This document shows, in pieces, positions 1-64,000 of a stretch of 64,000 nt of DNA. The notes under the pieces are model-generated. The model saw only the letters and a list, made by a program, of their open reading frames with translations. It was not told the origin of the DNA and made no database searches. Each line of letters begins with the position of its first letter. Position 1 is the first letter of the stretch. The translations under genes were made by a program, and so were the position numbers. The stretch is from Bacillota bacterium (GTDB lineage Bacteria; Bacillota; Bacilli; Alicyclobacillales; SLC66). Where the stretch lies: positions 87,812 through 151,811 of the forward strand of contig JAJZCW010000004.1 in the NCBI GenBank assembly GCA_021828865.1, given 5' to 3'.

Positions 1-9
1 TCTACTTTT

Positions 10-1467
10 TTATTCCCGATACGCCTCTTCTTCCACTAAAGCCCAGTACCCCACTACCTTTTCTCCTACCTTGATCACAGTGATTGTACATGCTGCAACC
101 CATATCTGACCGGAAGATTTTTTATTAATAAAACGCCCTTCCCAATAGCCCTCTTCCAACAGTGCACGAATCAAAGAATCGTAGACTATTGCGTTGTTAT
201 GGGAAGGAGATGCCAGCATTCTGGGTTTATTCCCTATCAGTTCTGCACGTGAATATCCAGTAATCCGTTCATAAACGGGGTTTACCTCAATGATTCGATG
301 CCTTTCATCCGTTAACACAAACCCCTTCGGAGTTCTTTCCATAATTTGTTTAAATGCGTCTCCCACCCATTGCAAGCGCTTTTCTTCCACTTCAACAGGT
401 GATTTTTCGTCAATGTCCCACACTACCTTGTTTTTATTGGTGCGCTTTCCCAAAAGCAATGCTTTGTCTGCTACTGCAATCAGTTCCTCGTTCAGTGTGC
501 CAAAGGTGGCACCGATGGTGGCACGCAAATAATAAGGCTCAGGATTACCACTTATATAAACAGGAGCAGTAATCAGATGATGGTGGATTTTTTCAGCCGC
601 ACCTTTTATATCACGATGGTCATGCTCCATCAGCAAAACGACAAACTCATCACCTCCCCATCGGATCACTGCATCTTTTTCCTCGATACTTCGCTCCAAA
701 CGGTGTGCCACTTCAATTAAGAGGCGATCGCCAAGTTCATGACCAAACGTGTCATTCACGTACTTGAATTCATCTAGATCCACCATCAATGCGGCTCCTG
801 ATACAGCAGCTTGATGATGTAATAACCATGACTCATATCCGCGACGGTTTAAGAGCCCTGTCAACGAATCTTCATTACGTTCTCGAAGCACCGTTTCACG
901 ATGTAGTCGTTCATTCACATAGGTAATAAAAGGAAGAAGCACCGTCAATAGTTGTAGCAGGTTGATTGCCGTTCCAAACGGTCCCTGCAGATGCAACCAT
1001 GGTGCCAGGGCAGCAAGAGCCAGCAATGTGTAGATTCCCCATATGGGAGACCTTCGAATAGAGACAGCAACAAAAGCCAACCCTTCCGTGAGCAGAAGAA
1101 TCACCCATAAAATGATTTCATAGTGTTTCCAACCAGAAAACAATAAAAATTGAAGTCCCTGCAAAAGAACAGCGAGCAGCATTGGATAAGCAAATTTTTT
1201 ATGTAGGTGTCTTTGCAAATCCATTAAAGTGATGGTAAGCACAATATAAACGCTCAAGCTTGGCATCGCGATGAACCAGTTCCAAATCCATAGTCCCGCA
1301 ATAGGTGCAGTAAATTCAATGTATACCCAAATAATATCCGGTATTTTATTTAAGTATTTCCATCTTCTTAAATGAACAATTAATTCCCAAAAACCGATGA
1401 TACCGGCTGATATCCAGATGGCCTGCACCACGGCATTTACATCAATATAAATCCCCTTCACTGTCAC
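10..1467 (-). CDS. membrane GGDEF diguanylate cyclase with C-terminal PAS domain
   Basis: This is a predicted inner-membrane enzyme that makes c-di-GMP from two GTP. The first ~190 of 485 residues are hydrophobic and form several membrane helices. A GGDEF domain follows, opening with LTGLLNRRGYESW and carrying an intact GGDEF active-site motif in RWGGDEFVVLL near residue 272. The four residues five positions before GGDEF read EEKD rather than RxxD, so the usual inhibitory I-site appears absent and product feedback may be weak. A PAS domain (ITGYSRAELIGNKP, then an NKKSSGQIW segment) occupies roughly residues 365-485. PAS after GGDEF is the reverse of the commonest order. The start is GTG. The membrane part resembles no sensor family I can name, so the input signal is unknown. 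It stands alone on the minus strand, divergent from the lipid kinase gene. Confidence 0.9.
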   Translation of the reverse strand: MTVKGIYIDVNAVVQAIWISAGIIGFWELIVHLRRWKYLNKIPDIIWVYIEFTAPIAGLWIWNWFIAMPSLSVYIVLTITLMDLQRHLHKKFAYPMLLAVLLQGLQFLLFSGWKHYEIILWVILLLTEGLAFVAVSIRRSPIWGIYTLLALAALAPWLHLQGPFGTAINLLQLLTVLLPFITYVNERLHRETVLRERNEDSLTGLLNRRGYESWLLHHQAAVSGAALMVDLDEFKYVNDTFGHELGDRLLIEVAHRLERSIEEKDAVIRWGGDEFVVLLMEHDHRDIKGAAEKIHHHLITAPVYISGNPEPYYLRATIGATFGTLNEELIAVADKALLLGKRTNKNKVVWDIDEKSPVEVEEKRLQWVGDAFKQIMERTPKGFVLTDERHRIIEVNPVYERITGYSRAELIGNKPRMLASPSHNNAIVYDSLIRALLEEGYWEGRFINKKSSGQIWVAACTITVIKVGEKVVGYWALVEEEAYRE

Positions 1468-1640
1468 CGGATCAGCATCCTCTTATCCATTGAAGATTGA
1501 TTATCTTACCTCCCATCCTACCTTTTTGGAATATAAAATAAAAGTTTTGTTGACAAGTTTGTAGCATAACCAGCAAAATGGAATGAGCAATATCATCAGT
1601 TTATATTCAGCTTATTAACGATTCAATAAGGGGTTCATCA

Positions 1641-2522
1641 ATGAACACGTTATTTATAGTCAATCCTGCAGCAGGTCGCGGTAAATGTTTTCGTATATGG
1701 ACACGTTTTGAGGAAGTCTTGCAGGAAAAAGCTACTTTCCCTTATGCCATCCGTTTGACAAGAAACAAAGGTGATGCAAAAAAGTTTTCCGCCACCGCAT
1801 TGCAGGAAGGATTTGAAAGAATCATTTCCGTTGGTGGCGATGGTACTCTGAACGAGATTGTGAATGGAGTAGCAACCTCTAAAATAGTATTAGGAATTCT
1901 TCCTTTTGGCACAGGTAATGATTTGGCCCACGCGCTGAACCTGAGAAAAGATTTTAATCAAATGATGAAAGCGCTTGTCTCCCCTACCATCAAAAACATT
2001 GACCTTGTGAAAATCAACCAAGATTATTTTATCAATGCATCCGGCATCGGAATCGACGGCAATGTAGTGAAGCATATTGAAAGTCGACCGATGATAAAAA
2101 AATTTGGTAAAATAGGCTATATGTTAAGCGCTTTTCAAACACTAATGAAGTATCATCCGATAAAATTGAATGTGACTATTGATGATGAGAATCGCGTATT
2201 ATCTAACGTATGGATTTTTGCGATGGCGAATGGCCCCTATTTTGGTGGTGGCATGAAGATTTGTCCTGATGCCAGTCTCACCGATGGCTTATTGGATCTA
2301 TGCATGGTACAAAATCTAACCAAACTCAGATTTATACAGTTATTTCCTCTCATTTATTCCGGACGCCATATACAACAACATCAATACGTCACCACACTCA
2401 AGGCAAAAAAAGTAACACTTGAATCTTCCACTCATTTAATACTGCAAATGGATGGCGAAATCAAGGAATCACCTAGCGTGACGGTGGAAGTGATTCCAGG
2501 TTCCATACAATTAATCACATAA
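1641..2522 (+). CDS. diacylglycerol/YegS-type lipid kinase
   Basis: This is an ATP-dependent lipid kinase of the DAGK_cat family (DgkB, YegS, BmrU and relatives). Members phosphorylate diacylglycerol or a related lipid at the membrane's inner face. The N-terminus has the typical IVNPAAGRG motif, and GGDGTLNEIVNG, the nucleotide-binding signature, lies near residue 65, followed by GILPFGTGNDLA. The length (293 aa) is normal for the family. ATG is preceded by AATAAGGGG. The gene is followed after 15 bp by a HAD phosphatase, so the two are probably co-transcribed. In Bacillus relatives such a kinase often lies beside a multidrug transporter gene; here the exporter pair is adjacent but convergent. 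The exact lipid substrate cannot be told from sequence. Confidence 0.9.
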   Translation: MNTLFIVNPAAGRGKCFRIWTRFEEVLQEKATFPYAIRLTRNKGDAKKFSATALQEGFERIISVGGDGTLNEIVNGVATSKIVLGILPFGTGNDLAHALNLRKDFNQMMKALVSPTIKNIDLVKINQDYFINASGIGIDGNVVKHIESRPMIKKFGKIGYMLSAFQTLMKYHPIKLNVTIDDENRVLSNVWIFAMANGPYFGGGMKICPDASLTDGLLDLCMVQNLTKLRFIQLFPLIYSGRHIQQHQYVTTLKAKKVTLESSTHLILQMDGEIKESPSVTVEVIPGSIQLIT

Positions 2523-2537
2523 AAGAGAGGTTATCCA

Positions 2538-3395
2538 ATGATAGCACCTTGGTTGATTGCGCTTGATTTAGACGGTACTTTATTAAAAAAGGACCATACC
2601 ATTGGCGAGGCGACAAAAAAAGCCCTCCAGCAATCCATTGAGTCCGGACACATCGTGGCAATCGCCACAGGAAGACCACCGAGAGCGGCAAAGACTGCCT
2701 ATCAGGAACTTCAACTCACCACTCCGCTAATTGCGTTAAACGGCGCCTATATCCAATTTTCGGATCGACCAAATGATTGTAAAATGACCACCCTTTCACA
2801 GGATATCATTGAAGAAATCTCTCAAAAGGCCATCGCATTAGGAAGTCGTGGAATCCTGGCTGAACTGGGTACCCATTGTGTCATTCGTCAAAATGAACCA
2901 CCCCTATTAATGGACGAAGAACACGAGCAGTTTTTTTATGATGCGGTTGTATCAGAAACGCCTGAAGAGCCAGCCATTTACCAGTCACTTGAAACTCCTT
3001 GGCCAGGTAATGCTTTTTCCCTGTTAATTCAACTGCCACGAGTTTGGCATCAGGAGATCCATGATTGGTTAGAAGCCAAATGGCCCCATCAATTGTATAT
3101 GAGATCATGGCGAAAACCGTTTGATGTGATTGAAGTCATGTCCCAACATGTCAGTAAAGCTACCGGCCTAATGGAAATCCAGCGTCATTATCAGATAAAA
3201 GCGGACCACATCATTGCTTTTGGGGATGAGATGAATGACCTGGAGATGTTTCGCTATGCCGCTATCGGCGTAGCTATGGGCAATGCCAATCCACAATTGT
3301 TGCCCTATGCTACGCATGTGACCGAGGATTGTGAGAATGACGGCATTGCCGCTTACTTAAACCAGCGATTTTTTCCTTCTGATTCTTTATGCTAG
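2538..3395 (+). CDS. Cof-type HAD-superfamily sugar-phosphate phosphatase
   Basis: This is a cytosolic magnesium-dependent phosphatase of the HAD IIB (Cof) subfamily. These enzymes dephosphorylate sugar phosphates, pyridoxal phosphate or nucleotides. Motif I is DLDGTLL at residues ~10-16, motif II is the ATGRPP segment, and the C-terminal motif III/IV region reads IIAFGDEMNDLEMF. This is followed by GVAMGNANPQL, the usual Cof ending. The length (285 aa) matches the subfamily. It begins 15 bp after the lipid kinase behind AGAGAGG. Its last 9 bases overlap the end of the convergent ABC transporter gene. Substrate unknown. Confidence 0.88.
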   Translation: MIAPWLIALDLDGTLLKKDHTIGEATKKALQQSIESGHIVAIATGRPPRAAKTAYQELQLTTPLIALNGAYIQFSDRPNDCKMTTLSQDIIEEISQKAIALGSRGILAELGTHCVIRQNEPPLLMDEEHEQFFYDAVVSETPEEPAIYQSLETPWPGNAFSLLIQLPRVWHQEIHDWLEAKWPHQLYMRSWRKPFDVIEVMSQHVSKATGLMEIQRHYQIKADHIIAFGDEMNDLEMFRYAAIGVAMGNANPQLLPYATHVTEDCENDGIAAYLNQRFFPSDSLC

Positions 3396-5150
3396 TACTT
3401 CCACTCCCGCATTTTCATATAATGCTGCATAGACGCCGCGCATGCGCAATAATTGATCATGACTCCCATATTCCACCACTTGTCCGTGGTCCATCACGAG
3501 AATCACATCCGCATGACGTACCGTTGACAACCGATGGGCGATAACAAGGGTGGTTCTGGACTCCGTTAGCCTGGATAAGCCGTTTTGCACCATCTCTTCT
3601 GTCTGACTGTCCAAACTGGCAGTGGCTTCATCCAAAATTAATACTCTGGGGTTTAATGCCACCATTCTGGCAAAAGACAATAACTGCCTTTCCCCCATCG
3701 AAATGTTGGCCCCTTTGGCGTACAGCCAGGTCTGATAACCGTCTGGCATTCGCTCAATCAACGGATGGATCCCCACCGCCTTCGCAGCATTAAAAACAGT
3801 TTCATCACTGATGTCTGACCGAAACATCCGTATGTTATCCGAGATGGTGCCAGTGAAAAGTTGGAGGTCCTGTTGGACCATGCCGATATACTGATGGAGA
3901 TCCGTTAATGACATTTGCCGGATGTCCACGCCATCAAGCATGATAGTCCCGGAATCGGGATCATAAAGCCTTGTCAAAAGACTCATGATCGTACTTTTGC
4001 CCGCGCCAGTTGCCCCGACTACACCAACGAATTGGCCAGGTTTAATTACAAAAGAAACCTTCTTCAAAATAGGTTCCCCTTGGTGATAGGAAAATTCCAC
4101 ATCCTGGAATTCAATTTGACCTTTCGGATCCTGCATTAATACTGGTGCCACTGGTTCCTGGATCTTTGATTCCACCATTAATACTTTCCCAATGCGATCC
4201 GCCGCCACCATGGAGGATTGTAGCGTATTCCACTGTTGAGTAATGGAATTGATCGGCTGGAAAAATTTTTGAATATAACTGATAAACGCATACAAGGTGC
4301 CAAAGAGAATCACTTTATGCAGTACTGCGCCACCACCGATAAACACCACAGCGGCCACGGCCAGATTCCCCAACAGTTCAAGCACCCTATTGAAAATTAC
4401 GGAAATTCCATACTCATTTACATTGGCTTTGCGATGAAGTGAATTGAGCGTCTCAAAGCGATCAGCCTGCTGATCTTCCTGATGAAAGATTTGAATAATG
4501 CGCATTCCGGCCAAATTTTCCGCAAGAAACGCTACAATATTCGAGAGGCGCGTTCTCGTTGCCTGATAGGCATTACGTAGCCAATTGCGAAACAGCAAAG
4601 ATATTCCAAAAATAATGGGGATGACCGTCATGCATTCCCAGGCGATGCGTACATCAAGTTCGAACATGGCAATCACGATCATGACAATGGAAAGACCATC
4701 GCGAATCATACTGAGGAAAAATTGGGTAAAAAACTGACTGACTGTTTCTGTATCACTCGAAATATTGGTCACTAGACGACCGATGGCGTGATGATCAAAA
4801 AAGTCCATTCCTTGATGTTCAATATGAGAAAATAACTCAATACGAATTTGTCGGATGACTCGTTGGCCGGTATATTGCAAAAGAAGCATCTGCGAGATAT
4901 TGGAAAACACGCCAAGTATCACAATTCCCACATAGATGCCGCCGATAATGAACACACCATGTAAATTGGGGTGCGGTACGGATATGTCACTGTCGATAGC
5001 CACCTTGACCAAGTACGGTTGCAAGACACTCGTTGCATTGAAGATGACCACCAGCAAAAAGACTCCGAGAAACTGGACTGTGTAAGGTCTTGCGTATGGA
5101 AGCAGTCTCAACAGGCTATGAATGTTGTTCTGGTTGCCTTGCTTTTTCAC
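3387..5150 (-). CDS. ABC exporter half-transporter, second subunit (BmrD/YheH-like)
   Basis: This is one subunit of a probable heterodimeric ABC exporter that moves drugs or other hydrophobic compounds out of the cell. Residues 1-320 form the six-helix membrane domain and the rest the nucleotide-binding domain. Walker A is GATGAGKST and Walker B VLILDEATASLD keeps the catalytic glutamate. The signature is the non-canonical SMGERQLLSFARM instead of LSGGQ. The partner upstream has the opposite pattern (good signature, altered glutamate), so together they would make one canonical and one degenerate ATP site, as in BmrCD-type exporters. The GTG start overlaps the partner's TGA (GTGA), indicating translational coupling. 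Substrate not predictable. Confidence 0.92.
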   Translation of the reverse strand: MKKQGNQNNIHSLLRLLPYARPYTVQFLGVFLLVVIFNATSVLQPYLVKVAIDSDISVPHPNLHGVFIIGGIYVGIVILGVFSNISQMLLLQYTGQRVIRQIRIELFSHIEHQGMDFFDHHAIGRLVTNISSDTETVSQFFTQFFLSMIRDGLSIVMIVIAMFELDVRIAWECMTVIPIIFGISLLFRNWLRNAYQATRTRLSNIVAFLAENLAGMRIIQIFHQEDQQADRFETLNSLHRKANVNEYGISVIFNRVLELLGNLAVAAVVFIGGGAVLHKVILFGTLYAFISYIQKFFQPINSITQQWNTLQSSMVAADRIGKVLMVESKIQEPVAPVLMQDPKGQIEFQDVEFSYHQGEPILKKVSFVIKPGQFVGVVGATGAGKSTIMSLLTRLYDPDSGTIMLDGVDIRQMSLTDLHQYIGMVQQDLQLFTGTISDNIRMFRSDISDETVFNAAKAVGIHPLIERMPDGYQTWLYAKGANISMGERQLLSFARMVALNPRVLILDEATASLDSQTEEMVQNGLSRLTESRTTLVIAHRLSTVRHADVILVMDHGQVVEYGSHDQLLRMRGVYAALYENAGVEVLA

Positions 5151-6895
5151 GACAATTCTTCTCCTTCAGATTGCAGACGCCATATATCCGAATAAATTCC
5201 ATTATTCTTCAAAAGCGTAGCGTGCGTGCCACGTTCATGAATTTGGCCTTTATCCAAAACCACGATATGATCCGCATGACGAACCGCAGACAAACGATGT
5301 GCCACAATGATCGTCGTCTTCCCTTCCCGCAACTCACGAATCCGTTCGATGATTTTTTTCTCGGTTATCATGTCCACGGCGGACAGACTATCATCCAAGA
5401 TCAGCACTGCGGCATCTTTAATAAAAGCGCGCGCCATTGCAGTGCGCTGTTTTTGACCACCAGAGAGTGCGATTCCCCGTTCACCGATTTCCGTATCAAA
5501 TTGTTTGCTGAATCCCATGATGTCTTCATAGATATGAGCATCCTTGGAAGTGATTTCAATCTCTTCAAATTGAGGGTCTTTTTTACCGAAGCCAATGTTC
5601 TCTGCCACTTTTGCTGAAAACAAAAACCCATCCTGCGGCACGTAGGCAATCGCACGTCGTAAATCCGTCAACTTGATGGTTTTCACATCGAATCCATCTA
5701 GAAACACACTGTCGTCTGGCGGATTAAAGATTCTTGGCAACAAGTTGACTAAGGTGGTTTTTCCTGCACCTGTTCGCCCCACAATACCAAGAGTTTGACC
5801 TGCTTGTAAATGGATGTGGATCTGCTTGAGTACTGGTTCAGATGAATCGGGATAGGAGAAAGCATCCAGATCGATATTCACTTCACCCAACGCATGGCGA
5901 AGCGTTTTGGCGTTTTTTGCATCAATAATTTCAGGTGGTTCCATGAGCAAGGTGCGCAACCTCGCCATGGATGCTGATGCCCTTTGAAAGTTATTAATGA
6001 CAAAACCAATTTGCTGAAGGGGAGTGATGATCATAGTTAGATAGAGGGTAAAGGCCACAAACATTCCCAATTGAATCTGGTGGATGGCGGTCAGATATCC
6101 TCCATAAATCAGGGCGATCGCAAAGCTAAGTGAACCCATTAGCGGAATGAAGGACTGAAACAAGGCACTTCGTTTAAACACGTCCATCTGTCGATCGACA
6201 ATCGTATCCACCGTATTAGTAAATCGACCGACCTCAATGGACTCATTGCCAGTCGTTTTGATCAAACGGATCGAGGCGAGACTTTCTTCGCTCAAATCAG
6301 CCATACTTGACAGTGATTCCTGCACTTTGCGAGAAGCAAGCCGAATTCTCGGCCCCCACCATACAATGAAAAAAGGGACAAAAAGTAGCGGAATAATACT
6401 CGCGAGTGTCAACGTGACGCTAATGGTACTAAACGTCATCCAAAGTGTAGTAATCAAAAGAAAAATCGAATTGGTAAGGATATTCAAGCCACCAGACATT
6501 GCCTCGCGAACTGCGCGAACATCGTTCATGGCATGGTTGAGTAAATCTCCAACGCTACGCTTTCGAAAATACCCTGTGTGCAGCGTCTCCCAATGCAAAA
6601 ACATGCGTTTTCTCAGTTCAAATTCAAATTGGCGACCAATCTGACCATTTCGAAATTGGCCCAATCCATACAAGATCACATAGGCCACGCCGACTAACGC
6701 CAATAGCCACATGTAATGAAGGATTCCTGCCATCGTCAATCGACTACGACTGAGTGAATCCGTAAACTTCCCGATCAAATTGGGGAACTGGACCGTGACG
6801 ATTTCAGAGATGATGATCGATAGTAAGGAAAGCAAATACGCCCATTTTTTTCTCCATAAAAAATTTCGCAATATCAGTCGCGGATCATTTAGCAT
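5147..6895 (-). CDS. ABC exporter half-transporter, first subunit (BmrC/YheI-like)
   Basis: This is the partner of the downstream half-transporter. It has six membrane helices in residues ~1-310, then a nucleotide-binding domain with Walker A GRTGAGKTTL and canonical signature ALSGGQKQRT. Walker B is VLILDDSLSAVD, in which the catalytic glutamate is replaced by aspartate. That substitution is what is seen in the degenerate-site subunit of heterodimeric exporters such as B. subtilis BmrC. The length of 582 aa is normal. The gene ends in a GTGA overlap with the next subunit and starts 26 bp after a FliL-like gene on the same strand. No regulator or attenuator leader peptide was recognised upstream. 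Confidence 0.92.
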   Translation of the reverse strand: MLNDPRLILRNFLWRKKWAYLLSLLSIIISEIVTVQFPNLIGKFTDSLSRSRLTMAGILHYMWLLALVGVAYVILYGLGQFRNGQIGRQFEFELRKRMFLHWETLHTGYFRKRSVGDLLNHAMNDVRAVREAMSGGLNILTNSIFLLITTLWMTFSTISVTLTLASIIPLLFVPFFIVWWGPRIRLASRKVQESLSSMADLSEESLASIRLIKTTGNESIEVGRFTNTVDTIVDRQMDVFKRSALFQSFIPLMGSLSFAIALIYGGYLTAIHQIQLGMFVAFTLYLTMIITPLQQIGFVINNFQRASASMARLRTLLMEPPEIIDAKNAKTLRHALGEVNIDLDAFSYPDSSEPVLKQIHIHLQAGQTLGIVGRTGAGKTTLVNLLPRIFNPPDDSVFLDGFDVKTIKLTDLRRAIAYVPQDGFLFSAKVAENIGFGKKDPQFEEIEITSKDAHIYEDIMGFSKQFDTEIGERGIALSGGQKQRTAMARAFIKDAAVLILDDSLSAVDMITEKKIIERIRELREGKTTIIVAHRLSAVRHADHIVVLDKGQIHERGTHATLLKNNGIYSDIWRLQSEGEELS

Positions 6896-6921
6896 GACAA
6901 TTTCTCCAGATGAAAATAAGT

Positions 6922-7329
6922 TTATTGAACAATAAACTGTGTAAAATAGACAGCTGTGATTTTTCCAAACACACTGAGTGACTTCATCAGGTGTTGTTTT
7001 AAAAGTGTCAATCCATTTGGCAAGTTGATTTCTGATGAACTGGTATCGTTCAGTACACCAATTATGTCATTATTCACTTGAGCAGTACTGCTATTTAAGG
7101 TACTCATCGTCTTTTGGCTATCTGTTTGCAGCACGATGGTCGTCTGAATCATACTGTTATCAGATAAATTGGTGGTAAGCGATGGAACCGTGTATTGCAA
7201 CGCCTGCAATTGAGTAGGAGTCAGCACTATTTTTTTCTTCGTGTGTGGACTGGTGATATAGATCACACTGACCACCAGGATGACGGCAAGAACGCCAGCT
7301 GAAATCATCACCCATAGCCATTTTTTCAT
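6922..7329 (-). CDS. orphan FliL-like flagellar basal-body associated protein
   Basis: A 135-aa single-pass membrane protein of FliL type. FliL sits near the flagellar stator and affects torque. A short basic N-terminus is followed by one membrane helix (residues ~5-27) and a periplasm-side domain. That domain has the family pattern LQYTVPSLTTNL, then TIVLQTDSQKT, and ends in KITAVYFTQFIVQ, matching FliL's usual closing strand. No other flagellar gene is nearby, which is unusual because fliL normally sits in the large fli operon. It lies 26 bp upstream of the ABC exporter pair and could be co-transcribed with it. A second FliL copy elsewhere in the genome would be expected. The family assignment is fairly secure; a flagellar role is inference. 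Confidence 0.72.
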   Translation of the reverse strand: MKKWLWVMISAGVLAVILVVSVIYITSPHTKKKIVLTPTQLQALQYTVPSLTTNLSDNSMIQTTIVLQTDSQKTMSTLNSSTAQVNNDIIGVLNDTSSSEINLPNGLTLLKQHLMKSLSVFGKITAVYFTQFIVQ

Positions 7330-7653
7330 GGGTATATCCCTCTTTCTTTGGACAATAACACTATTTTAACTGGAATGATTAAAAGATAAAATGGCATAAC
7401 CAATATTTCGCATATCGAATTTTCTCTGTCAAGTAATAAAAATATAATGATTTACTAAAAGGTAAATAATTGTAATTTAACTCTTGATATTAGTGATGTT
7501 CGACCCCTCTATTTCCATCAAAAACCACAAAAAACCTTGTTGAATCACCAAAAAATAAGCGGATCGCCATATTCATCTAGACACCTGCGGTGACTGCATC
7601 CACCATCTTCCCATACTATTCAAGTAAGAACGGGAAGGGTGGTGAAATTCACC
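7330..7653. other. AT-rich intergenic stretch without recognisable gene
   Basis: About 320 bp between the FliL-like gene and a small membrane-protein gene. I see AT-rich sequence likely to hold the promoters of both flanking genes, but no convincing complete promoter, repeat or RNA element. Confidence 0.5.
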
Positions 7654-7782
7654 ATGTATGACGGTGGCGTATTCGGAGGATACACGCGCTGGGCTGTTGT
7701 ATTCCTCATCATTTTCGTGCTCTTTATGCTGCTCGTTCCTTATGGGACAAAAGAAGTGTGCCAAACGGTTCCTGTTTATTAA
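7654..7782 (+). CDS. small single-pass membrane protein, YjcZ-like
   Basis: A 42-residue protein starting MYDGGVFGGY and ending CQTVPVY, with one hydrophobic helix of ~18 residues (WAVVFLIIFVLFMLLV). A glycine/tyrosine-rich head followed by a valine/isoleucine/leucine helix resembles the tiny YjcZ-type sporulation proteins of Bacillales. Those end just after the helix, whereas this one has an extra ~13-residue polar tail with a cysteine. The putative ribosome site GGGTGG lies 9-15 bases before the ATG. A perfect 11-bp hairpin begins 8 bp after the stop. No homology search was possible, so the family link rests on overall architecture. Confidence 0.5.
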   Translation: MYDGGVFGGYTRWAVVFLIIFVLFMLLVPYGTKEVCQTVPVY

Positions 7783-7789
7783 TAGGTTA

Positions 7790-7818
7790 GGGGAAGAGAG
7801 CAGAACACTCTCTTCCCC
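7790..7818. terminator. 11-bp hairpin between convergent genes
   Basis: GGGGAAGAGAG (7790-7800) and its exact complement (7808-7818) flank a 7-nt loop. It lies between the small membrane-protein gene and typA, which converge. Neither side has a strong U-run, so termination efficiency is uncertain, but position and stem strength suit a shared terminator. Confidence 0.6.
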
Positions 7819-7826
7819 AGTGTTTA

Positions 7827-9650
7827 CTATTCGGCAGAACCTGAAGACCTTTTTTGCGCTTTGTCGCGTTCACCTTTTTTCAATATTTTCTTGCGTAAGC
7901 GGATATTTTTTGGCGTTACTTCACAGAATTCATCATCAGCCAAAAACTCAATCGCAGCTTCGAGCGACAACGTTCTTGGCGTCTTTAACCTTGTCGTCTC
8001 TTCTTTGGTCGCAGAGCGGACGTTGCTCATGTGCTTTTCCCGACAAGCATTAACCACCAGATCATTTTCTCGAGAATGAATACCGATGATCATTCCTTCG
8101 TATACTTCGACCCCTGGTGAAATAAAAAGAATGCCTCGTTCTTCAATGGACTGAATGGCATAAGCAGTGGAAGTTCCCGCCTCAGTAGCGATTAACACCC
8201 CGCTTTTACGATCGATGATTTCCCCTTTAAAAGGTTCGTACCGCAAAAATGTATGATGCATGGTGCCATAGCCCCTTGTCGCCGTTAACAGTTCGGAGCG
8301 AAATCCAATCAATCCCCTTGCAGGAACATGGAACTCCAACCGGACGGAGGAAGGTGCATTGATCATCTGAACCAATTCTCCTCGTCTGCCTCCAAGGTTT
8401 TCCATCACGGTTCCCACGTGCTCTTCTGGAACATCCACCACTACGTGTTCAATCGGTTCGAGCAGATTATTCTCCTCATCTCGCTTGTAGATGACGCGCG
8501 GTTTGGATACCTGCATCTCATACCCTTCCCTGCGCATGGTCTCAATCAGGATGGATAAATGCAGTTCTCCTCTTCCCGAGACCAAAAACGCATCAGGTGA
8601 ATCGGTGTCTTCGACGCGCAAACTCACGTCTTTTTCAAGCTCTGAGTAAAGCCGCGAACGCAGTTTCCTCGAAGTAACGTGTGCGCCTTCCCTTCCGGCA
8701 AAAGGACTGTCATTGACCACAAAGGTCATTTGCAGCGATGGCTCCTCAATCGGAATGGAAGGAAGAAGTTCCTGTGTATTGACGTCTGCCACCGTGTCTC
8801 CCACTGAAAGATCACCCAGCCCCGCAATGGCCACAATATCGCCGGCACTAGCGCGCTCCAGTTCCACCCTGCGAAGACCGCGGAATCCGTATAGTTTGGT
8901 GACGCGATGGTTGCTCACCTCACCAGTTGGTTTCAACAACGCCACCGATTGTCCCACTTGAATGGTCCCTCTGACAATCCTGCCTATGCCAATGCGCCCC
9001 AAGAATTCACTGTAATCGAGAATACTCGCTTGCCACTGTAATGGAGCCTCTGGATCGCCTTTTGGCGAGGGTATTTCATTGATAATCGTTTCGATTAACG
9101 GCCTGAAATCAGGATTAGGTTGGTCCAGATCAAGTGTGGCCGTGCCATTAATCGCTGACGCGTAAATGACGGGAAAATCAATTTGCTCTTCCGTTGCACC
9201 AAGGTCAATAAACAAATCCAACACTTCGTCAATCACCTCAAGTGGCCTTGCATTGGGGCGGTCCACTTTATTGATGACCACGATGGGAACCAGATTCTGT
9301 TCCAGTGCTTTACGGAGCACAAACCTCGTTTGTGGCATACAGCCTTCAAACGCGTCAACAAGCAGCAACACGCCATCGACCATTTGAAGAATGCGTTCCA
9401 CTTCTCCACTAAAGTCGGCATGTCCAGGGGTATCGACGATGTTAATCAGATGTTCTTCGTATTGAATGGCTGTGTTTTTTGCAAGAATGGTGATGCCACG
9501 TTCGCTTTCCAGTTCATTGGAATCGAGCGCACGCTCTGTAATCGATTCGTTGCTCCGGTAAATGCCGGATTGAACAAATAACTGATCGACCAGTGTTGTT
9601 TTTCCATGATCAACGTGAGCAATGATCGCGATATTACGCAAATGTTTCAC
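7827..9650 (-). CDS. typA: translational GTPase TypA/BipA
   Basis: This ribosome-associated GTPase is involved in 50S assembly and in stress and low-temperature growth. The N-terminal G domain has AHVDHGKTTL (G1), an ERGITI segment (G2), DTPGHADF (G3) and NKVD (G4). It is followed by EF-G-like domains II, III and V and a lysine/arginine-rich C-terminal tail. The length of 607 aa is normal. ATG start. It is monocistronic, converges with a small membrane-protein gene and diverges from an MFS gene. A plausible extended -10 promoter lies ~40 bp upstream. Confidence 0.97.
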   Translation of the reverse strand: MKHLRNIAIIAHVDHGKTTLVDQLFVQSGIYRSNESITERALDSNELESERGITILAKNTAIQYEEHLINIVDTPGHADFSGEVERILQMVDGVLLLVDAFEGCMPQTRFVLRKALEQNLVPIVVINKVDRPNARPLEVIDEVLDLFIDLGATEEQIDFPVIYASAINGTATLDLDQPNPDFRPLIETIINEIPSPKGDPEAPLQWQASILDYSEFLGRIGIGRIVRGTIQVGQSVALLKPTGEVSNHRVTKLYGFRGLRRVELERASAGDIVAIAGLGDLSVGDTVADVNTQELLPSIPIEEPSLQMTFVVNDSPFAGREGAHVTSRKLRSRLYSELEKDVSLRVEDTDSPDAFLVSGRGELHLSILIETMRREGYEMQVSKPRVIYKRDEENNLLEPIEHVVVDVPEEHVGTVMENLGGRRGELVQMINAPSSVRLEFHVPARGLIGFRSELLTATRGYGTMHHTFLRYEPFKGEIIDRKSGVLIATEAGTSTAYAIQSIEERGILFISPGVEVYEGMIIGIHSRENDLVVNACREKHMSNVRSATKEETTRLKTPRTLSLEAAIEFLADDEFCEVTPKNIRLRKKILKKGERDKAQKRSSGSAE

Positions 9651-9687
9651 TTAATTTGCCTGCCTTTTCATTTTAGATTGACGTTTC

Positions 9688-9696
9688 ATTATATCA
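9688..9696 (-). promoter_or_regulatory. extended -10 promoter element for typA
   Basis: On the minus strand the sequence reads TGATATAAT, a TG-N-TATAAT extended -10 box, 38 bp before the typA start. No good -35 hexamer is visible at 17 bp, which is tolerated for extended -10 promoters. Confidence 0.5.
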
Positions 9697-9773
9697 TAAA
9701 AAAAGGTTTCTTCGACAGCTCTTTTATGAGACAATGATTTCGTGTTACGACGATTCTTTCATCAGGAGATACT

Positions 9774-10997
9774 ATGCAAAACGATATGAAAAGGCTATCA
9801 TTTTTCCACTCATACCCTAAAGATTCCTACGTGTTTATGTTAGCAAGCTTCGTCAATTCTACCGGCAGTGCGCTCATGTGGCCACTCATTACGCTGTATG
9901 TACATAACGTGCTACATCGAAGTTATGGCGAGGCGGGACTTGTCCTCTTTTTTCAGTCTCTGGCAAGTGTGATCGGACAATTTGTTGGTGGCGGTCTTTA
10001 TTACAGACTCGGAGCAAAAAACCTGATCGTGGGTTCCCTGCTTCTTCAAGGGTTGGGGCAGATTAGCCTGATTTTTGCGAAGACGTGGTATGTGTATATT
10101 GGCATGATGACGCTAAACGGACTATTGATGGCAATTACCATGCCAGCCATCAGCGCATTTATCGGCTTTCGTTGGCATGAACAACAATATCGGCTATTTA
10201 ATGTGATTTATGTCAGCAATAATGCCGGTGTCGCGGTCGGTACCACGATGGCCGGCATTCTCGCCATGATTTCGTTTAGTTTGACGTTTTTGGTGAATGG
10301 CATCACAACGATCGCTTTTTCTCTTTTCTTTTTCATCTATTTTCGCAAGATCAATCTTTCGAATGACAAAGCGATGAATATAGGACTTTCGCCTTACAGT
10401 GAGGAAACCAGCACCTGGTCACTCTTAAAGAATTACAAGCTCTATCTGTTCGTCTCACTTGGTTCCATGCTCATCTGGTTTTCCACTTCATCATGGAACT
10501 CAGGGGTAGCCCCTTACCTCAATCAAAAAGGAATGAGTTTGTCCAGCTACAGTTTTTTATGGACGATCAATGGACTTGTGATCCTGTTTGGTCAACCCAT
10601 CACTTCGCTTTACAATCGATTCGTCGCTAAATCCATTGGGTCTAGGCTGATTTCAAGCGCCTTATTTTATGCGATTGCGTTTGCATTCATGTGGCTGCTG
10701 CATCTCCAATACTATGATTTTATCATAGGGATGTTTGTCGCCACACTGGGGGAAATGTTGATCTCCCCCAGTATCCCTGCGCTAATCACGCAAACGACAG
10801 GCAAATCAGCTCCATTTTATTTAGGCCTCGTAGGAGGGTTCGGCAGCGTAGGTCGATTGATTGGACCGCTCCTATTTGGCAACTTGTTTGATATTTGGGG
10901 AATATCCCCCATCCTCATGCTCACTTCCATTTCCACCACTGTTGCGGTCTTCTTATTCACTTTTCAGCGATGGTTCGTTCAAGGAACGCGCACTTGA
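9774..10997 (+). CDS. MFS transporter, DHA1/multidrug-efflux-like
   Basis: A 407-aa inner-membrane major facilitator with about twelve hydrophobic segments. Between helices 2 and 3 the loop reads YYRLGAKNLIVG, a relaxed form of the MFS motif A (GxLaDrxGrkxxl). No substrate-binding signature is recognisable; the closest general impression is a Bacillales drug-efflux type permease. ATG follows CAGGAGATACT. The last 45 bases overlap the end of the convergent NCS1 permease gene, a long tail-to-tail overlap. Nothing in the neighbourhood identifies the substrate. Confidence 0.82.
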   Translation: MQNDMKRLSFFHSYPKDSYVFMLASFVNSTGSALMWPLITLYVHNVLHRSYGEAGLVLFFQSLASVIGQFVGGGLYYRLGAKNLIVGSLLLQGLGQISLIFAKTWYVYIGMMTLNGLLMAITMPAISAFIGFRWHEQQYRLFNVIYVSNNAGVAVGTTMAGILAMISFSLTFLVNGITTIAFSLFFFIYFRKINLSNDKAMNIGLSPYSEETSTWSLLKNYKLYLFVSLGSMLIWFSTSSWNSGVAPYLNQKGMSLSSYSFLWTINGLVILFGQPITSLYNRFVAKSIGSRLISSALFYAIAFAFMWLLHLQYYDFIIGMFVATLGEMLISPSIPALITQTTGKSAPFYLGLVGGFGSVGRLIGPLLFGNLFDIWGISPILMLTSISTTVAVFLFTFQRWFVQGTRT

Positions 10998-12335
10998 GCG
11001 CGAACTCATCATTAGGTACAACATAAAGGCGACGAGAAAACCCACGTAAAACGTCAAGTCCATGCCGTTTAAGGCTTTGGCGATCGGTCCTTCATATAAC
11101 GAAGAATCCATAAAAGGCACTGATACCAATATGCCGATCACAAAGCTTAAAAGCCCTGGCCAATATACGCTTGCTTCCGCCCTTTGGTCCACCGAGCGAT
11201 GACGATACGCTTTTTTTACATAAAAATCGGCAAACAACACGCCCATCCACGGTGTCATCCAGTACCCTAAAAGCAGTAAAAAATTATCATAATTTTGCTC
11301 GAATCCACCCGAACCAAGCAGGCTCAGTACAAGCCCAATCACACCCGCAATAAGCGCAAGCGCCCACCTCGGCAAGCGAACATCAAGTGCACCTGCGGCG
11401 AGAGAATTGGAATACAAATTTAGCGCATCTGCCGCCGTTCCACCGAGAATGATCGCGACAACCGACACCGTCCCAAACGATCCCATGACCGTATGCAGCG
11501 CTGCAATGGGATTGGCACTCGAATTGCCCACCAATACGGCAACGGCCGCACCCAAAAGTTCCAACCACACAGAGGCGATAAATGAACCAAGAAACGCGTA
11601 GCCACCAATGCGCCTTTTTTTGGTATCAGGAGCAAGGTACCTGCTGTAATCAGAGGCATAAGGTCCCCAGCTTCCGATATAGGAAAATGCCGCTGCTACC
11701 ATGATGACAAAGAGCACCCATGGTGACGTGACGTGCGGTTGATAGGCAACTAAGATCTGATGATGACTGAGCGCAATAAAAGTGACGATAAGAAACATGA
11801 GTCCTAGTACAACTGACATGATCCGCTCATAAAAATGAATCAAATTGTGACCATAAATAGCGAGCAGGCTTTGAATCACCACGAGAATAATGGCACCTTG
11901 CCAAAATGCCAGATGCGGGAACAACACCTGGAGCCCGAATGTCCCCAAAATATTGTTGACGGTAAACCATCCGATGGTGCTGACATAATTAAAAATTGCC
12001 GGAATGTAACCGCCAATTCTGCCAAAGGTAAACCTAGTGATCATGAGTTGCGGTATTCCATAGCCAGGCCCCATACTTGCGCTAAGCGCTAGTGCCAGAC
12101 CACCAAGAATATTGCCAACAATGATGGAAGCCACCACATATGGCCAAGACATTCCAAGCGCAATCGGAAAAAAACCAAGTGCATAATCCGCGATCGTCAA
12201 ATTGCTGCCAAGCCAAAGCGTGAATTGATTTCCGGCCTTCCCGTGGCGCTCTGAGATTGCGATGCCTTCTACGCCATAGGGTTCAATAGCCACCACTTTT
12301 TCCCCATAACGCGTGGTATCAATGCTTGTAGACAA
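10953..12335 (-). CDS. NCS1-family permease (cytosine/purine/allantoin/vitamin type)
   Basis: A ~460-aa permease with about twelve helices, of the nucleobase:cation symporter-1 family. Early residues show NQFTLWLGSNLTIADYALG and then LSASMGPGYGIPQLMITR, typical of the N-terminal NCS1 helices. I chose a TTG start at 12335 (STSIDTTRYGEK follows) because AAAAAGGGG lies just upstream. An upstream extension to 12395 is open but would translate an AT-rich palindrome. The gene is 94 bp after a NiaR-type regulator on the same strand, and the palindrome lies in that gap. In yeast, NCS1 members include a nicotinamide-riboside transporter. A niacin-related cargo is therefore an attractive inference, but cytosine or another nucleobase is equally allowed by sequence. 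Confidence 0.82.
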   Translation of the reverse strand: MSTSIDTTRYGEKVVAIEPYGVEGIAISERHGKAGNQFTLWLGSNLTIADYALGFFPIALGMSWPYVVASIIVGNILGGLALALSASMGPGYGIPQLMITRFTFGRIGGYIPAIFNYVSTIGWFTVNNILGTFGLQVLFPHLAFWQGAIILVVIQSLLAIYGHNLIHFYERIMSVVLGLMFLIVTFIALSHHQILVAYQPHVTSPWVLFVIMVAAAFSYIGSWGPYASDYSRYLAPDTKKRRIGGYAFLGSFIASVWLELLGAAVAVLVGNSSANPIAALHTVMGSFGTVSVVAIILGGTAADALNLYSNSLAAGALDVRLPRWALALIAGVIGLVLSLLGSGGFEQNYDNFLLLLGYWMTPWMGVLFADFYVKKAYRHRSVDQRAEASVYWPGLLSFVIGILVSVPFMDSSLYEGPIAKALNGMDLTFYVGFLVAFMLYLMMSSRSSARSLNEPSLKSE

Positions 12336-12363
12336 AAAAATCGCCCCTTTTTTATTCACTATA

Positions 12364-12385
12364 TGTATATACACATATATATACA
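12364..12385. promoter_or_regulatory. 22-bp perfect palindrome between niaR-like and NCS1 permease genes
   Basis: TGTATATA (12364-12371) and TATATACA (12378-12385) are exact inverted 8-bp arms around a 6-bp spacer. The site lies ~30 bp upstream of the chosen permease start and directly after the repressor gene. It is the size expected for a dimeric repressor operator, most simply that of the adjacent NiaR-like protein. The match to a published NiaR consensus could not be checked here. Confidence 0.6.
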
Positions 12386-12429
12386 GTGAAGTCAAGGCGC
12401 GTTTACCATTTTGCTAGATGGAGATTTTG

Positions 12430-12954
12430 TTATTCGTATACCGTAATGCCTTTCTTTCTTAGTTCTTCGATCGCTTCCCGTACCCGTGTCTCATTGTCAT
12501 ACCCAATTTTGTGCATATGGTCGCCATCTGTTAACGATGACAATAACGTTGCTTTTTGCTGCCTAACTTGGTCAAGAAAATACTCCACGTCTTTTCTCGA
12601 TGCCAAATGCAGCGAACCCGTCAATTCACCGTATAACGGATGCTCTACCTGCACGTTCATCACTCGCAATCCAAAATCCACAAACACAAACAATTCCTCA
12701 CCTGTCAGTTCTGGAGCATGGGAAACGGACAGGATCATTTCCTTTCTTTGCGCAGGTCTTTCACTTTCGAGTAAATACCCTCTAGGTGTCGATAAGATCG
12801 GATATCCTGCTGCACGGAGCAAGGCGATATCGTGAACGACGACTTGTCTTGTCACCTGAAAAAGCCTGGCTAGTTCCAGCCCTGATATGGGATCGTCTTT
12901 CTGTTGAAGTGTTGCAATAATGTTTGCTTGACGATCATCCCGCTCTTTTGGCAA
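12430..12954 (-). CDS. niaR: NiaR/YrxA-type niacin-responsive transcriptional repressor
   Basis: A 174-aa regulator with an N-terminal winged helix (residues ~10-60; ISGLELARLFQVTRQVVVHD) followed by a 3H domain. The three conserved histidine regions of the 3H domain are visible in SVSHAPEL, EHPLYGELTGSLHLASR and GDHMHKIG. In Bacillales this architecture belongs to NiaR, which binds nicotinic acid and represses NAD-precursor synthesis and uptake genes. TTG start behind a strong GGAGGAGGAAAG site. It lies 38 bp after the radical SAM gene and 94 bp before the NCS1 permease, all on the same strand. The classic targets (nadABC, niaP) are not in the window. Confidence 0.85.
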   Translation of the reverse strand: MPKERDDRQANIIATLQQKDDPISGLELARLFQVTRQVVVHDIALLRAAGYPILSTPRGYLLESERPAQRKEMILSVSHAPELTGEELFVFVDFGLRVMNVQVEHPLYGELTGSLHLASRKDVEYFLDQVRQQKATLLSSLTDGDHMHKIGYDNETRVREAIEELRKKGITVYE

Positions 12955-12992
12955 CTTTCCTCCTCCTCACATCAAACCAGAGTTGTTGAATC

Positions 12993-14072
12993 CTATGATA
13001 CAACAACTCTTGGCTGATAAGCACATGCGGGATCGCTTGCCAGATAATCGCCACTCACCGCATAGGCTCTCGCCCGCGATCCCCCACAGACACTCCGATA
13101 TTCGCAAATTCCGCATTTTCCCTGCAAGTTGGATTGATTTCTAAGCGACTGAAACAAAGGGCTTTCCCGGTAAATTTCTGCAAGTGGGGTCGTACGGATT
13201 TGGCCTGCTGACACTGGCAAAAAACCACTGGGATAGACCTCACCAATATGCGAAATAAACACAAATCCGTTACCATCGCTTACTCCTGGCATATTGGCGG
13301 AAACTGGTTTCCCCTGGTGCTGCAGCACGACGCGACGATAATGTGGAGCCTCCGTGGTTTTAATCGTCAGTCGGCTAGATTGAGACTTCTCATACAGCCA
13401 CTCCATGACCTCTTCAGCCTGTTCGGGGCTCACCATGTCTTGTTCGCGACCGCGACCAGTCGGAACGAGGAAAAAGACGCTCCACAAAACCGCTTCATGT
13501 TTCTCTACCAGATCGGCGATTTTCGGCAAATCAGCGAGATTATAAGTAGATACGGCAGTATTGACTTGAATTGGCATTTGTAGTTGCTTTAGGATCGATA
13601 GGGCTTTCATCGTCAAATCAAACGATCCGCGCGTCCCACGAAAGTGATCGTGGATTTCCGGGGTGGATCCATCGAGGCTGAAGGCAATTCGCGCCAATCC
13701 TGCCTCTTTTCCTTTTAAAAGCGCATCATACGTCACCCTTGGTGTGGCACTTGGTGTCATCGCCACCTCCAATCCTTGCTTTTTTGCATAGGCAATCAGA
13801 TCATACAAGTCCTCTCTCTCAAGAGGGTCTCCACCTGTGATGACGAACAAAGGATGATCCATCCCCGCAATTTGATCAATTAAGCGATACCCTTCTTCAG
13901 TTCTTAATTCACGGGTGTCGCGATGCCTTTGCGCCTCTGCCCGACAATGCATGCAATGCAATTGGCAGGCCCGCGTGACTTCCCATATCACAATAAAAGG
14001 ATTGATGGAAAAATCCCTCTTCCATTTGCGCATCCGTTCTACATCTATAATCGCTTGATTCATCCTCATCAT
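12993..14072 (-). CDS. radical SAM/SPASM enzyme, candidate RiPP maturase
   Basis: A ~359-aa cytosolic radical SAM enzyme. The SAM-cluster motif is CQLHCMHC (CxxxCxxC, residues ~37-44). The GGDPLEREDLY segment follows (SAM binding), then a TIM-barrel with FSLDGSTPEIHD. The C-terminus has a SPASM-type cysteine set, CGICEYRSVCGG followed by a further Cys in DPAC, for auxiliary [4Fe-4S] clusters. It resembles AhbC/AhbD/NirJ haem enzymes and the uncharacterised TIGR04053-like group; I cannot separate these without a profile search. ATG at 14072 overlaps the upstream stop as ATGA, so it is translationally coupled to the oxidase-like gene; ATGs at 14069 and 14063 are alternatives. A CGCGG peptide is encoded 14 kb away with the same kind of FNR-like site. 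Confidence 0.85.
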   Translation of the reverse strand: MMRMNQAIIDVERMRKWKRDFSINPFIVIWEVTRACQLHCMHCRAEAQRHRDTRELRTEEGYRLIDQIAGMDHPLFVITGGDPLEREDLYDLIAYAKKQGLEVAMTPSATPRVTYDALLKGKEAGLARIAFSLDGSTPEIHDHFRGTRGSFDLTMKALSILKQLQMPIQVNTAVSTYNLADLPKIADLVEKHEAVLWSVFFLVPTGRGREQDMVSPEQAEEVMEWLYEKSQSSRLTIKTTEAPHYRRVVLQHQGKPVSANMPGVSDGNGFVFISHIGEVYPSGFLPVSAGQIRTTPLAEIYRESPLFQSLRNQSNLQGKCGICEYRSVCGGSRARAYAVSGDYLASDPACAYQPRVVVS

Positions 14073-15358
14073 TCCTTTACACCTCGTAGTAGTAAAAAGG
14101 GCCACTCTACTAAAAATAAAATAGCGCCGATAGCCGCCAAAAACCCTCCCACTGCAAGCAGCGGCGAAGTGGGAATGCTATTCCACCCAGGTATTGCAAA
14201 TCCTGCAAAGGCAACTCCCATCAGGATAAATCCAAAAAGCGAGCAGAAGATTTGCGTCCACGCATAGGCCCCGGCTGGCTTCACCCCGCCAAAGAACCAG
14301 GGAAAAAGGCCATATCCGACTCCATAGAGTAGAGAAGTAGCAAATCCTAAAAAAAGTAAGTGCATCGATAAGAGCGACAGCGGATCCAGCCCAATCAGAA
14401 GAAAAATCCCTAACAGCACTTCAAAAACGAGGGCTGCTGACCAAGCGGTGTGACTCCACTTGGGAAAAAGCGGTCGGTCAGCACTTTTGGCATTTCTCGA
14501 CGACAAGGAGTAAAGGAACAACAACCCTTGGTACACGGCTGCGATCCCGAGCAACCTCCCTGTGATCCCCTGCCAGCTAGGGTTGACTATCATCCCCACC
14601 GCCTGAATCACAACGGCAGCAAACCATGCCACCTGGCCAAATGATGCCGCTTTTGCATTTATATGGCCTGTGGAGGCTTGTCGAGGCATTAGATGAAGCC
14701 CCACGGACCATACCGTACCGCCGATCCACCCATAGTAAATAAGCACCTTTGCAGCATCAGCACCGAGTCCGGGATTCACACCCGTATGAAAAAAGGACTG
14801 AATCCAAATCCACCACACCCCCACCAAAAATAGCATCAAGGACACATCGGTTCCCCGCTGCCCCACACGATCCGAGCCTTGCAGCGTGTCAGAACGCTTG
14901 AGAGGATTTAGTGTCTGTGATTGACTCATCATATCCTGTGGAAAATTTCTGCCGGATTTCTTTCCCGATATCACCGCAGACAATAAATTGCCTAAAAATA
15001 TCACTGGCGCAATCGCCTGAAGTCCAAGACCGATTCGAAACATCGTGGACGAATTCAACATAATGGATACGACAATCAGTACCACGCCGAGTTCTGCCAC
15101 TATCCAGTGAATCCATCCCACCTCGGCTCGCGGTGGGCGAAACCCTGTCGATAATGCGAGTACTGCATAGGTCATGCCATAAATCATCATGGTCAACCAT
15201 CCAAACGGATTGATTTCCCCATGGAGCGGTCCCAGCAATGCCATCGTAGAGGGACTACTGGACATCCACCCGCCAAAAAAAGCGCCAATCAAAAAATTGA
15301 TAAATGCAGTGGTGATAAATACTTTTGACAAAGAGCTAATGGGACGACTTTGTGCCAT
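14069..15358 (-). CDS. multi-pass membrane protein related to haem-copper oxidase subunit I/NnrS
   Basis: A 429-aa protein with roughly twelve hydrophobic helices. An early segment, LHGEINPFGWLTMMIYGMTY, follows the pattern of the histidine-bearing HxxxxxxGW motif in short subunit-I-like proteins and NnrS. Later histidines (LHLMPRQ, HLLFLGF) could also bind haem or metal. It is shorter and less conserved than a true oxidase subunit and no catalytic subunit II is nearby, so a complete terminal oxidase is unlikely. A role in nitric-oxide or haem handling is inferred from the family and from neighbours NarK and the radical SAM enzyme. ATG at 15358 follows GGAGGGGGCTT. An FNR-type site lies 67-82 bp upstream. 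Confidence 0.65.
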   Translation of the reverse strand: MAQSRPISSLSKVFITTAFINFLIGAFFGGWMSSSPSTMALLGPLHGEINPFGWLTMMIYGMTYAVLALSTGFRPPRAEVGWIHWIVAELGVVLIVVSIMLNSSTMFRIGLGLQAIAPVIFLGNLLSAVISGKKSGRNFPQDMMSQSQTLNPLKRSDTLQGSDRVGQRGTDVSLMLFLVGVWWIWIQSFFHTGVNPGLGADAAKVLIYYGWIGGTVWSVGLHLMPRQASTGHINAKAASFGQVAWFAAVVIQAVGMIVNPSWQGITGRLLGIAAVYQGLLFLYSLSSRNAKSADRPLFPKWSHTAWSAALVFEVLLGIFLLIGLDPLSLLSMHLLFLGFATSLLYGVGYGLFPWFFGGVKPAGAYAWTQIFCSLFGFILMGVAFAGFAIPGWNSIPTSPLLAVGGFLAAIGAILFLVEWPFLLLRGVKE

Positions 15359-15396
15359 AAGCCCCCTCCTTCTCATTGCGTGCGGTTCCGCTCTTT

Positions 15397-15440
15397 ATCA
15401 TACCCGCTTCAGACGATCCGTGACTGTGATGATGATCACC
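15397..15440 (-). promoter_or_regulatory. FNR-type site with class II promoter geometry
   Basis: TGTGA (15425-15429), six bases, then TCACC (15436-15440) match the FNR/CRP dimer consensus at 9 of 10 positions. On the minus strand a TATGAT -10 hexamer occupies 15402-15397. A start near 15390 puts the site's centre at about -42, the position of a class II activator. It would drive the oxidase-like, radical SAM, niaR-like and possibly permease genes. Confidence 0.65.
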
Positions 15441-15462
15441 TTTCGCCATGCAAAAAAGCAAC

Positions 15463-15496
15463 AAAAATCCGCCAACAATGGAAGCCGCGGATTTTT
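15463..15496 (-). terminator. terminator after narK
   Basis: AAAAATCCGC (15463-15472) and GCGGATTTTT (15487-15496) are perfect complements around a 14-nt loop. It lies 29 bp past the narK stop on the minus strand, with U-rich sequence on that strand. Confidence 0.8.
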
Positions 15497-15524
15497 GCTG
15501 CGATTACATATCTAAATTTGATGA

Positions 15525-16859
15525 TTAGGCAGTTTTTTTATTGAAGGAGACATCCTGTTGTCGACTTCTTTGCTTGCGAACCAAACCAATCGAGATGACG
15601 ATCGTGACCACCGCCAGAATCACGTACAAGACAAATCCTTGTGCAAATCCAGCAACCCCATGGATTTGAGTGAATAGCCCTAATAAGGGAGGAACGACAA
15701 ATCCGCCAAATGCACCGATGCCGCCTACCCAACCGCTTGCACCGCCTGGCGCATGAGTTACGTATTTGGGCACCATTTTGAACACGGCCGCATTGGCAAT
15801 TCCCATGCCGATGCCCATGATGATTTCACCGACGAGGTCAAGCCCAAAGCTACTAATCGACATCAGGATTATCGAACCCACCAGGACAAAAATATACCCT
15901 GCCAGTGCCACTTTCTCTCCGCCAATCTTGTCACTGAGCGAACCTCCATAAATACGTACAAACGAAGCAAGAAGTGAAAATCCGAGTGCCATCAACAGGC
16001 CTGCTTCCCCCACACTCGTACCATGATACTGAACCCAGTACGTTGGGAACCAAGTGGTCAATGCAAGGAAACCTCCGAATGAGGTAAAGTACAATACCAC
16101 AAGCGCCCATGTGATTGGAGTCTTTGCAGAGATTTTGAGCGCTTCTTTCATGTTCCCTGATGGGAAAAGTTCCTGGCCAAGCGAAGTGGCAATGGATTTT
16201 GCTTCCTCTTCCTTTACACCATGTTTTTTAAGTTGAAAATAATAGGAATCATTGGTAAATATCGCATATATGATGGTACCCACAATGAGAAAGACAAACC
16301 ATATCGCATAGGAATTGATCAAACCAAACGCTGCGAGCGCGATTGGAAGCAGGATACCGAATATGCCAGGTGCGGTATTGCCAAGCCCACCATAGGTGCC
16401 AAGTGCGAATCCTTGGCGCTTTTGCGCAAACCAATAGGAGGTCTGCGGAACCCCTACAGAAAACGTGGCGACACCAGAACCACTAAACAGTCCAAACAAG
16501 AAAATTAATGGGTACATGGATAAACTCAAGTGATTGGGATAATCCATCAGCAAAATGACCGTGAGTCCGATCATGCCAATGATCGAGAGCATTAACAAAA
16601 TAAGGAGTGGTTTTTTCCCGCCTGAACGATCTACCCATGCGCCAAAAGGAATGCGTAGCAATGAACCCGTCAATTGCGGTGCGGCCACCAAAAATCCCAG
16701 TAAAAGACCTGGCATGTGCATCACTTTATCAAAATTGGTTGCCACCGGGCCGAATAATGACACCGCGGCAAAGCCTATAAAAAAACCGAAAGTCGCCATG
16801 GAAAGACCTGATGTTGGCGAACCTTTCAGTTTATATTTCGATAGTAATTCTTGATTCAT
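15525..16859 (-). CDS. narK: NarK-type nitrate/nitrite transporter (MFS, NNP family)
   Basis: A 444-aa twelve-helix transporter of the nitrate/nitrite porter family; NarK/NasA proteins import nitrate or exchange it for nitrite. The first helix reads ATFGFFIGFAAVSLFGPVA, then LRIPFGAWVDRSGGKKPL (motif A with the NNP arginine region). Nitrate-signature-like glycine-rich segments are GLFSGSGVATFSVG and GIGMGIANAAVFKMVP. ATG at 16859 follows GGGGG; a longer open frame to 16907 would run through a hairpin and is rejected. An FNR-type site lies ~155 bp upstream, consistent with anaerobic induction. No nitrate reductase is in the window. Nitrate is the likeliest cargo; direction of transport is unknown. 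Confidence 0.88.
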   Translation of the reverse strand: MNQELLSKYKLKGSPTSGLSMATFGFFIGFAAVSLFGPVATNFDKVMHMPGLLLGFLVAAPQLTGSLLRIPFGAWVDRSGGKKPLLILLMLSIIGMIGLTVILLMDYPNHLSLSMYPLIFLFGLFSGSGVATFSVGVPQTSYWFAQKRQGFALGTYGGLGNTAPGIFGILLPIALAAFGLINSYAIWFVFLIVGTIIYAIFTNDSYYFQLKKHGVKEEEAKSIATSLGQELFPSGNMKEALKISAKTPITWALVVLYFTSFGGFLALTTWFPTYWVQYHGTSVGEAGLLMALGFSLLASFVRIYGGSLSDKIGGEKVALAGYIFVLVGSIILMSISSFGLDLVGEIIMGIGMGIANAAVFKMVPKYVTHAPGGASGWVGGIGAFGGFVVPPLLGLFTQIHGVAGFAQGFVLYVILAVVTIVISIGLVRKQRSRQQDVSFNKKTA

Positions 16860-16870
16860 TGTAATCCCCC

Positions 16871-16907
16871 TTGTGCCTTTTATATTGATAGAATATAAAA
16901 GGCACAA
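16871..16907 (-). promoter_or_regulatory. 16-bp perfect hairpin in the narK leader
   Basis: TTGTGCCTTTTATATT (16871-16886) and its exact complement (16892-16907) enclose a 5-nt loop. In the narK mRNA the hairpin ends just before the GGGGG ribosome site and ~12 nt before the ATG. It has no U-run and does not cover the ribosome site, so it may stabilise the 5' end, bind a protein, or be a DNA operator. No known riboswitch resembles it. Confidence 0.7.
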
Positions 16908-17013
16908 CAGAAGAAGAAGAGCTAAATGAGCGATATTAGAACAATTAAATTAACTAATCGCAACATATTAATTACCTATTTAAATAGCTATTTACGATCA
17001 TTTTGAATCAATT

Positions 17014-17029
17014 TGTGATCCATCTCACA
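17014..17029. promoter_or_regulatory. FNR/CRP-type site upstream of narK
   Basis: A perfect TGTGA-N6-TCACA palindrome lies in the 195-bp gap between the chemoreceptor stop and narK. It is the consensus form for Bacillus Fnr. A TAAATA box at 16994-16989 on the minus strand would place the site near -40, though this -10 is weaker than at the two sister sites. Confidence 0.75.
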
Positions 17030-17054
17030 TCGTCACTGAAACGTTTCTTTTATA

Positions 17055-18767
17055 CTATTGCATCTGAAAATCTGTCATTAAATCGTTAAGCTGTACTGCC
17101 TGCTGATTCGATTCCTGAGTACTTGCCGAGATGGTCTGCATCGCTGCACTGATCTGTTCTGTGGCTGCCGCAACACTTTGCGCACTATCTGCAGTTTTCT
17201 CCACCACATCTGCCACTGTCTTGATCAAAGCGACAATCTGGTCGGAGTTCGCCACTTCATCCTGTGTTACCTGATCGATCCCCTTGACTTCCTCCACCGT
17301 CTGACTGACTGCTTGGAGTATTTTTTCCAATGCCTGGCCTGACTGTTGCGCCATTTCTACACCAGTAGCCACTGCTTTTTGACTCTCTTGTGTAACCGTC
17401 ACACTTGCATCTGAGATGGTCAAAATATGGGACAGAATTCCTCCCACTCGCGATGATTCTTCACGAGTTTGTTCTGCTAATTTACGCACTTCTTCGGCAA
17501 CGACCGCAAATCCCTTACCTTGTTCACCAGCTCTTGCCGCCTCAATCGAAGCATTTAAGGCAAGCAGATTGGTTTGCTCGGCAATTTCGCTGATCGTCGA
17601 TGCAATCTGCTCGATCTGCTTGGAATACTGTTGGAGTTCTGCCATGCGTTTTTCCGTTTCATTGGTTTTTTGTTTGATCTCCTGAATGCTTTGTATAGTT
17701 TTGTCTACGGTCTGTTTGCCATGACTTGCCGCATCCCTAGTTTGCTCCGTGATGGAGCTGGCAGAATTGGCCTTCATTTTTGCAATTTGAATCAGCGAAG
17801 ATAATTTCAATAGCGCCTGGGAAATATCAAGTACCGTATCTGTTCCATGGTTGGAGAGTTCGGTGACATTTTGCATCTGATTCGCAATCTCGTTTACTGA
17901 AACAGCTGTCTCTTCAGTAGAAGCTGCCGTCTCTTCAGATGATGCGCTCAACTGCTCAGAACTTGTCTGCAATTGCCGGACCAATTGACGTAGATTGTCC
18001 GCCATCGTGTTAGTGGATTGGATTAGATCCCCAATTTCGTCTTTGGACTTTACCGGTAATGGTTCAACTCTCAGATCCTGGTTAGCTATTTTTAACAAAT
18101 TCTGTGTAATAGAGGCAATGGGTCGCAATAGTCTTCTGATGTAAAAAATCATTCCTACTGCAATCAGGATAATCACCAGATAGGCAATGACGCTTGTCGT
18201 TCGCAATTGCGTGATTAAACCGAATGAATCGTTGATGACGGCAGATTGTGCGAAGCTTAGTAGATTTTTCAATTGGTTGTTCAGCGTATTAGAAACATTC
18301 GCATTGTTAATAAACACAGATTGAGCTGCCATATTGTGATTGGACTTATAATATTGCTTTGCCAATTGGAAATAGTGGTCATAAGCCAGCACGTTCGCTT
18401 CGAGATTGGCTGTAGCTTTTTTCTGCTCAGGAGTAATTGAAAGGGCGGTAAGCTGTTTGGCATCACTGATCAAGTTTTGTTCATAACGTAGTGTCTGAGC
18501 CAATGTAGAGTTGACGAGGGAAGGGTTATTGTAGCGGTAAAGCCCCATCCACATATTAGTTTGATCATCCATTTTCAGAAAATAGAGATAGGTTGCTGTG
18601 GCCACACTTTCGAATTTTGCATAGTTTGAATTGTGAGATACACTATCCATTAATCTGCTTGTCTGGTAAAAAACAATACCCGCCACCACTACAATGACGA
18701 GAATTAACGAGATAAATATCCCCGTCAATTTGGCAATAACTGTTCTTCCCATCTGAAATCCACTCAT
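17055..18767 (-). CDS. methyl-accepting chemotaxis protein, two-helix membrane type
   Basis: A 570-aa chemoreceptor. A membrane helix at residues ~10-32 is followed by an extracellular four-helix-bundle-like sensor domain with no recognised ligand pocket. A second helix (~192-212), a HAMP domain ([14 protein letters not shown] onward) and a long cytoplasmic coiled coil complete it. The signalling tip contains [21 protein letters not shown] and [18 protein letters not shown], the CheW/CheA contact hairpin. It would feed CheA to bias flagellar rotation. It lies just upstream of narK, separated by the FNR-type site. ATG follows AAGGGGTATAGGTA. Ligand unknown. Confidence 0.93.
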
Positions 18768-18877
18768 TACCTATACCCCTTCCATTCACCATCATCCCGC
18801 GTCCTACTTTGCTGTTCAATATATAAAAAATAGAGCACAATACTATAACATTAATATAACACAAATATTATGTATAC

Positions 18878-18920
18878 AAAAAAAAGCTGCCTAATCATCC
18901 TAAATTGAATGACAGACAGC
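18878..18920 (-). terminator. terminator-like hairpin with U8 run upstream of a chemoreceptor gene
   Basis: On the minus strand GCTGTCTG pairs with TAGGCAGC (two wobble pairs) with additional pairing inside the loop, and eight Ts follow (18885-18878). It lies 111 bp before the chemoreceptor start, and no minus-strand gene ends nearby. It may close a short untranslated transcript of under ~170 nt, or attenuate the chemoreceptor mRNA. Confidence 0.5.
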
Positions 18921-19054
18921 AAAAGTATATTATCAAAAGGGGGGGTATTGCTAAGCCACACCTCGGCATTGATCACATCATACAGGCCAGAGCTTGAAAA
19001 AAGCTGATATCGGCTAACGAGACTTGTAAAAAATTATTGAATGGAGTGATTCTC

Positions 19055-20029
19055 ATGCAATATCTCCACTTGGGCAAAAGCGGGCTTGAGGTTTCGGCTC
19101 TGGGTCTTGGCACTAATTCTTTTGGCTCAAGAGCTGATGAAGCAACTTCAATCAAAATCATCGATTATGCCATTGGTCATGGCATTAATTTTATTGATAC
19201 CGCCAACATATATAGTCAAAACGAGTCTGAACGAATTATCGGAAAAGCCTTACATGGTCGTAGAGAAGGCGTCATCCTTACTACCAAAGCTGGACTGCAG
19301 GCGGGTAACGGTCCTCTCGAAAAGGGTTCCTCAAGAATTCACCTCATTCGCGAGCTGGAAAACAGTTTAAAACGCCTGCAAACGGATTATCTGGATCTTT
19401 ATCAAATTCACACCTTTGATCCCCATACTCCTCTAGAAGAAACCCTGCGTACCCTAGAAGATATGGTGCGCTCAGGAAAAGTACGCTACATTGGCGCATC
19501 GAATTATGCCGCTTGGGAACTCATGAAAGCTCTAGGAATCAGTGAACAGCTTCGTTTTGAACGCTATATTTCCATCCAACTCAGTTATTCGCTGGCTGAT
19601 CGCGGGATTGAGCATGAAATGGTTCCTCTGTGCCTAGATCAAGGAATAGGAATCATTCCTTACTTCCCACTTGCCGGAGGAATCTTATCCGGCAAATACC
19701 AATCAAGCGAAAAAGTCCCTGTAGGATCGCGCGCAGACAAAAATCCTGATTTTAAGAAACGGCTTGATGAAGACAGGTTGACGCTTGGTCGTGAAGTGTC
19801 CAGGCTCGCTTACGAGTTAAATGTCACCCCAAGTGCTTTATCCTTAGCGTGGTTAATGCATCGACCAGCAGTCTCGACGATCATCGCAGGCGCCACCTCG
19901 GTGGAACAAATCAAGGATAATATTAGTAGCGCCACACTTTCGCTCGACACCAATACAAAGCATTTTCTTGACGAAATAAGCAATAAATTCAAATACGGCG
20001 AGCCATTTGCCACCTATCGACTCGAATAG
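19055..20029 (+). CDS. aldo/keto reductase
   Basis: A 324-aa NADPH-dependent oxidoreductase of the aldo/keto reductase superfamily (YghZ/PdxI/Kvbeta-like branch). It has the (beta/alpha)8-barrel opening LGKSGLEVSALGLGTNSFG. The catalytic Asp and Tyr lie in FIDTANIYSQNESE, Lys in TTKAGLQ, and His in DLYQIHTFDP. The cofactor segment near the end reads PAVSTIIAGATSVEQI. The ATG at 19055 was preferred over one six codons upstream because GGAGTGATTCTC precedes it. The gene ends 6 bp before the convergent NERD gene. The natural substrate is unknown. Confidence 0.92.
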   Translation: MQYLHLGKSGLEVSALGLGTNSFGSRADEATSIKIIDYAIGHGINFIDTANIYSQNESERIIGKALHGRREGVILTTKAGLQAGNGPLEKGSSRIHLIRELENSLKRLQTDYLDLYQIHTFDPHTPLEETLRTLEDMVRSGKVRYIGASNYAAWELMKALGISEQLRFERYISIQLSYSLADRGIEHEMVPLCLDQGIGIIPYFPLAGGILSGKYQSSEKVPVGSRADKNPDFKKRLDEDRLTLGREVSRLAYELNVTPSALSLAWLMHRPAVSTIIAGATSVEQIKDNISSATLSLDTNTKHFLDEISNKFKYGEPFATYRLE

Positions 20030-20035
20030 ATGGCA

Positions 20036-20938
20036 TCATGGCTCATCATGGTTTTTATTTTTTTCGGTCTTTTCTTTGATTTGCTTGATATGTTTAATCC
20101 TAACACGCAAATCAGTGATATTCGTTTGCGCTAGAAAATCCCTGATGGAATGCAATAACTCACCAGGAATCTTTACTGACTGTTCAGACCGAACCGTCTC
20201 CCCAATAGTGTGCAAATTAGTAAATAATACATTATTCGGTATATCTTTTATTGTCACTCGGTCGTTGGTGAAAATAAGCACAGAATAAAAAAGATCATCA
20301 TTGATTCTGATATGAGGTGGGGGTGACATGGCCTGCAATTGTTCTTTGATGGCCTGAATGTGCCCTCTATTTTGTTTGACAGGACTATAAATGTTACGCC
20401 TGATCCCTTGATCGATAATGGCCCATTCTTTTGCCGCTGCTTCCTGATGACCGAGAACAAAACCTCCATAACTTTTTGTTTCAATAACAAAGATACCAAA
20501 TTTGGAGATGATCAGATGGTCAATTTGTGAGTACTCCCCTTCAGGATGCTTTTTGGGGATTAAAAGATCGTGAAGTAGCAAATAGTCGCGATCACGAGCA
20601 AATTCACTTTCTAGTATTTTTTGAACTTGCATTTCGGCCCGTTCGCCACTTGTAAGCCGATGCCTGTCATGAGCTATTTTTTTTCTCGGGCCAGGGAATT
20701 TAACCACTTTTCGGTCAAAGCGACCATGCCTTTGATGCATTTTCTTTTTTTTCTTATGAATCGAACGCACGCGTGGGGATCTTTGATGAGAGGTTACCCA
20801 AATTACCCCATACACAATCAAAACCACAACCGCCGAACCTACTAAATATCCCACCACCCAGCGTATTCCCGTACTAAATTGAGTAATTAATCCGATGATA
20901 ATTAAAAAAATGAGTATTCCATAAATTAATTTACGCAT
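20036..20938 (-). CDS. membrane-anchored NERD-domain protein
   Basis: A 300-aa protein with two hydrophobic helices in residues ~5-50, then a very basic linker (KKKKKMHQRHGRFDRK) and a NERD (nuclease-related) domain from about residue 100. The domain shows SGERAEMQVQKILE, then YSQIDHLIISKFGIFVIETKSYGG. Here Asp, Glu and Lys form the D-ExK pattern of restriction-endonuclease-like folds. NERD proteins are usually of unknown function; nuclease activity is inferred from fold. ATG start. Alone on the minus strand between the aldo/keto reductase and glycerate kinase. No defence genes are adjacent. Confidence 0.82.
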   Translation of the reverse strand: MRKLIYGILIFLIIIGLITQFSTGIRWVVGYLVGSAVVVLIVYGVIWVTSHQRSPRVRSIHKKKKKMHQRHGRFDRKVVKFPGPRKKIAHDRHRLTSGERAEMQVQKILESEFARDRDYLLLHDLLIPKKHPEGEYSQIDHLIISKFGIFVIETKSYGGFVLGHQEAAAKEWAIIDQGIRRNIYSPVKQNRGHIQAIKEQLQAMSPPPHIRINDDLFYSVLIFTNDRVTIKDIPNNVLFTNLHTIGETVRSEQSVKIPGELLHSIRDFLAQTNITDLRVRIKHIKQIKEKTEKNKNHDEP

Positions 20939-21053
20939 GAGCCACCCACTTTAAATTCCTTATCGCTTTGAATCGGTGCAATAACATGATAATTTTAGCT
21001 TAGAATGATGTCATTTGTCAGTGGTCTAAAACATGTAAAGCAAGGATGATTAT

Positions 21054-22193
21054 ATGCGAATACTAATAGCGCCTGATTCCTTTAAGGGAAGTCTCTCAGC
21101 GATTGAAGTAGCAAATACCATCAAAGAAGCTGCTGCCATAGAATGGCCGGAACTTGAATGTACAACTGCCCCTTTAGCAGATGGTGGTGAAGGCACCATT
21201 GACACTTTGGTGTTGACAACAGGTGGACAAAAAATCCCCGTAAAAGTTACTGGACCGCTTGGAAATCAAATACTCACCCATTACGGCGTGCTCGGCGACC
21301 GCCAAACAGTGGTAATGGAAATGGCAAACGTTGCTGGATTTGCCATGATCCCAGATCTGTCGCGAAATCCGCGTGTACTCACAACCTATGGAGTTGGAGA
21401 GTTATTGATCACTGCAATTGAGGATGGTTATCAACATTTTATCATTGGTTTAGGAGGAAGCGCGACAAACGACGGAGGAATAGGATTTTTACAAGCGCTG
21501 GGAGCAGAATTTTACGATGAAGATGGCAATGAAACAGGCGTGGATGGCCAAGCCATTTTTAAGCTACAAAAAGCCGATTTATCCCATTTAGATCAACGCC
21601 TCCAAACCTGTTCAATAGTCATCGCAAGTGATGTCGATAATCCTTTATGCGGCAAAAACGGCGCTACTGCAATTTACGGCCCTCAAAAAGGCATAAAAAA
21701 ATCAGAAACTTTGATGTGGGATACTGCTATGCAACGATACGCAACCATCATTGAGAAGGAAGTCAATCGGAACCTTCAATATGAACCTGGATCAGGCGCT
21801 GCTGGCGGAATGGGCTTTGCCGCTATGGTAATTGGCGCCAAACGAAAATCTGGTGCAGAGTTGGTGGGAAGTTATTTGAATCTAAAAGAAAAAATCAGTC
21901 AATCAACATTTATCATCACCGGAGAAGGACGGACTGACGAGCAGACAATGAAAGGTAAATTACCTTTTTATGTGGCTCACACCGCGGCAAAATATCGTGT
22001 TCCGGTAATCGTTTTATCTGGGAGTTTGGACGCAAACATTGATGAATTGAATCATGTTTTTACTAGCCTCCACTCCATTATTCCGGCACCTTTCCCTATA
22101 AACGAAGTGATGGAGAATGCAAAACCGTTCCTTTTGCAGGCGGCGCGTCAATTATTTCGTACCATGCGAATGGCATGGAAATTATCAAAATAG
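21054..22193 (+). CDS. glycerate kinase (GlxK/GarK family)
   Basis: A 379-aa cytosolic kinase that phosphorylates D-glycerate, feeding glyoxylate or serine breakdown into glycolysis. It starts ILIAPDSFKGSLSAIEVA, the family hallmark, and contains APLADGGEGTIDTL, GLGGSATNDGG and GEGRTDEQT, the conserved active-site blocks. Length is normal. ATG follows AGCAAGGATGATT. The genes for glyoxylate carboligase or tartronate-semialdehyde reductase that often accompany it are absent. It converges with the secreted-protein operon, and a terminator for that operon lies just after its stop. Confidence 0.95.
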   Translation: MRILIAPDSFKGSLSAIEVANTIKEAAAIEWPELECTTAPLADGGEGTIDTLVLTTGGQKIPVKVTGPLGNQILTHYGVLGDRQTVVMEMANVAGFAMIPDLSRNPRVLTTYGVGELLITAIEDGYQHFIIGLGGSATNDGGIGFLQALGAEFYDEDGNETGVDGQAIFKLQKADLSHLDQRLQTCSIVIASDVDNPLCGKNGATAIYGPQKGIKKSETLMWDTAMQRYATIIEKEVNRNLQYEPGSGAAGGMGFAAMVIGAKRKSGAELVGSYLNLKEKISQSTFIITGEGRTDEQTMKGKLPFYVAHTAAKYRVPVIVLSGSLDANIDELNHVFTSLHSIIPAPFPINEVMENAKPFLLQAARQLFRTMRMAWKLSK

Positions 22194-22194
22194 C

Positions 22195-22232
22195 GAAAAA
22201 AAAGAACTTCCCACCGTTTAATGAGAAGTTCC
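22195..22232 (-). terminator. Rho-independent terminator of the secreted-protein operon
   Basis: On the minus strand GAACTTCTCA pairs with TGGGAAGTTC (one mismatch) and is followed by seven Ts. It lies 20 bp past the stop of the GYGYG-repeat protein gene. Confidence 0.8.
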
Positions 22233-22251
22233 ACTACTACCTATTGCCATA

Positions 22252-22956
22252 TTAAGAACTAGTGTTATACACACTGCCAGTCACCGTAGACGGTGGAGCA
22301 GGGGGCTGATAACCTATCGAATAACTTCCGCCATTTGAAGAAAACAGCCATGCTCCCTGTCCTGGTTGCAGTGTTAATGTTCCTGTGAAAGCAGAGCTGT
22401 ATTGATTGGTTGAAGGGTCATACGTATACGCAACGTCACCAGCTTGCAAGGTCACCGTTTGCGAGGTGGGATAAGGGTTGCCAATCATCCCCCAAGACTT
22501 AGCCGCAATTCTCATAGATAAATTGTTCATTTGCGAGGTTGTCATCGTTACTGTCCCGCCGTTTTGTGAATAGATCCAAATCCCATTTACCGGTCCAGTC
22601 GCGTTTGCAGAATAACTTTGCCCATTCCAATAATCACTGATCGTTTGCTGACCGCTTTGCATCAACGACGCATTGACTGCGGCATCTACCAAATTCCAGC
22701 CTGGCGATAGAGTCACACTTACCTGATTGTTTTGGTTTCCTGGCACTTGAGGCGGCAGTAGGGTTTGTCCACCAAACCCATAACCTTGTTGATTGCCATA
22801 ACCGTAGCCTTGTTGGTTCCCATATCCATAGCCGTAACCATAACCCTGCTGGTTGCCATTACTTCCACCATCGTCAGCAAATGCGGCTCCAGCGATACTC
22901 ACCAATCCTATGGTTGAAATCAAGGATGCAACGAAAATTTTACTTTTCACTTTCAT
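22252..22956 (-). CDS. secreted protein with Gly-Tyr/Gln repeats and WNL-type beta domain
   Basis: A ~234-aa exported protein. A signal peptide ends in AGAAFA before DDGGSNG. A low-complexity region at residues ~35-65 repeats GYGYGNQQ units. The rest is a beta-rich region with SVTLSPGWNLVDAAVN and SWGMIGNPYPTSQTV. The W-N-L and G-N-P pattern is common in secreted beta-sandwich modules of unknown role. The end is proline-rich (QPPAPPSTVTG). It follows 26 bp after another secreted protein that shares the PPAPPST tail motif. Both lie behind a c-di-GMP riboswitch, so an extracellular matrix, adhesion or surface function is inferred. No enzyme motif is visible. ATG at 22962 is an alternative start. 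Confidence 0.75.
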   Translation of the reverse strand: MKVKSKIFVASLISTIGLVSIAGAAFADDGGSNGNQQGYGYGYGYGNQQGYGYGNQQGYGFGGQTLLPPQVPGNQNNQVSVTLSPGWNLVDAAVNASLMQSGQQTISDYWNGQSYSANATGPVNGIWIYSQNGGTVTMTTSQMNNLSMRIAAKSWGMIGNPYPTSQTVTLQAGDVAYTYDPSTNQYSSAFTGTLTLQPGQGAWLFSSNGGSYSIGYQPPAPPSTVTGSVYNTSS

Positions 22957-22982
22957 TCTCATTCACCTCTCCCATACTATTT

Positions 22983-23723
22983 TTATGATGCAGGTGGAGC
23001 CGGCGGTGCAGGTGGTGTAGACGAAGTTGACGACTGAATAGTGGAAGGTGGAGCTGGTGGATTATTGGATGAGTTCGTCCCTGAACTGCTACTTCCACTT
23101 GTATAGCCTAGTTGTGCCTTCAATTTTTGTTCATAGGCGCTAAACTGATTGTCCATTTTCGTGACGGCCTTCGTTAAATTTGTAATATCTCTTGAAATAC
23201 TATTCAATGTTTCGTTAGACACTTTTTGTTTATTTAATTTATTTTCTTTGTTTTGTAAGGCGCGAATTCTTTCATTCACGTTCGATACAAAATCATTGGC
23301 GTGATTTTTTGCACTTGCTACATTACGGTTTGAGTTCACATGTTCTTTGGCATATTCGATGTTTTTCTCCATGGATTGTAGCAACTGTTTCGCTTGCTGC
23401 TGATTGGTTATTCCACTAAATTGAGAAATGTCGTTTTGCAATTGAGTCTGTAGAGTTTGTAATAGTGCTTGCAAAGAAGCTTGTGCGGTAGTCGATGTTG
23501 TAGGTTGACTTACCTGTGCAATGATGGACTGAAATTGACTTAACTGCTGCTTTTCGTCAGCTTGTGCGGCACTGATTGCTTGCTTTACCTGGGAAGCCAA
23601 CTGTGCAATTTGTGCCGGAGTGGCTGAGGAAGATTGGCTATCCCTTTGCGCAGCAAACGTGGGTGTCATAGTGCCTGCAATAATGGCTGCAGTGCTAAAA
23701 ACAACCACTATTTGATTCTTCAT
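22983..23723 (-). CDS. secreted coiled-coil protein controlled by c-di-GMP riboswitch
   Basis: A 246-aa exported protein. A signal peptide (MKNQIVVVFSTAAIIAGTM..., cut after TFAA) is followed by a long Q/A/K-rich helical region, residues ~20-200, likely coiled coil. An extended Ser/Pro-rich tail holds NPPAPPSTIQ and PPAPPAPPAS. No catalytic motif is seen. ATG at 23723 follows AAAGGGGTTGGGCTTA; a longer frame to 23759 overlaps the riboswitch region and is unlikely. It is the first gene of a two-gene operon. Pro-rich tails in both proteins suggest cell-wall or polymer contact. Biofilm or surface attachment is inferred only from regulation. Confidence 0.78.
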   Translation of the reverse strand: MKNQIVVVFSTAAIIAGTMTPTFAAQRDSQSSSATPAQIAQLASQVKQAISAAQADEKQQLSQFQSIIAQVSQPTTSTTAQASLQALLQTLQTQLQNDISQFSGITNQQQAKQLLQSMEKNIEYAKEHVNSNRNVASAKNHANDFVSNVNERIRALQNKENKLNKQKVSNETLNSISRDITNLTKAVTKMDNQFSAYEQKLKAQLGYTSGSSSSGTNSSNNPPAPPSTIQSSTSSTPPAPPAPPAS

Positions 23724-23760
23724 TAAGCCCAACCCCTTTTTTTGAATACAAAAAGACAAA

Positions 23761-23850
23761 CTTTCGGCGGTTCAGCCACCATAGCCAATCAGCCTTAGGT
23801 CTGTAACTTTGCGTCCTTGCCTTTCGACAAGTTTGCCGTTTCGTTGCTTG
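23761..23850 (-). ncRNA. c-di-GMP-I (GEMM) riboswitch
   Basis: On the minus strand the leader has the GEMM-I consensus blocks in order. AACGGCAAAC comes first, then CTTGTC-GAAA-GGCAAG, a 6-bp stem with a GNRA tetraloop. GACGCAAAG follows, then ACCTAAGG and CTATGG (tetraloop-receptor side), and the closing GCCG, which pairs with the first CGGC. The aptamer ends ~37 nt before the start codon of the coiled-coil secreted protein. I do not see a clean expression platform; a 7-nt segment (AAGTTTG) after the aptamer can pair with CAAACTT inside it and is followed by TCTTTTT. That hints at a terminator switch, but it is unproven. Confidence 0.9.
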
Positions 23851-23868
23851 TCTTATATTGTTAACGAC

Positions 23869-23897
23869 ATAATATGCTAAGTTTCAAGAATTGGCAA
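23869..23897 (-). promoter_or_regulatory. sigma-A promoter of the riboswitch operon
   Basis: On the minus strand TTGCCA (23897-23892), exactly 17 bp, then TATTAT (23874-23869). Transcription would begin around 23862, just before the riboswitch aptamer. Confidence 0.75.
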
Positions 23898-23928
23898 TAC
23901 CTTTTACTTGTTCTTTACAATTAGTGGA

Positions 23929-26244
23929 TTAAAGCAAAGGATTATCATGCTTTGCTTTCAAGCGCATCCAGCGACGCTCCACCTCATCTTTTAACGATTG
24001 CAACACTTGTGTGTTTTCTGCCTTCAACAAATGCTTGGATTTGCCCATCATACTTAGCCAATCCTCTACAGGAACTCTTTCGTCTTTCTCTTCTGGATTG
24101 TAAGTGATGCGAGTCACTCCGTGTTCTACCTCGTAAAGTGGGAAGAAACAACTCTTTACCGCTGTACCAACAATTCGGTTCCCTGCGTCATCCGCCGCTT
24201 TCCAGTTAAGCGGACAGGAAATCAATATCTTCCCATACGCCAATCCCTCATGCTGTGCATACCACTGCGCTTTTGCACCTTTACGAACCAGGTCCATGGC
24301 GAACGCTTCTACTCCAGTAAATACATAAGGTACATTAGCCGCCACCATCAATTGTGGCATATCTTTATGCTGAAAACTTTTACCAGGTCTCCCTGGCCCC
24401 ACACCTGATGTCGATGTCATATGACCAAGCGGTGTCGAATAGGAAAGTTGTGCCCCTGTGTTCATGTAACCTTCGTTGTCATATTCCAAAATGATCATCT
24501 TGTGGTTGCGCATCGCAGCTCCGAGAGCCGACCCAAGACCAATATCCATGCCGCCATCACCTGAGACCATCACGAACGTGGGGTCATCCGGAGTATCAAT
24601 TTCGCCGCGGCGCTTCAATTCGAAATACATTTCCACAGTTCCAGAAAGTGTCGCGCCGCCATTTTGGAACAAATTATGCAAGAAGTTCACGCGGTGCGAT
24701 GTATACGGGTATCCAGTTGTCGTGACCTGTGCGCATCCCGTCTGATAGAGCACGACGACATCGCCTTCAATGCCTTTCAAAAAGGTTTCGATGCCAGGGA
24801 AAATTCCGCATCCCGGACATGCACCATGACCTGGTGCCACCCGTTTGGCTTTACCGGTCAGCGCCCTCATTGAGGGCACTTTCACCTTCAACTCGCCAGT
24901 TGATTCTTCTTTTTCGACACTAACAAATCCCGAAGTTTCTTCTTTCGTCAACGGCTGCAGCCTGACATGTGCCACTTCCGCATCAGGATCCCCAGGGTTG
25001 ACGCCGTAATAATCAAAGCTGGCCACCTCTTCACCATTTAACGCGGATAGGGCCAATTGAAACAAGGCTTCCGCATCATCAGGATAAAATTCTCTTCCGC
25101 CAGTGCCATAAACTCGGCAAATCACCTTCGCACGGGATCCGACTTCTTGCAACACTGCTTGGATTTCATGCGTCAAATTAGCACCATGGGCTCCCAATTC
25201 ATCGGCTCGTTCCGCAACGAGCACCACTTCTACGCCAGCGAGTGCGTCCGCGATCGCTTTTTTAGGGAATGGGCGTAACAAGTTGGGGGACACTACCCCC
25301 ACGGGTAGTCCTTTTTCCCGCAGTTCATCGGTCACATCTTTGCTGGTTTCTGCGGCGGAATTCAAGATAAAGAGCGCCACGCGAGCGCCTTCCATTTTAT
25401 AGGCTTCTACTTTCGGATAGGAACGGCCAGATAAACGCGCATATGCTTCGGCGATCTGGTCATACACTCTTTCGACCTCGTACATCGCCAGCGAATGCTG
25501 ATACCGACTGTTGATCTGATCGGGATCGTTCATGTAAGGTCCCATCGTAATGGGATGTTTAGGGTCAAGCACATGGTGGTAATTTCTTGGCATCGGGCCA
25601 ACAAACTGCTCTACAGCGTCGCGATTCTTAAAGTAATGAACCCTGCGCTTGGAGTGGGAGGTAAAAAATCCGTCTGACGCTACTAACACCGGTAAACGAA
25701 CGTCAGCATGCTCTGCCACCTTCAGGGCCATGATATTCATGTCATATACGGCTTGCGGGTCACGAGCAAGCAGTATGGGCCAGCCAATGTTCAGTCCGTG
25801 GTATAAATCGGAATGATCACCTCGAATGTCTAGCGGACCTGTCACCGCTCTCGTGACTAGATTCATCACCATCGGCAAGCGTGCGCCCGCTTGTGCGGGA
25901 AGTTGCTCTAACATGTATAAAAATCCCTGTGCAGAAGTGGCGTTAAATACCCGTCCACCACCAGCTGAGGCACCAAAACAGATACCTGCGGCGCCATGTT
26001 CGCCATCTGCCGGAATCATCACTATATCGTGTTCGCCGCGCGTTTTCATTTCATCCAAGTATTCAGCAATCTCAGTCGATGGGGTGATCGGGAAATATCC
26101 CATGACGTGATAATTGATTTGCGCAGCAGCTCGTGCCGCCATTTCATTGCCGGAGCGAAAATCAGTCACTTGCTCATATAGACCGTCTGGTTGTTTTTCA
26201 TGACTGTCGTGCATCGACTTTATTTCTGGTTCAAGAATAGCCAT
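23929..26244 (-). CDS. 2-oxoacid:ferredoxin oxidoreductase, fused alpha-beta subunit
   Basis: A 771-aa protein that joins the alpha (pyrimidine-binding, residues ~25-400) and beta (TPP-binding, ~460-740) subunits of the pyruvate/2-oxoacid:ferredoxin oxidoreductase family. These enzymes convert a 2-oxoacid and CoA to acyl-CoA and CO2 while reducing ferredoxin. The alpha part shows YFPITPSTEIAEYLDE and EHGAAGICFGAS. The beta part shows HGACPGCGIFPG with a further Cys in GCAQVTTTG for the [4Fe-4S] cluster. The TPP/magnesium motif is GDGGMDIGLGSALGAAM followed by YDNEGYMNTG. Alpha and beta are more often separate genes. It lies 21 bp after the gamma-delta gene. Pyruvate is the default substrate guess. 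Confidence 0.93.
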   Translation of the reverse strand: MAILEPEIKSMHDSHEKQPDGLYEQVTDFRSGNEMAARAAAQINYHVMGYFPITPSTEIAEYLDEMKTRGEHDIVMIPADGEHGAAGICFGASAGGGRVFNATSAQGFLYMLEQLPAQAGARLPMVMNLVTRAVTGPLDIRGDHSDLYHGLNIGWPILLARDPQAVYDMNIMALKVAEHADVRLPVLVASDGFFTSHSKRRVHYFKNRDAVEQFVGPMPRNYHHVLDPKHPITMGPYMNDPDQINSRYQHSLAMYEVERVYDQIAEAYARLSGRSYPKVEAYKMEGARVALFILNSAAETSKDVTDELREKGLPVGVVSPNLLRPFPKKAIADALAGVEVVLVAERADELGAHGANLTHEIQAVLQEVGSRAKVICRVYGTGGREFYPDDAEALFQLALSALNGEEVASFDYYGVNPGDPDAEVAHVRLQPLTKEETSGFVSVEKEESTGELKVKVPSMRALTGKAKRVAPGHGACPGCGIFPGIETFLKGIEGDVVVLYQTGCAQVTTTGYPYTSHRVNFLHNLFQNGGATLSGTVEMYFELKRRGEIDTPDDPTFVMVSGDGGMDIGLGSALGAAMRNHKMIILEYDNEGYMNTGAQLSYSTPLGHMTSTSGVGPGRPGKSFQHKDMPQLMVAANVPYVFTGVEAFAMDLVRKGAKAQWYAQHEGLAYGKILISCPLNWKAADDAGNRIVGTAVKSCFFPLYEVEHGVTRITYNPEEKDERVPVEDWLSMMGKSKHLLKAENTQVLQSLKDEVERRWMRLKAKHDNPLL

Positions 26245-26265
26245 CTCATCATCTCCTCAATCCGT

Positions 26266-27279
26266 TCAACCTTGATATACAGGAAACTGGTGTTTTACGA
26301 TATGTTCTTGCGCATAAATATCGTCTTCTCTCAGTTGAGACAATGCATCCGTGGGACACACATCCACGCACTTCAGACACCCTTTACAATACTGGTAATC
26401 GATGCCTTGCATGAACATAAACGTCTTCCCTTTATCATTGGTTTGTGGTTCCCATACAAAGCACATGTCTGGACACACCTGATCACAATTTCCGCAATGA
26501 ATGCACTGCTCCACTTCAAAGGCAGGAAGGAATCCCTGGCGTGAAGCGCTCAAGTCTTTCAAAATGGAATTACCAACGGCTTCGATCACACCGCCCAACG
26601 GTTGAGTCTTATACCCCATTGGCGATACTGGTCGAACGAATGCTGTGGGCACCACATCTTCATCAGGCTCATAAACCTTTGTCACTACTTCTGCATAACC
26701 ACGATCAAATGTGCGAATATTAGCTTCAGTCAATCCTGGATATTTGCCTTGGAAAGTATCCCTGATCATTTCGCGGACCGCTTCTGGATCAAGAATGGGA
26801 ACTTCCCTGCAAAGAGCTCCCATCATAGCGGTATTGACCCTTGTCTTTTCTTCCACTGCGATGTCCATGGCGTCAACACAGACGATGGTACCCGTTTTGA
26901 GACCGCTTAACTTGCGAATTTCATCAGGAGTCTTTGTTGTATTCACTACCAAAATACCGTTTGGCTTCAGTCCCGCAATGCAATTTTGCGTCTTGAAGAG
27001 CGCTTCGTGAAATACGCCGACCACATCAGGCTCCTCAATGGGATTTGCGCCTCTTATCGTTACATTGGCTGGAGTTAGCCTGACAAACGACTTAACAGGA
27101 GTGCCCTTTTTTTCAGAACCATACGAAGCTGAGTTAAAACCGTTCAGCCCCATACGAAGTACTCCCGCTTCCGCAAGCATCTTGCCTGCTAGATTTGCGC
27201 CTAGTCCACCGATTGATTCTAGCCGAATTTCTGCACTGTTCAGTTCATGATCAGAATCTGTTATTTTTTGTGTATCCAA
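26266..27279 (-). CDS. 2-oxoacid:ferredoxin oxidoreductase, fused gamma-delta subunit
   Basis: A ~337-aa protein combining the gamma domain (residues ~15-190, beginning IRLESIGGLGANLAGKMLAE) with a ferredoxin-like delta domain. The delta part carries two [4Fe-4S] motifs, CIHCGNCDQVCP and CKGCLKCVDVCP. It completes a two-gene enzyme with the downstream alpha-beta fusion. I chose the TTG start at 27279 because AAGGAGGGG lies 8 bp upstream; an ATG ten codons earlier would place that ribosome site inside the gene. The gap to ric holds the ric terminator. No FNR-type site was found upstream. Confidence 0.92.
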   Translation of the reverse strand: MDTQKITDSDHELNSAEIRLESIGGLGANLAGKMLAEAGVLRMGLNGFNSASYGSEKKGTPVKSFVRLTPANVTIRGANPIEEPDVVGVFHEALFKTQNCIAGLKPNGILVVNTTKTPDEIRKLSGLKTGTIVCVDAMDIAVEEKTRVNTAMMGALCREVPILDPEAVREMIRDTFQGKYPGLTEANIRTFDRGYAEVVTKVYEPDEDVVPTAFVRPVSPMGYKTQPLGGVIEAVGNSILKDLSASRQGFLPAFEVEQCIHCGNCDQVCPDMCFVWEPQTNDKGKTFMFMQGIDYQYCKGCLKCVDVCPTDALSQLREDDIYAQEHIVKHQFPVYQG

Positions 27280-27445
27280 CAATATTCCCCTCCTTAGAGG
27301 ATTCAACAAATGCTATGAAAACTGTATCACTAAAAAAAGTTATCTGTTTACTTTTAGATTGTATGCTGTTACCACCAATGTTGTCAGGTCCATTTGAATG
27401 ATATAAATAATAGTCTTTATTGATCGTCATGGTTAATCTAGACTA

Positions 27446-27476
27446 TAAAAAAACCCTTTCTATCACGGAAAGGGTT
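27446..27476 (-). terminator. terminator after ric
   Basis: On the minus strand AACCCTTTC (27476-27468) pairs perfectly with GAAAGGGTT across a 7-nt loop, followed by a run of Ts. It lies 28 bp past the ric stop. Confidence 0.9.
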
Positions 27477-27503
27477 CGGAAATATCGGATAGCGATCAGT
27501 CAG

Positions 27504-28220
27504 TTATGCCACCGTCTGCTCTGACAAGCGCAAGAATAATACATTATTCTCGAGATGGATGTGATCAAAAATATTCCCTTCCATATCCTCGAGCGAGCGA
27601 TAGACATATGCAAAGGTATTACAAGCATCTTCCGGTAAGTCATAATTGTCTGTGATCTCGCGGATCGTCTTCAGTATGTCACCTGATTCCTCATGTTCGC
27701 GATCTAGGTCTAGCAGTAACTGTTGAAGAGATTCCCGCTTCGATTCTGACGGTGCTATTTCATAGGCAATAATTTGCGGAAAAACAACCTCTTCTTCTTT
27801 AATCATATGTGCCTCAAGTCCTGAACGCAGTTCATTGAACTTCTGATGCACCAGAGATAACATGTCACCGTGATGTTGTCCATGCACTCTGAGAATCTTC
27901 AGTGTCAATTCTGACAATGTCGGAAATACCTGATTCAAATAAGCATGATGCGTATTCACGATGTGATGAATCAATTGTTCCAATGACACAGACATCCAAT
28001 CCTTGGTGACGAATCCTACTTTAAGAGCATCTTCATATCGTTCATTCAATTCCCCTAGCAAACTCGATTGATCAATTTGATGTTCATTGGCCGCTGCCGC
28101 CAAAGAACGATCTCCGCCGCAGCAAAAATCAAGGCCGTGTTTTTTGAACACATCTGCAGCTTGAGGAAATTTCAGTACAATACCACCCAATGTATCCTGC
28201 GATTGAAAATTGTTACTCAT
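27504..28220 (-). CDS. ric: RIC/ScdA di-iron iron-sulfur cluster repair protein
   Basis: A 238-aa cytosolic protein that helps rebuild iron-sulfur clusters damaged by nitric oxide or peroxide. The N-terminal ScdA domain reads DTLGGIVLKFPQAADVF then KHGLDFCCGGDRSL with the conserved Cys pair. The hemerythrin-like part carries the iron-ligand histidines and glutamates in HHIVNTHHAYL, HGQHHGDML, MIKEEEVVFPQ, DREHEESG and IFDHIHLENN. ATG at 28220 follows GGAGGAGATATTC. It is 21 bp after a small CGCGG-motif gene and shares its promoter with a class II FNR-type site. NarK and an NnrS-like protein elsewhere in the window support a nitrosative-stress setting. Confidence 0.93.
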   Translation of the reverse strand: MSNNFQSQDTLGGIVLKFPQAADVFKKHGLDFCCGGDRSLAAAANEHQIDQSSLLGELNERYEDALKVGFVTKDWMSVSLEQLIHHIVNTHHAYLNQVFPTLSELTLKILRVHGQHHGDMLSLVHQKFNELRSGLEAHMIKEEEVVFPQIIAYEIAPSESKRESLQQLLLDLDREHEESGDILKTIREITDNYDLPEDACNTFAYVYRSLEDMEGNIFDHIHLENNVLFLRLSEQTVA

Positions 28221-28241
28221 GAATATCTCCTCCATTTTTCG

Positions 28242-28505
28242 TTACGCCGTAAGTTTGGTAACACGGTACACATAACCGCCGCACCCACATTGATCAATGA
28301 AACGCACATCTACCTGATGGCCAAACCTGACTTCAAGCGCAGGCACCAAATACGCATCTGGATGGCCATGGTTATCCGCAACAGCCAGATTGACATAATA
28401 ACCTGTTTCAGTATCTATGATCGCCTGTATCGCATCCTTCAAGATGAGCTCACGATCGCTGACATACTCTTCAAGTTCAAGATTAATCGACCAATTCCCC
28501 TTCAC
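28242..28505 (-). CDS. 87-aa CGCGG-motif protein, candidate radical-SAM-modified peptide
   Basis: A small acidic protein whose C-terminus carries the motif CGCGG (residues 73-77) in FIDQCGCGGYVYRV. The N-terminal ~65 residues are mixed helix/strand and could act as a leader. From memory, databases hold a 'CGCGG family putative rSAM-modified RiPP' of this size that co-occurs with SPASM radical SAM enzymes; I could not verify this here. GTG start behind GGGGGTG. It is 21 bp upstream of ric, in the same operon. If it is a modified peptide, the nearest maturase is the radical SAM/SPASM gene 14 kb away. Alternatively the Cys pair binds metal or a cluster directly. Function unknown. Confidence 0.7.
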   Translation of the reverse strand: MKGNWSINLELEEYVSDRELILKDAIQAIIDTETGYYVNLAVADNHGHPDAYLVPALEVRFGHQVDVRFIDQCGCGGYVYRVTKLTA

Positions 28506-28552
28506 TTTTATACACCCCCGGTATTTCTGAATCTCATTTATTTCTTGAATTC

Positions 28553-28595
28553 ATACTAATCGATAAACATATTTTGTATTGTGATAAATGACACA
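28553..28595 (-). promoter_or_regulatory. FNR-type site with class II promoter for CGCGG-ric operon
   Basis: TGTGA (28580-28584), six bases, then ACACA (28591-28595) match the FNR/CRP palindrome at 9 of 10 positions. On the minus strand a TAGTAT -10 box lies at 28558-28553. A start at ~28546 puts the site's centre at -41.5, the class II activator position. Confidence 0.65.
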
Positions 28596-28635
28596 CTAAT
28601 CCCGACTTTTTTAATCAACATTTATCAATAGAAAA

Positions 28636-28673
28636 CAAGCCCGTTTGGTAGAATTAACTACCACGCGGGCTTG
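28636..28673 (-). terminator. terminator of the ribose-type ABC operon
   Basis: CAAGCCCG-TTTGGTAG pairs with CTACCACG-CGGGCTTG (two mismatched positions) around a 6-nt loop. On the minus strand it is followed by TTTTC. It lies ~20 bp past the binding-protein stop. Confidence 0.8.
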
Positions 28674-28693
28674 TGTTTTACGTTTACCTTTAA

Positions 28694-29671
28694 TTAAAGA
28701 GATTGCTTATACTCCCATTTGGCATTTTGGCTTAAATTTGCCTTCGTAATTACGACATTAGCGAGTTGAACAAAGTTGGGAACTTTCTTGCCTTCCACTT
28801 TGTCAACTGCGTATTGAACCGCCAATTGACCTTCGAGCATTGGTTTTTGCGCAATCAAAGCTGAGATTAGCCCTTGTTTCAAGTCCTGTACTTCAGCAGG
28901 TTCTGCATCATAGCCGACAATTTTAACCTGCCCCAGCTTGCCGGATGCTCTTACACCTTCAGCTGCACCAGAAGCTGAAGTGTCATCAGTACCAAAAATT
29001 CCGACCAACTTAGTGGAGTACCGGAGAAGCAAATCTTGAGCCAAAGTTACAGCTTGAGTCGTTTGTTCATTGTCATACTCGATAACTGCTTTCATTTTAG
29101 GAAATTTCTTATGAAGTTCGTTGATGAATCCTTGCACTCTTGCTTTATCTGTAGAGATACCAGGTGATGGATCGAGAACTCCCACTACACCTTGCCCATG
29201 AGCTAAATTACCCAAGTAATCTGCTGCTGCTGCGCCTCCCTGATTATTATTGGACGTGATTCTTGAGGCCAATAAACTAGTCTGCGTAATCGTTGAGTCC
29301 GCAGTAATGACCGGAATTTTTGCCTTTACAGCATTTTTAATAGGAGGAATCATTGCCGTCAGATCTGTCGGGCAAAGGATAAGTGCATTGACTTTTCTTG
29401 AAACCATCGCATTGACGTAAGGTGTTTGTGCAGATGGACTATAAGTCTCAGCGCCCTCATACACTAAGGTTACGCCTAATTTTTTTGCTTCGGCCTGGGC
29501 ACCAGCATCCATGCTGATAAAAAATGGATCAGTGGTCATTCCAGGGACAAACCCAATGACAATTTTTTTGCTGGCGACTGAATGATGTACTGTTTTTGCC
29601 ATTGAAATTCCAGGCAATGCCAGTGATGCAACTAGGCTGAGCGAACTCAGTACTGCAAATGCTTTTTTCAT
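28694..29671 (-). CDS. ribose-type ABC transporter substrate-binding protein
   Basis: A 325-aa extracellular binding protein of the periplasmic-binding-protein-like family 4 (RbsB-like), which captures a sugar for the adjacent permease. The signal peptide MKKAFAVLSSLSLVASLALP ends at SMAK with no lipobox cysteine, so it is not an obvious lipoprotein, which is odd for a Gram-positive. The mature part has KIVIGFVPGMTTDPFFISM, NALILCPTDLTAMIPPIK, GIFGTDDTSASGA and VKIVGYDAEPAEVQDLK, all typical of the fold. It is the last gene of the operon LacI regulator, ATPase, permease, binding protein. The sugar is not predictable. Confidence 0.92.
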   Translation of the reverse strand: MKKAFAVLSSLSLVASLALPGISMAKTVHHSVASKKIVIGFVPGMTTDPFFISMDAGAQAEAKKLGVTLVYEGAETYSPSAQTPYVNAMVSRKVNALILCPTDLTAMIPPIKNAVKAKIPVITADSTITQTSLLASRITSNNNQGGAAAADYLGNLAHGQGVVGVLDPSPGISTDKARVQGFINELHKKFPKMKAVIEYDNEQTTQAVTLAQDLLLRYSTKLVGIFGTDDTSASGAAEGVRASGKLGQVKIVGYDAEPAEVQDLKQGLISALIAQKPMLEGQLAVQYAVDKVEGKKVPNFVQLANVVITKANLSQNAKWEYKQSL

Positions 29672-29727
29672 AAAAAATATAACCCCCTGGTTTTAGATTT
29701 TGTTACCATTAGGAATATGAACCCCGC

Positions 29728-30726
29728 TTACTTCAAGACCCTGTTTCGATAACGGCGTTGATCAATATAAACGGCCAAGATGATAATGATACCTATGGTG
29801 ACCGTTTGCCAATATGGCTGTACGCCCATGATCACAAGACCTGAAACAAGCACGGAAATAATTAGGGCTCCAACAGTGGAACCAAGAATAGTACCACGCC
29901 CACCAAACAAGCTAGCACCGCCAATGACCACAGATGCAATCGCATTTAGTTCATCGTTTGCACCTTCGAGTGGGCTACCTGTAGCAATACGGGCCACGAT
30001 TATCATGCCTGCGAGACCACTGAGTAAGCCAGATAACGCGTAAATCTTAAAAAGATGATATTTCACATTGACACCCGATCGCCTGGTACCTTCTGAGTTA
30101 CTTCCAACAGCATAGGTGTATTTTCCAAATCTTGTTTTTCGCAAGTAATACCACGCGATGACCAATACGACGGCTGTAATGATCACAGGTACGCCTAAAA
30201 AGTTGAATAATACGGCATCGCCAATTGTAGATAATTCAAGTGGTAAATTTACAATGTCTGTTCCGTTAGTGATCAGAAATGTTAAACCTGTTGCGATTCC
30301 CAGCATTCCGAGAGTGGCGATGAAAGGAGTGACTTCAAGCACTGTCACGACAAGTCCGTTGATGGCACCAAGTATGAGTCCTGTAAGTAGCCCGGCTAAT
30401 AGGCCAATAATAAGTGCCGTAATGTCTCCATAACTTAAAAGACTTTGCATCACATCAGCGCCAACCATCCCAGATAATCCAAGAACAGCGCCTACCGAAA
30501 GGTCAATTCCACCAGTAATAATTACAAATGTTTCAGCCACCGCAAGTATAATCGTATTAGAAGCACTTACTGTTGTATTGACAAAATTTAGTGAGGAAAA
30601 AAATCCTGGAGATGTCACAGAAAACACAATGACGAGTAATGCCAGAATGAAAACAGTCCACCAATCGCCTATATCCTGCATTAGAGTAGATAAACTTCCG
30701 CCCCGACTATTTGAAGATGGTAACAT
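29728..30726 (-). CDS. ribose-type ABC transporter permease
   Basis: A ~332-aa membrane permease of the BPD_transp_2/RbsC family with about ten helices. Family motifs are FVIITGGIDLSVGAVLGLSGM and, near the end, LNAIASVVIGGASLFGGRG. It probably works as a homodimer with the single-domain ATPase encoded just upstream. I prefer ATG at 30726 (LPSSNSRGG follows) because GCGAGGG precedes it; the reading frame stays open to 30783 and would overlap the ATPase gene. It sits 56 bp before the binding-protein gene. Confidence 0.93.
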   Translation of the reverse strand: MLPSSNSRGGSLSTLMQDIGDWWTVFILALLVIVFSVTSPGFFSSLNFVNTTVSASNTIILAVAETFVIITGGIDLSVGAVLGLSGMVGADVMQSLLSYGDITALIIGLLAGLLTGLILGAINGLVVTVLEVTPFIATLGMLGIATGLTFLITNGTDIVNLPLELSTIGDAVLFNFLGVPVIITAVVLVIAWYYLRKTRFGKYTYAVGSNSEGTRRSGVNVKYHLFKIYALSGLLSGLAGMIIVARIATGSPLEGANDELNAIASVVIGGASLFGGRGTILGSTVGALIISVLVSGLVIMGVQPYWQTVTIGIIIILAVYIDQRRYRNRVLK

Positions 30727-30751
30727 CATTAAACCCTCGCTTTGTTTATAT

Positions 30752-31525
30752 TCATGCCGTTTTTGAACCAGTGATCCAACCAACTACTTCATCAAGATTG
30801 CTTTCGTTTGTATTTAGCGACACTACTTTTTTACCAAGGAACATGACGTCAATTCGATCGGTTACTTCTAGGACATGAGGTAGCGTATGACTAATAAACA
30901 ATACCGGAATTCCTCGATCACGCACCCTGCGAATGAGATCCAGCACCATTTCCACCTCTTCAACTCCCAAGTGGTTGGTGGGTTCATCCATAATAATCAG
31001 ACTCTCTCCCCAAGCCACTGCTCTGGCTACCGCCACAGCCTGACGTTGGCCGCCTGAAAGTTCAGCGACAGGAGATTTCATTGATCGAACTTTCACATGC
31101 AACTGTTCCAATATTTCCAAGGAGCGTTCTAGCATCTTCTTTTTATCTAAACCGCCAGTCAGTCTTTTCAATCCTCCACCGATCAGTTCGCGGCCCAAAA
31201 ATATATTTTCTTCGATAGTTAAGTGAGGGGCTAAAGCAAGATCTTGGTAAACGGTTTCAATTCCCTGATTGCGCGCATCAGAAGGCCGATGAAAATGAAC
31301 AGCCTGACCGCGTAGCGAGATCTTGCCTTCATCCGGCATCAGTGCACCAGCAAGGACCTTGATTAGCGTTGACTTTCCCGCTCCGTTATCCCCAACCAGC
31401 CCAACCACTTCACCAGGAGAAATGGCAAAATCCACATGATCCAATGCCTGAATTCTCCCAAAACTTTTAGTGATGCCTTCTGCTGTTAAAATAGGTGATT
31501 GCTTCTGTTGATTTTCTGCATGCAT
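30752..31525 (-). CDS. single-domain sugar ABC ATPase (half-size RbsA/FrcA type)
   Basis: A ~257-aa cytosolic ATPase powering the ribose-type permease. Walker A is GDNGAGKSTLIK, the signature is AELSGGQRQAVAVARAVA, and Walker B is SLIIMDEPTNHLG. Classic RbsA/MglA proteins carry two such domains in ~500 aa; this has one, like FrcA-type systems, so it must dimerise. ATG at 31525 sits 8 bp after GGGGGATC. The first 40 bases overlap the end of the lacI-type gene, implying tight coupling of regulator and transporter expression. Confidence 0.93.
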   Translation of the reverse strand: MHAENQQKQSPILTAEGITKSFGRIQALDHVDFAISPGEVVGLVGDNGAGKSTLIKVLAGALMPDEGKISLRGQAVHFHRPSDARNQGIETVYQDLALAPHLTIEENIFLGRELIGGGLKRLTGGLDKKKMLERSLEILEQLHVKVRSMKSPVAELSGGQRQAVAVARAVAWGESLIIMDEPTNHLGVEEVEMVLDLIRRVRDRGIPVLFISHTLPHVLEVTDRIDVMFLGKKVVSLNTNESNLDEVVGWITGSKTA

Positions 31526-32547
31526 CCGCACGATCCCCCAATCGATAGTTCTACTTGCAACCGCACATCATCTGGACTGTTCCCATCAATCTTTTGTTTT
31601 AGGATATTGACAGCTGTCACCCCCATTTTTTTCGATGATTGTCTGATCACGGTCATGGGAGGGGTGATCACATCACACCACGCTTGATAGTCAAAAGAGA
31701 TCACCGCAACATCAACACCCACTCGCAATTGATGTTCTCTCAAGAATTCCAGAAACCCAATCAGCATCATGTTATTACCGACAAGCACTGCCTCAGGAAT
31801 AAAGTCATAATTCAGCTTGGAAAACAATCTTCTTCCTGCTTCGTAACCGCCTTCAATACTGGGATAATCCTCTTCTATGCGCGAGATTAAATTTAAACGT
31901 TTAATTTCTTGTTCAAACCCACTTTTTCGATCTTGAAACGACGATATTAGATCTTTCCCTAACACAAACCCTATCTTTTTATATCCATGCTGGTAAAAAT
32001 GTTCGACAGCTTGTCGAGCACCTTCAAAATTCATTGAAGTAACAGATACCATTTGACTTCCCGCAACACGCCTATCAAAAAGAACAATAGGAATATCAGC
32101 AGGCACTACACTCTCCACATATTTTGAATCAAACCCATCGACTGCCGCGATGAGGATTCCCTGCATCCGTCTAGATATCATCACATGCAACAGTTCTTTT
32201 TGTTTTTCCCAATTCTCGCCGGTGCTTGCCACGACAAATTTCCATCCAAGCGGTTCCACAGCCTCCTCAATACCTCGAAGCACATCTGTATAAAAAGGGT
32301 TATAGTCAACAATCAGCACACCAACTAACCCTGATGAACCGGTTTTCAATTCGCGGGCAATGTCGTTACGATGATAGGAAAGCTCATCGATTGCCTGCTG
32401 AACCCTTTTTCTGGTCTGTTCCCTCACTTCCCTCGTGTTATTTAACACGTGCGAAACGGTAGCGATGGAAACATCGGCTTTTTTTGCCACATCACGAAGC
32501 GTGACGGACTTTTTGACTTTTACATTCTGGGGTTTTGCTTGTGCCAT
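31486..32547 (-). CDS. LacI-family transcriptional regulator of the ribose-type ABC operon
   Basis: A 353-aa regulator. The LacI helix-turn-helix reads TLRDVAKKADVSIATVSHVLNN, followed by the hinge helix region and a RbsB-like sugar-binding core with GLVGVLIVDYNPFYTDVLRG, GYKKIGFVLG and IGGSCG near the end. It would bind a sugar and release the operator. The start at 32547 (AQAKPQNVK follows) is likely but has a weak ribosome site; the frame extends to 32586. It is the first gene of the operon and the promoter ahead of it carries two LacI-type operators, so autoregulation is likely. Confidence 0.9.
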   Translation of the reverse strand: MAQAKPQNVKVKKSVTLRDVAKKADVSIATVSHVLNNTREVREQTRKRVQQAIDELSYHRNDIARELKTGSSGLVGVLIVDYNPFYTDVLRGIEEAVEPLGWKFVVASTGENWEKQKELLHVMISRRMQGILIAAVDGFDSKYVESVVPADIPIVLFDRRVAGSQMVSVTSMNFEGARQAVEHFYQHGYKKIGFVLGKDLISSFQDRKSGFEQEIKRLNLISRIEEDYPSIEGGYEAGRRLFSKLNYDFIPEAVLVGNNMMLIGFLEFLREHQLRVGVDVAVISFDYQAWCDVITPPMTVIRQSSKKMGVTAVNILKQKIDGNSPDDVRLQVELSIGGSCGCMQKINRSNHLF

Positions 32548-32604
32548 ATGCCAATACCATGCCTTACTCCATATTTCGTAGAACAAATCTGTTAAATCAC
32601 TAGA

Positions 32605-32664
32605 CGTAAACGTTTTCTTTTTTTATTATTCTAGCCTCTTGTTTTTTTCTTGTCAACGCTTTCT
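32605..32664 (-). promoter_or_regulatory. sigma-A promoter flanked by two LacI/CcpA-type operators
   Basis: On the minus strand TTGACA (32656-32651), 17 bp, TAGAAT (32633-32628) form a near-consensus promoter. AGAAAGCGTTGACA (32664-32651) overlaps the -35 and matches the cre/LacI consensus TGWAANCGNTNWCA at 13 of 14 bases. AGAAAACGTTTACG (32618-32605), just past the transcription start, matches 12 of 14. Binding by the operon's own LacI protein, by CcpA, or both is possible. Confidence 0.75.
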
Positions 32665-32837
32665 TTTACAATAGAATTACATTCCATCGCTCTTCCCGAT
32701 GAAAGATTTGATTAGAATGACATCCAATCATTGACATGCATGGATAAATAGTCTACGATCATCTCATATTATAGAGTTAATTATATTTAATGATTCTATT
32801 TATATCATGGAAACAATCGATAAGGTGGTAAACACCA

Positions 32838-33752
32838 TTGGCAGATTGGACTGGGGAAAGTTTCGTTGCAACAAGCACCGTGAAAATCAATACAAATTTT
32901 GCTACTCAGCACTTTGGATTTTATAACGTGTATCAACAAGCAGTATCTGAAATGACTGCTGTTTTAAATGCCGTTCAATCGACCGGACAAATTCCCGAAG
33001 AACCCCTTTACCATACTATTTTCCCTGCCGTTGAATTCCTTTCCGATTACCCTGCCGTGTACACGCTATTATCTCAGTTGGAAACGAAAGAGGATTACAT
33101 CACTAAACATAGCATCGCTGTCGGCATTTTATCAAAGCAAATCGGTAAAGCACTTAAATATCCAGAACAGACACTGACATTGTTAATGAGAGCAGGAACG
33201 CTTCATGATGTGGGTAAAATGGCTGTTCCCATATCAATTTTGAACAAGCCCGGAAAACTAACAACGGATGAATTTGAAGAAGTAAAACAACACACCATCT
33301 ATGGTTATGAAATGATTCTTCGCACATCCACCTTTTCTGAGGCAGAGGCCCTGATTGCCTTGAATCACCATGAACGTGTTAATGGAGAAGGATACCCTCA
33401 CCGAAAAAAAGCGATGGAATTCAATGAATTAGCCAAGATTGTCAGCGTGGCGGATGTCTTTCATGCCATGAATGCGACGAAAAGCTATCATCACCCCCTC
33501 CCCTTTTACGAAGTGCTCGTGGAAATGTCGGATGGCGTCTTCGGACAATTTGATCCGGTTATCAGCATGACATTTATTCGCCATATGATGGAACAACTCA
33601 TCGGTGAAAAAGTGGTATTATCCGATGGCCGCATCGGGGTGATCAGGATGATCCCCGTTGCTTCCCCTACCAAGCCTTTTATTGAAGTCAGTTCCACCAT
33701 TATTGATTTGAACAACACTCCTGAATTAAACATCCTTCGACTGATCCCTTAA
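32838..33752 (+). CDS. HD-GYP domain protein, probable c-di-GMP phosphodiesterase
   Basis: A 304-aa soluble protein. An HD-GYP domain spans residues ~85-245. It contains the start histidine in KHSIAVGIL, the metal motif LHDVGKMAVP followed by LNKPGKLT, and HHERVNGEGYP. In the last, the usual Asp before G-x-G-Y-P is Asn; the GYP triad itself is intact. HD-GYP enzymes hydrolyse c-di-GMP to pGpG or GMP with two or three metal ions. The N-terminal ~80 residues and C-terminal ~60 (KVVLSDGRIGVIRMIP) match no named sensor. TTG start 8 bp after AAGGTGGT. It stands alone, upstream of deoD. Confidence 0.85.
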   Translation: MADWTGESFVATSTVKINTNFATQHFGFYNVYQQAVSEMTAVLNAVQSTGQIPEEPLYHTIFPAVEFLSDYPAVYTLLSQLETKEDYITKHSIAVGILSKQIGKALKYPEQTLTLLMRAGTLHDVGKMAVPISILNKPGKLTTDEFEEVKQHTIYGYEMILRTSTFSEAEALIALNHHERVNGEGYPHRKKAMEFNELAKIVSVADVFHAMNATKSYHHPLPFYEVLVEMSDGVFGQFDPVISMTFIRHMMEQLIGEKVVLSDGRIGVIRMIPVASPTKPFIEVSSTIIDLNNTPELNILRLIP

Positions 33753-33854
33753 CCAAAGTAGACCTGAAAACGCTCTGAAAGCTTGTTTCCGATTCTCCTT
33801 TATGCTATATGTTGATCGTTTCCATCTGCTAAAGCGATCTGGGGAGGATTATGA

Positions 33855-34562
33855 TTGAGCATTCATATTGGAGCTAAAGAACATGAAATTGCAGAAGTCG
33901 TGCTGCTGCCAGGAGACCCACTGCGCGCGGAGCACATTGCCAACACATTTTTTGAAGACGCGATCTGTTATTCGCGAGTGAGAGGAATGCTCGGATTTAC
34001 TGGCAATTACAAGGGTAAACGCGTATCCGTTCAAGGAACCGGGATGGGCGTCCCCTCCATCTCCATTTATACCCATGAACTTTTACATGATTACGGGGCA
34101 AAAACACTGATTCGCGTAGGCACTTGCGGGGCATTGCAACGTTCCGTGCAAGTTCGTGACCTCATCCTCGCCATGAGCGCATCGACAGACTCTGGAGTGA
34201 ATCGCATTCGCTTTCCACATGTTGATTATGCCCCAACTGCCAATTTCGAGCTGCTATCCCGCGCTTATCAAGTGGCAGTAGAAAAAGGCTTCACGACGCA
34301 CGTAGGCAACATTTTAACGAGTGACACTTTTTATAGCGACGACAATGACGCCACGGAAAAATTGATCGACCACGGCACATTGGCTGTAGAGATGGAGGCC
34401 GCCGCATTATACACCCTAGCTGCTAAAACGAAAGCGCGAGCACTTGCCATTTTGACTGTCAGCGACCATGTGATCACCGGAGAATCCACCACATCGGAAG
34501 AGCGTCAGACGACATTTGACCAAATGATTGAAGTGGCACTGAACGCTGCATTATTTTCTTAA
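33855..34562 (+). CDS. deoD: purine nucleoside phosphorylase DeoD type
   Basis: A 235-aa cytosolic enzyme cleaving purine (deoxy)nucleosides with phosphate to base and (deoxy)ribose-1-phosphate. Family blocks are [14 protein letters not shown] (phosphate site), [25 protein letters not shown] and [14 protein letters not shown], with the catalytic Asp in VSDHVITGE. The length and hexameric DeoD signature are normal. The TTG start lies 7 bp after GGGGAGG; the nearby ATG is out of frame. It is monocistronic, with no purine riboswitch upstream. Confidence 0.96.
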
Positions 34563-34640
34563 CATATAGGCTGCTGTCATAGACGAATAACCAGTCCTCG
34601 TCATTATCATGGATTAAGTGTTTTTCAAGGAGGTGTCGTT

Positions 34641-34874
34641 ATGGCAGTAGGAACAGTCACTGCAACAGTCATTACCGATGGCATCATCGGACCCTCTATT
34701 CAAAATTTTGGCCCCATCGACGGAGGAGATATCCTCGGAGGGCTTGCCATCACCGGCTTTGTTGAAGTAGAAAAAACACTGTCCTTTACCAATTCAACTG
34801 GAGCAGCGCGTACGGTATTCTTAGAGAAAAAGCTTCCTTTTCAAATTTTACTCCTAGATCTAGATCCAGCCTAA
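34641..34874 (+). CDS. small protein, member 1 of the FLEKKLPFQI family
   Basis: A 77-aa protein I do not recognise. Residues ~36-75 contain ITGFVEVEKTLSFTN, then ARTVFLEKKLPFQILLLDLD. The same pattern (TGF-hydrophobic-x-EK, ~15 residues, FLEK-x-LPFQI) occurs in two other genes within 2 kb. The N-terminus, rich in T, V, I and G (TVTATVITDGIIGPSIQNFG), has no signal peptide or membrane helix. The beta-rich look and local duplication suggest a structural role, perhaps in the spore coat, and a distant resemblance to SPOCS/DUF3794 domains is possible; both ideas are inference. ATG behind AAGGAGGTGTCGTT, a very strong ribosome site. Confidence 0.7.
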   Translation: MAVGTVTATVITDGIIGPSIQNFGPIDGGDILGGLAITGFVEVEKTLSFTNSTGAARTVFLEKKLPFQILLLDLDPA

Positions 34875-34901
34875 GTCTCGTATCCGTCACCTATTAAATT
34901 C

Positions 34902-34937
34902 GGGTAATGGCAGTGGGTACGCAATCTGCCATTACCC
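34902..34937. repeat. 12-bp perfect hairpin between family members 1 and 2
   Basis: GGGTAATGGCAG (34902-34913) and its exact complement (34926-34937) surround a 12-nt loop. No U-run follows, so it is more likely a processing, stabilising or weak-termination structure than a strong terminator. It ends 18 bp before the next start codon. Confidence 0.6.
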
Positions 34938-34955
34938 CATCTGCGAGGGATCTTG

Positions 34956-35282
34956 ATGAGGAAAAAAAAGAAAAGTGGGATTTGGGTGAATAGGCATCTG
35001 CCCACTAAAAATCTTAAACTGAAAAACAACATTACTAGTTTACAGGACGAAGATTTTTTCCTTCACCATCATGGCGATGTTCAGGTCATTTCTGTGGACA
35101 AAAAGATCATTTCCAAGCATGAACACTTGGGTGATGGCTCCAAAGTACTCACTGGATTCATCGATATCGAAAAAATCATCAAGGTTAAAAATGAATGCGG
35201 TGATTCTCGTGTCATTTTTTTGGAAAAGATACTTCCCTATCAAATTTTAGAACTGGAGCTAGAATTTTGTGAAGAAGAGTAA
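34956..35282 (+). CDS. small protein, member 2 of the FLEKKLPFQI family
   Basis: A 108-aa protein, unrecognised outside this locus. The basic N-terminus RKKKKSGIWVNRH is followed by a linker and then the shared module: LTGFIDIEKIIKVKN, then SRVIFLEKILPYQILELELE at the end. The module is the same length and position as in the neighbouring 77-aa protein, showing local duplication and divergence. The N-terminal ~60 residues are unique. ATG at 34956 is chosen (GAGGGA 5 bp upstream); a TTG one codon earlier is possible. No export signal is seen. It is followed by a terminator. Confidence 0.68.
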   Translation: MRKKKKSGIWVNRHLPTKNLKLKNNITSLQDEDFFLHHHGDVQVISVDKKIISKHEHLGDGSKVLTGFIDIEKIIKVKNECGDSRVIFLEKILPYQILELELEFCEEE

Positions 35283-35284
35283 TC

Positions 35285-35322
35285 CAAACGCATGGCGTTG
35301 GGTGCTCTTTTTTTTATATAAT
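35285..35322 (+). terminator. Rho-independent terminator after family member 2
   Basis: CCAAACGC-ATG-GCGTTGGG forms a short GC-containing hairpin immediately after the stop codon. A TGCTC then an eight-T run follows on the plus strand. Confidence 0.75.
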
Positions 35323-35373
35323 AAAATTACTATAAGTACTGCCATACACTGATGAGCATAAGAGGTGAAGGGA

Positions 35374-35937
35374 TTGACCCTTTTAGAGGAAATTCTTCTT
35401 TTTAATCAACAATTTGTGGAAAACAGGGAATATGAGCAGTATCAAACTTCGAAATTCCCCAATAAAAAACTGGTAGTACTATCCTGCATGGACACACGCT
35501 TGAGCGATCTGTTACCGCGCGCCATGAATTTAAAAAATGGAGATGCCAAGTTCATCAAAAATGCGGGGGCGGTCGTTTCTCATCCATTCGGGAGCACCAT
35601 GCGCAGTATCCTTGTCGCCGTTTATGAACTCGGAGCCGACGAAGTGTGCGTGATTGGCCATTATGGATGTGGCATGGGAAGCATCGATCCAGACAAAACT
35701 TTTGAAAAGATGACAGCGTACGGAATACCGAACGAAACCATTGCCACACTGGAACATTCCGGCATTGATCTGCACGGGTGGTTGAAACGCATCGAATCCA
35801 TACCAGAAAGTGTTCGCGAAAGTGTTCGCATGATTAAAAACCACCCACTGGTTCCCAACTCGTTAATCGTTCACGGACTGGTCATTGACCCCGATACCGG
35901 CAAACTCGATGTAGTGATTAACGGCTATCAAGTCTGA
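35374..35937 (+). CDS. beta-class carbonic anhydrase
   Basis: A ~187-aa cytosolic zinc enzyme interconverting CO2 and bicarbonate. The zinc-binding cysteine and the Asp-Arg dyad are in SCMDTRLSD, and the second zinc pair is in GHYGCGMG (His and Cys). FIKNAGAVVSHPFGSTMRS is the conserved substrate-side segment. The length is typical of the short bacterial beta-CA (YvdA/YtiB-like). The TTG start at 35374 fits AGAGGTGAAGGG upstream; GTG at 35365 is an alternative. It lies between two members of the unrecognised small-protein family, with no evident functional link. Confidence 0.93.
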   Translation: MTLLEEILLFNQQFVENREYEQYQTSKFPNKKLVVLSCMDTRLSDLLPRAMNLKNGDAKFIKNAGAVVSHPFGSTMRSILVAVYELGADEVCVIGHYGCGMGSIDPDKTFEKMTAYGIPNETIATLEHSGIDLHGWLKRIESIPESVRESVRMIKNHPLVPNSLIVHGLVIDPDTGKLDVVINGYQV

Positions 35938-36046
35938 TTTCTAACACTCACCTACATGCCCCCTCATCTCCACCAATATCCTGATCGTTTTGTCCATTTC
36001 AACAACGTATCAAGGAAATATGATGTGGGTAGTAGGGGGGATTCAC

Positions 36047-36682
36047 ATGTCTATTGAAGATGCGAGTATTCAAATTCAGACGGATCTGTCGATACTGCCT
36101 GCGGGATTTGCCCTGACAGGATTTATTGATGTGGAAAAAACAATTACCATCACCTGCGACAATATGACCACCACGTATTTCCTTGAAAAAAAACTCCCGT
36201 TTCAGATCATGTTCATACAACTTTGTCCTGCCCCACCACTTCCCACCTGCACCTGTGGATTTACCACGACGACACCTGTGATCAATACAGACCAAGTGAA
36301 ATTTAGCGATGGCACGGGTAGTGCAGAGGAAGCTACGCTAACACTTAGTGGCAATGTTTGTAACAATTCTTCCACCAATTCACTTTTCTTTGGTGCGGTT
36401 TCCGATCAAAACAATCTGCAACTCACCGCCAATACGGCGCAAATCACCAGCGTAACGTGCAATACGCAAGGCAATACTTGCGATGTAACCATTACAGGCA
36501 CTGGAACCATCACCTTAAATGAAGTCATCGAGCCCACCCCTGGTTTTACATTGACGATCCATTGCACGCCCGGAAACGTAACCTACGAGCTTGTCGGTAC
36601 CAATAATAACATCGGGATTTTCACCACCAACGGACAGGTGTCTCCCATTTCCACGAGCGAGCTCATTTGCTACTGCGCCTGA
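36047..36682 (+). CDS. member 3 of the FLEKKLPFQI family with Cys-rich beta extension
   Basis: A 211-aa protein. Residues ~20-60 hold the shared module (LTGFIDVEKTITITC, then TYFLEKKLPFQIMFIQL). The rest is a Thr/Asn-rich, beta-predicted region with paired cysteines (TCTCGF, GNVCNN, TCNTQGNTCDVTITG, IHCTPG, and the terminal CYCA). No signal peptide is visible. Cys-rich, Thr/Asn-rich beta proteins that lack a signal in a spore-former are compatible with mother-cell-assembled coat or exosporium proteins; this is inference. ATG at 36047 follows TAGGGGGGATTCAC. A longer frame to 35990 lacks a ribosome site. A hairpin follows the stop. Confidence 0.7.
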   Translation: MSIEDASIQIQTDLSILPAGFALTGFIDVEKTITITCDNMTTTYFLEKKLPFQIMFIQLCPAPPLPTCTCGFTTTTPVINTDQVKFSDGTGSAEEATLTLSGNVCNNSSTNSLFFGAVSDQNNLQLTANTAQITSVTCNTQGNTCDVTITGTGTITLNEVIEPTPGFTLTIHCTPGNVTYELVGTNNNIGIFTTNGQVSPISTSELICYCA

Positions 36683-36691
36683 ATGGTTCCC

Positions 36692-36732
36692 TGACGGGAA
36701 GCGTGATGAAATGATAGATACACTTCCCGTCA
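36692..36732 (+). terminator. hairpin after family member 3
   Basis: TGACGGGAAGCGTG and CACTTCCCGTCA pair over ~12 bp with a small bulge, 9 bp past the stop. There is no strong U-run, so termination is likely but not certain. Confidence 0.55.
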
Positions 36733-36866
36733 TCTAGTGATTTATGTAAATCCACCAGAATTTTTAATGATCTGGACCACCTGTTCCACCAACTCTAAGG
36801 TGTCATTTTTTACCATTTATTAATTCCCTTTATGAATGATTTTTAATATGCATAAAAAGAAAAAAC

Positions 36867-36905
36867 CCGCTGCCTTCACTCCCCTATCAGAAGCTGATAC
36901 AGCGG
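36867..36905 (-). terminator. nested hairpin terminator of the YraQ permease gene
   Basis: CCGCTG (36867-36872) pairs with CAGCGG (36900-36905), and inside it TATCAG-AAG-CTGATA forms a second stem. On the minus strand the structure is followed by GTTTTTT. It lies 12 bp past the permease stop. Confidence 0.75.
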
Positions 36906-36916
36906 ACTTTATTCTA

Positions 36917-38020
36917 TTAAAAAGTAATTGAAGCGACCAATGCGCCAACAAACGCGAGGAGCGCAACGGATGATGCCAAAAATACCAATATCCGCCAAGA
37001 GAATACTCGGCGTACCATCAACATAGACGGAAGGCTGATCACTGGCAAACTGAACATCAATGCTGCAGCAGGTCCATAACCAAGCCCAAATGACAAAAGC
37101 GTCTGAACAATGGGTATTTCTCCTGCAGTGGGAATCACAAACAATGTCCCGGATATGGCAAATAGGATCATCACCGGTATGCTGTCTGCCCACGTTGCTG
37201 GTATGGCAGGAAACAACCAAGCCCGAATTGCCCCTAGTATGAGCACACTGATGATGTAAGCGGGGAGAATGCCAATCAGCATTTTGCCAATCGCTTTAAG
37301 CCAGCGTATCATCAAATTGCCTTTATCTTCTGCTGCCATTTTATTCATGGCTCCACTCATCTTTTCGATGTTTTCCGTGGAGGCCTGCGAGAAGCGGTTG
37401 GCTAGATGGCTAATGCCAAATACCAAAATAATGCCTAAAACAATGCGAAGCAGCGTGAATTTCCATGAAAGAACAAAAGTCATAAACACTAAAACCGCAG
37501 GATTCAGCGCAGTGTTACCTAGCCAAAAAGCCGTAGCTGCACCGACAGATACAGAATTCTTTCGAAGCCCCACTACCAGTGGAGCGGTACAACAAGTTCA
37601 CATCATGCCAGGCAAAGAAGAAACGCCTGCGATCCAAGTGCTCGTATAGCGATTGGATCCAAGAAGTCTCACCATCCAATCGCGGGGAATCAGCACCTGA
37701 ACGAGTGACCCTAGTAATACCGACACGATGAGTGCTTTATAAATGGCGTTAAAATACGAAAGACTATAATCCCAGGCTGCGTGCCAGGACGGAGGTTCCG
37801 AAACGGCACTCTTCCCAGAAATGATAGAACTACCAATCGAGTGCTTTGCAGCAGCCACAAAAGCCTTTTGATAGTAAGGATTCCACTTTGCCCAGTAGAG
37901 TCCAATCGCTGCAATCGCTAAAAATAGAATAACACCCAGCCACTTTTTAGCTGATGAATGATCTTGTGCCGGGGACGTAGGCACTGAGACAGGACTAGCC
38001 ACGCCATTCCTCCTTTTCAT
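36917..38020 (-). CDS. YraQ/ArsP-like permease with an in-frame UGA at a conserved Cys position
   Basis: The frame encodes 367 residues if the TGA at 37600-37598 is read through. Before it, residues 1-140 hold two or three membrane helices and end LGSNRYTSTWIAGVSSLPGMM. Directly after it, in the same frame, comes TCCTAPLVVGLRKNSVSVGA, then AFWLGNTALNPAVLVF and more helices. YraQ-type permeases (PF03773) conserve a cysteine cluster after SLPGM, so the UGA stands where a Cys is expected. No frameshift or other stop is present. A hairpin 12 nt after the UGA makes selenocysteine decoding conceivable; a recent nonsense mutation is the alternative. YraQ/ArsP-type proteins are linked to export of metalloid or small anionic compounds. 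Neighbours give no help. Confidence 0.7.
37567..37600 (-). promoter_or_regulatory. candidate bacterial SECIS element after the in-frame UGA
   Basis: Reading the mRNA: UGA, 12 nt, then GCUCCACU, loop GGU, then AGUGGGGC. The 8-bp stem has one G-U pair. The apical loop starts with G and lies 20 nt from the UGA, inside the range I recall for bacterial SECIS models. The hairpin lies within conserved coding sequence, so chance formation is possible. Confidence 0.45.
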
Positions 38021-38079
38021 GTACTACGATGATTTATTTTCATGGTGATTATAAAAAAGAAACTACCAAATAACAAGCC

Positions 38080-39807
38080 TTAAAGTACAAATTGCGAGAG
38101 TGATTGCTGCAGATCAAGCGCCAATTTATTCAAGGATGCTGAAGAGGCAGTAATTTCCTCCATCGACGCGAGCTGCTCTTGTGAAGAGGCAGCCACGTTT
38201 TGTGCTTCTCCGCTCGCTTTCTCAGAAATAATCGCAATATCCTCCATCGTGCGAGTAATATCCTTCATGGTAGTGGCAATTTCTTCAGATCCCGCCGTTA
38301 ATTCCTGAACTTGTAGGGATACCGATTGTGTGGCTTTCAGTATATTTGCAAATGCTTGTCCTGCCCTAACGATCACTTCTAGTCCCTGAGTGGTTTCGCG
38401 GTTTACCTTTGTCATTGAGGATACTGACATGGTGGTATTGGTTTGAATGTCTTCTATCAGTTTGGTAATCTCTTTAGCGGAGGATGCTGACTGTTCTGCC
38501 AGTTTCCTCACCTCTTCCGCAACAACAGCAAACCCTTTCCCCTGTTCACCAGCTCTCGCCGCCTCAATGGCCGCATTTAACGCAAGCAGATTGGTCTGTT
38601 CTGCAATTCCAGTAATCGTTGATATGATCTGCCCAACCTGCTCGGAATAGTCATGTAGAATTTTGATTAGACTGGATGTTTGTTCTACTGACTGATTGAT
38701 TGATTCCATTTGCGATACCGCTTCCGTCACGGAAAGATTTCCACTTTCGGCCAATTTCGCTGTTTCACTGGATGCATGGTAAACATTATTTGATGTGGAT
38801 GCCACCATCTGTATACGCTTCGCAACAGCCTCGATGGTATTAGCGCCATTTCTTGTGCTTGCCATTTGCCGATCTGCGCCACTTGCCACTTCTTGAATGG
38901 AAGAAGCGATCAGGCTAGTTGCTTTAGCAGTTTCATCCGCGCTAGCCGTTAATTGCTCTGAAGCAGCCGCTACATGCTCTCCTGTATCAGCAACGCTAGA
39001 GATCAAATGTTTCAGTTGATTGCTCATTTCGTTAGTGGATTCCGCCAAAGTAGCGATTTCATCCGATCCTATTACTGGTACACTTTCCCCTGTCAGATTT
39101 CCTCCTGCAACAAGTTTGAGCTTCTTCGAAATCACAGGAATTGGCGCTACGACACGACGAAAATAATACAACAGAACAAGGTTGATAATCACCAGCACTG
39201 CTTCACCGATCATACTGACAATTTGCATGGTATTTGCACTCTGCACCGTTGTTGAAGCAGAGGTGGACATCAGTTGATGAGTAGATTTCTCAAGCGCAAT
39301 CAAATCATTGGTAAAGACATTCGAAGCACTCGAATTGTTAACGAGAATATCTGCCGCTGCCTGATTGGTTTTCCCCTGCTTAACGAAATGTAATGCCTTG
39401 TTGAAATAATTCTCGTAGGGTACGGAATCTACTTTGGCCTTTTGCACTTCTTGCAAAATGGCTGGTGTAGGTGCCATTGAGATCAATTTGATTAAGTCTT
39501 GGTTCATGGTTTGCTGTCCCTCTGTAACTACCTGCAAAGTCCCGTTTGCCAAATGTTGATAGCCCGGAATTGCAGCATCCGCAATCCATACATTGGCTTG
39601 TCCATCCATCGTATAAAAGCCATTTTCCAATAAATCATTGACAGTGTTGGAAAAAGTAATCACTTTCGTCTGTAAATTAGTCGCATTTGTCGTGATTCGA
39701 TTGTTAAACAGCAAAACAACGACTAAGTTGCCGATGATTACTGCGAAAATAATTAATATCACGCCCGTGATGCGGGTGACAAAACTGCTTTTCCATTTAG
39801 AAAACAT
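38080..39807 (-). CDS. methyl-accepting chemotaxis protein, two-helix membrane type
   Basis: A 575-aa chemoreceptor. Helix 1 (residues ~12-34), a ~160-residue extracellular helical sensor domain, helix 2 (~192-214), HAMP, and a cytoplasmic signalling domain ending [10 protein letters not shown]. The tip contains [21 protein letters not shown] and [18 protein letters not shown]. Its sensor domain resembles that of the receptor upstream of narK in length and in phrases such as [14 protein letters not shown] versus [14 protein letters not shown], suggesting paralogy. ATG follows AAGGAGAGAAACAAAGC. An insertion sequence ends 61 bp upstream of the start, so its native promoter may be displaced or partly lost. 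Confidence 0.93.
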
Positions 39808-39868
39808 GCTTTGTTTCTCTCCTTCATGTGACGCGTTCTATCTTCTTCTCATTCAAAATGTCGAAAAT

Positions 39869-39888
39869 ATAATTGAGCGTTTTGCAGA
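39869..39888 (+). repeat. left terminal inverted repeat of the IS
   Basis: Reads ATAATTGAGCGTTTTGCAGA, the exact reverse complement of bases 41322-41341. Confidence 0.9.
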
Positions 39889-40005
39889 ATCGATCGACCG
39901 CGTGATGCGAAAAACGATCACTGTTCAGTCGATAGATGGAGTTTACAATATTTACAACACATTGGTCACGATCCACAGCACCGTTGGTTCTAGATCATCA
40001 ATGTC

Positions 40006-41208
40006 TTACGCTGTTCTCTTCACTTGGGTTACCTTGCTCATCGCGAGTGCAGATGCCAGTAACACAATCGCGTTCAGGTACACGGCGGCGGTGACCTTCT
40101 CTATTCCACGTACGTGTAAATCGTTCACCATCAGATATTCCTTAAGTCGAGCGTTACATCGCTCAACGGCAGTTCGCTCGTTGTAGAGTTCCTTCCAACC
40201 CCGCGTGTCTCGGTGTGGGTTCGCATAACGGCGAACATCCTCTGCGATCGCCTTCTTCACCACCATCCCGTAGTTCGAATCCGAGCAGGCGGCGGTGCCA
40301 AGCGGACAGTCCGTTTTCCCCACCACATGCGGACAGCGAAACTTTAGGCGATCTTTCTCGGCGCCCCAATACACCATCTCGTAACCCATCGTGCATCGAG
40401 GCGTGCCGTTCGACGCGATGCCTGCAGGTGGTTCCTTTTCACCACGCTTGTTCAGGGCAATGATCGCTTGTGCCCCATAACTACGGGCGGCTTCGTAATT
40501 CTTCACCTGATCATATCCAGCGTCCATCATCACGAACTTGACCTTCCAATCGAGATCTCCCATGACCTCTTTCATCAAGGGAATCGCCATGTCTCCGTCA
40601 TAGACGTTCGCGGGCGTGACCGCAAGCGCGATGGGCAATTCACTGTGCGTGTCCACGGCCAAGTGAATCTTGTAGCCAAACCAGGCAATTTTGTTGCCGA
40701 ACGTATCATATTTCGCGCCCCAAGTTGCATCGCCTGTGACTTGACTACGGGATTTCGGTTGTTTCTTCTCGTAGGCACGAATGGCCGTGCTGTCGATCGC
40801 CAAATGAAATGCGTCGATGATCCCTGCCTCTTTGCATTGACTGACCAGGTCAATGAACAGATTCTTGGCAAGTCCTTGCTTTACGATCTGTTTAAACACC
40901 CGACTGAGTGTGGCAATCGATGGTGCAGGTTCTTCCAAGCGAAATCCGCATTGATAACGAAACCGCAGATCCCGATCCAACCGCTGATGCAACTGCGTGA
41001 ACGTGGAGATGCCCTCCTGTGGCGCGACCAAAAACGCCCGCAGGATCGCTTCTCTGGGAATCGGTTTGGCTCCTTGAGGTGATGAACTTCTTAGTTTCAT
41101 GGCATAGGGCTGAAGATCCAGCGCCGAAAAAAATAGGTTCAACCGATCTTTGGATTCAATTTCTAGCCATTGCTCGAAGGAAAACAGCGTTTGTTGTAGA
41201 AGATACAA
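40006..41208 (-). CDS. IS transposase, DDE type
   Basis: A 400-aa transposase that cuts and joins the element's ends. An N-terminal DUF772-like region (AILRAFLVAPQEGISTFTQ) is followed by the catalytic core. The first Asp is in LAIDSTAIRAY, the second in KFVMMDAGYDQ and the Glu in the signature YNERTAVERCNARLKEY, matching the IS4/IS5-type Y-x2-R-x3-E-x6-K pattern. The cysteines in FRCPHVVGKTDCPLGTAAC resemble a zinc-binding insert of IS1182-like enzymes. No stop or frameshift is present, so it may be active. TTG start behind GAAGGGGGAAG. Family naming needs a database search. Confidence 0.9.
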   Translation of the reverse strand: MYLLQQTLFSFEQWLEIESKDRLNLFFSALDLQPYAMKLRSSSPQGAKPIPREAILRAFLVAPQEGISTFTQLHQRLDRDLRFRYQCGFRLEEPAPSIATLSRVFKQIVKQGLAKNLFIDLVSQCKEAGIIDAFHLAIDSTAIRAYEKKQPKSRSQVTGDATWGAKYDTFGNKIAWFGYKIHLAVDTHSELPIALAVTPANVYDGDMAIPLMKEVMGDLDWKVKFVMMDAGYDQVKNYEAARSYGAQAIIALNKRGEKEPPAGIASNGTPRCTMGYEMVYWGAEKDRLKFRCPHVVGKTDCPLGTAACSDSNYGMVVKKAIAEDVRRYANPHRDTRGWKELYNERTAVERCNARLKEYLMVNDLHVRGIEKVTAAVYLNAIVLLASALAMSKVTQVKRTA

Positions 41209-41210
41209 GT

Positions 41211-41278
41211 GGACTTCCCCCTTCTCAAAGGATTTTGGTTTGGTCGCTTAAATCTTCGAGAAGTTTGGGGTGAAGTCC
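41211..41278. promoter_or_regulatory. inverted repeat covering the transposase ribosome site
   Basis: GGACTTCCCCCTTCTC (41211-41226) pairs with GAGAAG-TTT-GGGG-T-GAAGTCC (41258-41278) as a ~17-bp imperfect stem. In transcripts entering from outside the element the transposase ribosome site (GGGGG at 41221-41217) is inside the stem. A transcript starting within the loop would leave it free. Confidence 0.65.
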
Positions 41279-41321
41279 TTTTCTATAACCTAAAGTCCCT
41301 TGCCCAGTCTGGGCTCAGCAA

Positions 41322-41341
41322 TCTGCAAAACGCTCAATTAT
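41322..41341 (-). repeat. right terminal inverted repeat of the IS
   Basis: Reads TCTGCAAAACGCTCAATTAT on the plus strand, exact inverse of the left end at 39869-39888. Confidence 0.9.
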
Positions 41342-41483
41342 TTTTATTGATATCTAAAATCAAACATCAGATTGGATCATATCAAACTGATGGAAAAAAA
41401 GAAATCCTGAAAATTAACTTGAGATATTAAAAAAGACACTTCGCAAGCATGATGCTCACGAAATGCCAGAAGAAAACTTACAA

Positions 41484-42257
41484 TTAGCCGAATTGCCATA
41501 CACTCTGACTGAGACTTCCATACTGATAACTTCGGTGCAACAAGGTCGCTTTTTTTATTTCATCAGCCGCTCCCATCGCGTAAAATAACGGGATAAAGTG
41601 CTCATTACCCAATAATGGCACAGCCAATTCCACATGGGGGGCAATATTCATATACTGATAAAGAGAATTTAGGTCCCAAGTAAACAATCGCCCTTCTAGC
41701 CACTGATCAAATTCTTGCGCCCATGGCTCCACTTGATGACTGCCCCATTGTAAGGCACCTAAATTATGCACAGTACCGCCACTAGCAATGATCAGCACCT
41801 CTTTTTCCCTGAGTGAACGCAATGATCTACCGATCTGGTATTGTTCCTTAGGTGTAAGACGAGGATTGACCGACATCGAAATCACAGGGACATCCGCATT
41901 TGGGTATAGCAAACGCAGTACCACCCAAGCACCGTGGTCCAATCCACGCTTGGAGTCCACCTCATAAGAAATCCCTTCAGCAGTTAAGAGTAATTCCACT
42001 TCTTTGGCGAGAACAGCGTCACCTGATGCAGGATACTGAATCTGATACAATTCCTCCGGGAATCCTCCAAAATCATGAATCGTCTCATAATGTTCCACAT
42101 TGCTGACTTTTTGGGTTCCAGATATCCAATGCGCAGAAAAAAGGATCACTGCCCGAGGATGATAAAGTTTTCCTAAATCAGTCAAAAAACGAGTATACCC
42201 ATTATCCTCTATCGCAAGTAGAGGAGCTCCATGCGCAATAAACACAGAGGGAATCAA
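41484..42257 (-). CDS. LigB/DODA-type extradiol dioxygenase (YgiD-like)
   Basis: A 257-aa metal-dependent enzyme of the class III extradiol dioxygenase family (4,5-DOPA dioxygenase/YgiD type). Likely metal ligands are in VFIAHGAPLLAI, FSAHWISG, TIHDFGGFPEE and the later GTVHNLGAL histidine. GLDHGAWVVLRLLYP is a further family block. The natural substrate of bacterial YgiD-like proteins is poorly known. TTG start behind TTAGGGGG. It begins 17 bp after an iron-dependent alcohol dehydrogenase on the same strand; the pairing hints at breakdown of an aromatic or aldehyde compound, which is inference. Confidence 0.9.
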   Translation of the reverse strand: MIPSVFIAHGAPLLAIEDNGYTRFLTDLGKLYHPRAVILFSAHWISGTQKVSNVEHYETIHDFGGFPEELYQIQYPASGDAVLAKEVELLLTAEGISYEVDSKRGLDHGAWVVLRLLYPNADVPVISMSVNPRLTPKEQYQIGRSLRSLREKEVLIIASGGTVHNLGALQWGSHQVEPWAQEFDQWLEGRLFTWDLNSLYQYMNIAPHVELAVPLLGNEHFIPLFYAMGAADEIKKATLLHRSYQYGSLSQSVWQFG

Positions 42258-42274
42258 TACTTTTACCCCCTAAC

Positions 42275-43477
42275 TTATTCGTACACAGCCTCATAGATGG
42301 CTAGTACTTCATCCACTGAAAGCGGATGGGTAGAAGCGAGTGTCCCCTGCCCAAGCCCCCCGACACGCACAGTTTCCTGTGCCATCGGCAATAAATCTTC
42401 TTTTTTGATTCCTATATTTTTCAACGTATCATAGGTGCCAATTTCCTGAAACCAGCGAATCAGCGCCTCGATGGTTGCTTTTGCAGCTTCCGTGTCGTCG
42501 GCTTGCGTGACGTGAAATACATTTCTGCCAAGTCGAGCGAGGCGATGAGGCCGATCCTTTAAAACTACCAAGCGAAAATAGGCTGGTACCAAAATAGCGA
42601 GACCCCTGCCGTGAGAAATATCATAATACGCGGAAAGCGTATGCTCCATGGCGTGTACAGGATAGCTACCGCCACGGCCTGCATTGGTAAGACCAACAAG
42701 CGCAAGTGTACTGGTCCAAAGCAAGTGGGCTCTGGATTCATAATTGGTTGGGTGATCAATAGCAGTTTTTGCAAATTGAACCGCATTTCGCATCAACGCT
42801 TCCGTAATTTCATCTTGAACATTGGCGTGTTCATCACCGGTGACGTATCCTTCATAGAGGTGCGTAAACATATCCACTGCACCATCCGCTGTATAGTGGC
42901 TAGGCACTGTATAAGTCAATTCTGGATCCAAAATGGCGACTTTCGGGAACAATGCTGGCCCATTTATTCCTGCCTTCTCTTTGGTTTCCCAGTTCGTGAT
43001 GACTGCGCCGCCGTTGGCTTCTGAACCTGTCGCAGCAAGAGTGGGAATAGTGATAATAGGAAGCGCGTCCATAATGGGCAAACGTTCCTTCCATAAGCCG
43101 GTTTTATTGCCCCGAATATACTCATGGATCGGATGACCCGAGAGCGCTACTGTCGCAATTGCCTTAGCGGCATCCATGGAAGAACCGCCGCCAAGGCCGA
43201 TCACTACGTCACAATTTTCTTCTCTGGCAACTCGAGCGGCTTCGTCCACTGTTTCCGCGCGAGGATTCGGTTCCACCCGATCAAATGTGATGTAGTCCAC
43301 ACCTGCGTTTACCAAGGACTGAATGGTTCGATCCAATACTCCTGTCCGTTTCGTGGAAGATTTCCCCGTCACAATCAGAGCTTTTGATCCAAATTCTTTC
43401 ACGATTTCTCCTGCGCGTGCCAACTCACCTTTACCAAACACAATGCGAGTGGGAGTATGCAGCGTAAAATTCAGCAT
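42275..43477 (-). CDS. iron-containing alcohol dehydrogenase
   Basis: A 400-aa group III alcohol dehydrogenase, close in form to NADPH-dependent butanol dehydrogenase (YugJ/BdhA type). The nucleotide site is VIGLGGGSSMDAAKAIA. Metal-binding residues lie in GAVDMFTHLYEGY and HAMEHTLSAYYDISHGRGLA, where His residues and an upstream Asp hold iron. ATG start; AAGGTGATTTCGC upstream. It is the first gene of a two-gene operon with the dioxygenase. It would interconvert alcohols and aldehydes; the physiological substrate is unknown. Confidence 0.94.
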   Translation of the reverse strand: MLNFTLHTPTRIVFGKGELARAGEIVKEFGSKALIVTGKSSTKRTGVLDRTIQSLVNAGVDYITFDRVEPNPRAETVDEAARVAREENCDVVIGLGGGSSMDAAKAIATVALSGHPIHEYIRGNKTGLWKERLPIMDALPIITIPTLAATGSEANGGAVITNWETKEKAGINGPALFPKVAILDPELTYTVPSHYTADGAVDMFTHLYEGYVTGDEHANVQDEITEALMRNAVQFAKTAIDHPTNYESRAHLLWTSTLALVGLTNAGRGGSYPVHAMEHTLSAYYDISHGRGLAILVPAYFRLVVLKDRPHRLARLGRNVFHVTQADDTEAAKATIEALIRWFQEIGTYDTLKNIGIKKEDLLPMAQETVRVGGLGQGTLASTHPLSVDEVLAIYEAVYE

Positions 43478-43784
43478 GCGAAATCACCTTCTCGTTATCT
43501 ATTTATCCGGATATTACTATACATAAATAAGTTAAGGGTGTAAAGTAAGCTTATTGTTGAAGAAACATACGATGTCGAATAATCCCAATTTTTTATAATC
43601 ACATCAAAAAAGCGATGATATGATCAATATTCAGGATATGCATATGAATTAGATAATTATATTCTAAGAGTGTCCTGATTACATAAAATTGTGAAATTGA
43701 TAGCAAAAATACTAATTATCAAGCTATAATTAAGTAGTTGGAGTACTCGGAATAAGTAACCATTAACTTTTTGGAGGAACTCAT
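43478..43784. other. AT-rich divergent intergenic region
   Basis: About 305 bp between divergent genes. It contains TATAAT (43732-43737) ~50 bp before the chemoreceptor start, a likely -10, but no convincing -35. No small gene or structured element was seen. Confidence 0.45.
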
Positions 43785-44648
43785 TTGCAAACCACAGATA
43801 TTGGCCTGGATAAAAGTTTACTGTTTTCAGCGATCAGCAATTCACTGGCTATGATTTTATTCAATGATCAAGGGCAGGTCTTATGGGTTAACGATCATTT
43901 TGCTCATGCAATGGAATACGAAGCAAAAGAAATGATCGGACTCCATCATCGACAATTTTGTTTAAATGATTTTGTTTCAAGCCCCGACTACGCCAGATTT
44001 TGGAGCGACTTAAGAGGGGGTAAAGCGTTTCAGGATAAAATTAAAAGGGTCACAAAAAATGGAAGTATTTTAACGCTGGAAGCTACTTATACCCCAGTTA
44101 TGAACGAAGAAAATCGAGTGCAAGCCGTGATCAAAGTAGCCACAGACATCACCGTGAGAGACAATATACTCCATGAAAGCACCACTGATCTCATGGCAAT
44201 GGTGGAAGAAATGACGAGCAGCACTGATGAAATTTTGGGAGCCTCTCAAAAAATTGCGGACACGATGAATGCCATTAATCTAGATTCACAAAGCGTAAAA
44301 GAATCAGTGGAAAACATCCAGCAGATTACTGCTTTTGTTCAAACGATCGCATCGCAATCCCACTTATTAGGACTCAATGCTTCTATTGAAGCGGCAAGGG
44401 CCGGTGAGCATGGCCGTGGTTTTGAAGTAGTCGCTAATGAAGTCCGAAAGATGGCAGAAACCAGCAAAAATTCAGCAAGGGATATTTCTGAACAGCTTCA
44501 AGCCATTTCAGTTTCTGTTGCATCCATGACTAGCCAGGTAGAGGCCGTGACCAATCAGGTCAATGCCAACGTAATCTCCATCAATGAACTAAAAATTGCC
44601 TATACTCAAGTGGCATCTAATACAGAGAAACTCGCATCCACGATTTAA
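43785..44648 (+). CDS. soluble PAS-domain chemoreceptor (MCP)
   Basis: A 287-aa cytoplasmic receptor without membrane helices. A PAS domain (residues ~12-125; ILFNDQGQVLWVNDHFAHAM ... TPVMNEENRVQAVIKVATDI) is joined to a short signalling domain. The tip reads [38 protein letters not shown]. The architecture resembles small energy- or redox-taxis sensors in Bacillales (YfmS-like). The 298-aa broken receptor near 60 kb shares this layout and similar phrases (EMTSSTDEI versus ELSASTDEI). TTG start behind TTGGAGGAACTCAT. The PAS ligand is unknown. Confidence 0.88.
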   Translation: MQTTDIGLDKSLLFSAISNSLAMILFNDQGQVLWVNDHFAHAMEYEAKEMIGLHHRQFCLNDFVSSPDYARFWSDLRGGKAFQDKIKRVTKNGSILTLEATYTPVMNEENRVQAVIKVATDITVRDNILHESTTDLMAMVEEMTSSTDEILGASQKIADTMNAINLDSQSVKESVENIQQITAFVQTIASQSHLLGLNASIEAARAGEHGRGFEVVANEVRKMAETSKNSARDISEQLQAISVSVASMTSQVEAVTNQVNANVISINELKIAYTQVASNTEKLASTI

Positions 44649-44667
44649 AGGTATTTTAACTTGTCAC

Positions 44668-45537
44668 TTAATTGCCTGGAATCCCTTTAGGAATTTGAAT
44701 TGGCTTCTTCTGATAGGTATACTTCACAGTCTCATTTAGCGTTATTTTCATTGCGCCACTAGGTATTAGATTCCTCGGCTGACCGTAAACTGATGATGTC
44801 ACTGTCTTTTGTGACGAATCTACCAATTCCTTAATGCGTTGCATATCGTATTTTGTCACACTCAGGTTCATCGTCACTTTTTCATTAGTTACTCTTTCTT
44901 TTCCCAACACTTTTTTGGCAGTGACCATCATAGTGGCATTGACATGTTGAAACATAATCGCCAAGATTCTATTCATATTTGGTGCGATGGCTACTCCTGG
45001 AGAAGCTTTGTAGATAGTCAAACCCTGAGTAACTATAGAGGAGAATGTTTTGGGACTTAACGTTGCATGAAAAACATCACCAAATTTTTGACTCTTTACC
45101 GTCACTTTTTGGTAAATATACTGGTTGGTTTGAACCAATTGAGTCAATTTATTCTTGTTGATGGTACCGAAGAGCTGCCAGGGTGATTTTCCGATTTTTA
45201 TATATAAATAGTTGTGATTAATAAATAGTAGTTCCTGTAACGCATGCCCAAGTTGACTTATCGTCACCTTGCCCGAAACCATGGTGTTGGATCCCAATCG
45301 TTCTGTTTGAAATGACTGCTCAGTGCGGACATTAATGACTTGGCCAGCATAGGATATGGATTCATTTTGCAAAATAGTTACTTGGGAGTAAGAAACATTT
45401 TGTGTGTTCTTATTCACCACATTAAGAAGTGCTTCTGGTTTTACCACGGAAGCAAAAGCCGGGACACTGACTCCTATTCCTGTACCGAGCACTGAAAGTA
45501 TTAGCGCATGCATCGCAATTCGTTGAATAACTTGCAA
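44668..45537 (-). CDS. secreted hypothetical protein, LppX/LolA-like fold suspected
   Basis: A 289-aa exported protein with a signal peptide (IAMHALILSVLGTGIGVSV, cut after AFA) and no lipobox Cys. The mature part alternates Thr/Val-rich strands (VTISQLGHALQELLF, VTMNLSVTKYDMQRI, MKITLNETVKYTYQKK) and ends PIQIPKGIPGN. That ending resembles Bacillota 'DUF6612-like' lipoprotein-fold proteins, which finish in a K-P-x-x-I-P motif. Function not known. It lies 76 bp after mntR on the same strand and could be part of the mntH-mntR transcript, but a separate promoter is equally possible. Confidence 0.65.
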   Translation of the reverse strand: MQVIQRIAMHALILSVLGTGIGVSVPAFASVVKPEALLNVVNKNTQNVSYSQVTILQNESISYAGQVINVRTEQSFQTERLGSNTMVSGKVTISQLGHALQELLFINHNYLYIKIGKSPWQLFGTINKNKLTQLVQTNQYIYQKVTVKSQKFGDVFHATLSPKTFSSIVTQGLTIYKASPGVAIAPNMNRILAIMFQHVNATMMVTAKKVLGKERVTNEKVTMNLSVTKYDMQRIKELVDSSQKTVTSSVYGQPRNLIPSGAMKITLNETVKYTYQKKPIQIPKGIPGN

Positions 45538-45613
45538 TAGTTTACCTCCTAAAGAGAATTAATAGTGTTTACTTTTTTATTATAATGGACTTGGATATGA
45601 GTTGCCATTGTAA

Positions 45614-46036
45614 TTATATAGATTTTAGTTGATCGCTGTACTGATTCCACCATTCGGGGTGCTGTTCAATATAAGCCACCAGCGCGGAAATTCGTTCTAA
45701 AACATTGGCATTCACATAGTGTTCAATGCCTTCCACCGTCTGATAGATCTCATCAGGGTCCTTTATCCCTAAGTACTGAAAGAATATTTCCAGGGTCTGG
45801 TGACGCTTAGATAATTGTTGTCCTAGTTGAAACCCTTCATCGGTCATCCCCAACCCACGATAGCGCTCATATACCAACAGTCCATCTCCATCAAGCCGTT
45901 GAATCATCTTGCTGACCGATGCACTGTTTACTCCCAAACGGTCAGCAATATCGACGGTACGCGCGTATCCCTTATTCTGGATTAACGACCATATGGTCTC
46001 GACATAATCTTCCTTGGTAGGTGTCGTTGCCATCAT
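45614..46036 (-). CDS. mntR: manganese-responsive regulator MntR (DtxR family)
   Basis: A ~140-aa DNA-binding repressor that senses Mn(II). The winged helix reads EDYVETIWSLIQNKGYARTVDIADRLGVNSASVSKMIQRL, and the metal/dimer half contains EIFFQYLGIKDPDEI, EGIEHYVNAN and the C-terminal helix. Residues expected as metal ligands are Asp and Glu near the N-terminus, two His, and Glu in helix 5; all have plausible counterparts (KEDYVE, RHQTLEIF, EGIEHY). It lacks the SH3 domain of DtxR, as MntR does. ATG at 46036 follows GGAGTTGATA. It lies 102 bp downstream of mntH on the same strand. Confidence 0.93.
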   Translation of the reverse strand: MMATTPTKEDYVETIWSLIQNKGYARTVDIADRLGVNSASVSKMIQRLDGDGLLVYERYRGLGMTDEGFQLGQQLSKRHQTLEIFFQYLGIKDPDEIYQTVEGIEHYVNANVLERISALVAYIEQHPEWWNQYSDQLKSI

Positions 46037-46138
46037 TATCAACTCCATTAATGAACTAAAGATATTTTATGCTCACGTTTAATGGTGACGACTCGAACAT
46101 CGTCACCACGTGAACCTCATCGGCAGTTATCTATCCCA

Positions 46139-47440
46139 TCACAATGGCAGAGAACCACCAAATGTTTGGTAAATCAACAATAAGTTTAACAGCAGGATGA
46201 CGGTGGCGACAACCAATGCCATTACCGTTATCCATCGTTTATTGACTAACACCCCCATAATATCCTTGCGACGTGTGAAGTAAATCAGGCTGATGACGGG
46301 CATCGGGAGCACCAGACTCAAAAGCACTTGACTGATGACGAGCGTTTGTGTGGGATTGATCCCCAGGGCCACGATAATCACAGTCGGCAACATGGTGACT
46401 ACCCGCCGCACCCAAAGAGGAATGGTGAATCCGATAAATCCCTGCATGATCACTTGCCCCGCCATCGTCCCCACCGCAGAACTTGAAAATCCTGAGGCTA
46501 ATAAGGAGGTGAGAAACACCGCTGCCGCCGCTGGCCCTAGTAGCGGAAAAAGCGTTTTGTACGCCGTTTGGATCGTCGCGACTTCGGTATGACCCGTTCC
46601 GTGAAAGACGGACGCTGCCATGTACATCATCGACAGATTGATGAGACCGGCAAGCGTCATGGCAATCAGTATTTCTTTAGTGCTAAAGCCATGAATTCGT
46701 CTTTTCTCATCATCATTTCGCGGTACAATTCGGTTTTGGGTAAGTCCAGAGTGCAGGTATACCACATGTGGCATGACAGTCGCCCCGATGACACCTACTA
46801 CCAATAAAATACTTCCATTTCCCCCGATCCATGGAACCACACTATGATAGGCAACCTGACCAAAATTGGGATGAGATAAAAAAGTTTCTACTAAATAGCT
46901 TGCCCCAATCAGTATCACGAGAGCCCCTATAAAGCGTTCCAAGGGTCGGAAGCCGAATCGTTCCAACATGAGGATGGAATAAGTGGCCACCCCGGTGATT
47001 AGTGTGGCAATGAGCATGGGAATGTGAAAAAGTAGATTCAGTCCCAGCGTGGCACCAAGAAATTCTGCAAGATCCGTTGACATGGCTGCGATTTCTGAGA
47101 ATACCCAAAGTGTTAACGACAGCCACTTAGGGAAGTGTTCTCGGCATAGTTCCGGTAAGTTACGTCCTGTCGCAATCCCCAATTTTGCTGACATGTTCTG
47201 AATGAGCATTGCCATCAGATTTGCCAAGACCACTGCCCACAATAACTTATATCCGAACGCTGATCCACTTTGTATATTAGTAGCATAGTTCCCCGGATCG
47301 ATATACGCTACTGCCGCAATAAAAGCCGGACCAATAAAAGGGATTAGTGCACGAATACCTTTACGTTGATTAGTGAGAGCGGATCTGGCGGCAATGACCG
47401 TCTTATTCTCTGCAATCTCCGATGGAGAAGATGACATCAT
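46139..47440 (-). CDS. mntH: Nramp-family Mn(II)/divalent metal transporter
   Basis: A 433-aa eleven-helix transporter importing Mn(II) with protons. The helix 1 metal-site motif is AAVAYIDPGNYATNIQSG (DPGN), the helix 6 motif is GATVMPHVVYLHSGL (MPH), and SQLLLSL-type helices follow. Length is normal. ATG start. Upstream (47495-47658) lie two copies of a ~38-bp MntR-box-like repeat, and mntR follows downstream, so Mn-dependent repression is very likely. Confidence 0.95.
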   Translation of the reverse strand: MMSSSPSEIAENKTVIAARSALTNQRKGIRALIPFIGPAFIAAVAYIDPGNYATNIQSGSAFGYKLLWAVVLANLMAMLIQNMSAKLGIATGRNLPELCREHFPKWLSLTLWVFSEIAAMSTDLAEFLGATLGLNLLFHIPMLIATLITGVATYSILMLERFGFRPLERFIGALVILIGASYLVETFLSHPNFGQVAYHSVVPWIGGNGSILLVVGVIGATVMPHVVYLHSGLTQNRIVPRNDDEKRRIHGFSTKEILIAMTLAGLINLSMMYMAASVFHGTGHTEVATIQTAYKTLFPLLGPAAAAVFLTSLLASGFSSSAVGTMAGQVIMQGFIGFTIPLWVRRVVTMLPTVIIVALGINPTQTLVISQVLLSLVLPMPVISLIYFTRRKDIMGVLVNKRWITVMALVVATVILLLNLLLIYQTFGGSLPL

Positions 47441-47494
47441 GTATCCACCTCACTTGTTTCGCTCAATTTAAAAGTTAACAAAATGTACACTAAA

Positions 47495-47532
47495 TTTTCC
47501 TGCAAGACCAATAGTTTCACTAGGGAAACTTT
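47495..47532. promoter_or_regulatory. MntR-box-like repeat, copy 1
   Basis: Begins TTTTCC, contains GACCAATA and ends CACTAGGGAAACTTT. It matches copy 2 at 31 of 38 bases. It resembles the MntR operator form with TTTGC/TTTCAC and GGAAACTT halves, ~55 bp upstream of mntH. Confidence 0.6.
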
Positions 47533-47620
47533 CTAACTACATCATATACAAAAAATTGAAAAAAGACAATAAACAATATTTATTCTAATTATTTTTATAA
47601 CCTCTTGAGGTATCAGCTTT

Positions 47621-47658
47621 TTTTCCGCAAAGACCAATACTTGCACTCAGGAAACTTT
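47621..47658. promoter_or_regulatory. MntR-box-like repeat, copy 2
   Basis: Same 38-bp unit as copy 1, 126 bp further upstream. Its core TTGCACTCAGGAAACTTT is the better match to the remembered Bacillus MntR box. The direct duplication implies cooperative or looped repression, or two promoters. Confidence 0.6.
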
Positions 47659-47734
47659 ATACGCAATCTTATGCACGGAAATGGGAATGTGTAACTGATG
47701 ATTTTCACCAAAATGGATTTAGTCTTTAAACACT

Positions 47735-47757
47735 AAAAAACCGCTCTATTCGAGCGG
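47735..47757 (-). terminator. terminator of the MalFG-type ABC operon
   Basis: On the minus strand CCGCTC pairs with GAGCGG around GAATA and is followed by TTTTTT. It lies 40 bp past the MalG-like stop. Confidence 0.9.
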
Positions 47758-47796
47758 TCTCTACTAGTTGATCACTTCCCCACCATATCAAAAAAA

Positions 47797-48693
47797 TTAA
47801 CCTTTGACTCCGCCTGAAGTAAGACCACTCACAATGTATTTTCCGAAAAACAACACGATCAAAACAGGCGGAATTGCAGACAATATGCCTCCTGCCGCAA
47901 TCTGGTTATTCAAATGCAAGTATTGTCCATTCAGGGAATAAATAAAAAACGGCAAATTATAAGCACTGGAATCAGGCCCAAGAACAAGTGGTAAGATAAA
48001 ATTATCCCATGATGTCAAAAAGGTTAAGAGTCCTGTGGCCAATAAACCAGGTGCTGTTAACGGAAGTATTATTCTGACCAGCGCGACAATTCGTGAAGCA
48101 CCATCCACTCTAGCCGCTTCCTCCAGATCAAGTGGAATCGTATCAAAATAACCTCTCATAATCCATATCACCAATCCGAGCGAAAAAGAGGTGTACACAA
48201 TGATTAACAATGTATTGGTATCATAGAGACCTAGCCCACTCAAATAAGTAACCGTCAACACATAAAAAGGAATAATCAGTGCCACTGTCGGCAATAGATT
48301 AGAAGCCAAAAACATCATGGTGATAATGTTTTTCCCTCTTATTTTGGCTCGTGAGAGAACATAAGCGGCTGCTGACCCGAAAACAAGATTGACGATAGTG
48401 GTCGCTCCAGATGCAATGATTGAATTGCGCAAGGCATGAAGAAAGCGGTAGCTTATACTTCCCTGCGTATATTGAGAAAACATAATTGCATAATTATTCC
48501 ACGTAAACGGTTTTGGCAGCCATGGAAGCGGGAATGTGATGGTTCCCACATATTTTTTTAAACTGGTGATAATCAAAAAGTACAGCGGTGCCAAAGTCCA
48601 CAACAACACTAAAAGCACTAACAAGTATAATCCTATTTTTCTCCATTTTATTGATATTTTGTTTTTTTGAATGACATTCTCAGATCCCCTCAT
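47797..48693 (-). CDS. carbohydrate ABC transporter permease, MalG type
   Basis: A 298-aa inner-membrane permease with six helices. Family BPD_transp_1 motif (EAA loop) is EEAARVDGASRIVALVRIILPLTAPG. The N-terminal region LVLLWTLAPLYFLIITSLKK is typical of MalG-type subunits. Its ATG overlaps the stop of the MalF-type gene by one base (TGATG), so they are coupled and form a heterodimer. No ATPase gene is in the operon; a shared MsmX-like ATPase elsewhere is the usual solution in Bacillota. Confidence 0.94.
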   Translation of the reverse strand: MRGSENVIQKNKISIKWRKIGLYLLVLLVLLWTLAPLYFLIITSLKKYVGTITFPLPWLPKPFTWNNYAIMFSQYTQGSISYRFLHALRNSIIASGATTIVNLVFGSAAAYVLSRAKIRGKNIITMMFLASNLLPTVALIIPFYVLTVTYLSGLGLYDTNTLLIIVYTSFSLGLVIWIMRGYFDTIPLDLEEAARVDGASRIVALVRIILPLTAPGLLATGLLTFLTSWDNFILPLVLGPDSSAYNLPFFIYSLNGQYLHLNNQIAAGGILSAIPPVLIVLFFGKYIVSGLTSGGVKG

Positions 48694-49691
48694 CAGAGTT
48701 CCTCCCGATAAAGGCGTTTTATATACACAATGGAAATGATAATGGCCAGCAATGCGATCAAGAAAGAAATGGCCGACCCAGTACCGAATGATCCAAATTG
48801 AAACGCTTGTTGATAAGCATTAATGGACATGAGCGGCAACCCAAACTGCTCCAGTGTAAAAATTAAAGTAAACGCCCGCAATAATTGCATCGTCCGCAAA
48901 ATCAGTACTACCGTCAGAATAGGGGAAACAAGCGGCAGTGTAATATTTCTAAATTGTTTCCAACCAGATGCTCCCTCCACTTTTGCTGCTTCATAATATT
49001 CACTGGGAATCGTTTGAAGGCCAGCAAGCACTAATATCGCCACGATAGGAAGCGTTTTCCATTCATCTCCAACAATCAGCGCATTGATGGCTTGATTGGA
49101 ACCCAACCAAGACAGTGCGTTGGATAACCATGGAATATGAGCAAAAAGCGGATTGGGATTTAACCATACGATCGGTGTACTGATGAGATGAAAGCGTAAG
49201 AGCAAATCATTCAGTGCGCCATAATTGTCACCATCAAAGATCATGCCCCAGAGCATCGCATTGACCACAGTGGGAATAGCCCAAGGAATAAATACAATGA
49301 CGCGAACCACTCGGCGACCGAAGAACTCTTTATTTAAAAGAACGGCAATCCCAATTCCTACAACTAATTCAACAATAATTGAAACCACCCAGTAATAGAT
49401 TGTCTCACGAAAAGACTGCCAAAATAATGAGTTTTGGAATAGTTGTATGTAGTTTTGTAATCCTACCCAAGTATCGCTTATCGACCCTTTTCCACCAATC
49501 ACAACGATACTGGTGTTTCCAAGGCTCATTCGAAAAGCAAACAAAATCGGTATGATCACGACACCAATTAAGATCAGGATGGATGGTAATAACAATAAAT
49601 AAAACCAAAAATATTCACCGGATAACGCCCTAAAAATTCGATGGCGCTGTTGCGTCCGAAATGATGGGTCGGTCGCTGGCATCATTGACAT
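48693..49691 (-). CDS. carbohydrate ABC transporter permease, MalF type
   Basis: A 332-aa permease with six main helices plus an N-terminal cytoplasmic stretch. The EAA motif is YYEAAKVEGASGWKQFRNITLPLVSP. It pairs with the MalG-type subunit encoded next. A periplasm-side loop between helices 3 and 4 (~residues 150-205) is long, as in some disaccharide or oligosaccharide systems. It starts 65 bp after the binding-protein gene. Substrate unknown. Confidence 0.94.
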   Translation of the reverse strand: MSMMPATDPSFRTQQRHRIFRALSGEYFWFYLLLLPSILILIGVVIIPILFAFRMSLGNTSIVVIGGKGSISDTWVGLQNYIQLFQNSLFWQSFRETIYYWVVSIIVELVVGIGIAVLLNKEFFGRRVVRVIVFIPWAIPTVVNAMLWGMIFDGDNYGALNDLLLRFHLISTPIVWLNPNPLFAHIPWLSNALSWLGSNQAINALIVGDEWKTLPIVAILVLAGLQTIPSEYYEAAKVEGASGWKQFRNITLPLVSPILTVVLILRTMQLLRAFTLIFTLEQFGLPLMSINAYQQAFQFGSFGTGSAISFLIALLAIIISIVYIKRLYREEL

Positions 49692-49756
49692 GTCTAATCC
49701 CTACCCTTAAACGGGGGAGCAAATCATTAGCTCCCCCAATTTTCGCTAATTAACGC

Positions 49757-51061
49757 TTATGACTTCGGCAAAGCGTTGATCTGTTGTACCATATCATTAG
49801 CGGCTGTTTTCACTGGAATAGTTCCAGCGATTGCTTCGTGAACATATTGTTGAATAATACTGCTAACCGTCAAGTAATTGGCTACTTTTGGACGATTATA
49901 CACAGCATTCAGGTTCACTTCGTAAACTTTGTAAGTGGGATTCAGTTGTTTCTCCGCTTTAGAATTCGCTACGGAAGACCAGACTGGCCACTGACTATGC
50001 AAATGTTCTGCCTGAACGACTGGAGAAGTGGCAAACTGAATCCATTTCCACGCCCATGTACGCATGTTGGAAGGCGTATTTGCCGGAATGGCTAATCCTT
50101 GAAAGCCGGAAATACTGGCCGAATTAGTGCCTTTATTGGTTCCAGGAGCGACTGGGAACGCACTCACTACTCCTTGGCCAACGATTTTAGATGATGATGG
50201 GTCGTTCATAATACCCGTGACAAAGGTCCAGTTGGTATTAAAAGCAGCTTGACCTGAAGCGAAAGCATTCGCTGCAGTTGGTTCATCTGCGGTTAGCGAG
50301 TTAGGATTCACTAGACCATCCGCATACAGCATATGCATCCATTGCAATGCTTTAAGCGCTGCCCCTTGATTCATAATCGGTTGGCCTTTGCTATTAAATA
50401 GATTTCCGTTACCAAATTCACCAGCCGTTCTCACATAGTCGCAGACAAGGCCTTCCGCTTGTAACCATGAATCCTCATAGGGATATTGGACGATGTGTTT
50501 TGCTTTCAGCGCTTTCATTTGCGCCAACCATTGGGTCATCGTCTTCGGTCCGCTGCTGAATCCTGCTTCTTTCAACATTTTTTTGTTGTAATAAAAGTTT
50601 TGAAAGTTGGCAAGAAACGGCATCGCCATAAATTTCCCATTAATATTAAAGCCATTCCAAATTGATTGAGGTATTCCCTTGGCGTTTTTAATGTATTTAC
50701 TGACGTAGCTGTTAAGCGGTATGGTGTAGCCCTTTTGAGCAAATTCCGCCGTCCAAATCAGATCGGAGAGCACTACATCATATTGCGCTTGCGGCGCAGC
50801 GGCAGAGGTTAAAATAGCACTGTGCATTTGCGTGTATGGTAAGAATGTAAAATCAATTTTTACGTTGGGATATTCCTTTTCGAATTGTTTCCCCATTTTC
50901 TCAAGCACAGCAGTACTGTAACCAGCTTGGTTCATATAGAGAACCTTCAATACGACTGTTGGAGCGCTTACATGTTTAACAGTTGCAGCAAAACTTGTTC
51001 CAGACATTAGCATTGACACACTTACGGCACCAAGTGCAATTTTTGTTAAGATTGATTTCAA
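49757..51061 (-). CDS. carbohydrate ABC transporter substrate-binding protein
   Basis: A 434-aa extracellular solute-binding protein of family 1 (MalE-like). The signal peptide (MKSILTKIALGAVSVSMLMS, cut after SFA) lacks a lipobox Cys, as in the other binding protein of this window. The mature part shows VLKVLYMNQAGYSTAVLEKM, EKEYPNVKIDFTFLPYTQM, NQGAALKALQWMHMLYADGLVNP and FASGQAAFNTNWTF, all standard for the fold. It is the first transporter gene after the ROK regulator (33-bp gap). The sugar cannot be named. Confidence 0.93.
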   Translation of the reverse strand: MKSILTKIALGAVSVSMLMSGTSFAATVKHVSAPTVVLKVLYMNQAGYSTAVLEKMGKQFEKEYPNVKIDFTFLPYTQMHSAILTSAAAPQAQYDVVLSDLIWTAEFAQKGYTIPLNSYVSKYIKNAKGIPQSIWNGFNINGKFMAMPFLANFQNFYYNKKMLKEAGFSSGPKTMTQWLAQMKALKAKHIVQYPYEDSWLQAEGLVCDYVRTAGEFGNGNLFNSKGQPIMNQGAALKALQWMHMLYADGLVNPNSLTADEPTAANAFASGQAAFNTNWTFVTGIMNDPSSSKIVGQGVVSAFPVAPGTNKGTNSASISGFQGLAIPANTPSNMRTWAWKWIQFATSPVVQAEHLHSQWPVWSSVANSKAEKQLNPTYKVYEVNLNAVYNRPKVANYLTVSSIIQQYVHEAIAGTIPVKTAANDMVQQINALPKS

Positions 51062-51094
51062 GGAATATCCCCCTCTTTATTTTTATTTCGTTGA

Positions 51095-52240
51095 TCATGT
51101 TGGACACGGCGAGGACCTGACCAACCAATTTGATCCATTCGTCAACACATCTGAAAACAGCAACCCAGCCAAGCCGTAAAGCGGAGCTAGATGACCCAAT
51201 GCGGAAGGTAAAAAAAGGACTCTATTCAAAAGATACGGAAGCATTCTGATCCTAGTCTTCTGAACAATGAGCGCAAACATCTCTGGGTAATCGCTTACAG
51301 TCGGCCCCAACAGAATGATCGCCTGAGGCGAGAATGTATTGATTAAATTTGAAAATGCTATCCCCAGATAACTGCTCGTTTGCTCCATCACTTCACTAGG
51401 AGACTCGCCACTTTGAATTTTCTTATTCACAATGGAACGAGAAGCCACTGCTTCTAGACATCCATGATTTCCACAACCACAAAGTGGTGCATTTACTTCC
51501 GTATCCACCAGCATGTGTCCAATTTCCCCTGTCGCATTGTCTTCACCACGAACCAACTGACGATCATGAATAAATCCGGCTCCGATTCCCGTATCAGCTA
51601 ATACACAAATAAAATCCTTTAACTTCCGACCGGTTCCGAACCAAAGTTCTCCTAGAGCGGATGCATTCGCATCATTTTCTATGATAATGGTTTCAAAACC
51701 CGTTTCTTTCCTGAATATTTCCTTCAGGCCCATACCTGTCCACTCGGGAAAATTGGGAGAGAAAATCACCGTTCCTTTCGTTGCGTTAAAGATCCCTGGA
51801 ATAGACATTCCAAGTCCGCAAATTTTCTCTTTACCAATGCCTGTTTTACTTAGTACATGCTGAATTCCATCTGCGATAATGCCCACACCTTCCGTCACGT
51901 TAGATAATGATTTGGGAATTTCAAGCAAGTACACGATCTCGCCGCTAAAATTAAATAGGGCAATTGACACGGAGGAGATCCCAATGTCAGCTGTAACCGC
52001 ATACATTGCATTTGCATTTAAACGTAACGGAATGCGCGGCCTACCATTAAAAGAGTTATGTTGGTCAACCTCTTCGACGATGCCAACATCGATTAATCCG
52101 CGAACTAAGTTAGTGACAGTCGCAGGTGTTCTGCCGAGGTTTTGACCTAATTCCGCACGTGATAGGTTGGGCTGCACTCGCAGTAATTCTATGATTTCTG
52201 AAACATCAGCATGTCTTAAATCATTTGGTGCTGTCTTCAT
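51095..52240 (-). CDS. ROK-family transcriptional regulator (NagC/XylR type)
   Basis: A 381-aa repressor. The N-terminal winged helix reads NLSRAELGQNLGRTPATVTNLVRGL. The ROK domain has AVTADIGISSVSIALF and ENDANASALGELWFGTG. The zinc motif HMLVDTEVNAPLCGCGNHGCLEAVAS contains the CxCGxxGCxE pattern. It would respond to a sugar taken up by the adjacent ABC system. ATG start. An 11-bp palindrome lies directly upstream, so autoregulation and control of the downstream transporter are likely. Confidence 0.93.
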   Translation of the reverse strand: MKTAPNDLRHADVSEIIELLRVQPNLSRAELGQNLGRTPATVTNLVRGLIDVGIVEEVDQHNSFNGRPRIPLRLNANAMYAVTADIGISSVSIALFNFSGEIVYLLEIPKSLSNVTEGVGIIADGIQHVLSKTGIGKEKICGLGMSIPGIFNATKGTVIFSPNFPEWTGMGLKEIFRKETGFETIIIENDANASALGELWFGTGRKLKDFICVLADTGIGAGFIHDRQLVRGEDNATGEIGHMLVDTEVNAPLCGCGNHGCLEAVASRSIVNKKIQSGESPSEVMEQTSSYLGIAFSNLINTFSPQAIILLGPTVSDYPEMFALIVQKTRIRMLPYLLNRVLFLPSALGHLAPLYGLAGLLFSDVLTNGSNWLVRSSPCPT

Positions 52241-52258
52241 AAATTAACTCCTCGCCTA

Positions 52259-52283
52259 CGTTAATTTAATCATTAAATTAACG
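52259..52283. promoter_or_regulatory. 25-bp palindrome, probable ROK operator
   Basis: CGTTAATTTAA and its exact complement flank TCA, 19 bp upstream of the ROK start. This form resembles XylR/NagC-class operators with TTAATTTAA-type half-sites. Confidence 0.7.
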
Positions 52284-52351
52284 CTTACAGCTAAGAGACT
52301 ATCATCGATCAATTTGTATATCAATATAGAATAAGTTATTTTTTTCTAAAA

Positions 52352-52377
52352 ATTAATTTTATTTTTATAAAATTAAT
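52352..52377. promoter_or_regulatory. second AT-rich palindrome upstream of the ROK gene
   Basis: ATTAATTTTAT (52352-52362) and ATAAAATTAAT (52367-52377) are exact inverted arms with a 4-bp spacer. Base composition here is extreme, so it may be a second operator or chance. Confidence 0.4.
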
Positions 52378-52483
52378 GTAAAGAACTAATTGATTAATTA
52401 ACTAATTAGTAAAGAATAATAGCATATTGATAAGCCATCGGTAAAAACTTGATTCCCCACTTTAATTATTGATTGATTTTTAA

Positions 52484-53281
52484 TTATTTCCCAGTAAAAT
52501 TCGGTTTTCTTTTCTGTAACATTGCCGATATACCTTCTCTATGATCCTCTGTCGCTCTAATAATCGCAAAATGCGAAGAGATCAAATCTAAAGCCGTTCT
52601 CAAATCTAATCTCTCTGATTGATAAACAGCTCGCTTGATCATCCTGATAGCGGCAGTTGGACCGTTGGCTAATTTTTTTGCAAAATTCAGGGTTTCATCC
52701 ATAAGCATATCTTGCGGATAAACTCGATTCACCAACCCCATATCGAAGCACTCTTTCGCAGAGTAAAAATCCCCCGTCCACAACATTTCCAGTGCTTTTG
52801 AGGTTCCAATTACACGTGGCAAAAGATAGGCTCCCCCATCACCGGGCACCAATCCAATTTTTACATAGCCCTCTGAAACACGGGAGGACTCCGCCATAAA
52901 CCGAAGATCGCATAACAATGCCATATCGAGTCCCGCGCCAACTGCTACTCCGTTAATCGCCGCTATAGTCGGCTTATCCATTCGATCCATTTCAAATGCG
53001 ACTTGGTGAATATGTTCCCATAGCTCATGTTTCCTATCTAATGCTTCTCGATGTAAAGATTCAGTCAATGTGTGCAGATCACCCCCAGAGCAAAATGCTT
53101 GGTCTCCAGCCCCTGTGAGAACAATGACATTCACCTCAGGATCATTCCTTAATTCTCGCAAAATTTCTACCCATCTAATAATCATCGAATCAGTAAACGC
53201 GTTTCGATGTTCAGGACGATTAAGCGTGATAATGGCCACTTTGTCTGTCACTGTGTAATCAATTTCTTTATTGAAACACAT
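52484..53281 (-). CDS. enoyl-CoA hydratase/isomerase family protein
   Basis: A 265-aa crotonase-fold enzyme acting on acyl-CoA thioesters. It shows VAIITLNRPEHRNAFTDSM, the oxyanion-hole GAGDQAFCSGGDLH, and PTIAAINGVAVGAGLDMALLCDLR. EGYVKIGLVPGDGGAYLLPRV supplies the second catalytic Glu/Asp region. The first-Glu position of true hydratases is replaced by the GLDMAL context, so isomerase, hydrolase or a specialised hydratase is possible. ATG start with a modest ribosome site (AAGGTAGTGATGCGAAT). It stands alone; no other beta-oxidation gene is near. Confidence 0.9.
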   Translation of the reverse strand: MCFNKEIDYTVTDKVAIITLNRPEHRNAFTDSMIIRWVEILRELRNDPEVNVIVLTGAGDQAFCSGGDLHTLTESLHREALDRKHELWEHIHQVAFEMDRMDKPTIAAINGVAVGAGLDMALLCDLRFMAESSRVSEGYVKIGLVPGDGGAYLLPRVIGTSKALEMLWTGDFYSAKECFDMGLVNRVYPQDMLMDETLNFAKKLANGPTAAIRMIKRAVYQSERLDLRTALDLISSHFAIIRATEDHREGISAMLQKRKPNFTGK

Positions 53282-53541
53282 ATTCGCATCACTACCTTTA
53301 AGTATTTTTATCGCGCCATACGGTCAAATTCGATTTAAGATTGCCTATTGTCAAGTATTTACCACATCATTGGATTTTGAAATGATATTATCATTTAATA
53401 TCATGCCTAGATTCAAGTCGCTGATTTTGACACTATGTTGATGGTTTTCTGACTCTTTATTAATTAATTCACTCAAACGATGGAAAAGAAATATTGAGTA
53501 ATTCAGAATTTGTGCATTAATTTTTGAAATTTAAAAATTTG

Positions 53542-54310
53542 CTAATTGATGGCGTTCATCGGGGTGCGTATTTCGTGAATCATTTACTCTTAGAAGTCGC
53601 TCTTGGCCCGCGTGACCGCCTCTGCATCCCCTTTAGCCTGACGCGGTTATTTGTCCGTTCCTGCACCATTTCCTCAAGATGTTGTTGATACTGCTTTAAC
53701 TCCGTGATGTCCTCATTGATTGTAACAAAGCTCACTACTTCTCCAAAGATATTTCTGATAGGAAAGTATTTAGATATTAACCACATGACTTTACCATAAT
53801 CGAATATTTCGCTAAGATCTAGCGGGTGCTCCATTCCAAGAAACGAATCGCCCTGAATCGTTCGCTGCATCAAGGGAAGAGCCCCTGTTCGAATCACTTA
53901 CGAATCTTTTAAGATATTACGCTTTCCAATCACTTCTTCGGCAGTAATTTGAAGTATGCTTTCAATAGCATGGCTCGCCAGATTTTTTTCAATAAATTGA
54001 TCATTTGTGTGACCTTGAAGAGGTGAAGTATTCAAATTTATTAACGAATTCCACTCTCCATTTTCCACCAATCAAAGATAGAATGTTTTGATTAATCCTC
54101 TTTTTCATACCCCAATATGAAACATAATGCTTGATTGATGTCTAGTATGCCTGATCTCTCGGATACCATTAAAAAAACTCCAGAAATTTTATCAAGCGCA
54201 CCATAAATATGAGAGGATATCAAAATATCGCTCCCCTTTAAGTATAAATTGGCTGACCGAGATCCTTTGTTTTGCTTGTAATGATTGATCCAGATGGAGT
54301 GTAGAGGCTT
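53542..54310 (-). pseudogene. decayed PAS-sensor histidine kinase
   Basis: Remnants of a PAS-PAS histidine kinase persist in several frames. Near 54240-54100 a first PAS reads KISGVFLMVSERSGILD then INQALCFILGYEKED. After a frameshift, 54060-53898 reads ILQITAEEVIGKRNILKDS then a TAA. In the same frame 53894-53655 gives a second PAS ending VTINEDITELKQYQQHLEEM. Another shift leads to AVTRAKSDF, two stops, and finally the H-box HEIRTPMNAIN at 53577-53545 before a stop. Everything after the H-box, including the ATP-binding domain, is gone. The 105-residue open frame at 53580-53897 is therefore a fragment, not a functional gene. Confidence 0.85.
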
Positions 54311-54862
54311 CTAGAAGCTCGGTGGCGTCATCGCCCATATGGAACGCGATATAATCTTCCCTGGGTTAGAAAAACGATGAGGAGTTGAGGAGGGAAAGGA
54401 AATGCTATCACCCTCATAAAGGTGAGTTTCCCTTGAATTTAACCGCACAATTAATTCCCCTTCTAATACATAGCCGCATTCTTCGCCAGTATGTGTCACT
54501 AAATCCTCTGGATCGTGGACTTTTCCAGGTTCAATTTCGACAAGTAAAAATTCGATTTGACCATGCAGATTTGGATTCAGCAACTGATAACGCACGTGGG
54601 AATCAGGAAATTGGATAATCTTTCTTTGGCTTTTGCGAACGACTAGGCTTTCATCAGCATCCTGTTCCTCAAAAAAATTATGCATAGGAACATCTAATTT
54701 ATTGCATATTTTCCAAAATACAGTAAGAGTGGGCGTTACCTTGCCTCTTTCAATCTGACTAATAAGGCTGGTACTAATATCACATGATTCGGCAACCTCT
54801 TTTATCGTGAGTCCTTTAAGTTGGCGTATTTCCCTTAACTTCGCATAATCAAACTCCGACAT
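54311..54862 (-). CDS. XRE-cupin transcriptional regulator
   Basis: A 183-aa regulator. An N-terminal HTH_XRE domain (LREIRQLKGLTIKEVAESC then DISTSLISQIERGKVTPTL) is followed by a cupin domain. The cupin contains EPGKVHDPEDLVTHTGEECG and DSISFPSSTPHRFSNPG. This architecture (PuuR/SutR-like) often controls amino-acid or polyamine genes, with the cupin sensing a small metabolite. ATG at 54862 is chosen because GGAGGAACGGAT precedes it. It lies 152 bp after the APC permease gene, behind that gene's terminator, so it is probably transcribed separately but is likely to regulate the amino-acid cluster. Confidence 0.88.
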   Translation of the reverse strand: MSEFDYAKLREIRQLKGLTIKEVAESCDISTSLISQIERGKVTPTLTVFWKICNKLDVPMHNFFEEQDADESLVVRKSQRKIIQFPDSHVRYQLLNPNLHGQIEFLLVEIEPGKVHDPEDLVTHTGEECGYVLEGELIVRLNSRETHLYEGDSISFPSSTPHRFSNPGKIISRSIWAMTPPSF

Positions 54863-54926
54863 ATCCGTTCCTCCACATGTTACCATCGTATTTTCTCTTA
54901 GAATAGCCCATATATCTATGCAAGGC

Positions 54927-54965
54927 AAAACGAACCCGCATCATTCATTGAAGCAGGTTCGTTTT
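54927..54965 (-). terminator. bidirectional-type terminator after the APC permease
   Basis: AAAACGAACC (54927-54936) pairs perfectly with GGTTCGTTTT (54956-54965), with further pairing inside (CGC/GCG region). On the minus strand it lies ~50 bp past the permease stop. It overlaps the far upstream part of the XRE-cupin leader. Confidence 0.85.
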
Positions 54966-55014
54966 GGAAATTAGGCTTTTCCTAGTTAAATGATTTGATT
55001 TCTGCCGTTGATGA

Positions 55015-56391
55015 TCAGATCTCCGTGGAGACTGTTACCGATTCAGTTTGTTTCTCTTCTTTCATTCGGAGATAAGCAACCCAGTAAAGAAGTGCCACTA
55101 CCACAATCACTCCTGTTTTAATGATGTCTCCAGATGCCTGCTGTGTCAACGCAATGACTACTCCTATAATTGCAATGATTGGTGGAATTGGCCAAATTGG
55201 CATACGGAACGGGCGTTCATTTGATCGAGCACGAAAACGGGTAACAATCGCTGAAATGGCAATAAGAAGATAAATGGTCACTATGATCACACCAGTAAAC
55301 GTAATCAAGTTATTAAGTGATGTGAAATAGCACAAAAGTGCATTCCCAACTCCAAGAAATACAAATCCCCACTTTGGTACGTTATGACGATTCATACTTC
55401 CGAAAAATCTGTTGATTGGACCAGGCCAACTACCATTTCTTGCTGAATCAAGATAAATGCGAGCATATGCCAAATTACCACTGAGACCTGTATCAAACAT
55501 AGCAATGATCACGCCAATAATAAGAATAGTAGCCCCGACAGGTCCTGCAACAGATTGGGCAATGTAAGTTAACGGTGCACTGGATTTCATCGCTGTAGCA
55601 AAATTCGGAATGGCAAGCGTGGATGCAACGACTGCGAGCACTTCGACCACGACAGAGGTGAAAACCGCTATCATGACAGCGCGAGGTAGGACTCGCCTCG
55701 GTTCTCTGGTTTCTTCAGCAAAATAGAGGGGCCAATCGTACCCATTAAACGCGAACAATGCTGGAACGACAGCTGCCATCATCGCTGTAAAACTAACCCC
55801 TGTCACTGCTCCATGTGTGTTGAGGGTTTGCGGATTAAATATGAATGCAATGGAATGACTATCCCCCGCGAAGGATATAACAATAAATACGAGAATAACT
55901 GCCAATTCGATAATTAACATCACCATCGCTATCCAACTTGCAGCACCAATTCGTTCCAACGAAAACCAAGTCACGATGGCCATCATTGCTACGGCTGCCC
56001 AATTAACAGGTATTTGTGGAACTAGCGAGTTAAGATAGGTCGAAGAAGCTACGAGAATACTAGCAGTTACGACAACTCCTAGTACAAGAAACAAAAGGAC
56101 AGCGACAAATCCAAGTGGTTTACCAAGTGCTCGCCTGACAATCGTATACGCGCCGCCAGCTCCAGGAAACATAGAACCCAATTCGGCATAACAAAATGCC
56201 ATTGAGATCGCAATGCACGCACCAATGATAAATGCCCAAAATACGCCAGTCCCAGCCGAATCCAACCCAGCTCCATAAACCAAGAAGACGGAAGTGGTTG
56301 GCGAAATAGCAGCGATGGCAATAGCTAATACTTGACGCATTCCCATAACGGGTTTGAATTCAGCATTTCCATTCGATCGGTCTACTGACAC
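55015..56391 (-). CDS. APC-family amino acid permease
   Basis: A 458-aa twelve-helix permease of the amino acid-polyamine-organocation superfamily. Helix 1 reads VLAIAIAAISPTTSVFLVYG, followed by MFPGAGGAYTIVRRALGKP (the conserved GGxY motif) and, in helix 6, VPALFAFNGYDWPLYFAEE with the YDxxxxxAEE signature. GTG start behind GGAGGAGAAAACC. It is divergent from the M19 dipeptidase gene; the shared 274-bp region contains a spaced direct repeat. The neighbours suggest uptake of alanine, glycine or another small amino acid, but this is inference. Confidence 0.9.
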   Translation of the reverse strand: MSVDRSNGNAEFKPVMGMRQVLAIAIAAISPTTSVFLVYGAGLDSAGTGVFWAFIIGACIAISMAFCYAELGSMFPGAGGAYTIVRRALGKPLGFVAVLLFLVLGVVVTASILVASSTYLNSLVPQIPVNWAAVAMMAIVTWFSLERIGAASWIAMVMLIIELAVILVFIVISFAGDSHSIAFIFNPQTLNTHGAVTGVSFTAMMAAVVPALFAFNGYDWPLYFAEETREPRRVLPRAVMIAVFTSVVVEVLAVVASTLAIPNFATAMKSSAPLTYIAQSVAGPVGATILIIGVIIAMFDTGLSGNLAYARIYLDSARNGSWPGPINRFFGSMNRHNVPKWGFVFLGVGNALLCYFTSLNNLITFTGVIIVTIYLLIAISAIVTRFRARSNERPFRMPIWPIPPIIAIIGVVIALTQQASGDIIKTGVIVVVALLYWVAYLRMKEEKQTESVTVSTEI

Positions 56392-56502
56392 GGTTTTCTC
56401 CTCCTTGTGAGCGTTTTCAATAAACTAAATATTTTTCACAATTCATACATTATCTTAACATTTAGAAATTTGTCAACACTTCTTAGTCGTTTTTAGAAGA
56501 TA

Positions 56503-56560
56503 TTTTTTATCATATTGAATTTTTGAAGTCTTTTTTTTGATTTTTTTTATGATATTGAAA
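56503..56560. promoter_or_regulatory. direct repeats spaced 40 bp in the APC/M19 divergent region
   Basis: TTTTTTATCATATTGAAT (56503-56520) recurs as TTTTTTATGATATTGAAA (56543-56560). The 40-bp period is close to four helical turns, so a protein would meet both on the same face. The adjacent XRE-cupin regulator is the obvious candidate. Confidence 0.5.
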
Positions 56561-56665
56561 TTCATTTAAAGCGGTTCTATAATTGCTTCGAGTCTGGATT
56601 TACTAGTTCTTCTATTGAGATATAATTACCAATTTATCTATTTATTGTAAATTGGAGGGATCGAC

Positions 56666-57769
56666 ATGCGAGAATCGGATGTAATCATTTTTGATTTACA
56701 TTCAGACATCCCTACTGACATAGTCGTAAGGCGTGCCTTTGGAGAACGTGCTGTTTTTCAACGTCGTCATGCAAACAGACTATTAGCTAACGGAGTCAGA
56801 GCTGTGGTCCTCGCGATTTGGGTGGAGCCTACATTTCGTGATCAGGCTGCCCAACGTGCACTCCAAATTGTGGGGGCATTAATGGCAGACTTGTCAGAAT
56901 CCTCATCAACTGCTGAGATTATTAAGAATGCTCATGATCTGAATAGATGCATTACAGCGAAGAAAATTGCTGTGATGTTGTCTATTGAGGGAATGACATT
57001 GATAGAACAGTGGCCTATTGCAGATACAGTAAGCAATACAAAACTCCATTCAAACGCAATAGCACTTGATTTAGTGAATAGGCATCTACAAGACAAATCC
57101 TCACAATCTCTAGCTATTTTCAAAAGTTTTGGAGTACGGGAGGCAATGCTTGTTTGGGGAGAAAGCAATGAAATTGCAAGTGGACCTGGAAAATCATCTA
57201 ATACAATACAATCAACTGGCTTAACTGATTTTGGTAAGTATGTCGTTTCAGAGTGGGAGCAAGCTGATATTCTCATTGATATATCCCACCTAGATGACCG
57301 TTCCACATCAGATGTTATTGAGGTGGCTAATGGTATTGTGATCGCATCTCACTCTAATGCCCGTGCACTTTGTGACCATCCTCGGAATCTATCTGACATG
57401 CACTTAAAAGCGATTGCTGCTCGAAATGGGGTGGTGGGGTTAAATACATATGCCCTCTTCGTGGATGCGAATCATGCTACGCTTGATCGATTTATTGACC
57501 ACATTGTCTATATTAGCGACTTAATAGGGATTGAACACGTCTCAATGGGGTTTGATTTTATGGACTACCTCCCCGATCACTTTGGGTTTCCAGAACGAAC
57601 GAAGGGATTGGCGTGCATCGAAGACGTACCTCGTTTGATAGAAAGGATGATTGAGCGCAAACTGTCTCACCAAGAGATTACGAAGATTATGTTTGATAAC
57701 TCAGCTCGTGTGATGTGCAATTGGAGCCGTACACGCAGCAACGAAGATGAAATTTATTGTTCAAAATAA
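56666..57769 (+). CDS. membrane dipeptidase family (peptidase M19)
   Basis: A 367-aa zinc enzyme of the renal dipeptidase family, hydrolysing dipeptides including those with a C-terminal D-amino acid. The first zinc ligands are in DLHSDIPTD (HxD). Others are in ILIDISHLDD, IASHSNARALCDHPRNLSD and GIEHVSMGFDFMDYLP. Compared with classic members the bridging glutamate region (MLSIEGM) is present. ATG start behind TTGGAGGGATCGAC. It is followed after 32 bp by a decayed alanine dehydrogenase and then alanine racemase. This gives a picture of a dipeptide to D/L-alanine pathway that has lost its dehydrogenase. Confidence 0.92.
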   Translation: MRESDVIIFDLHSDIPTDIVVRRAFGERAVFQRRHANRLLANGVRAVVLAIWVEPTFRDQAAQRALQIVGALMADLSESSSTAEIIKNAHDLNRCITAKKIAVMLSIEGMTLIEQWPIADTVSNTKLHSNAIALDLVNRHLQDKSSQSLAIFKSFGVREAMLVWGESNEIASGPGKSSNTIQSTGLTDFGKYVVSEWEQADILIDISHLDDRSTSDVIEVANGIVIASHSNARALCDHPRNLSDMHLKAIAARNGVVGLNTYALFVDANHATLDRFIDHIVYISDLIGIEHVSMGFDFMDYLPDHFGFPERTKGLACIEDVPRLIERMIERKLSHQEITKIMFDNSARVMCNWSRTRSNEDEIYCSK

Positions 57770-57801
57770 ATATAAAAAACATGATAAGGGAGAAGATTAT
57801 T

Positions 57802-58117
57802 TTGATTATTGGTATACCTAAAGAAATTAAACACAATGAAAATCAGGTTGCCGTCAAGCTGGTGCAAAATAGTAAATCACGAAGATGCATGGCAAAGTGC
57901 CAACTTGGTTGACGTTGCGATTGATCAAGGGGGATCGGTAGACACTATTGATCATGTCACGACTCTATCCATCGCAAATTTCGGATGGCAACAGGCTATA
58001 CAGAAAAGTGATTCGTGAAAAAGCGGTATTACTATTGTAAAAGGAAATGTTGTCCATGCTTCTGTCACTAATGCACTGAGTATATCACACTGCGAACTCA
58101 ACACAGTACTCTCCTAA
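57802..58117 (+). pseudogene. decayed alanine dehydrogenase
   Basis: Three separated pieces of alanine dehydrogenase are readable. The N-terminus IIGIPKEIKHNENQVAV (57802 onward, TTG start behind AAGGGAGA) matches the family's first strand. A central piece NLVDVAIDQGGSVDTIDHVT (~57900-57960) matches the VDVAIDQGGCxET-H region. The C-terminal ITIVKGNVVHASVTNALS (~58028-58080) resembles the family's last helix. Large internal deletions and frame changes separate them; ~105 codons remain of ~370. L-alanine oxidation to pyruvate is therefore lost at this locus. Confidence 0.85.
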
Positions 58118-58152
58118 GCTAAGGATAGGGTACAATCTAGGTGGTGTTAGAA

Positions 58153-59334
58153 ATGACATCAAATCAGACTCTTTATAGAGATACTTGGGCAGAAATTAAC
58201 CTTGATGCGATTGCACATAACGTCCATACGATTCAACATCATATTGGCCCATATAAAAAGATCATGGCAGTTGTCAAAGCTAATGCATATGGGCATGGAG
58301 CTGTAGCTGTGGCGCAGGCCGCACTTCTTGCGGGCGCAACACACCTCGGAGTAGCAACATTGGACGAGGCCATTATGCTTCGGACACAATTTATTGATGC
58401 ACCAATCCTTGTGCTTGGATATGCACCTCCTAAGCATGCCACAGTGGCTGCTAGCCATCACATTATCTTAACGGTGGTATCCACGAGACATGCAGAGCAG
58501 TTGGCGAGTTTTATGAAAAATGCTTCAGGTATACAGCTTAATGTCCATTTGAAAATAGATTCAGGAATGAGTAGGCTAGGTATACGAAATGCGAAGGAAT
58601 TAATGCAGGCTGTAACGTTTTTATCGAATACTCCAAGTATTCAACTGACAGGTGCATTTACGCATTTTGCAGAATCAGACGCTGATCATCTCAATTTTAC
58701 TTACGAGCAGTTGCAACTTACGAATCAATTATTTGAGTTATTGAAACAACATGTGACGGAAATTGACGGTTTGCTTTTTCATGCCGCCAACTCAGGTGGA
58801 ATTCTCCAGGTGCCTGAAAGTCATTATGATATGGTCCGTTTAGGGATCAGCCTATACGGAGTATATCCTTCCCATCACTTACGGAAAAATAAACCTCTTT
58901 CACTAATTCAAGCATTGAAACTGAAATCACGTATAGCTCTAGTGAAGGAAGTCCCCTCCGAAACCCCCATCAGTTACGGAAGTACGTTTGTAACAAACCA
59001 TCCAATGCGTATAGCAACTATCCCAATTGGCTATGGTGACGGTATACCACGAATTTTATCTAATCGTGGTTATTTTCTGTTACAAGGAGTACGATGTGCC
59101 ATTCTCGGGCGTATTTGCATGGATCAGACGATAATCGACGTCAGTGACTTCGATAATGTCCAGGAAGGCGATGAAGTCATTATTTATAATGAACAAACCC
59201 TCCCTGAACTATCAGACCTTTCTGGAACTATTCCCTATGAGCTTTTATGTGCCATTGCACCTAGGGTGCCACGCCTTTACGATACTAGTCAATCTCACCG
59301 TATCTTAGTAGATCCAGGAATTCAGCTAATATGA
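58153..59334 (+). CDS. alr: alanine racemase
   Basis: A 393-aa PLP enzyme interconverting L- and D-alanine. The PLP lysine is in MAVVKANAYGHG, the second catalytic Tyr in ISYGSTFVT, and cofactor/structural blocks are IDSGMSRLGIR, RLGISLYGVYPS and IPIGYGDGIPR. Normal length, N-terminal TIM barrel and C-terminal beta domain. ATG at 58153 follows AGGTGG; GTG at 58141 is possible. It lies just after the alanine dehydrogenase remnant and dipeptidase, so this may be the catabolic copy of two racemases. A cell-wall copy elsewhere would be expected. Confidence 0.96.
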   Translation: MTSNQTLYRDTWAEINLDAIAHNVHTIQHHIGPYKKIMAVVKANAYGHGAVAVAQAALLAGATHLGVATLDEAIMLRTQFIDAPILVLGYAPPKHATVAASHHIILTVVSTRHAEQLASFMKNASGIQLNVHLKIDSGMSRLGIRNAKELMQAVTFLSNTPSIQLTGAFTHFAESDADHLNFTYEQLQLTNQLFELLKQHVTEIDGLLFHAANSGGILQVPESHYDMVRLGISLYGVYPSHHLRKNKPLSLIQALKLKSRIALVKEVPSETPISYGSTFVTNHPMRIATIPIGYGDGIPRILSNRGYFLLQGVRCAILGRICMDQTIIDVSDFDNVQEGDEVIIYNEQTLPELSDLSGTIPYELLCAIAPRVPRLYDTSQSHRILVDPGIQLI

Positions 59335-59383
59335 AAGGTGGCGTATAAGCTATAATTATATTAGGAGAAAACATTTCACGGTA

Positions 59384-60241
59384 TCATTCAAAACGAAGGT
59401 TTTGCGAATTCGAAGATTCTTTAATTAAATTATCTGCCACTTTTGAAATATTAACATATACATTTCGCAACTCTTCTACACTCTCCGTATGTTTTTTCTG
59501 ATTTTGGGAAACTTGATTGACTGTGTCATTTAATCGAAAAAGAGCGGTTTGCAATTTCTTAAGTCGCTTGCTGATCTTTTCTGCGGATTCTTTACTTTGT
59601 ATAGCCATTTTTCGTATTTCATCAGATACGACTCCAAATCCTCTCCCGGCTTCTCCCGCACGAGCAGCCTCTATCGCCGCATTTAACCCAAGTAAATTAG
59701 ATTGAGAAGCGATGTCCTGAACGAACTACACAATTTCATTGATGGTGCTGACATCATTAGCAATTTCACTAGCATACGTTGTTAGCGTTCCTGCTTCTAC
59801 TGAAATCGAGGCTGAAGACACAGCAATCTCATCTGTACTGGCACTCAATTCTTCTACCATAGCTGCTAGTTCATGGGCATTCGTCTGTAACTGATGATGT
59901 TTCTGCGTTGATGTTACCGCAGTAAGATAACCAATTATCTCGTTTTGATTGGCTTGATCCTTATAAATGGGTACTGCTGATGCGATATAAGCAACACCAA
60001 AATGTTCTGGACCACGTTCATCACTTACTGGCTTCTTCTCAAGTTTCGCACGATAAGTCACCGTATGCTTCAAATCCTCAAGCTTTATTCCCTCTTTAAT
60101 GCCAAGGTCGATGCTCTTTCCTGGTAAAGAAGTAATAACTTGATAAGGATCCAATAAAATTAAATGAGTGTCTTCAGGATAGCTTTTTTGAATAAACGGG
60201 AGAAAAAGTACTAAATCTTCAATACTAGAAATAATGCGCAT
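59384..60241 (-). pseudogene. soluble chemoreceptor interrupted by an amber codon
   Basis: One frame encodes a ~285-aa cytoplasmic receptor, but TAG at 59728-59726 cuts it after STINEIV. The same frame then continues [20 protein letters not shown] and [20 protein letters not shown], the signalling tip, to NSQNLRFE. The N-terminal ~120 residues form a DUF/PAS-like sensor (RIISSIEDLVLFLPFIQKSY ... GYLTAVTSTQ). Without readthrough the product lacks the CheA contact tip and cannot signal. It has the same layout as the intact soluble receptor at 43.8 kb. ATG at 60241 behind GGGGGTTGCAC; it follows the GGDEF-EAL gene on the same strand. Confidence 0.82.
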
Positions 60242-60276
60242 GTGCAACCCCCAAAAATGATGGTTTTCATTCCATA

Positions 60277-62811
60277 TCAAGATTTTGAAAAAAAACGATA
60301 GATATCCGATTGAATGAGGTCATATCCTGTAGTGGAAAGCACTGCATTCCGTTGATGAATCGCTAGTTGATTTAATAAAGAAATCAATTTCTCCCGCTCT
60401 AGTTCTTCCAATTCAAACTGAAACCCGTATTGAATAATACCTTTGCCATACTCTTTTAGCCACACAACGTGTCCAATATATGGATGGTATTGATCAGATA
60501 ATTTGAGGACCATCTTCATTCGAACATCATTTTTAGCCGGTAAGCGTAGGGTGGAGAGAAAGCTTAGTCCTCCAGGTCCAATATTGATCACCACCACTTG
60601 TGTCACCCCGGATTGTACTCGTTTCCCTTTTAATTCATACAAACTTAGTTGTCCCATCATCCCTGGCTCTACCACGATGCGAAAAAATTCACGCCGATTC
60701 GGACCCGTATAAATTGTTGCTGGGGTTTGAATTCTTAGAAACCATTCTTCTGGATCAGCAATAATGCGTTCAAATTCTACCATTGGGACAGCCGGGCTCC
60801 AAAGGTACCCTTGCCCCACTTCGACATTGAGCGATCTTGCAGCAGCCAATTGTTCCTCTGTTTCAATACCTTCGGCCACCACCCGCATATTTAATGAATG
60901 GGAAAGTAGTACCGAGGACTGAATAATCATCCGGGTCAAGGAATCATTGACGATTTCTTTTAAGAAGTGCCTGTCAAATTTCACTTCATCAACCGGAAAT
61001 TGACGGAGATAATTAAGTCCGGAATAGCCGGAACCAAAATCATCGAGTGATAATAAATAGCCTTGTTTTCGTAGTGCCTGCATGGTTCTAATCGCCGAGG
61101 CTTCATCTTGAATCTTTTCTGTTTCTGTAATTTCAAACATAATCGTCGAAGGCGGAATATGGTATTGGGATGCAATACGATGGATATTTTCCTCTAAATC
61201 GACTTGAATTAATGCCGAACCTGGCAGATTAAAAGAAATCATCGGAACTTTTAACCCTTTTTTTCTCCACGAATCCATAGTTTGACACAGTGTAGTAAAT
61301 GCCCATACACTCACTTCTGACAACATACCAACTTCCTGAATAATGGGAATAAACTCTCCCGCATGTATAATTCCCCAGTCAGGATGTTTCCAACGTAGTA
61401 ATGATTCTGCGCCATCTAATTGCATAGTTTGTATATTAATTTTAGGTTGAAACCATACCTCAAATTCTCCCAAACCGAGTGCATCGTGAATATGACTGGC
61501 TAGAGCAAACGCTTTATATGATTCCAGACTATCTTGTGAGCTAAAAACAGCAAATACATTCTTTTTATCTTTTGGGATTCGATGCAATGCAATTAAAGCC
61601 ATTCGATACATTTCACTAACAGAGTGCGCATCATCCGGATAAATACTGACGCCAATCGTAATTCGAAAAATAATAGATAAGCCGTTTTCCATATAAAATG
61701 GTTTTGAGAAGATAGACATTAATTGATTGACGATGGGTTGCAATTGATCCAATTCCATATGAATGGCACTAACGAGAAATTCATTAGTGTCGGAATGAGC
61801 AACTAGGACGTTTCCTTTTTCCATCGATGTTAGCCTTCTCGCAACCTCTTTTAATATTTCATTGGCACGCGTATGCCCCATATGACGTACGTAATCCTCA
61901 TAAGGATCGACGTGAATCACATACAAAAAAATGGTCTTATCTGGAGATTCTATCATCAATTGTTTCAAATAGTCCCTCATATAATTTCGATTTCTCAAAC
62001 CGGTAGGTTGATGGTGATAGGCAAGAAATTCAAGTTGATCGCGCAATCCCTTTTCTTTTGAGATGTCCTCACAAAAAGCTAATACACGTTCTGTCTCATG
62101 ATCACGGTTAAAAAGAGGGATGAGCACGAATTGCGCCCAAATGTATGTACCTGCTTTTCTCTTTAACTCCACTTCACCACGCCAAACCAAACCTTCCTTA
62201 AGTTGGGTCTGAATAGAATCAAAGTGCGAGGGTGGCCATGGCTCCATACGAATAAGCTCGCTGTAATTTTTCCCCACCATTTCTTTCGCGGAATATCCAA
62301 TTAATTGCTCAAACTGAGGATTGTTTTCCGTAATCACACCATCAATCGTCAAGATGGCGTAGGAGGACACGTTATCTAGCACATAAGAAAGATCTTCAAT
62401 TCGCCTTTGTACTCCTGCATCCGCCAAAGTTAATCCATCGGTAATTTCAGCAAATTGCACCAAAACCAAAACATGTTTTTGTTGAAAATTTTCGATTGGA
62501 TCAAGCTTAATAAACGTCATTGGCAATCGTAATGGTTCATGCCATGCCGTACGAATAGAAACGTAACTTTGTATGAGATGACTGCGAATGGTCTCATGGA
62601 TCAATTTTGAAAAGTGTTGTACTACTTCATGATCCAGAAAAAGTGAAACCCCACCTTCTTGAAGATGGGATTCTTCATAACCTGAACGCTGTTGAAATTC
62701 TTGATTTGCCATTTTAATCGTTAGTTCTTCGTCAATGATCAGTAACCCAAATTCACGATGGTTCCATAATGAACGTAAATCAACAAAAAATTGATGATAG
62801 TCTATTCCCAA
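60277..62811 (-). CDS. PAS-PAS-GGDEF(degenerate)-EAL-PilZ protein
   Basis: An 844-aa soluble c-di-GMP signalling protein. Two PAS regions (residues ~15-130 and ~140-265; YAILTIDGVITENNPQFEQL) lead to a GGDEF-like domain (~270-425). Its signature is SDTNEF instead of GGDEF, so cyclase activity is probably lost. The EAL domain (~440-690) has AESLLRWKHP (ESL for EAL), ETEKIQDEASAIRTM, DDFGSGYSGLNYL and KFDRHFLKEI. The acidic metal residues appear intact, so phosphodiesterase activity is likely. A PilZ domain (~715-820) has NRREFFRI and NIGPGGLSF, near the RxxxR and D/NxSxxG binding motifs. ATG follows AAGACTTGGGAATAG-like sequence, a weak site. The broken receptor is downstream. Confidence 0.88.
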   Translation of the reverse strand: MGIDYHQFFVDLRSLWNHREFGLLIIDEELTIKMANQEFQQRSGYEESHLQEGGVSLFLDHEVVQHFSKLIHETIRSHLIQSYVSIRTAWHEPLRLPMTFIKLDPIENFQQKHVLVLVQFAEITDGLTLADAGVQRRIEDLSYVLDNVSSYAILTIDGVITENNPQFEQLIGYSAKEMVGKNYSELIRMEPWPPSHFDSIQTQLKEGLVWRGEVELKRKAGTYIWAQFVLIPLFNRDHETERVLAFCEDISKEKGLRDQLEFLAYHHQPTGLRNRNYMRDYLKQLMIESPDKTIFLYVIHVDPYEDYVRHMGHTRANEILKEVARRLTSMEKGNVLVAHSDTNEFLVSAIHMELDQLQPIVNQLMSIFSKPFYMENGLSIIFRITIGVSIYPDDAHSVSEMYRMALIALHRIPKDKKNVFAVFSSQDSLESYKAFALASHIHDALGLGEFEVWFQPKINIQTMQLDGAESLLRWKHPDWGIIHAGEFIPIIQEVGMLSEVSVWAFTTLCQTMDSWRKKGLKVPMISFNLPGSALIQVDLEENIHRIASQYHIPPSTIMFEITETEKIQDEASAIRTMQALRKQGYLLSLDDFGSGYSGLNYLRQFPVDEVKFDRHFLKEIVNDSLTRMIIQSSVLLSHSLNMRVVAEGIETEEQLAAARSLNVEVGQGYLWSPAVPMVEFERIIADPEEWFLRIQTPATIYTGPNRREFFRIVVEPGMMGQLSLYELKGKRVQSGVTQVVVINIGPGGLSFLSTLRLPAKNDVRMKMVLKLSDQYHPYIGHVVWLKEYGKGIIQYGFQFELEELEREKLISLLNQLAIHQRNAVLSTTGYDLIQSDIYRFFSKS

Positions 62812-63048
62812 GTCTTATTCACTCCAAGCATCATCTAGACTATAAATTAGTGTAGCGTTGTGTACGCGGTGCATCAATTGAACTACTGCAGACTATCTTA
62901 ACATACGACGAAAATTTTAACTATTTATTGGTAAAATATTTATATTAATTAACCCAATATTATAAACCTAAGAGTTAATATTTTGATGATATCCATTGTG
63001 CTTTTTTGATTCCCTATTTGCTCCATTCCATTTTCTTGTTTATCGATT

Positions 63049-63068
63049 TATAATCGAACATATGTTCT
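63049..63068 (+). promoter_or_regulatory. LexA/DinR-type SOS box overlapping a -10 promoter element
   Basis: CGAACATATGTTCT (63055-63068) matches the Bacillus DinR/LexA consensus CGAACRNRYGTTYC at 13 of 14 positions. TATAAT (63049-63054) abuts it, so a bound repressor would block transcription start. The site is 24 bp before the ImmA-like gene. Confidence 0.75.
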
Positions 63069-63091
63069 ATATACGATTAGGAGGTCATTTG

Positions 63092-63724
63092 ATGCTACAG
63101 TTGCTTGATCACTATCGCCCTACCCCTCTGGAATCAGCCATCGATCAGTTTTACCAACGGAAAAAAATCTTTCACCCGTCCGATATTGACCTCGCATTTT
63201 TCGCAGAGGACGCCAACATCCGTATTCTCTATCAACCACTTTCCAGTATCACGTACCAATTAACGACATTTGACGCCATTATCATCGATCGCCGTCTCCC
63301 GTTTCGTCAACAAAAGGTGGAACTCGCACATGAGTTGGGCCATGTGTTAATGCATGTGGGCCGTCAGGATTTTATGGAAGATGATTTTCGTGCCATGCAA
63401 GAATGGCAAGCAGATCGTTTTGCCTTATACGCGCTAGTTCCAGCCTTCATGATAAAAAACTATATCATCCCGACAAATTCACGCCTTCGCTTGATCACGC
63501 ACCTATCTGATATCTTCGAAGTGCCAGAAACCTTAATGGAAGAAAGACTGCGCTTACTAGAAGAACGATTACGCAGTCTGGTCGCTGAGCAACAGATGGC
63601 TTATCAAATGAACGAAGTGCGATCTACGTATGATTATTCCTATCGCCATCCCACCAATCCAACCCTTGAATACCTGGTGAAGGACGGTGTCGTCATTGGT
63701 CGACGCCGTCGATCAGAGACATAA
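63092..63724 (+). CDS. ImmA/IrrE-family metallopeptidase
   Basis: A 210-aa protein with the zinc-protease motif HELGHVLMH (residues ~85-93) and a downstream EWQADRFALYAL that supplies the third ligand region. ImmA/IrrE enzymes cleave repressors to derepress mobile elements or stress genes. There is no N-terminal HTH here; the C-terminal ~60 residues (EERLRLLEERLRSL, then basic RRRRSET) form a helical, charged tail. ATG at 63092 follows AGGAGGTCATTTG. The gene is followed after 21 bp by an S24-like gene and is preceded by an SOS-type box, so it forms part of a DNA-damage-responsive pair. It may be a prophage remnant or a cellular damage switch. Confidence 0.85.
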   Translation: MLQLLDHYRPTPLESAIDQFYQRKKIFHPSDIDLAFFAEDANIRILYQPLSSITYQLTTFDAIIIDRRLPFRQQKVELAHELGHVLMHVGRQDFMEDDFRAMQEWQADRFALYALVPAFMIKNYIIPTNSRLRLITHLSDIFEVPETLMEERLRLLEERLRSLVAEQQMAYQMNEVRSTYDYSYRHPTNPTLEYLVKDGVVIGRRRRSET

Positions 63725-63745
63725 CTTCAAGGAGTCGATCAAACC

Positions 63746-64000
63746 AATGACGAAAGAATATTGTATTCCGTACATGGGACCCATTCCCTCACTTACGACA
63801 ACCCATATCCAGACGCCGGAAAACCCGGAGGATTTATTGGTACATTCCCATGCTTTTTATCGCCGTTATGCCGTGCAGATCGCAGACGAGGGACTATCCA
63901 CCTTCGGAATTGATCTAGGTGATTACCTGCTTTTCCGTGAGCAGCGCTGGCCCTCTTTAGAAGGTCAAATCTGTCTTCTCACGATGGGTGATGAAGTGAC
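63746..64000 (+). CDS. S24/LexA-like peptidase-fold protein, partial at window edge
   Basis: Eighty-five codons are visible before the window ends. Residues ~42-70 read YRRYAVQIADEGLS then GIDLGDYLLFREQRWP, similar in layout to the LexA/UmuD/S24 core (xALxVxGDSMxxxGIxxGDxxxV). The active-site serine that should follow Gly-Asp appears replaced (ADEGLS), so self-cleavage may be lost or the Ser shifted. The N-terminus has no helix-turn-helix: it begins TKEYCIPYMGPIPSL. ATG at 63746 behind GGAGTCGATCAAACC. It is probably translated with the ImmA-like gene. The 3' end and any further genes lie outside the window. Confidence 0.65.

Follow-up and report, generated by a model that had tools for sequence, protein, structure and literature searches.

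Introduction

The closest described systems are two related permeases with links to selenoproteins, an arsenical efflux protein and two systems tied to selenium use. ArsP, after which the Pfam family ArsP_1 (PF03773) is named, has the efflux of methylarsenite as its precedent function (PMC6205960, available part). The SO_0444 family Cu/Zn efflux transporter (NF033936) is listed as a selenoprotein with a UxC motif, annotated in GenBank, in a 2026 review, the available part of which also lists a selenocysteine (Sec) form of the YeeE/YedE family (PMC13188914). SaoE (NF040736) is another related permease; it is named after the selenoprotein-rich Sec-assisted organometallic system (SAO) and is absent from the Sec-containing Sao parts given there (PMC13188914, available part). 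YedE (TIGR04112), which the same part places in another Pfam family, PF04143, is a membrane protein that co-occurs with selD and adjoins it, and it has been proposed as a selenium-related transporter (PMC5322559, available part). The selenoneine cluster senABC is the last system of interest here, and its pathway is taken from PMC9814287.

We describe a permease gene in a window of 64,000 nucleotides, the window being the whole stretch of DNA that was analysed. The gene lies on the minus strand, and its features are as follows:

36917..38020, minus strand: ArsP_1 (PF03773) permease frame, 367 codons long and interrupted by a single in-frame TGA (PF03773 profile and translation)
37598..37600, minus strand: UGA codon 141, predicted selenocysteine (Cys column in relatives; UGA in the congener and other phyla)
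37580..37612, minus strand: subfamily motif P-x-M-M-U-[ST]-C-C-x-A-P, here PGMMUTCCTAP, residues 137-147 (67-sequence alignment)
37567..37585, minus strand: SECIS-like hairpin of 8 bp with apical loop GGU at 37577-37575 (folding and comparison)

The permease is related to SO_0444, whose NF033936 profile matches its residues 97-222, and the U-x-C motif has a counterpart, at least in local form, in U141-T-C143. However, the window permease scores 45.1 bits against the NF033936 equivalog cut-off of 300 and thus falls in another subfamily; this subfamily has a distinctive signature around a UxCC motif and is linked to selD, whereas the available part of PMC13188914 gives no selD link for SO_0444. 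The relationship to SaoE is of the same order, with 46.3 bits against an equivalog cut-off of 325. With ArsP the permease shares the family name and the column of codon 141, where 12 distant PF03773-like relatives have Cys; unlike ArsP, its subfamily tracks SelD, and no arsenic genes were recognised among 13 partly identified clusters of neighbouring genes. It resembles YedE in its co-occurrence with selD and, at part of its loci, in adjoining it. SenA and SenB, known from the senABC cluster, occur close to the permease at three loci of the UGA form, but elsewhere its company is selD and mnmH only, and it is therefore not a component specific to selenoneine.

The main text of PMC13188914 contains none of the terms PF03773, COG0701, ArsP, YraQ or DUF318. 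Neither 'permease' nor COG0701 occurs in the available part of PMC5322559, and the word permease is absent from the available parts of PMC5029168, PMC12013277, PMC2398784 and PMC9312934. No earlier mention of the window subfamily and its selenium link was found in the main-text literature searched. A preliminary description of the locus had suggested that the gene could encode an undescribed selenoprotein transporter. This would hold for the subfamily, whose window member reaches no NCBIfam cut-off in a profile search and whose selenium link was not found in print; it does not hold for the family, in which Sec is not new, the sibling SO_0444 having already been listed as a UxC protein.

A permease frame with a single in-frame UGA

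Translation of the minus strand from 38020 to 36917 yields a 367-residue frame whose only stop is TGA 37600-37598, between SLPGMM and TCCTAPLVVGL; the preliminary description was right that nothing else interrupts the frame. The product passes the PF03773 gathering score with 110.9 bits against 32.3. Because a Shine-Dalgarno-like AAGGAGG (38015-38009) sits 6 nt ahead of the GTG of codon 7 (38002-38000), translation probably starts at this GTG rather than at ATG 38020. Codons 3-9 account for 5 of the 15 upstream differences between the window permease and its orthologue in a congener. Elsewhere in the window, TGA terminates 12 of the 39 open frames of at least 250 aa; this means that TGA is an ordinary stop here and not a reassigned codon. 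In a confident AlphaFold2 model of the permease (mean pLDDT 90.4, pTM 0.88), residue 141 is located at a break just before helix 142-154.

Two observations concern the flanks of the gene. Directly past the permease stop, at 36905-36861, an inverted repeat CCGCTG...CAGCGG with a run of T resembles an intrinsic terminator. Just upstream of the permease, about 3.3 kb at 38105-41410 have no counterpart on the congener contig (L060); this stretch contains a DDE transposase gene (40006-41208) and, but for a small part, a chemotaxis receptor gene (38080-39807).

The UGA stands at a conserved cysteine position

The preliminary description expected a cysteine of the family where the TGA stands, and every close non-UGA relative examined has one: Cys occupies the column of codon 141 in 48 of 48, rows that were found with a motif admitting Cys or any stop and carried by all 68 loci. 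These 68 motif loci divide into 48 with Cys and 20 with TGA at codon 141, and neither TAA nor TAG occurs among them, although the motif is open to any stop. An alignment of 29 rows, made without the motif filter, has Cys in 27 and UGA in two, the window and the congener. In a 67-sequence alignment, into which the window row was entered with C at residue 141, the residues P137, M140, C141, C143, C144 and P147 are invariant, and M139, T142 and A146 are nearly so.

The orthologue of the congener is 96% identical and carries UGA at the same codon. Codon differences between the two number 15 synonymous and 6 non-synonymous after the UGA, and 9 synonymous and 6 non-synonymous before it. Two other congeners gave no permease match; one is 83% complete and selA positive (G002), and the other is 60% complete (G001).

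Of the 16 loci that a DNA-pattern scan for PxMMUxCCxAP across species genomes (257 billion bases) returned, 15 are homologues in frame. They comprise ten in Bacillota MAGs, one of which is the congener, three in Rokubacteria, one in Chloroflexi and one in Ammoniphilus resinae. The pattern has 19 fixed and two half-fixed bases, and because it fixes the codons around the UGA, these counts leave out divergent forms; about 0.5 chance matches were estimated and one was seen, in a genome with no selA match. Among the genomes of the 15 homologues, 14 have selA over cut-off, the exception being the congener, whose assembly is 65% complete. The class sample (398 genomes) added two more UGA rows, one identical to the Ammoniphilus gene and the other from a selA-positive genome (G546). 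The TGA is common to the congener and to relatives in other phyla: apart from the congener, the UGA form occurs at 15 further distinct loci (Bacillota, Rokubacteria and one Chloroflexi), and all 15 genomes are selA-positive. On a tree of 65 proteins, built with residue 141 masked, UGA and Cys change state 6 times (bootstrap 5-7; none of 500 shuffles is as low), which indicates that Sec and Cys were exchanged repeatedly.

Several database entries and distant genes touch on the same position. The 220-aa 'permease' of Fodinisporobacter ferrooxydans starts just past the motif and corresponds to the C-terminal half of a permease of the UGA form. Six further permease entries of 219-223 aa (P0010, P0044, P0055, P0058, P0062 and P0099) begin with MGLR or VGLR just past the motif and are likely mis-called Sec forms too, judging from where they start. 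At G644:C23:27912-28651 the permease is divided between two frames; its second piece contains a TGA, though not at the Sec position, and the gene is probably decayed. Outside the subfamily, a distant ArsP_1-like permease that is 24% identical (L085, G436:C81:44709-45524) has TGA at the family Cys, in PF-U-SCSSVP; its matched stretch of 272 residues stays below the cut-offs of SaoE (119 vs 325) and SO_0444 (111 vs 300), and it probably represents another Sec-containing subfamily.

A hairpin accompanies the UGA form

The hairpin begins 12 nt past the UGA, pairs 37585-37578 with 37574-37567 over 8 bp around the loop GGU, and places the loop 20 nt from the UGA, exactly as it was first described. 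The bSECIS model in the available part of PMC13188914 specifies a loop of 3-9 nt, a stem of 4-16 bp, a G in the first two loop positions, a distance of 16-37 nt from the UGA and an energy of -7.5 or lower; the permease hairpin fits it with a 3-nt loop, 8 bp, 20 nt and -10.8 kcal/mol. Taken on its own the hairpin is only moderately unusual: the 60-nt stretch has a z of -1.24, folds of equal or better energy arise in 18 of 200 shuffles, and random synonymous recoding yields all 8 pairs in 0.8% of draws.

Comparison lifts the hairpin far above chance. At least 7 of the 8 pairs, in the register of the window and with a GGY loop, are present in 15 of the 17 distinct UGA forms and in none of the 48 Cys forms, whose maximum is 6; the count covers the 68 motif loci, with three of the 20 UGA rows set aside as two duplicates and the one chance match. 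In the 5' arm, the scan pattern fixes only the starts of the Ala-Pro codons, and nearly all Cys forms have these bases as well, so the comparison of UGA and Cys forms is close to fair.

Among the 15 hairpin-bearing UGA forms, changes on both sides occur in 3 pairs (12 of 500 shuffles reach that) and in 7 cells (shuffled mean 1.8). The covariation score reaches 0.279, compared with 0.134 after shuffling, and none of the 500 shuffles equals either the 7 cells or this score. This set omits the two UGA forms named below and therefore leans towards structure, and shared ancestry can by itself outdo such shuffles. The pairing is lost when the partners are slid out of register, and RNAalifold gives the same structure unprompted. 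The two UGA forms without the standard hairpin, L055 and L066, can form an alternative one with loop CGUGA, at -11.6 and -8.4 kcal/mol. In a third (L098), one pair is mismatched and the core energy of -6.7 is weaker than the -7.5 of the PMC13188914 model.

The hairpin also seems to constrain the protein sequence. In the 17 UGA forms, Ala-Pro is followed by Leu in 10, Val in 5 and Pro in 2, always encoded by CTG, GTG or CCG; the 48 Cys forms have Ile there in 27, Val in 18 and Met in 3, and never Leu. From these codons, Leu, Val or Pro would seem to be forced by the recoding element at a position where the Cys forms mostly have Ile.

Sec decoding genes and the association with SelD

The genome of the window has all four components for which the preliminary description had advised a search: selA (contig C2, 600 bits), selB (contig C45, 388 bits), selD (contig C43, 401 bits, G000:C43:85996-86922, locus L010) and a tRNA-Sec with anticodon TCA (contig C2). 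Its selD is itself interrupted by an in-frame TGA (KSG-U-GCKIGP). A 7-bp stem capped by a GGC loop comes after this codon and is the same kind of element as the permease hairpin.

The close form of the permease was sought together with SelD in a class sample and a phylum sample of 398 genomes each. In the class sample, close forms match at E 1e-41 or better, are 44-62% identical besides the own gene, and are followed by a next match at 1e-17. SelD is over cut-off in 32 of the 32 carriers, which spread over 14 families, against 88 of the 366 other genomes (Fisher 8e-19); in the phylum sample, with close forms 38-55% identical, it is present in 13 of 13 carriers against 248 of 385 others (p 0.004), both tests ignoring kinship and assuming that the paired permease and SelD searches drew the same genomes. 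Altogether, SelD is found in 44 of 44 distinct tested carrier genomes of the phylum, the own genome being counted in both samples.

The association does not depend on Sec. Among 101 relatives, 16 of the 17 carriers have selA over cut-off, as do 32 of the 84 others. Of 37 carriers from outside the family and order of the window, drawn from the class and phylum samples, 23 are positive for SelA; the 14 without it all have SelD and all have the Cys form of the permease, which indicates that the subfamily follows SelD and not Sec as such. Conversely, the 88 SelD-positive genomes of the class sample that have no close form indicate that the permease is not essential to selenium use.

Gene neighbourhoods

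We compared a selection of 54 loci (16 UGA and 38 Cys forms), some of them on short contigs, leaving out the short contig of the congener. In 13 neighbourhoods the permease has a member of the SelD family no more than 4.5 kb away, next to both UGA forms (L054, a fragment, L056, L059, L062, L063 and L067) and Cys forms (L130-L133, L135, L137 and L150); NCBIfam confirms its identity in L056, L059 and L067 and the SelD search does so in six Cys loci, and the call in L054, L062, L063 and L150 comes from BLAST clustering. Going by coordinates, 10 of the 32 class carriers have SelD at most about 3 kb from the permease. In six Cys loci, SelD is followed by a rhodanese-type cluster, and the one that was scanned (L130) is MnmH/SelU over cut-off. 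At L055, L056 and L057, matches over cut-off to SenA and SenB lie close to the permease, which is of the UGA form in all three, and in one genome (G716) selA is 2.7 kb from the permease.

In total, selD, sen genes or selA lie within 4.5 kb in 16 of the 54 neighbourhoods, and the remaining 38 have none of these. The window is one of the 38: no selenium gene stands next to its permease, and a distance of about 38 kb on the same contig separates it from SelD. In 12 neighbourhoods the permease has a LysR gene nearby, and the three that were scanned come closest to a selenium-associated LysR model but stay below its cut-off. The 13 clusters shared by at least 4 of the 54 neighbourhoods, which were identified in part and with profile screening confined to longer genes, include no recognised gene for arsenic or metal resistance.

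As a separate observation, glycosyltransferases stand beside the UGA permease in L053, L059, L061 and L062. They are nearest to a 'GPMC system' model, below its cut-off, and weakly to SenB; two of the loci, L059 and L062, also have SelD nearby. These loci perhaps encode a second selenosugar-type pathway.

Discussion

Judged from the sequences compared here, the UGA at 37600-37598 is almost certainly decoded as selenocysteine. A lone TGA, if viewed in isolation, would suggest a nonsense mutation, a pseudogene or an assembly error at a Cys codon, and a fresh nonsense mutation was the alternative held by the preliminary description. This is refuted by the conserved UGA forms, and its probability is negligible: the same UGA is found in independent assemblies, in the congener, in other families and in other phyla, together with a conserved and covarying hairpin; the congeners differ past the UGA mostly by synonymous changes (15 vs 6), and no TAA or TAG takes its place in the 68 loci. 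It is very improbable that the UGA is a true stop or encodes another amino acid, leaving a truncated product or one in two pieces. The C-terminal half does stand in public databases as a separate protein of about 220 aa, yet such entries are what automatic gene calling makes at a Sec codon; moreover, the codon is not reassigned in the window, where TGA ends long frames as usual, and the piece before the UGA contains just 4 of the 15 helices predicted for the whole.

As to function, the subfamily probably has a role in selenium metabolism, and the permease itself likely transports a selenium species, as its distribution suggests. The preliminary description had suggested a Sec in a redox or metal-binding motif of a transporter; the selD link shifts the likely role away from metal binding in general towards the handling of selenium. 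It is decidedly unlikely that the protein is a selenoprotein that expels some other soft metal or metalloid (an organoarsenical, Cu, Zn or Hg), as the names of sibling subfamilies would have it, and is linked to selenium through Sec synthesis only. Such a role would fit the name ArsP_1 and the weak similarity to SaoE and SO_0444, but the protein scores far below the SaoE and SO_0444 cut-offs, and the link to SelD holds for the Cys forms without SelA (14 of 37), where Sec synthesis cannot explain it. In addition, the gene adjoins selD, mnmH, senA and senB in part of the loci, and no metal-resistance gene was recognised among the 13 neighbour clusters, incompletely identified and screened without short genes as these are. 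The same selenium-linked selenoprotein may instead work outward, as a protective exporter made at full length only when Sec-tRNA, and hence selenium, is plentiful; we consider this unlikely. Methylarsenite efflux by ArsP is a precedent, a Sec codon would tie synthesis to the selenium supply, and such a role has been proposed for the unrelated, selD-linked YedE (PMC5322559, available part). However, SelD-negative bacteria would profit from an exporter too, yet none of the 44 tested carriers is without SelD. Uptake is favoured over export, though only moderately, because the close form is absent from the tested SelD-negative genomes, whereas ridding itself of a toxic element ought to benefit a cell of any kind.

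Our preferred reading, which as a whole we hold to be slightly better than an even bet, is an ArsP_1-type permease with Sec in its UxCC motif; it would likely take a small selenium species across the membrane, most probably into the cell. We propose that SelB would bind the hairpin and deliver Sec-tRNA at the UGA. In the folded permease, Sec (or Cys) 141 and the two neighbouring cysteines would contact the substrate at the break in the membrane helix, and the selenolate or thiolate trio at residues 141, 143 and 144 would handle it; a helix break is a usual place for a substrate site. The substrate would be an inorganic or reduced selenium species at the level of selenite or selenide. It should precede selenophosphate, because it is common to the selenocysteine, selenouridine and selenoneine pathways, and its movement would most likely be inward, supplying SelD.

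In its widest form, the proposal is of a dedicated selenium transporter that accompanies SelD across users of selenocysteine, selenouridine and selenoneine, with a transport site repeatedly rebuilt with Sec and a hairpin dictating the protein; the chances for and against this whole are evenly balanced. The finding would add a membrane transporter subfamily to the selenoproteins and would explain truncated permeases in databases, such as that of Fodinisporobacter ferrooxydans. To our knowledge, no dedicated bacterial selenium transporter has been established; a permease subfamily that occurs only in SelD-positive genomes in the samples is a concrete candidate. If the proposal is true, the cell uses selenium to handle selenium.
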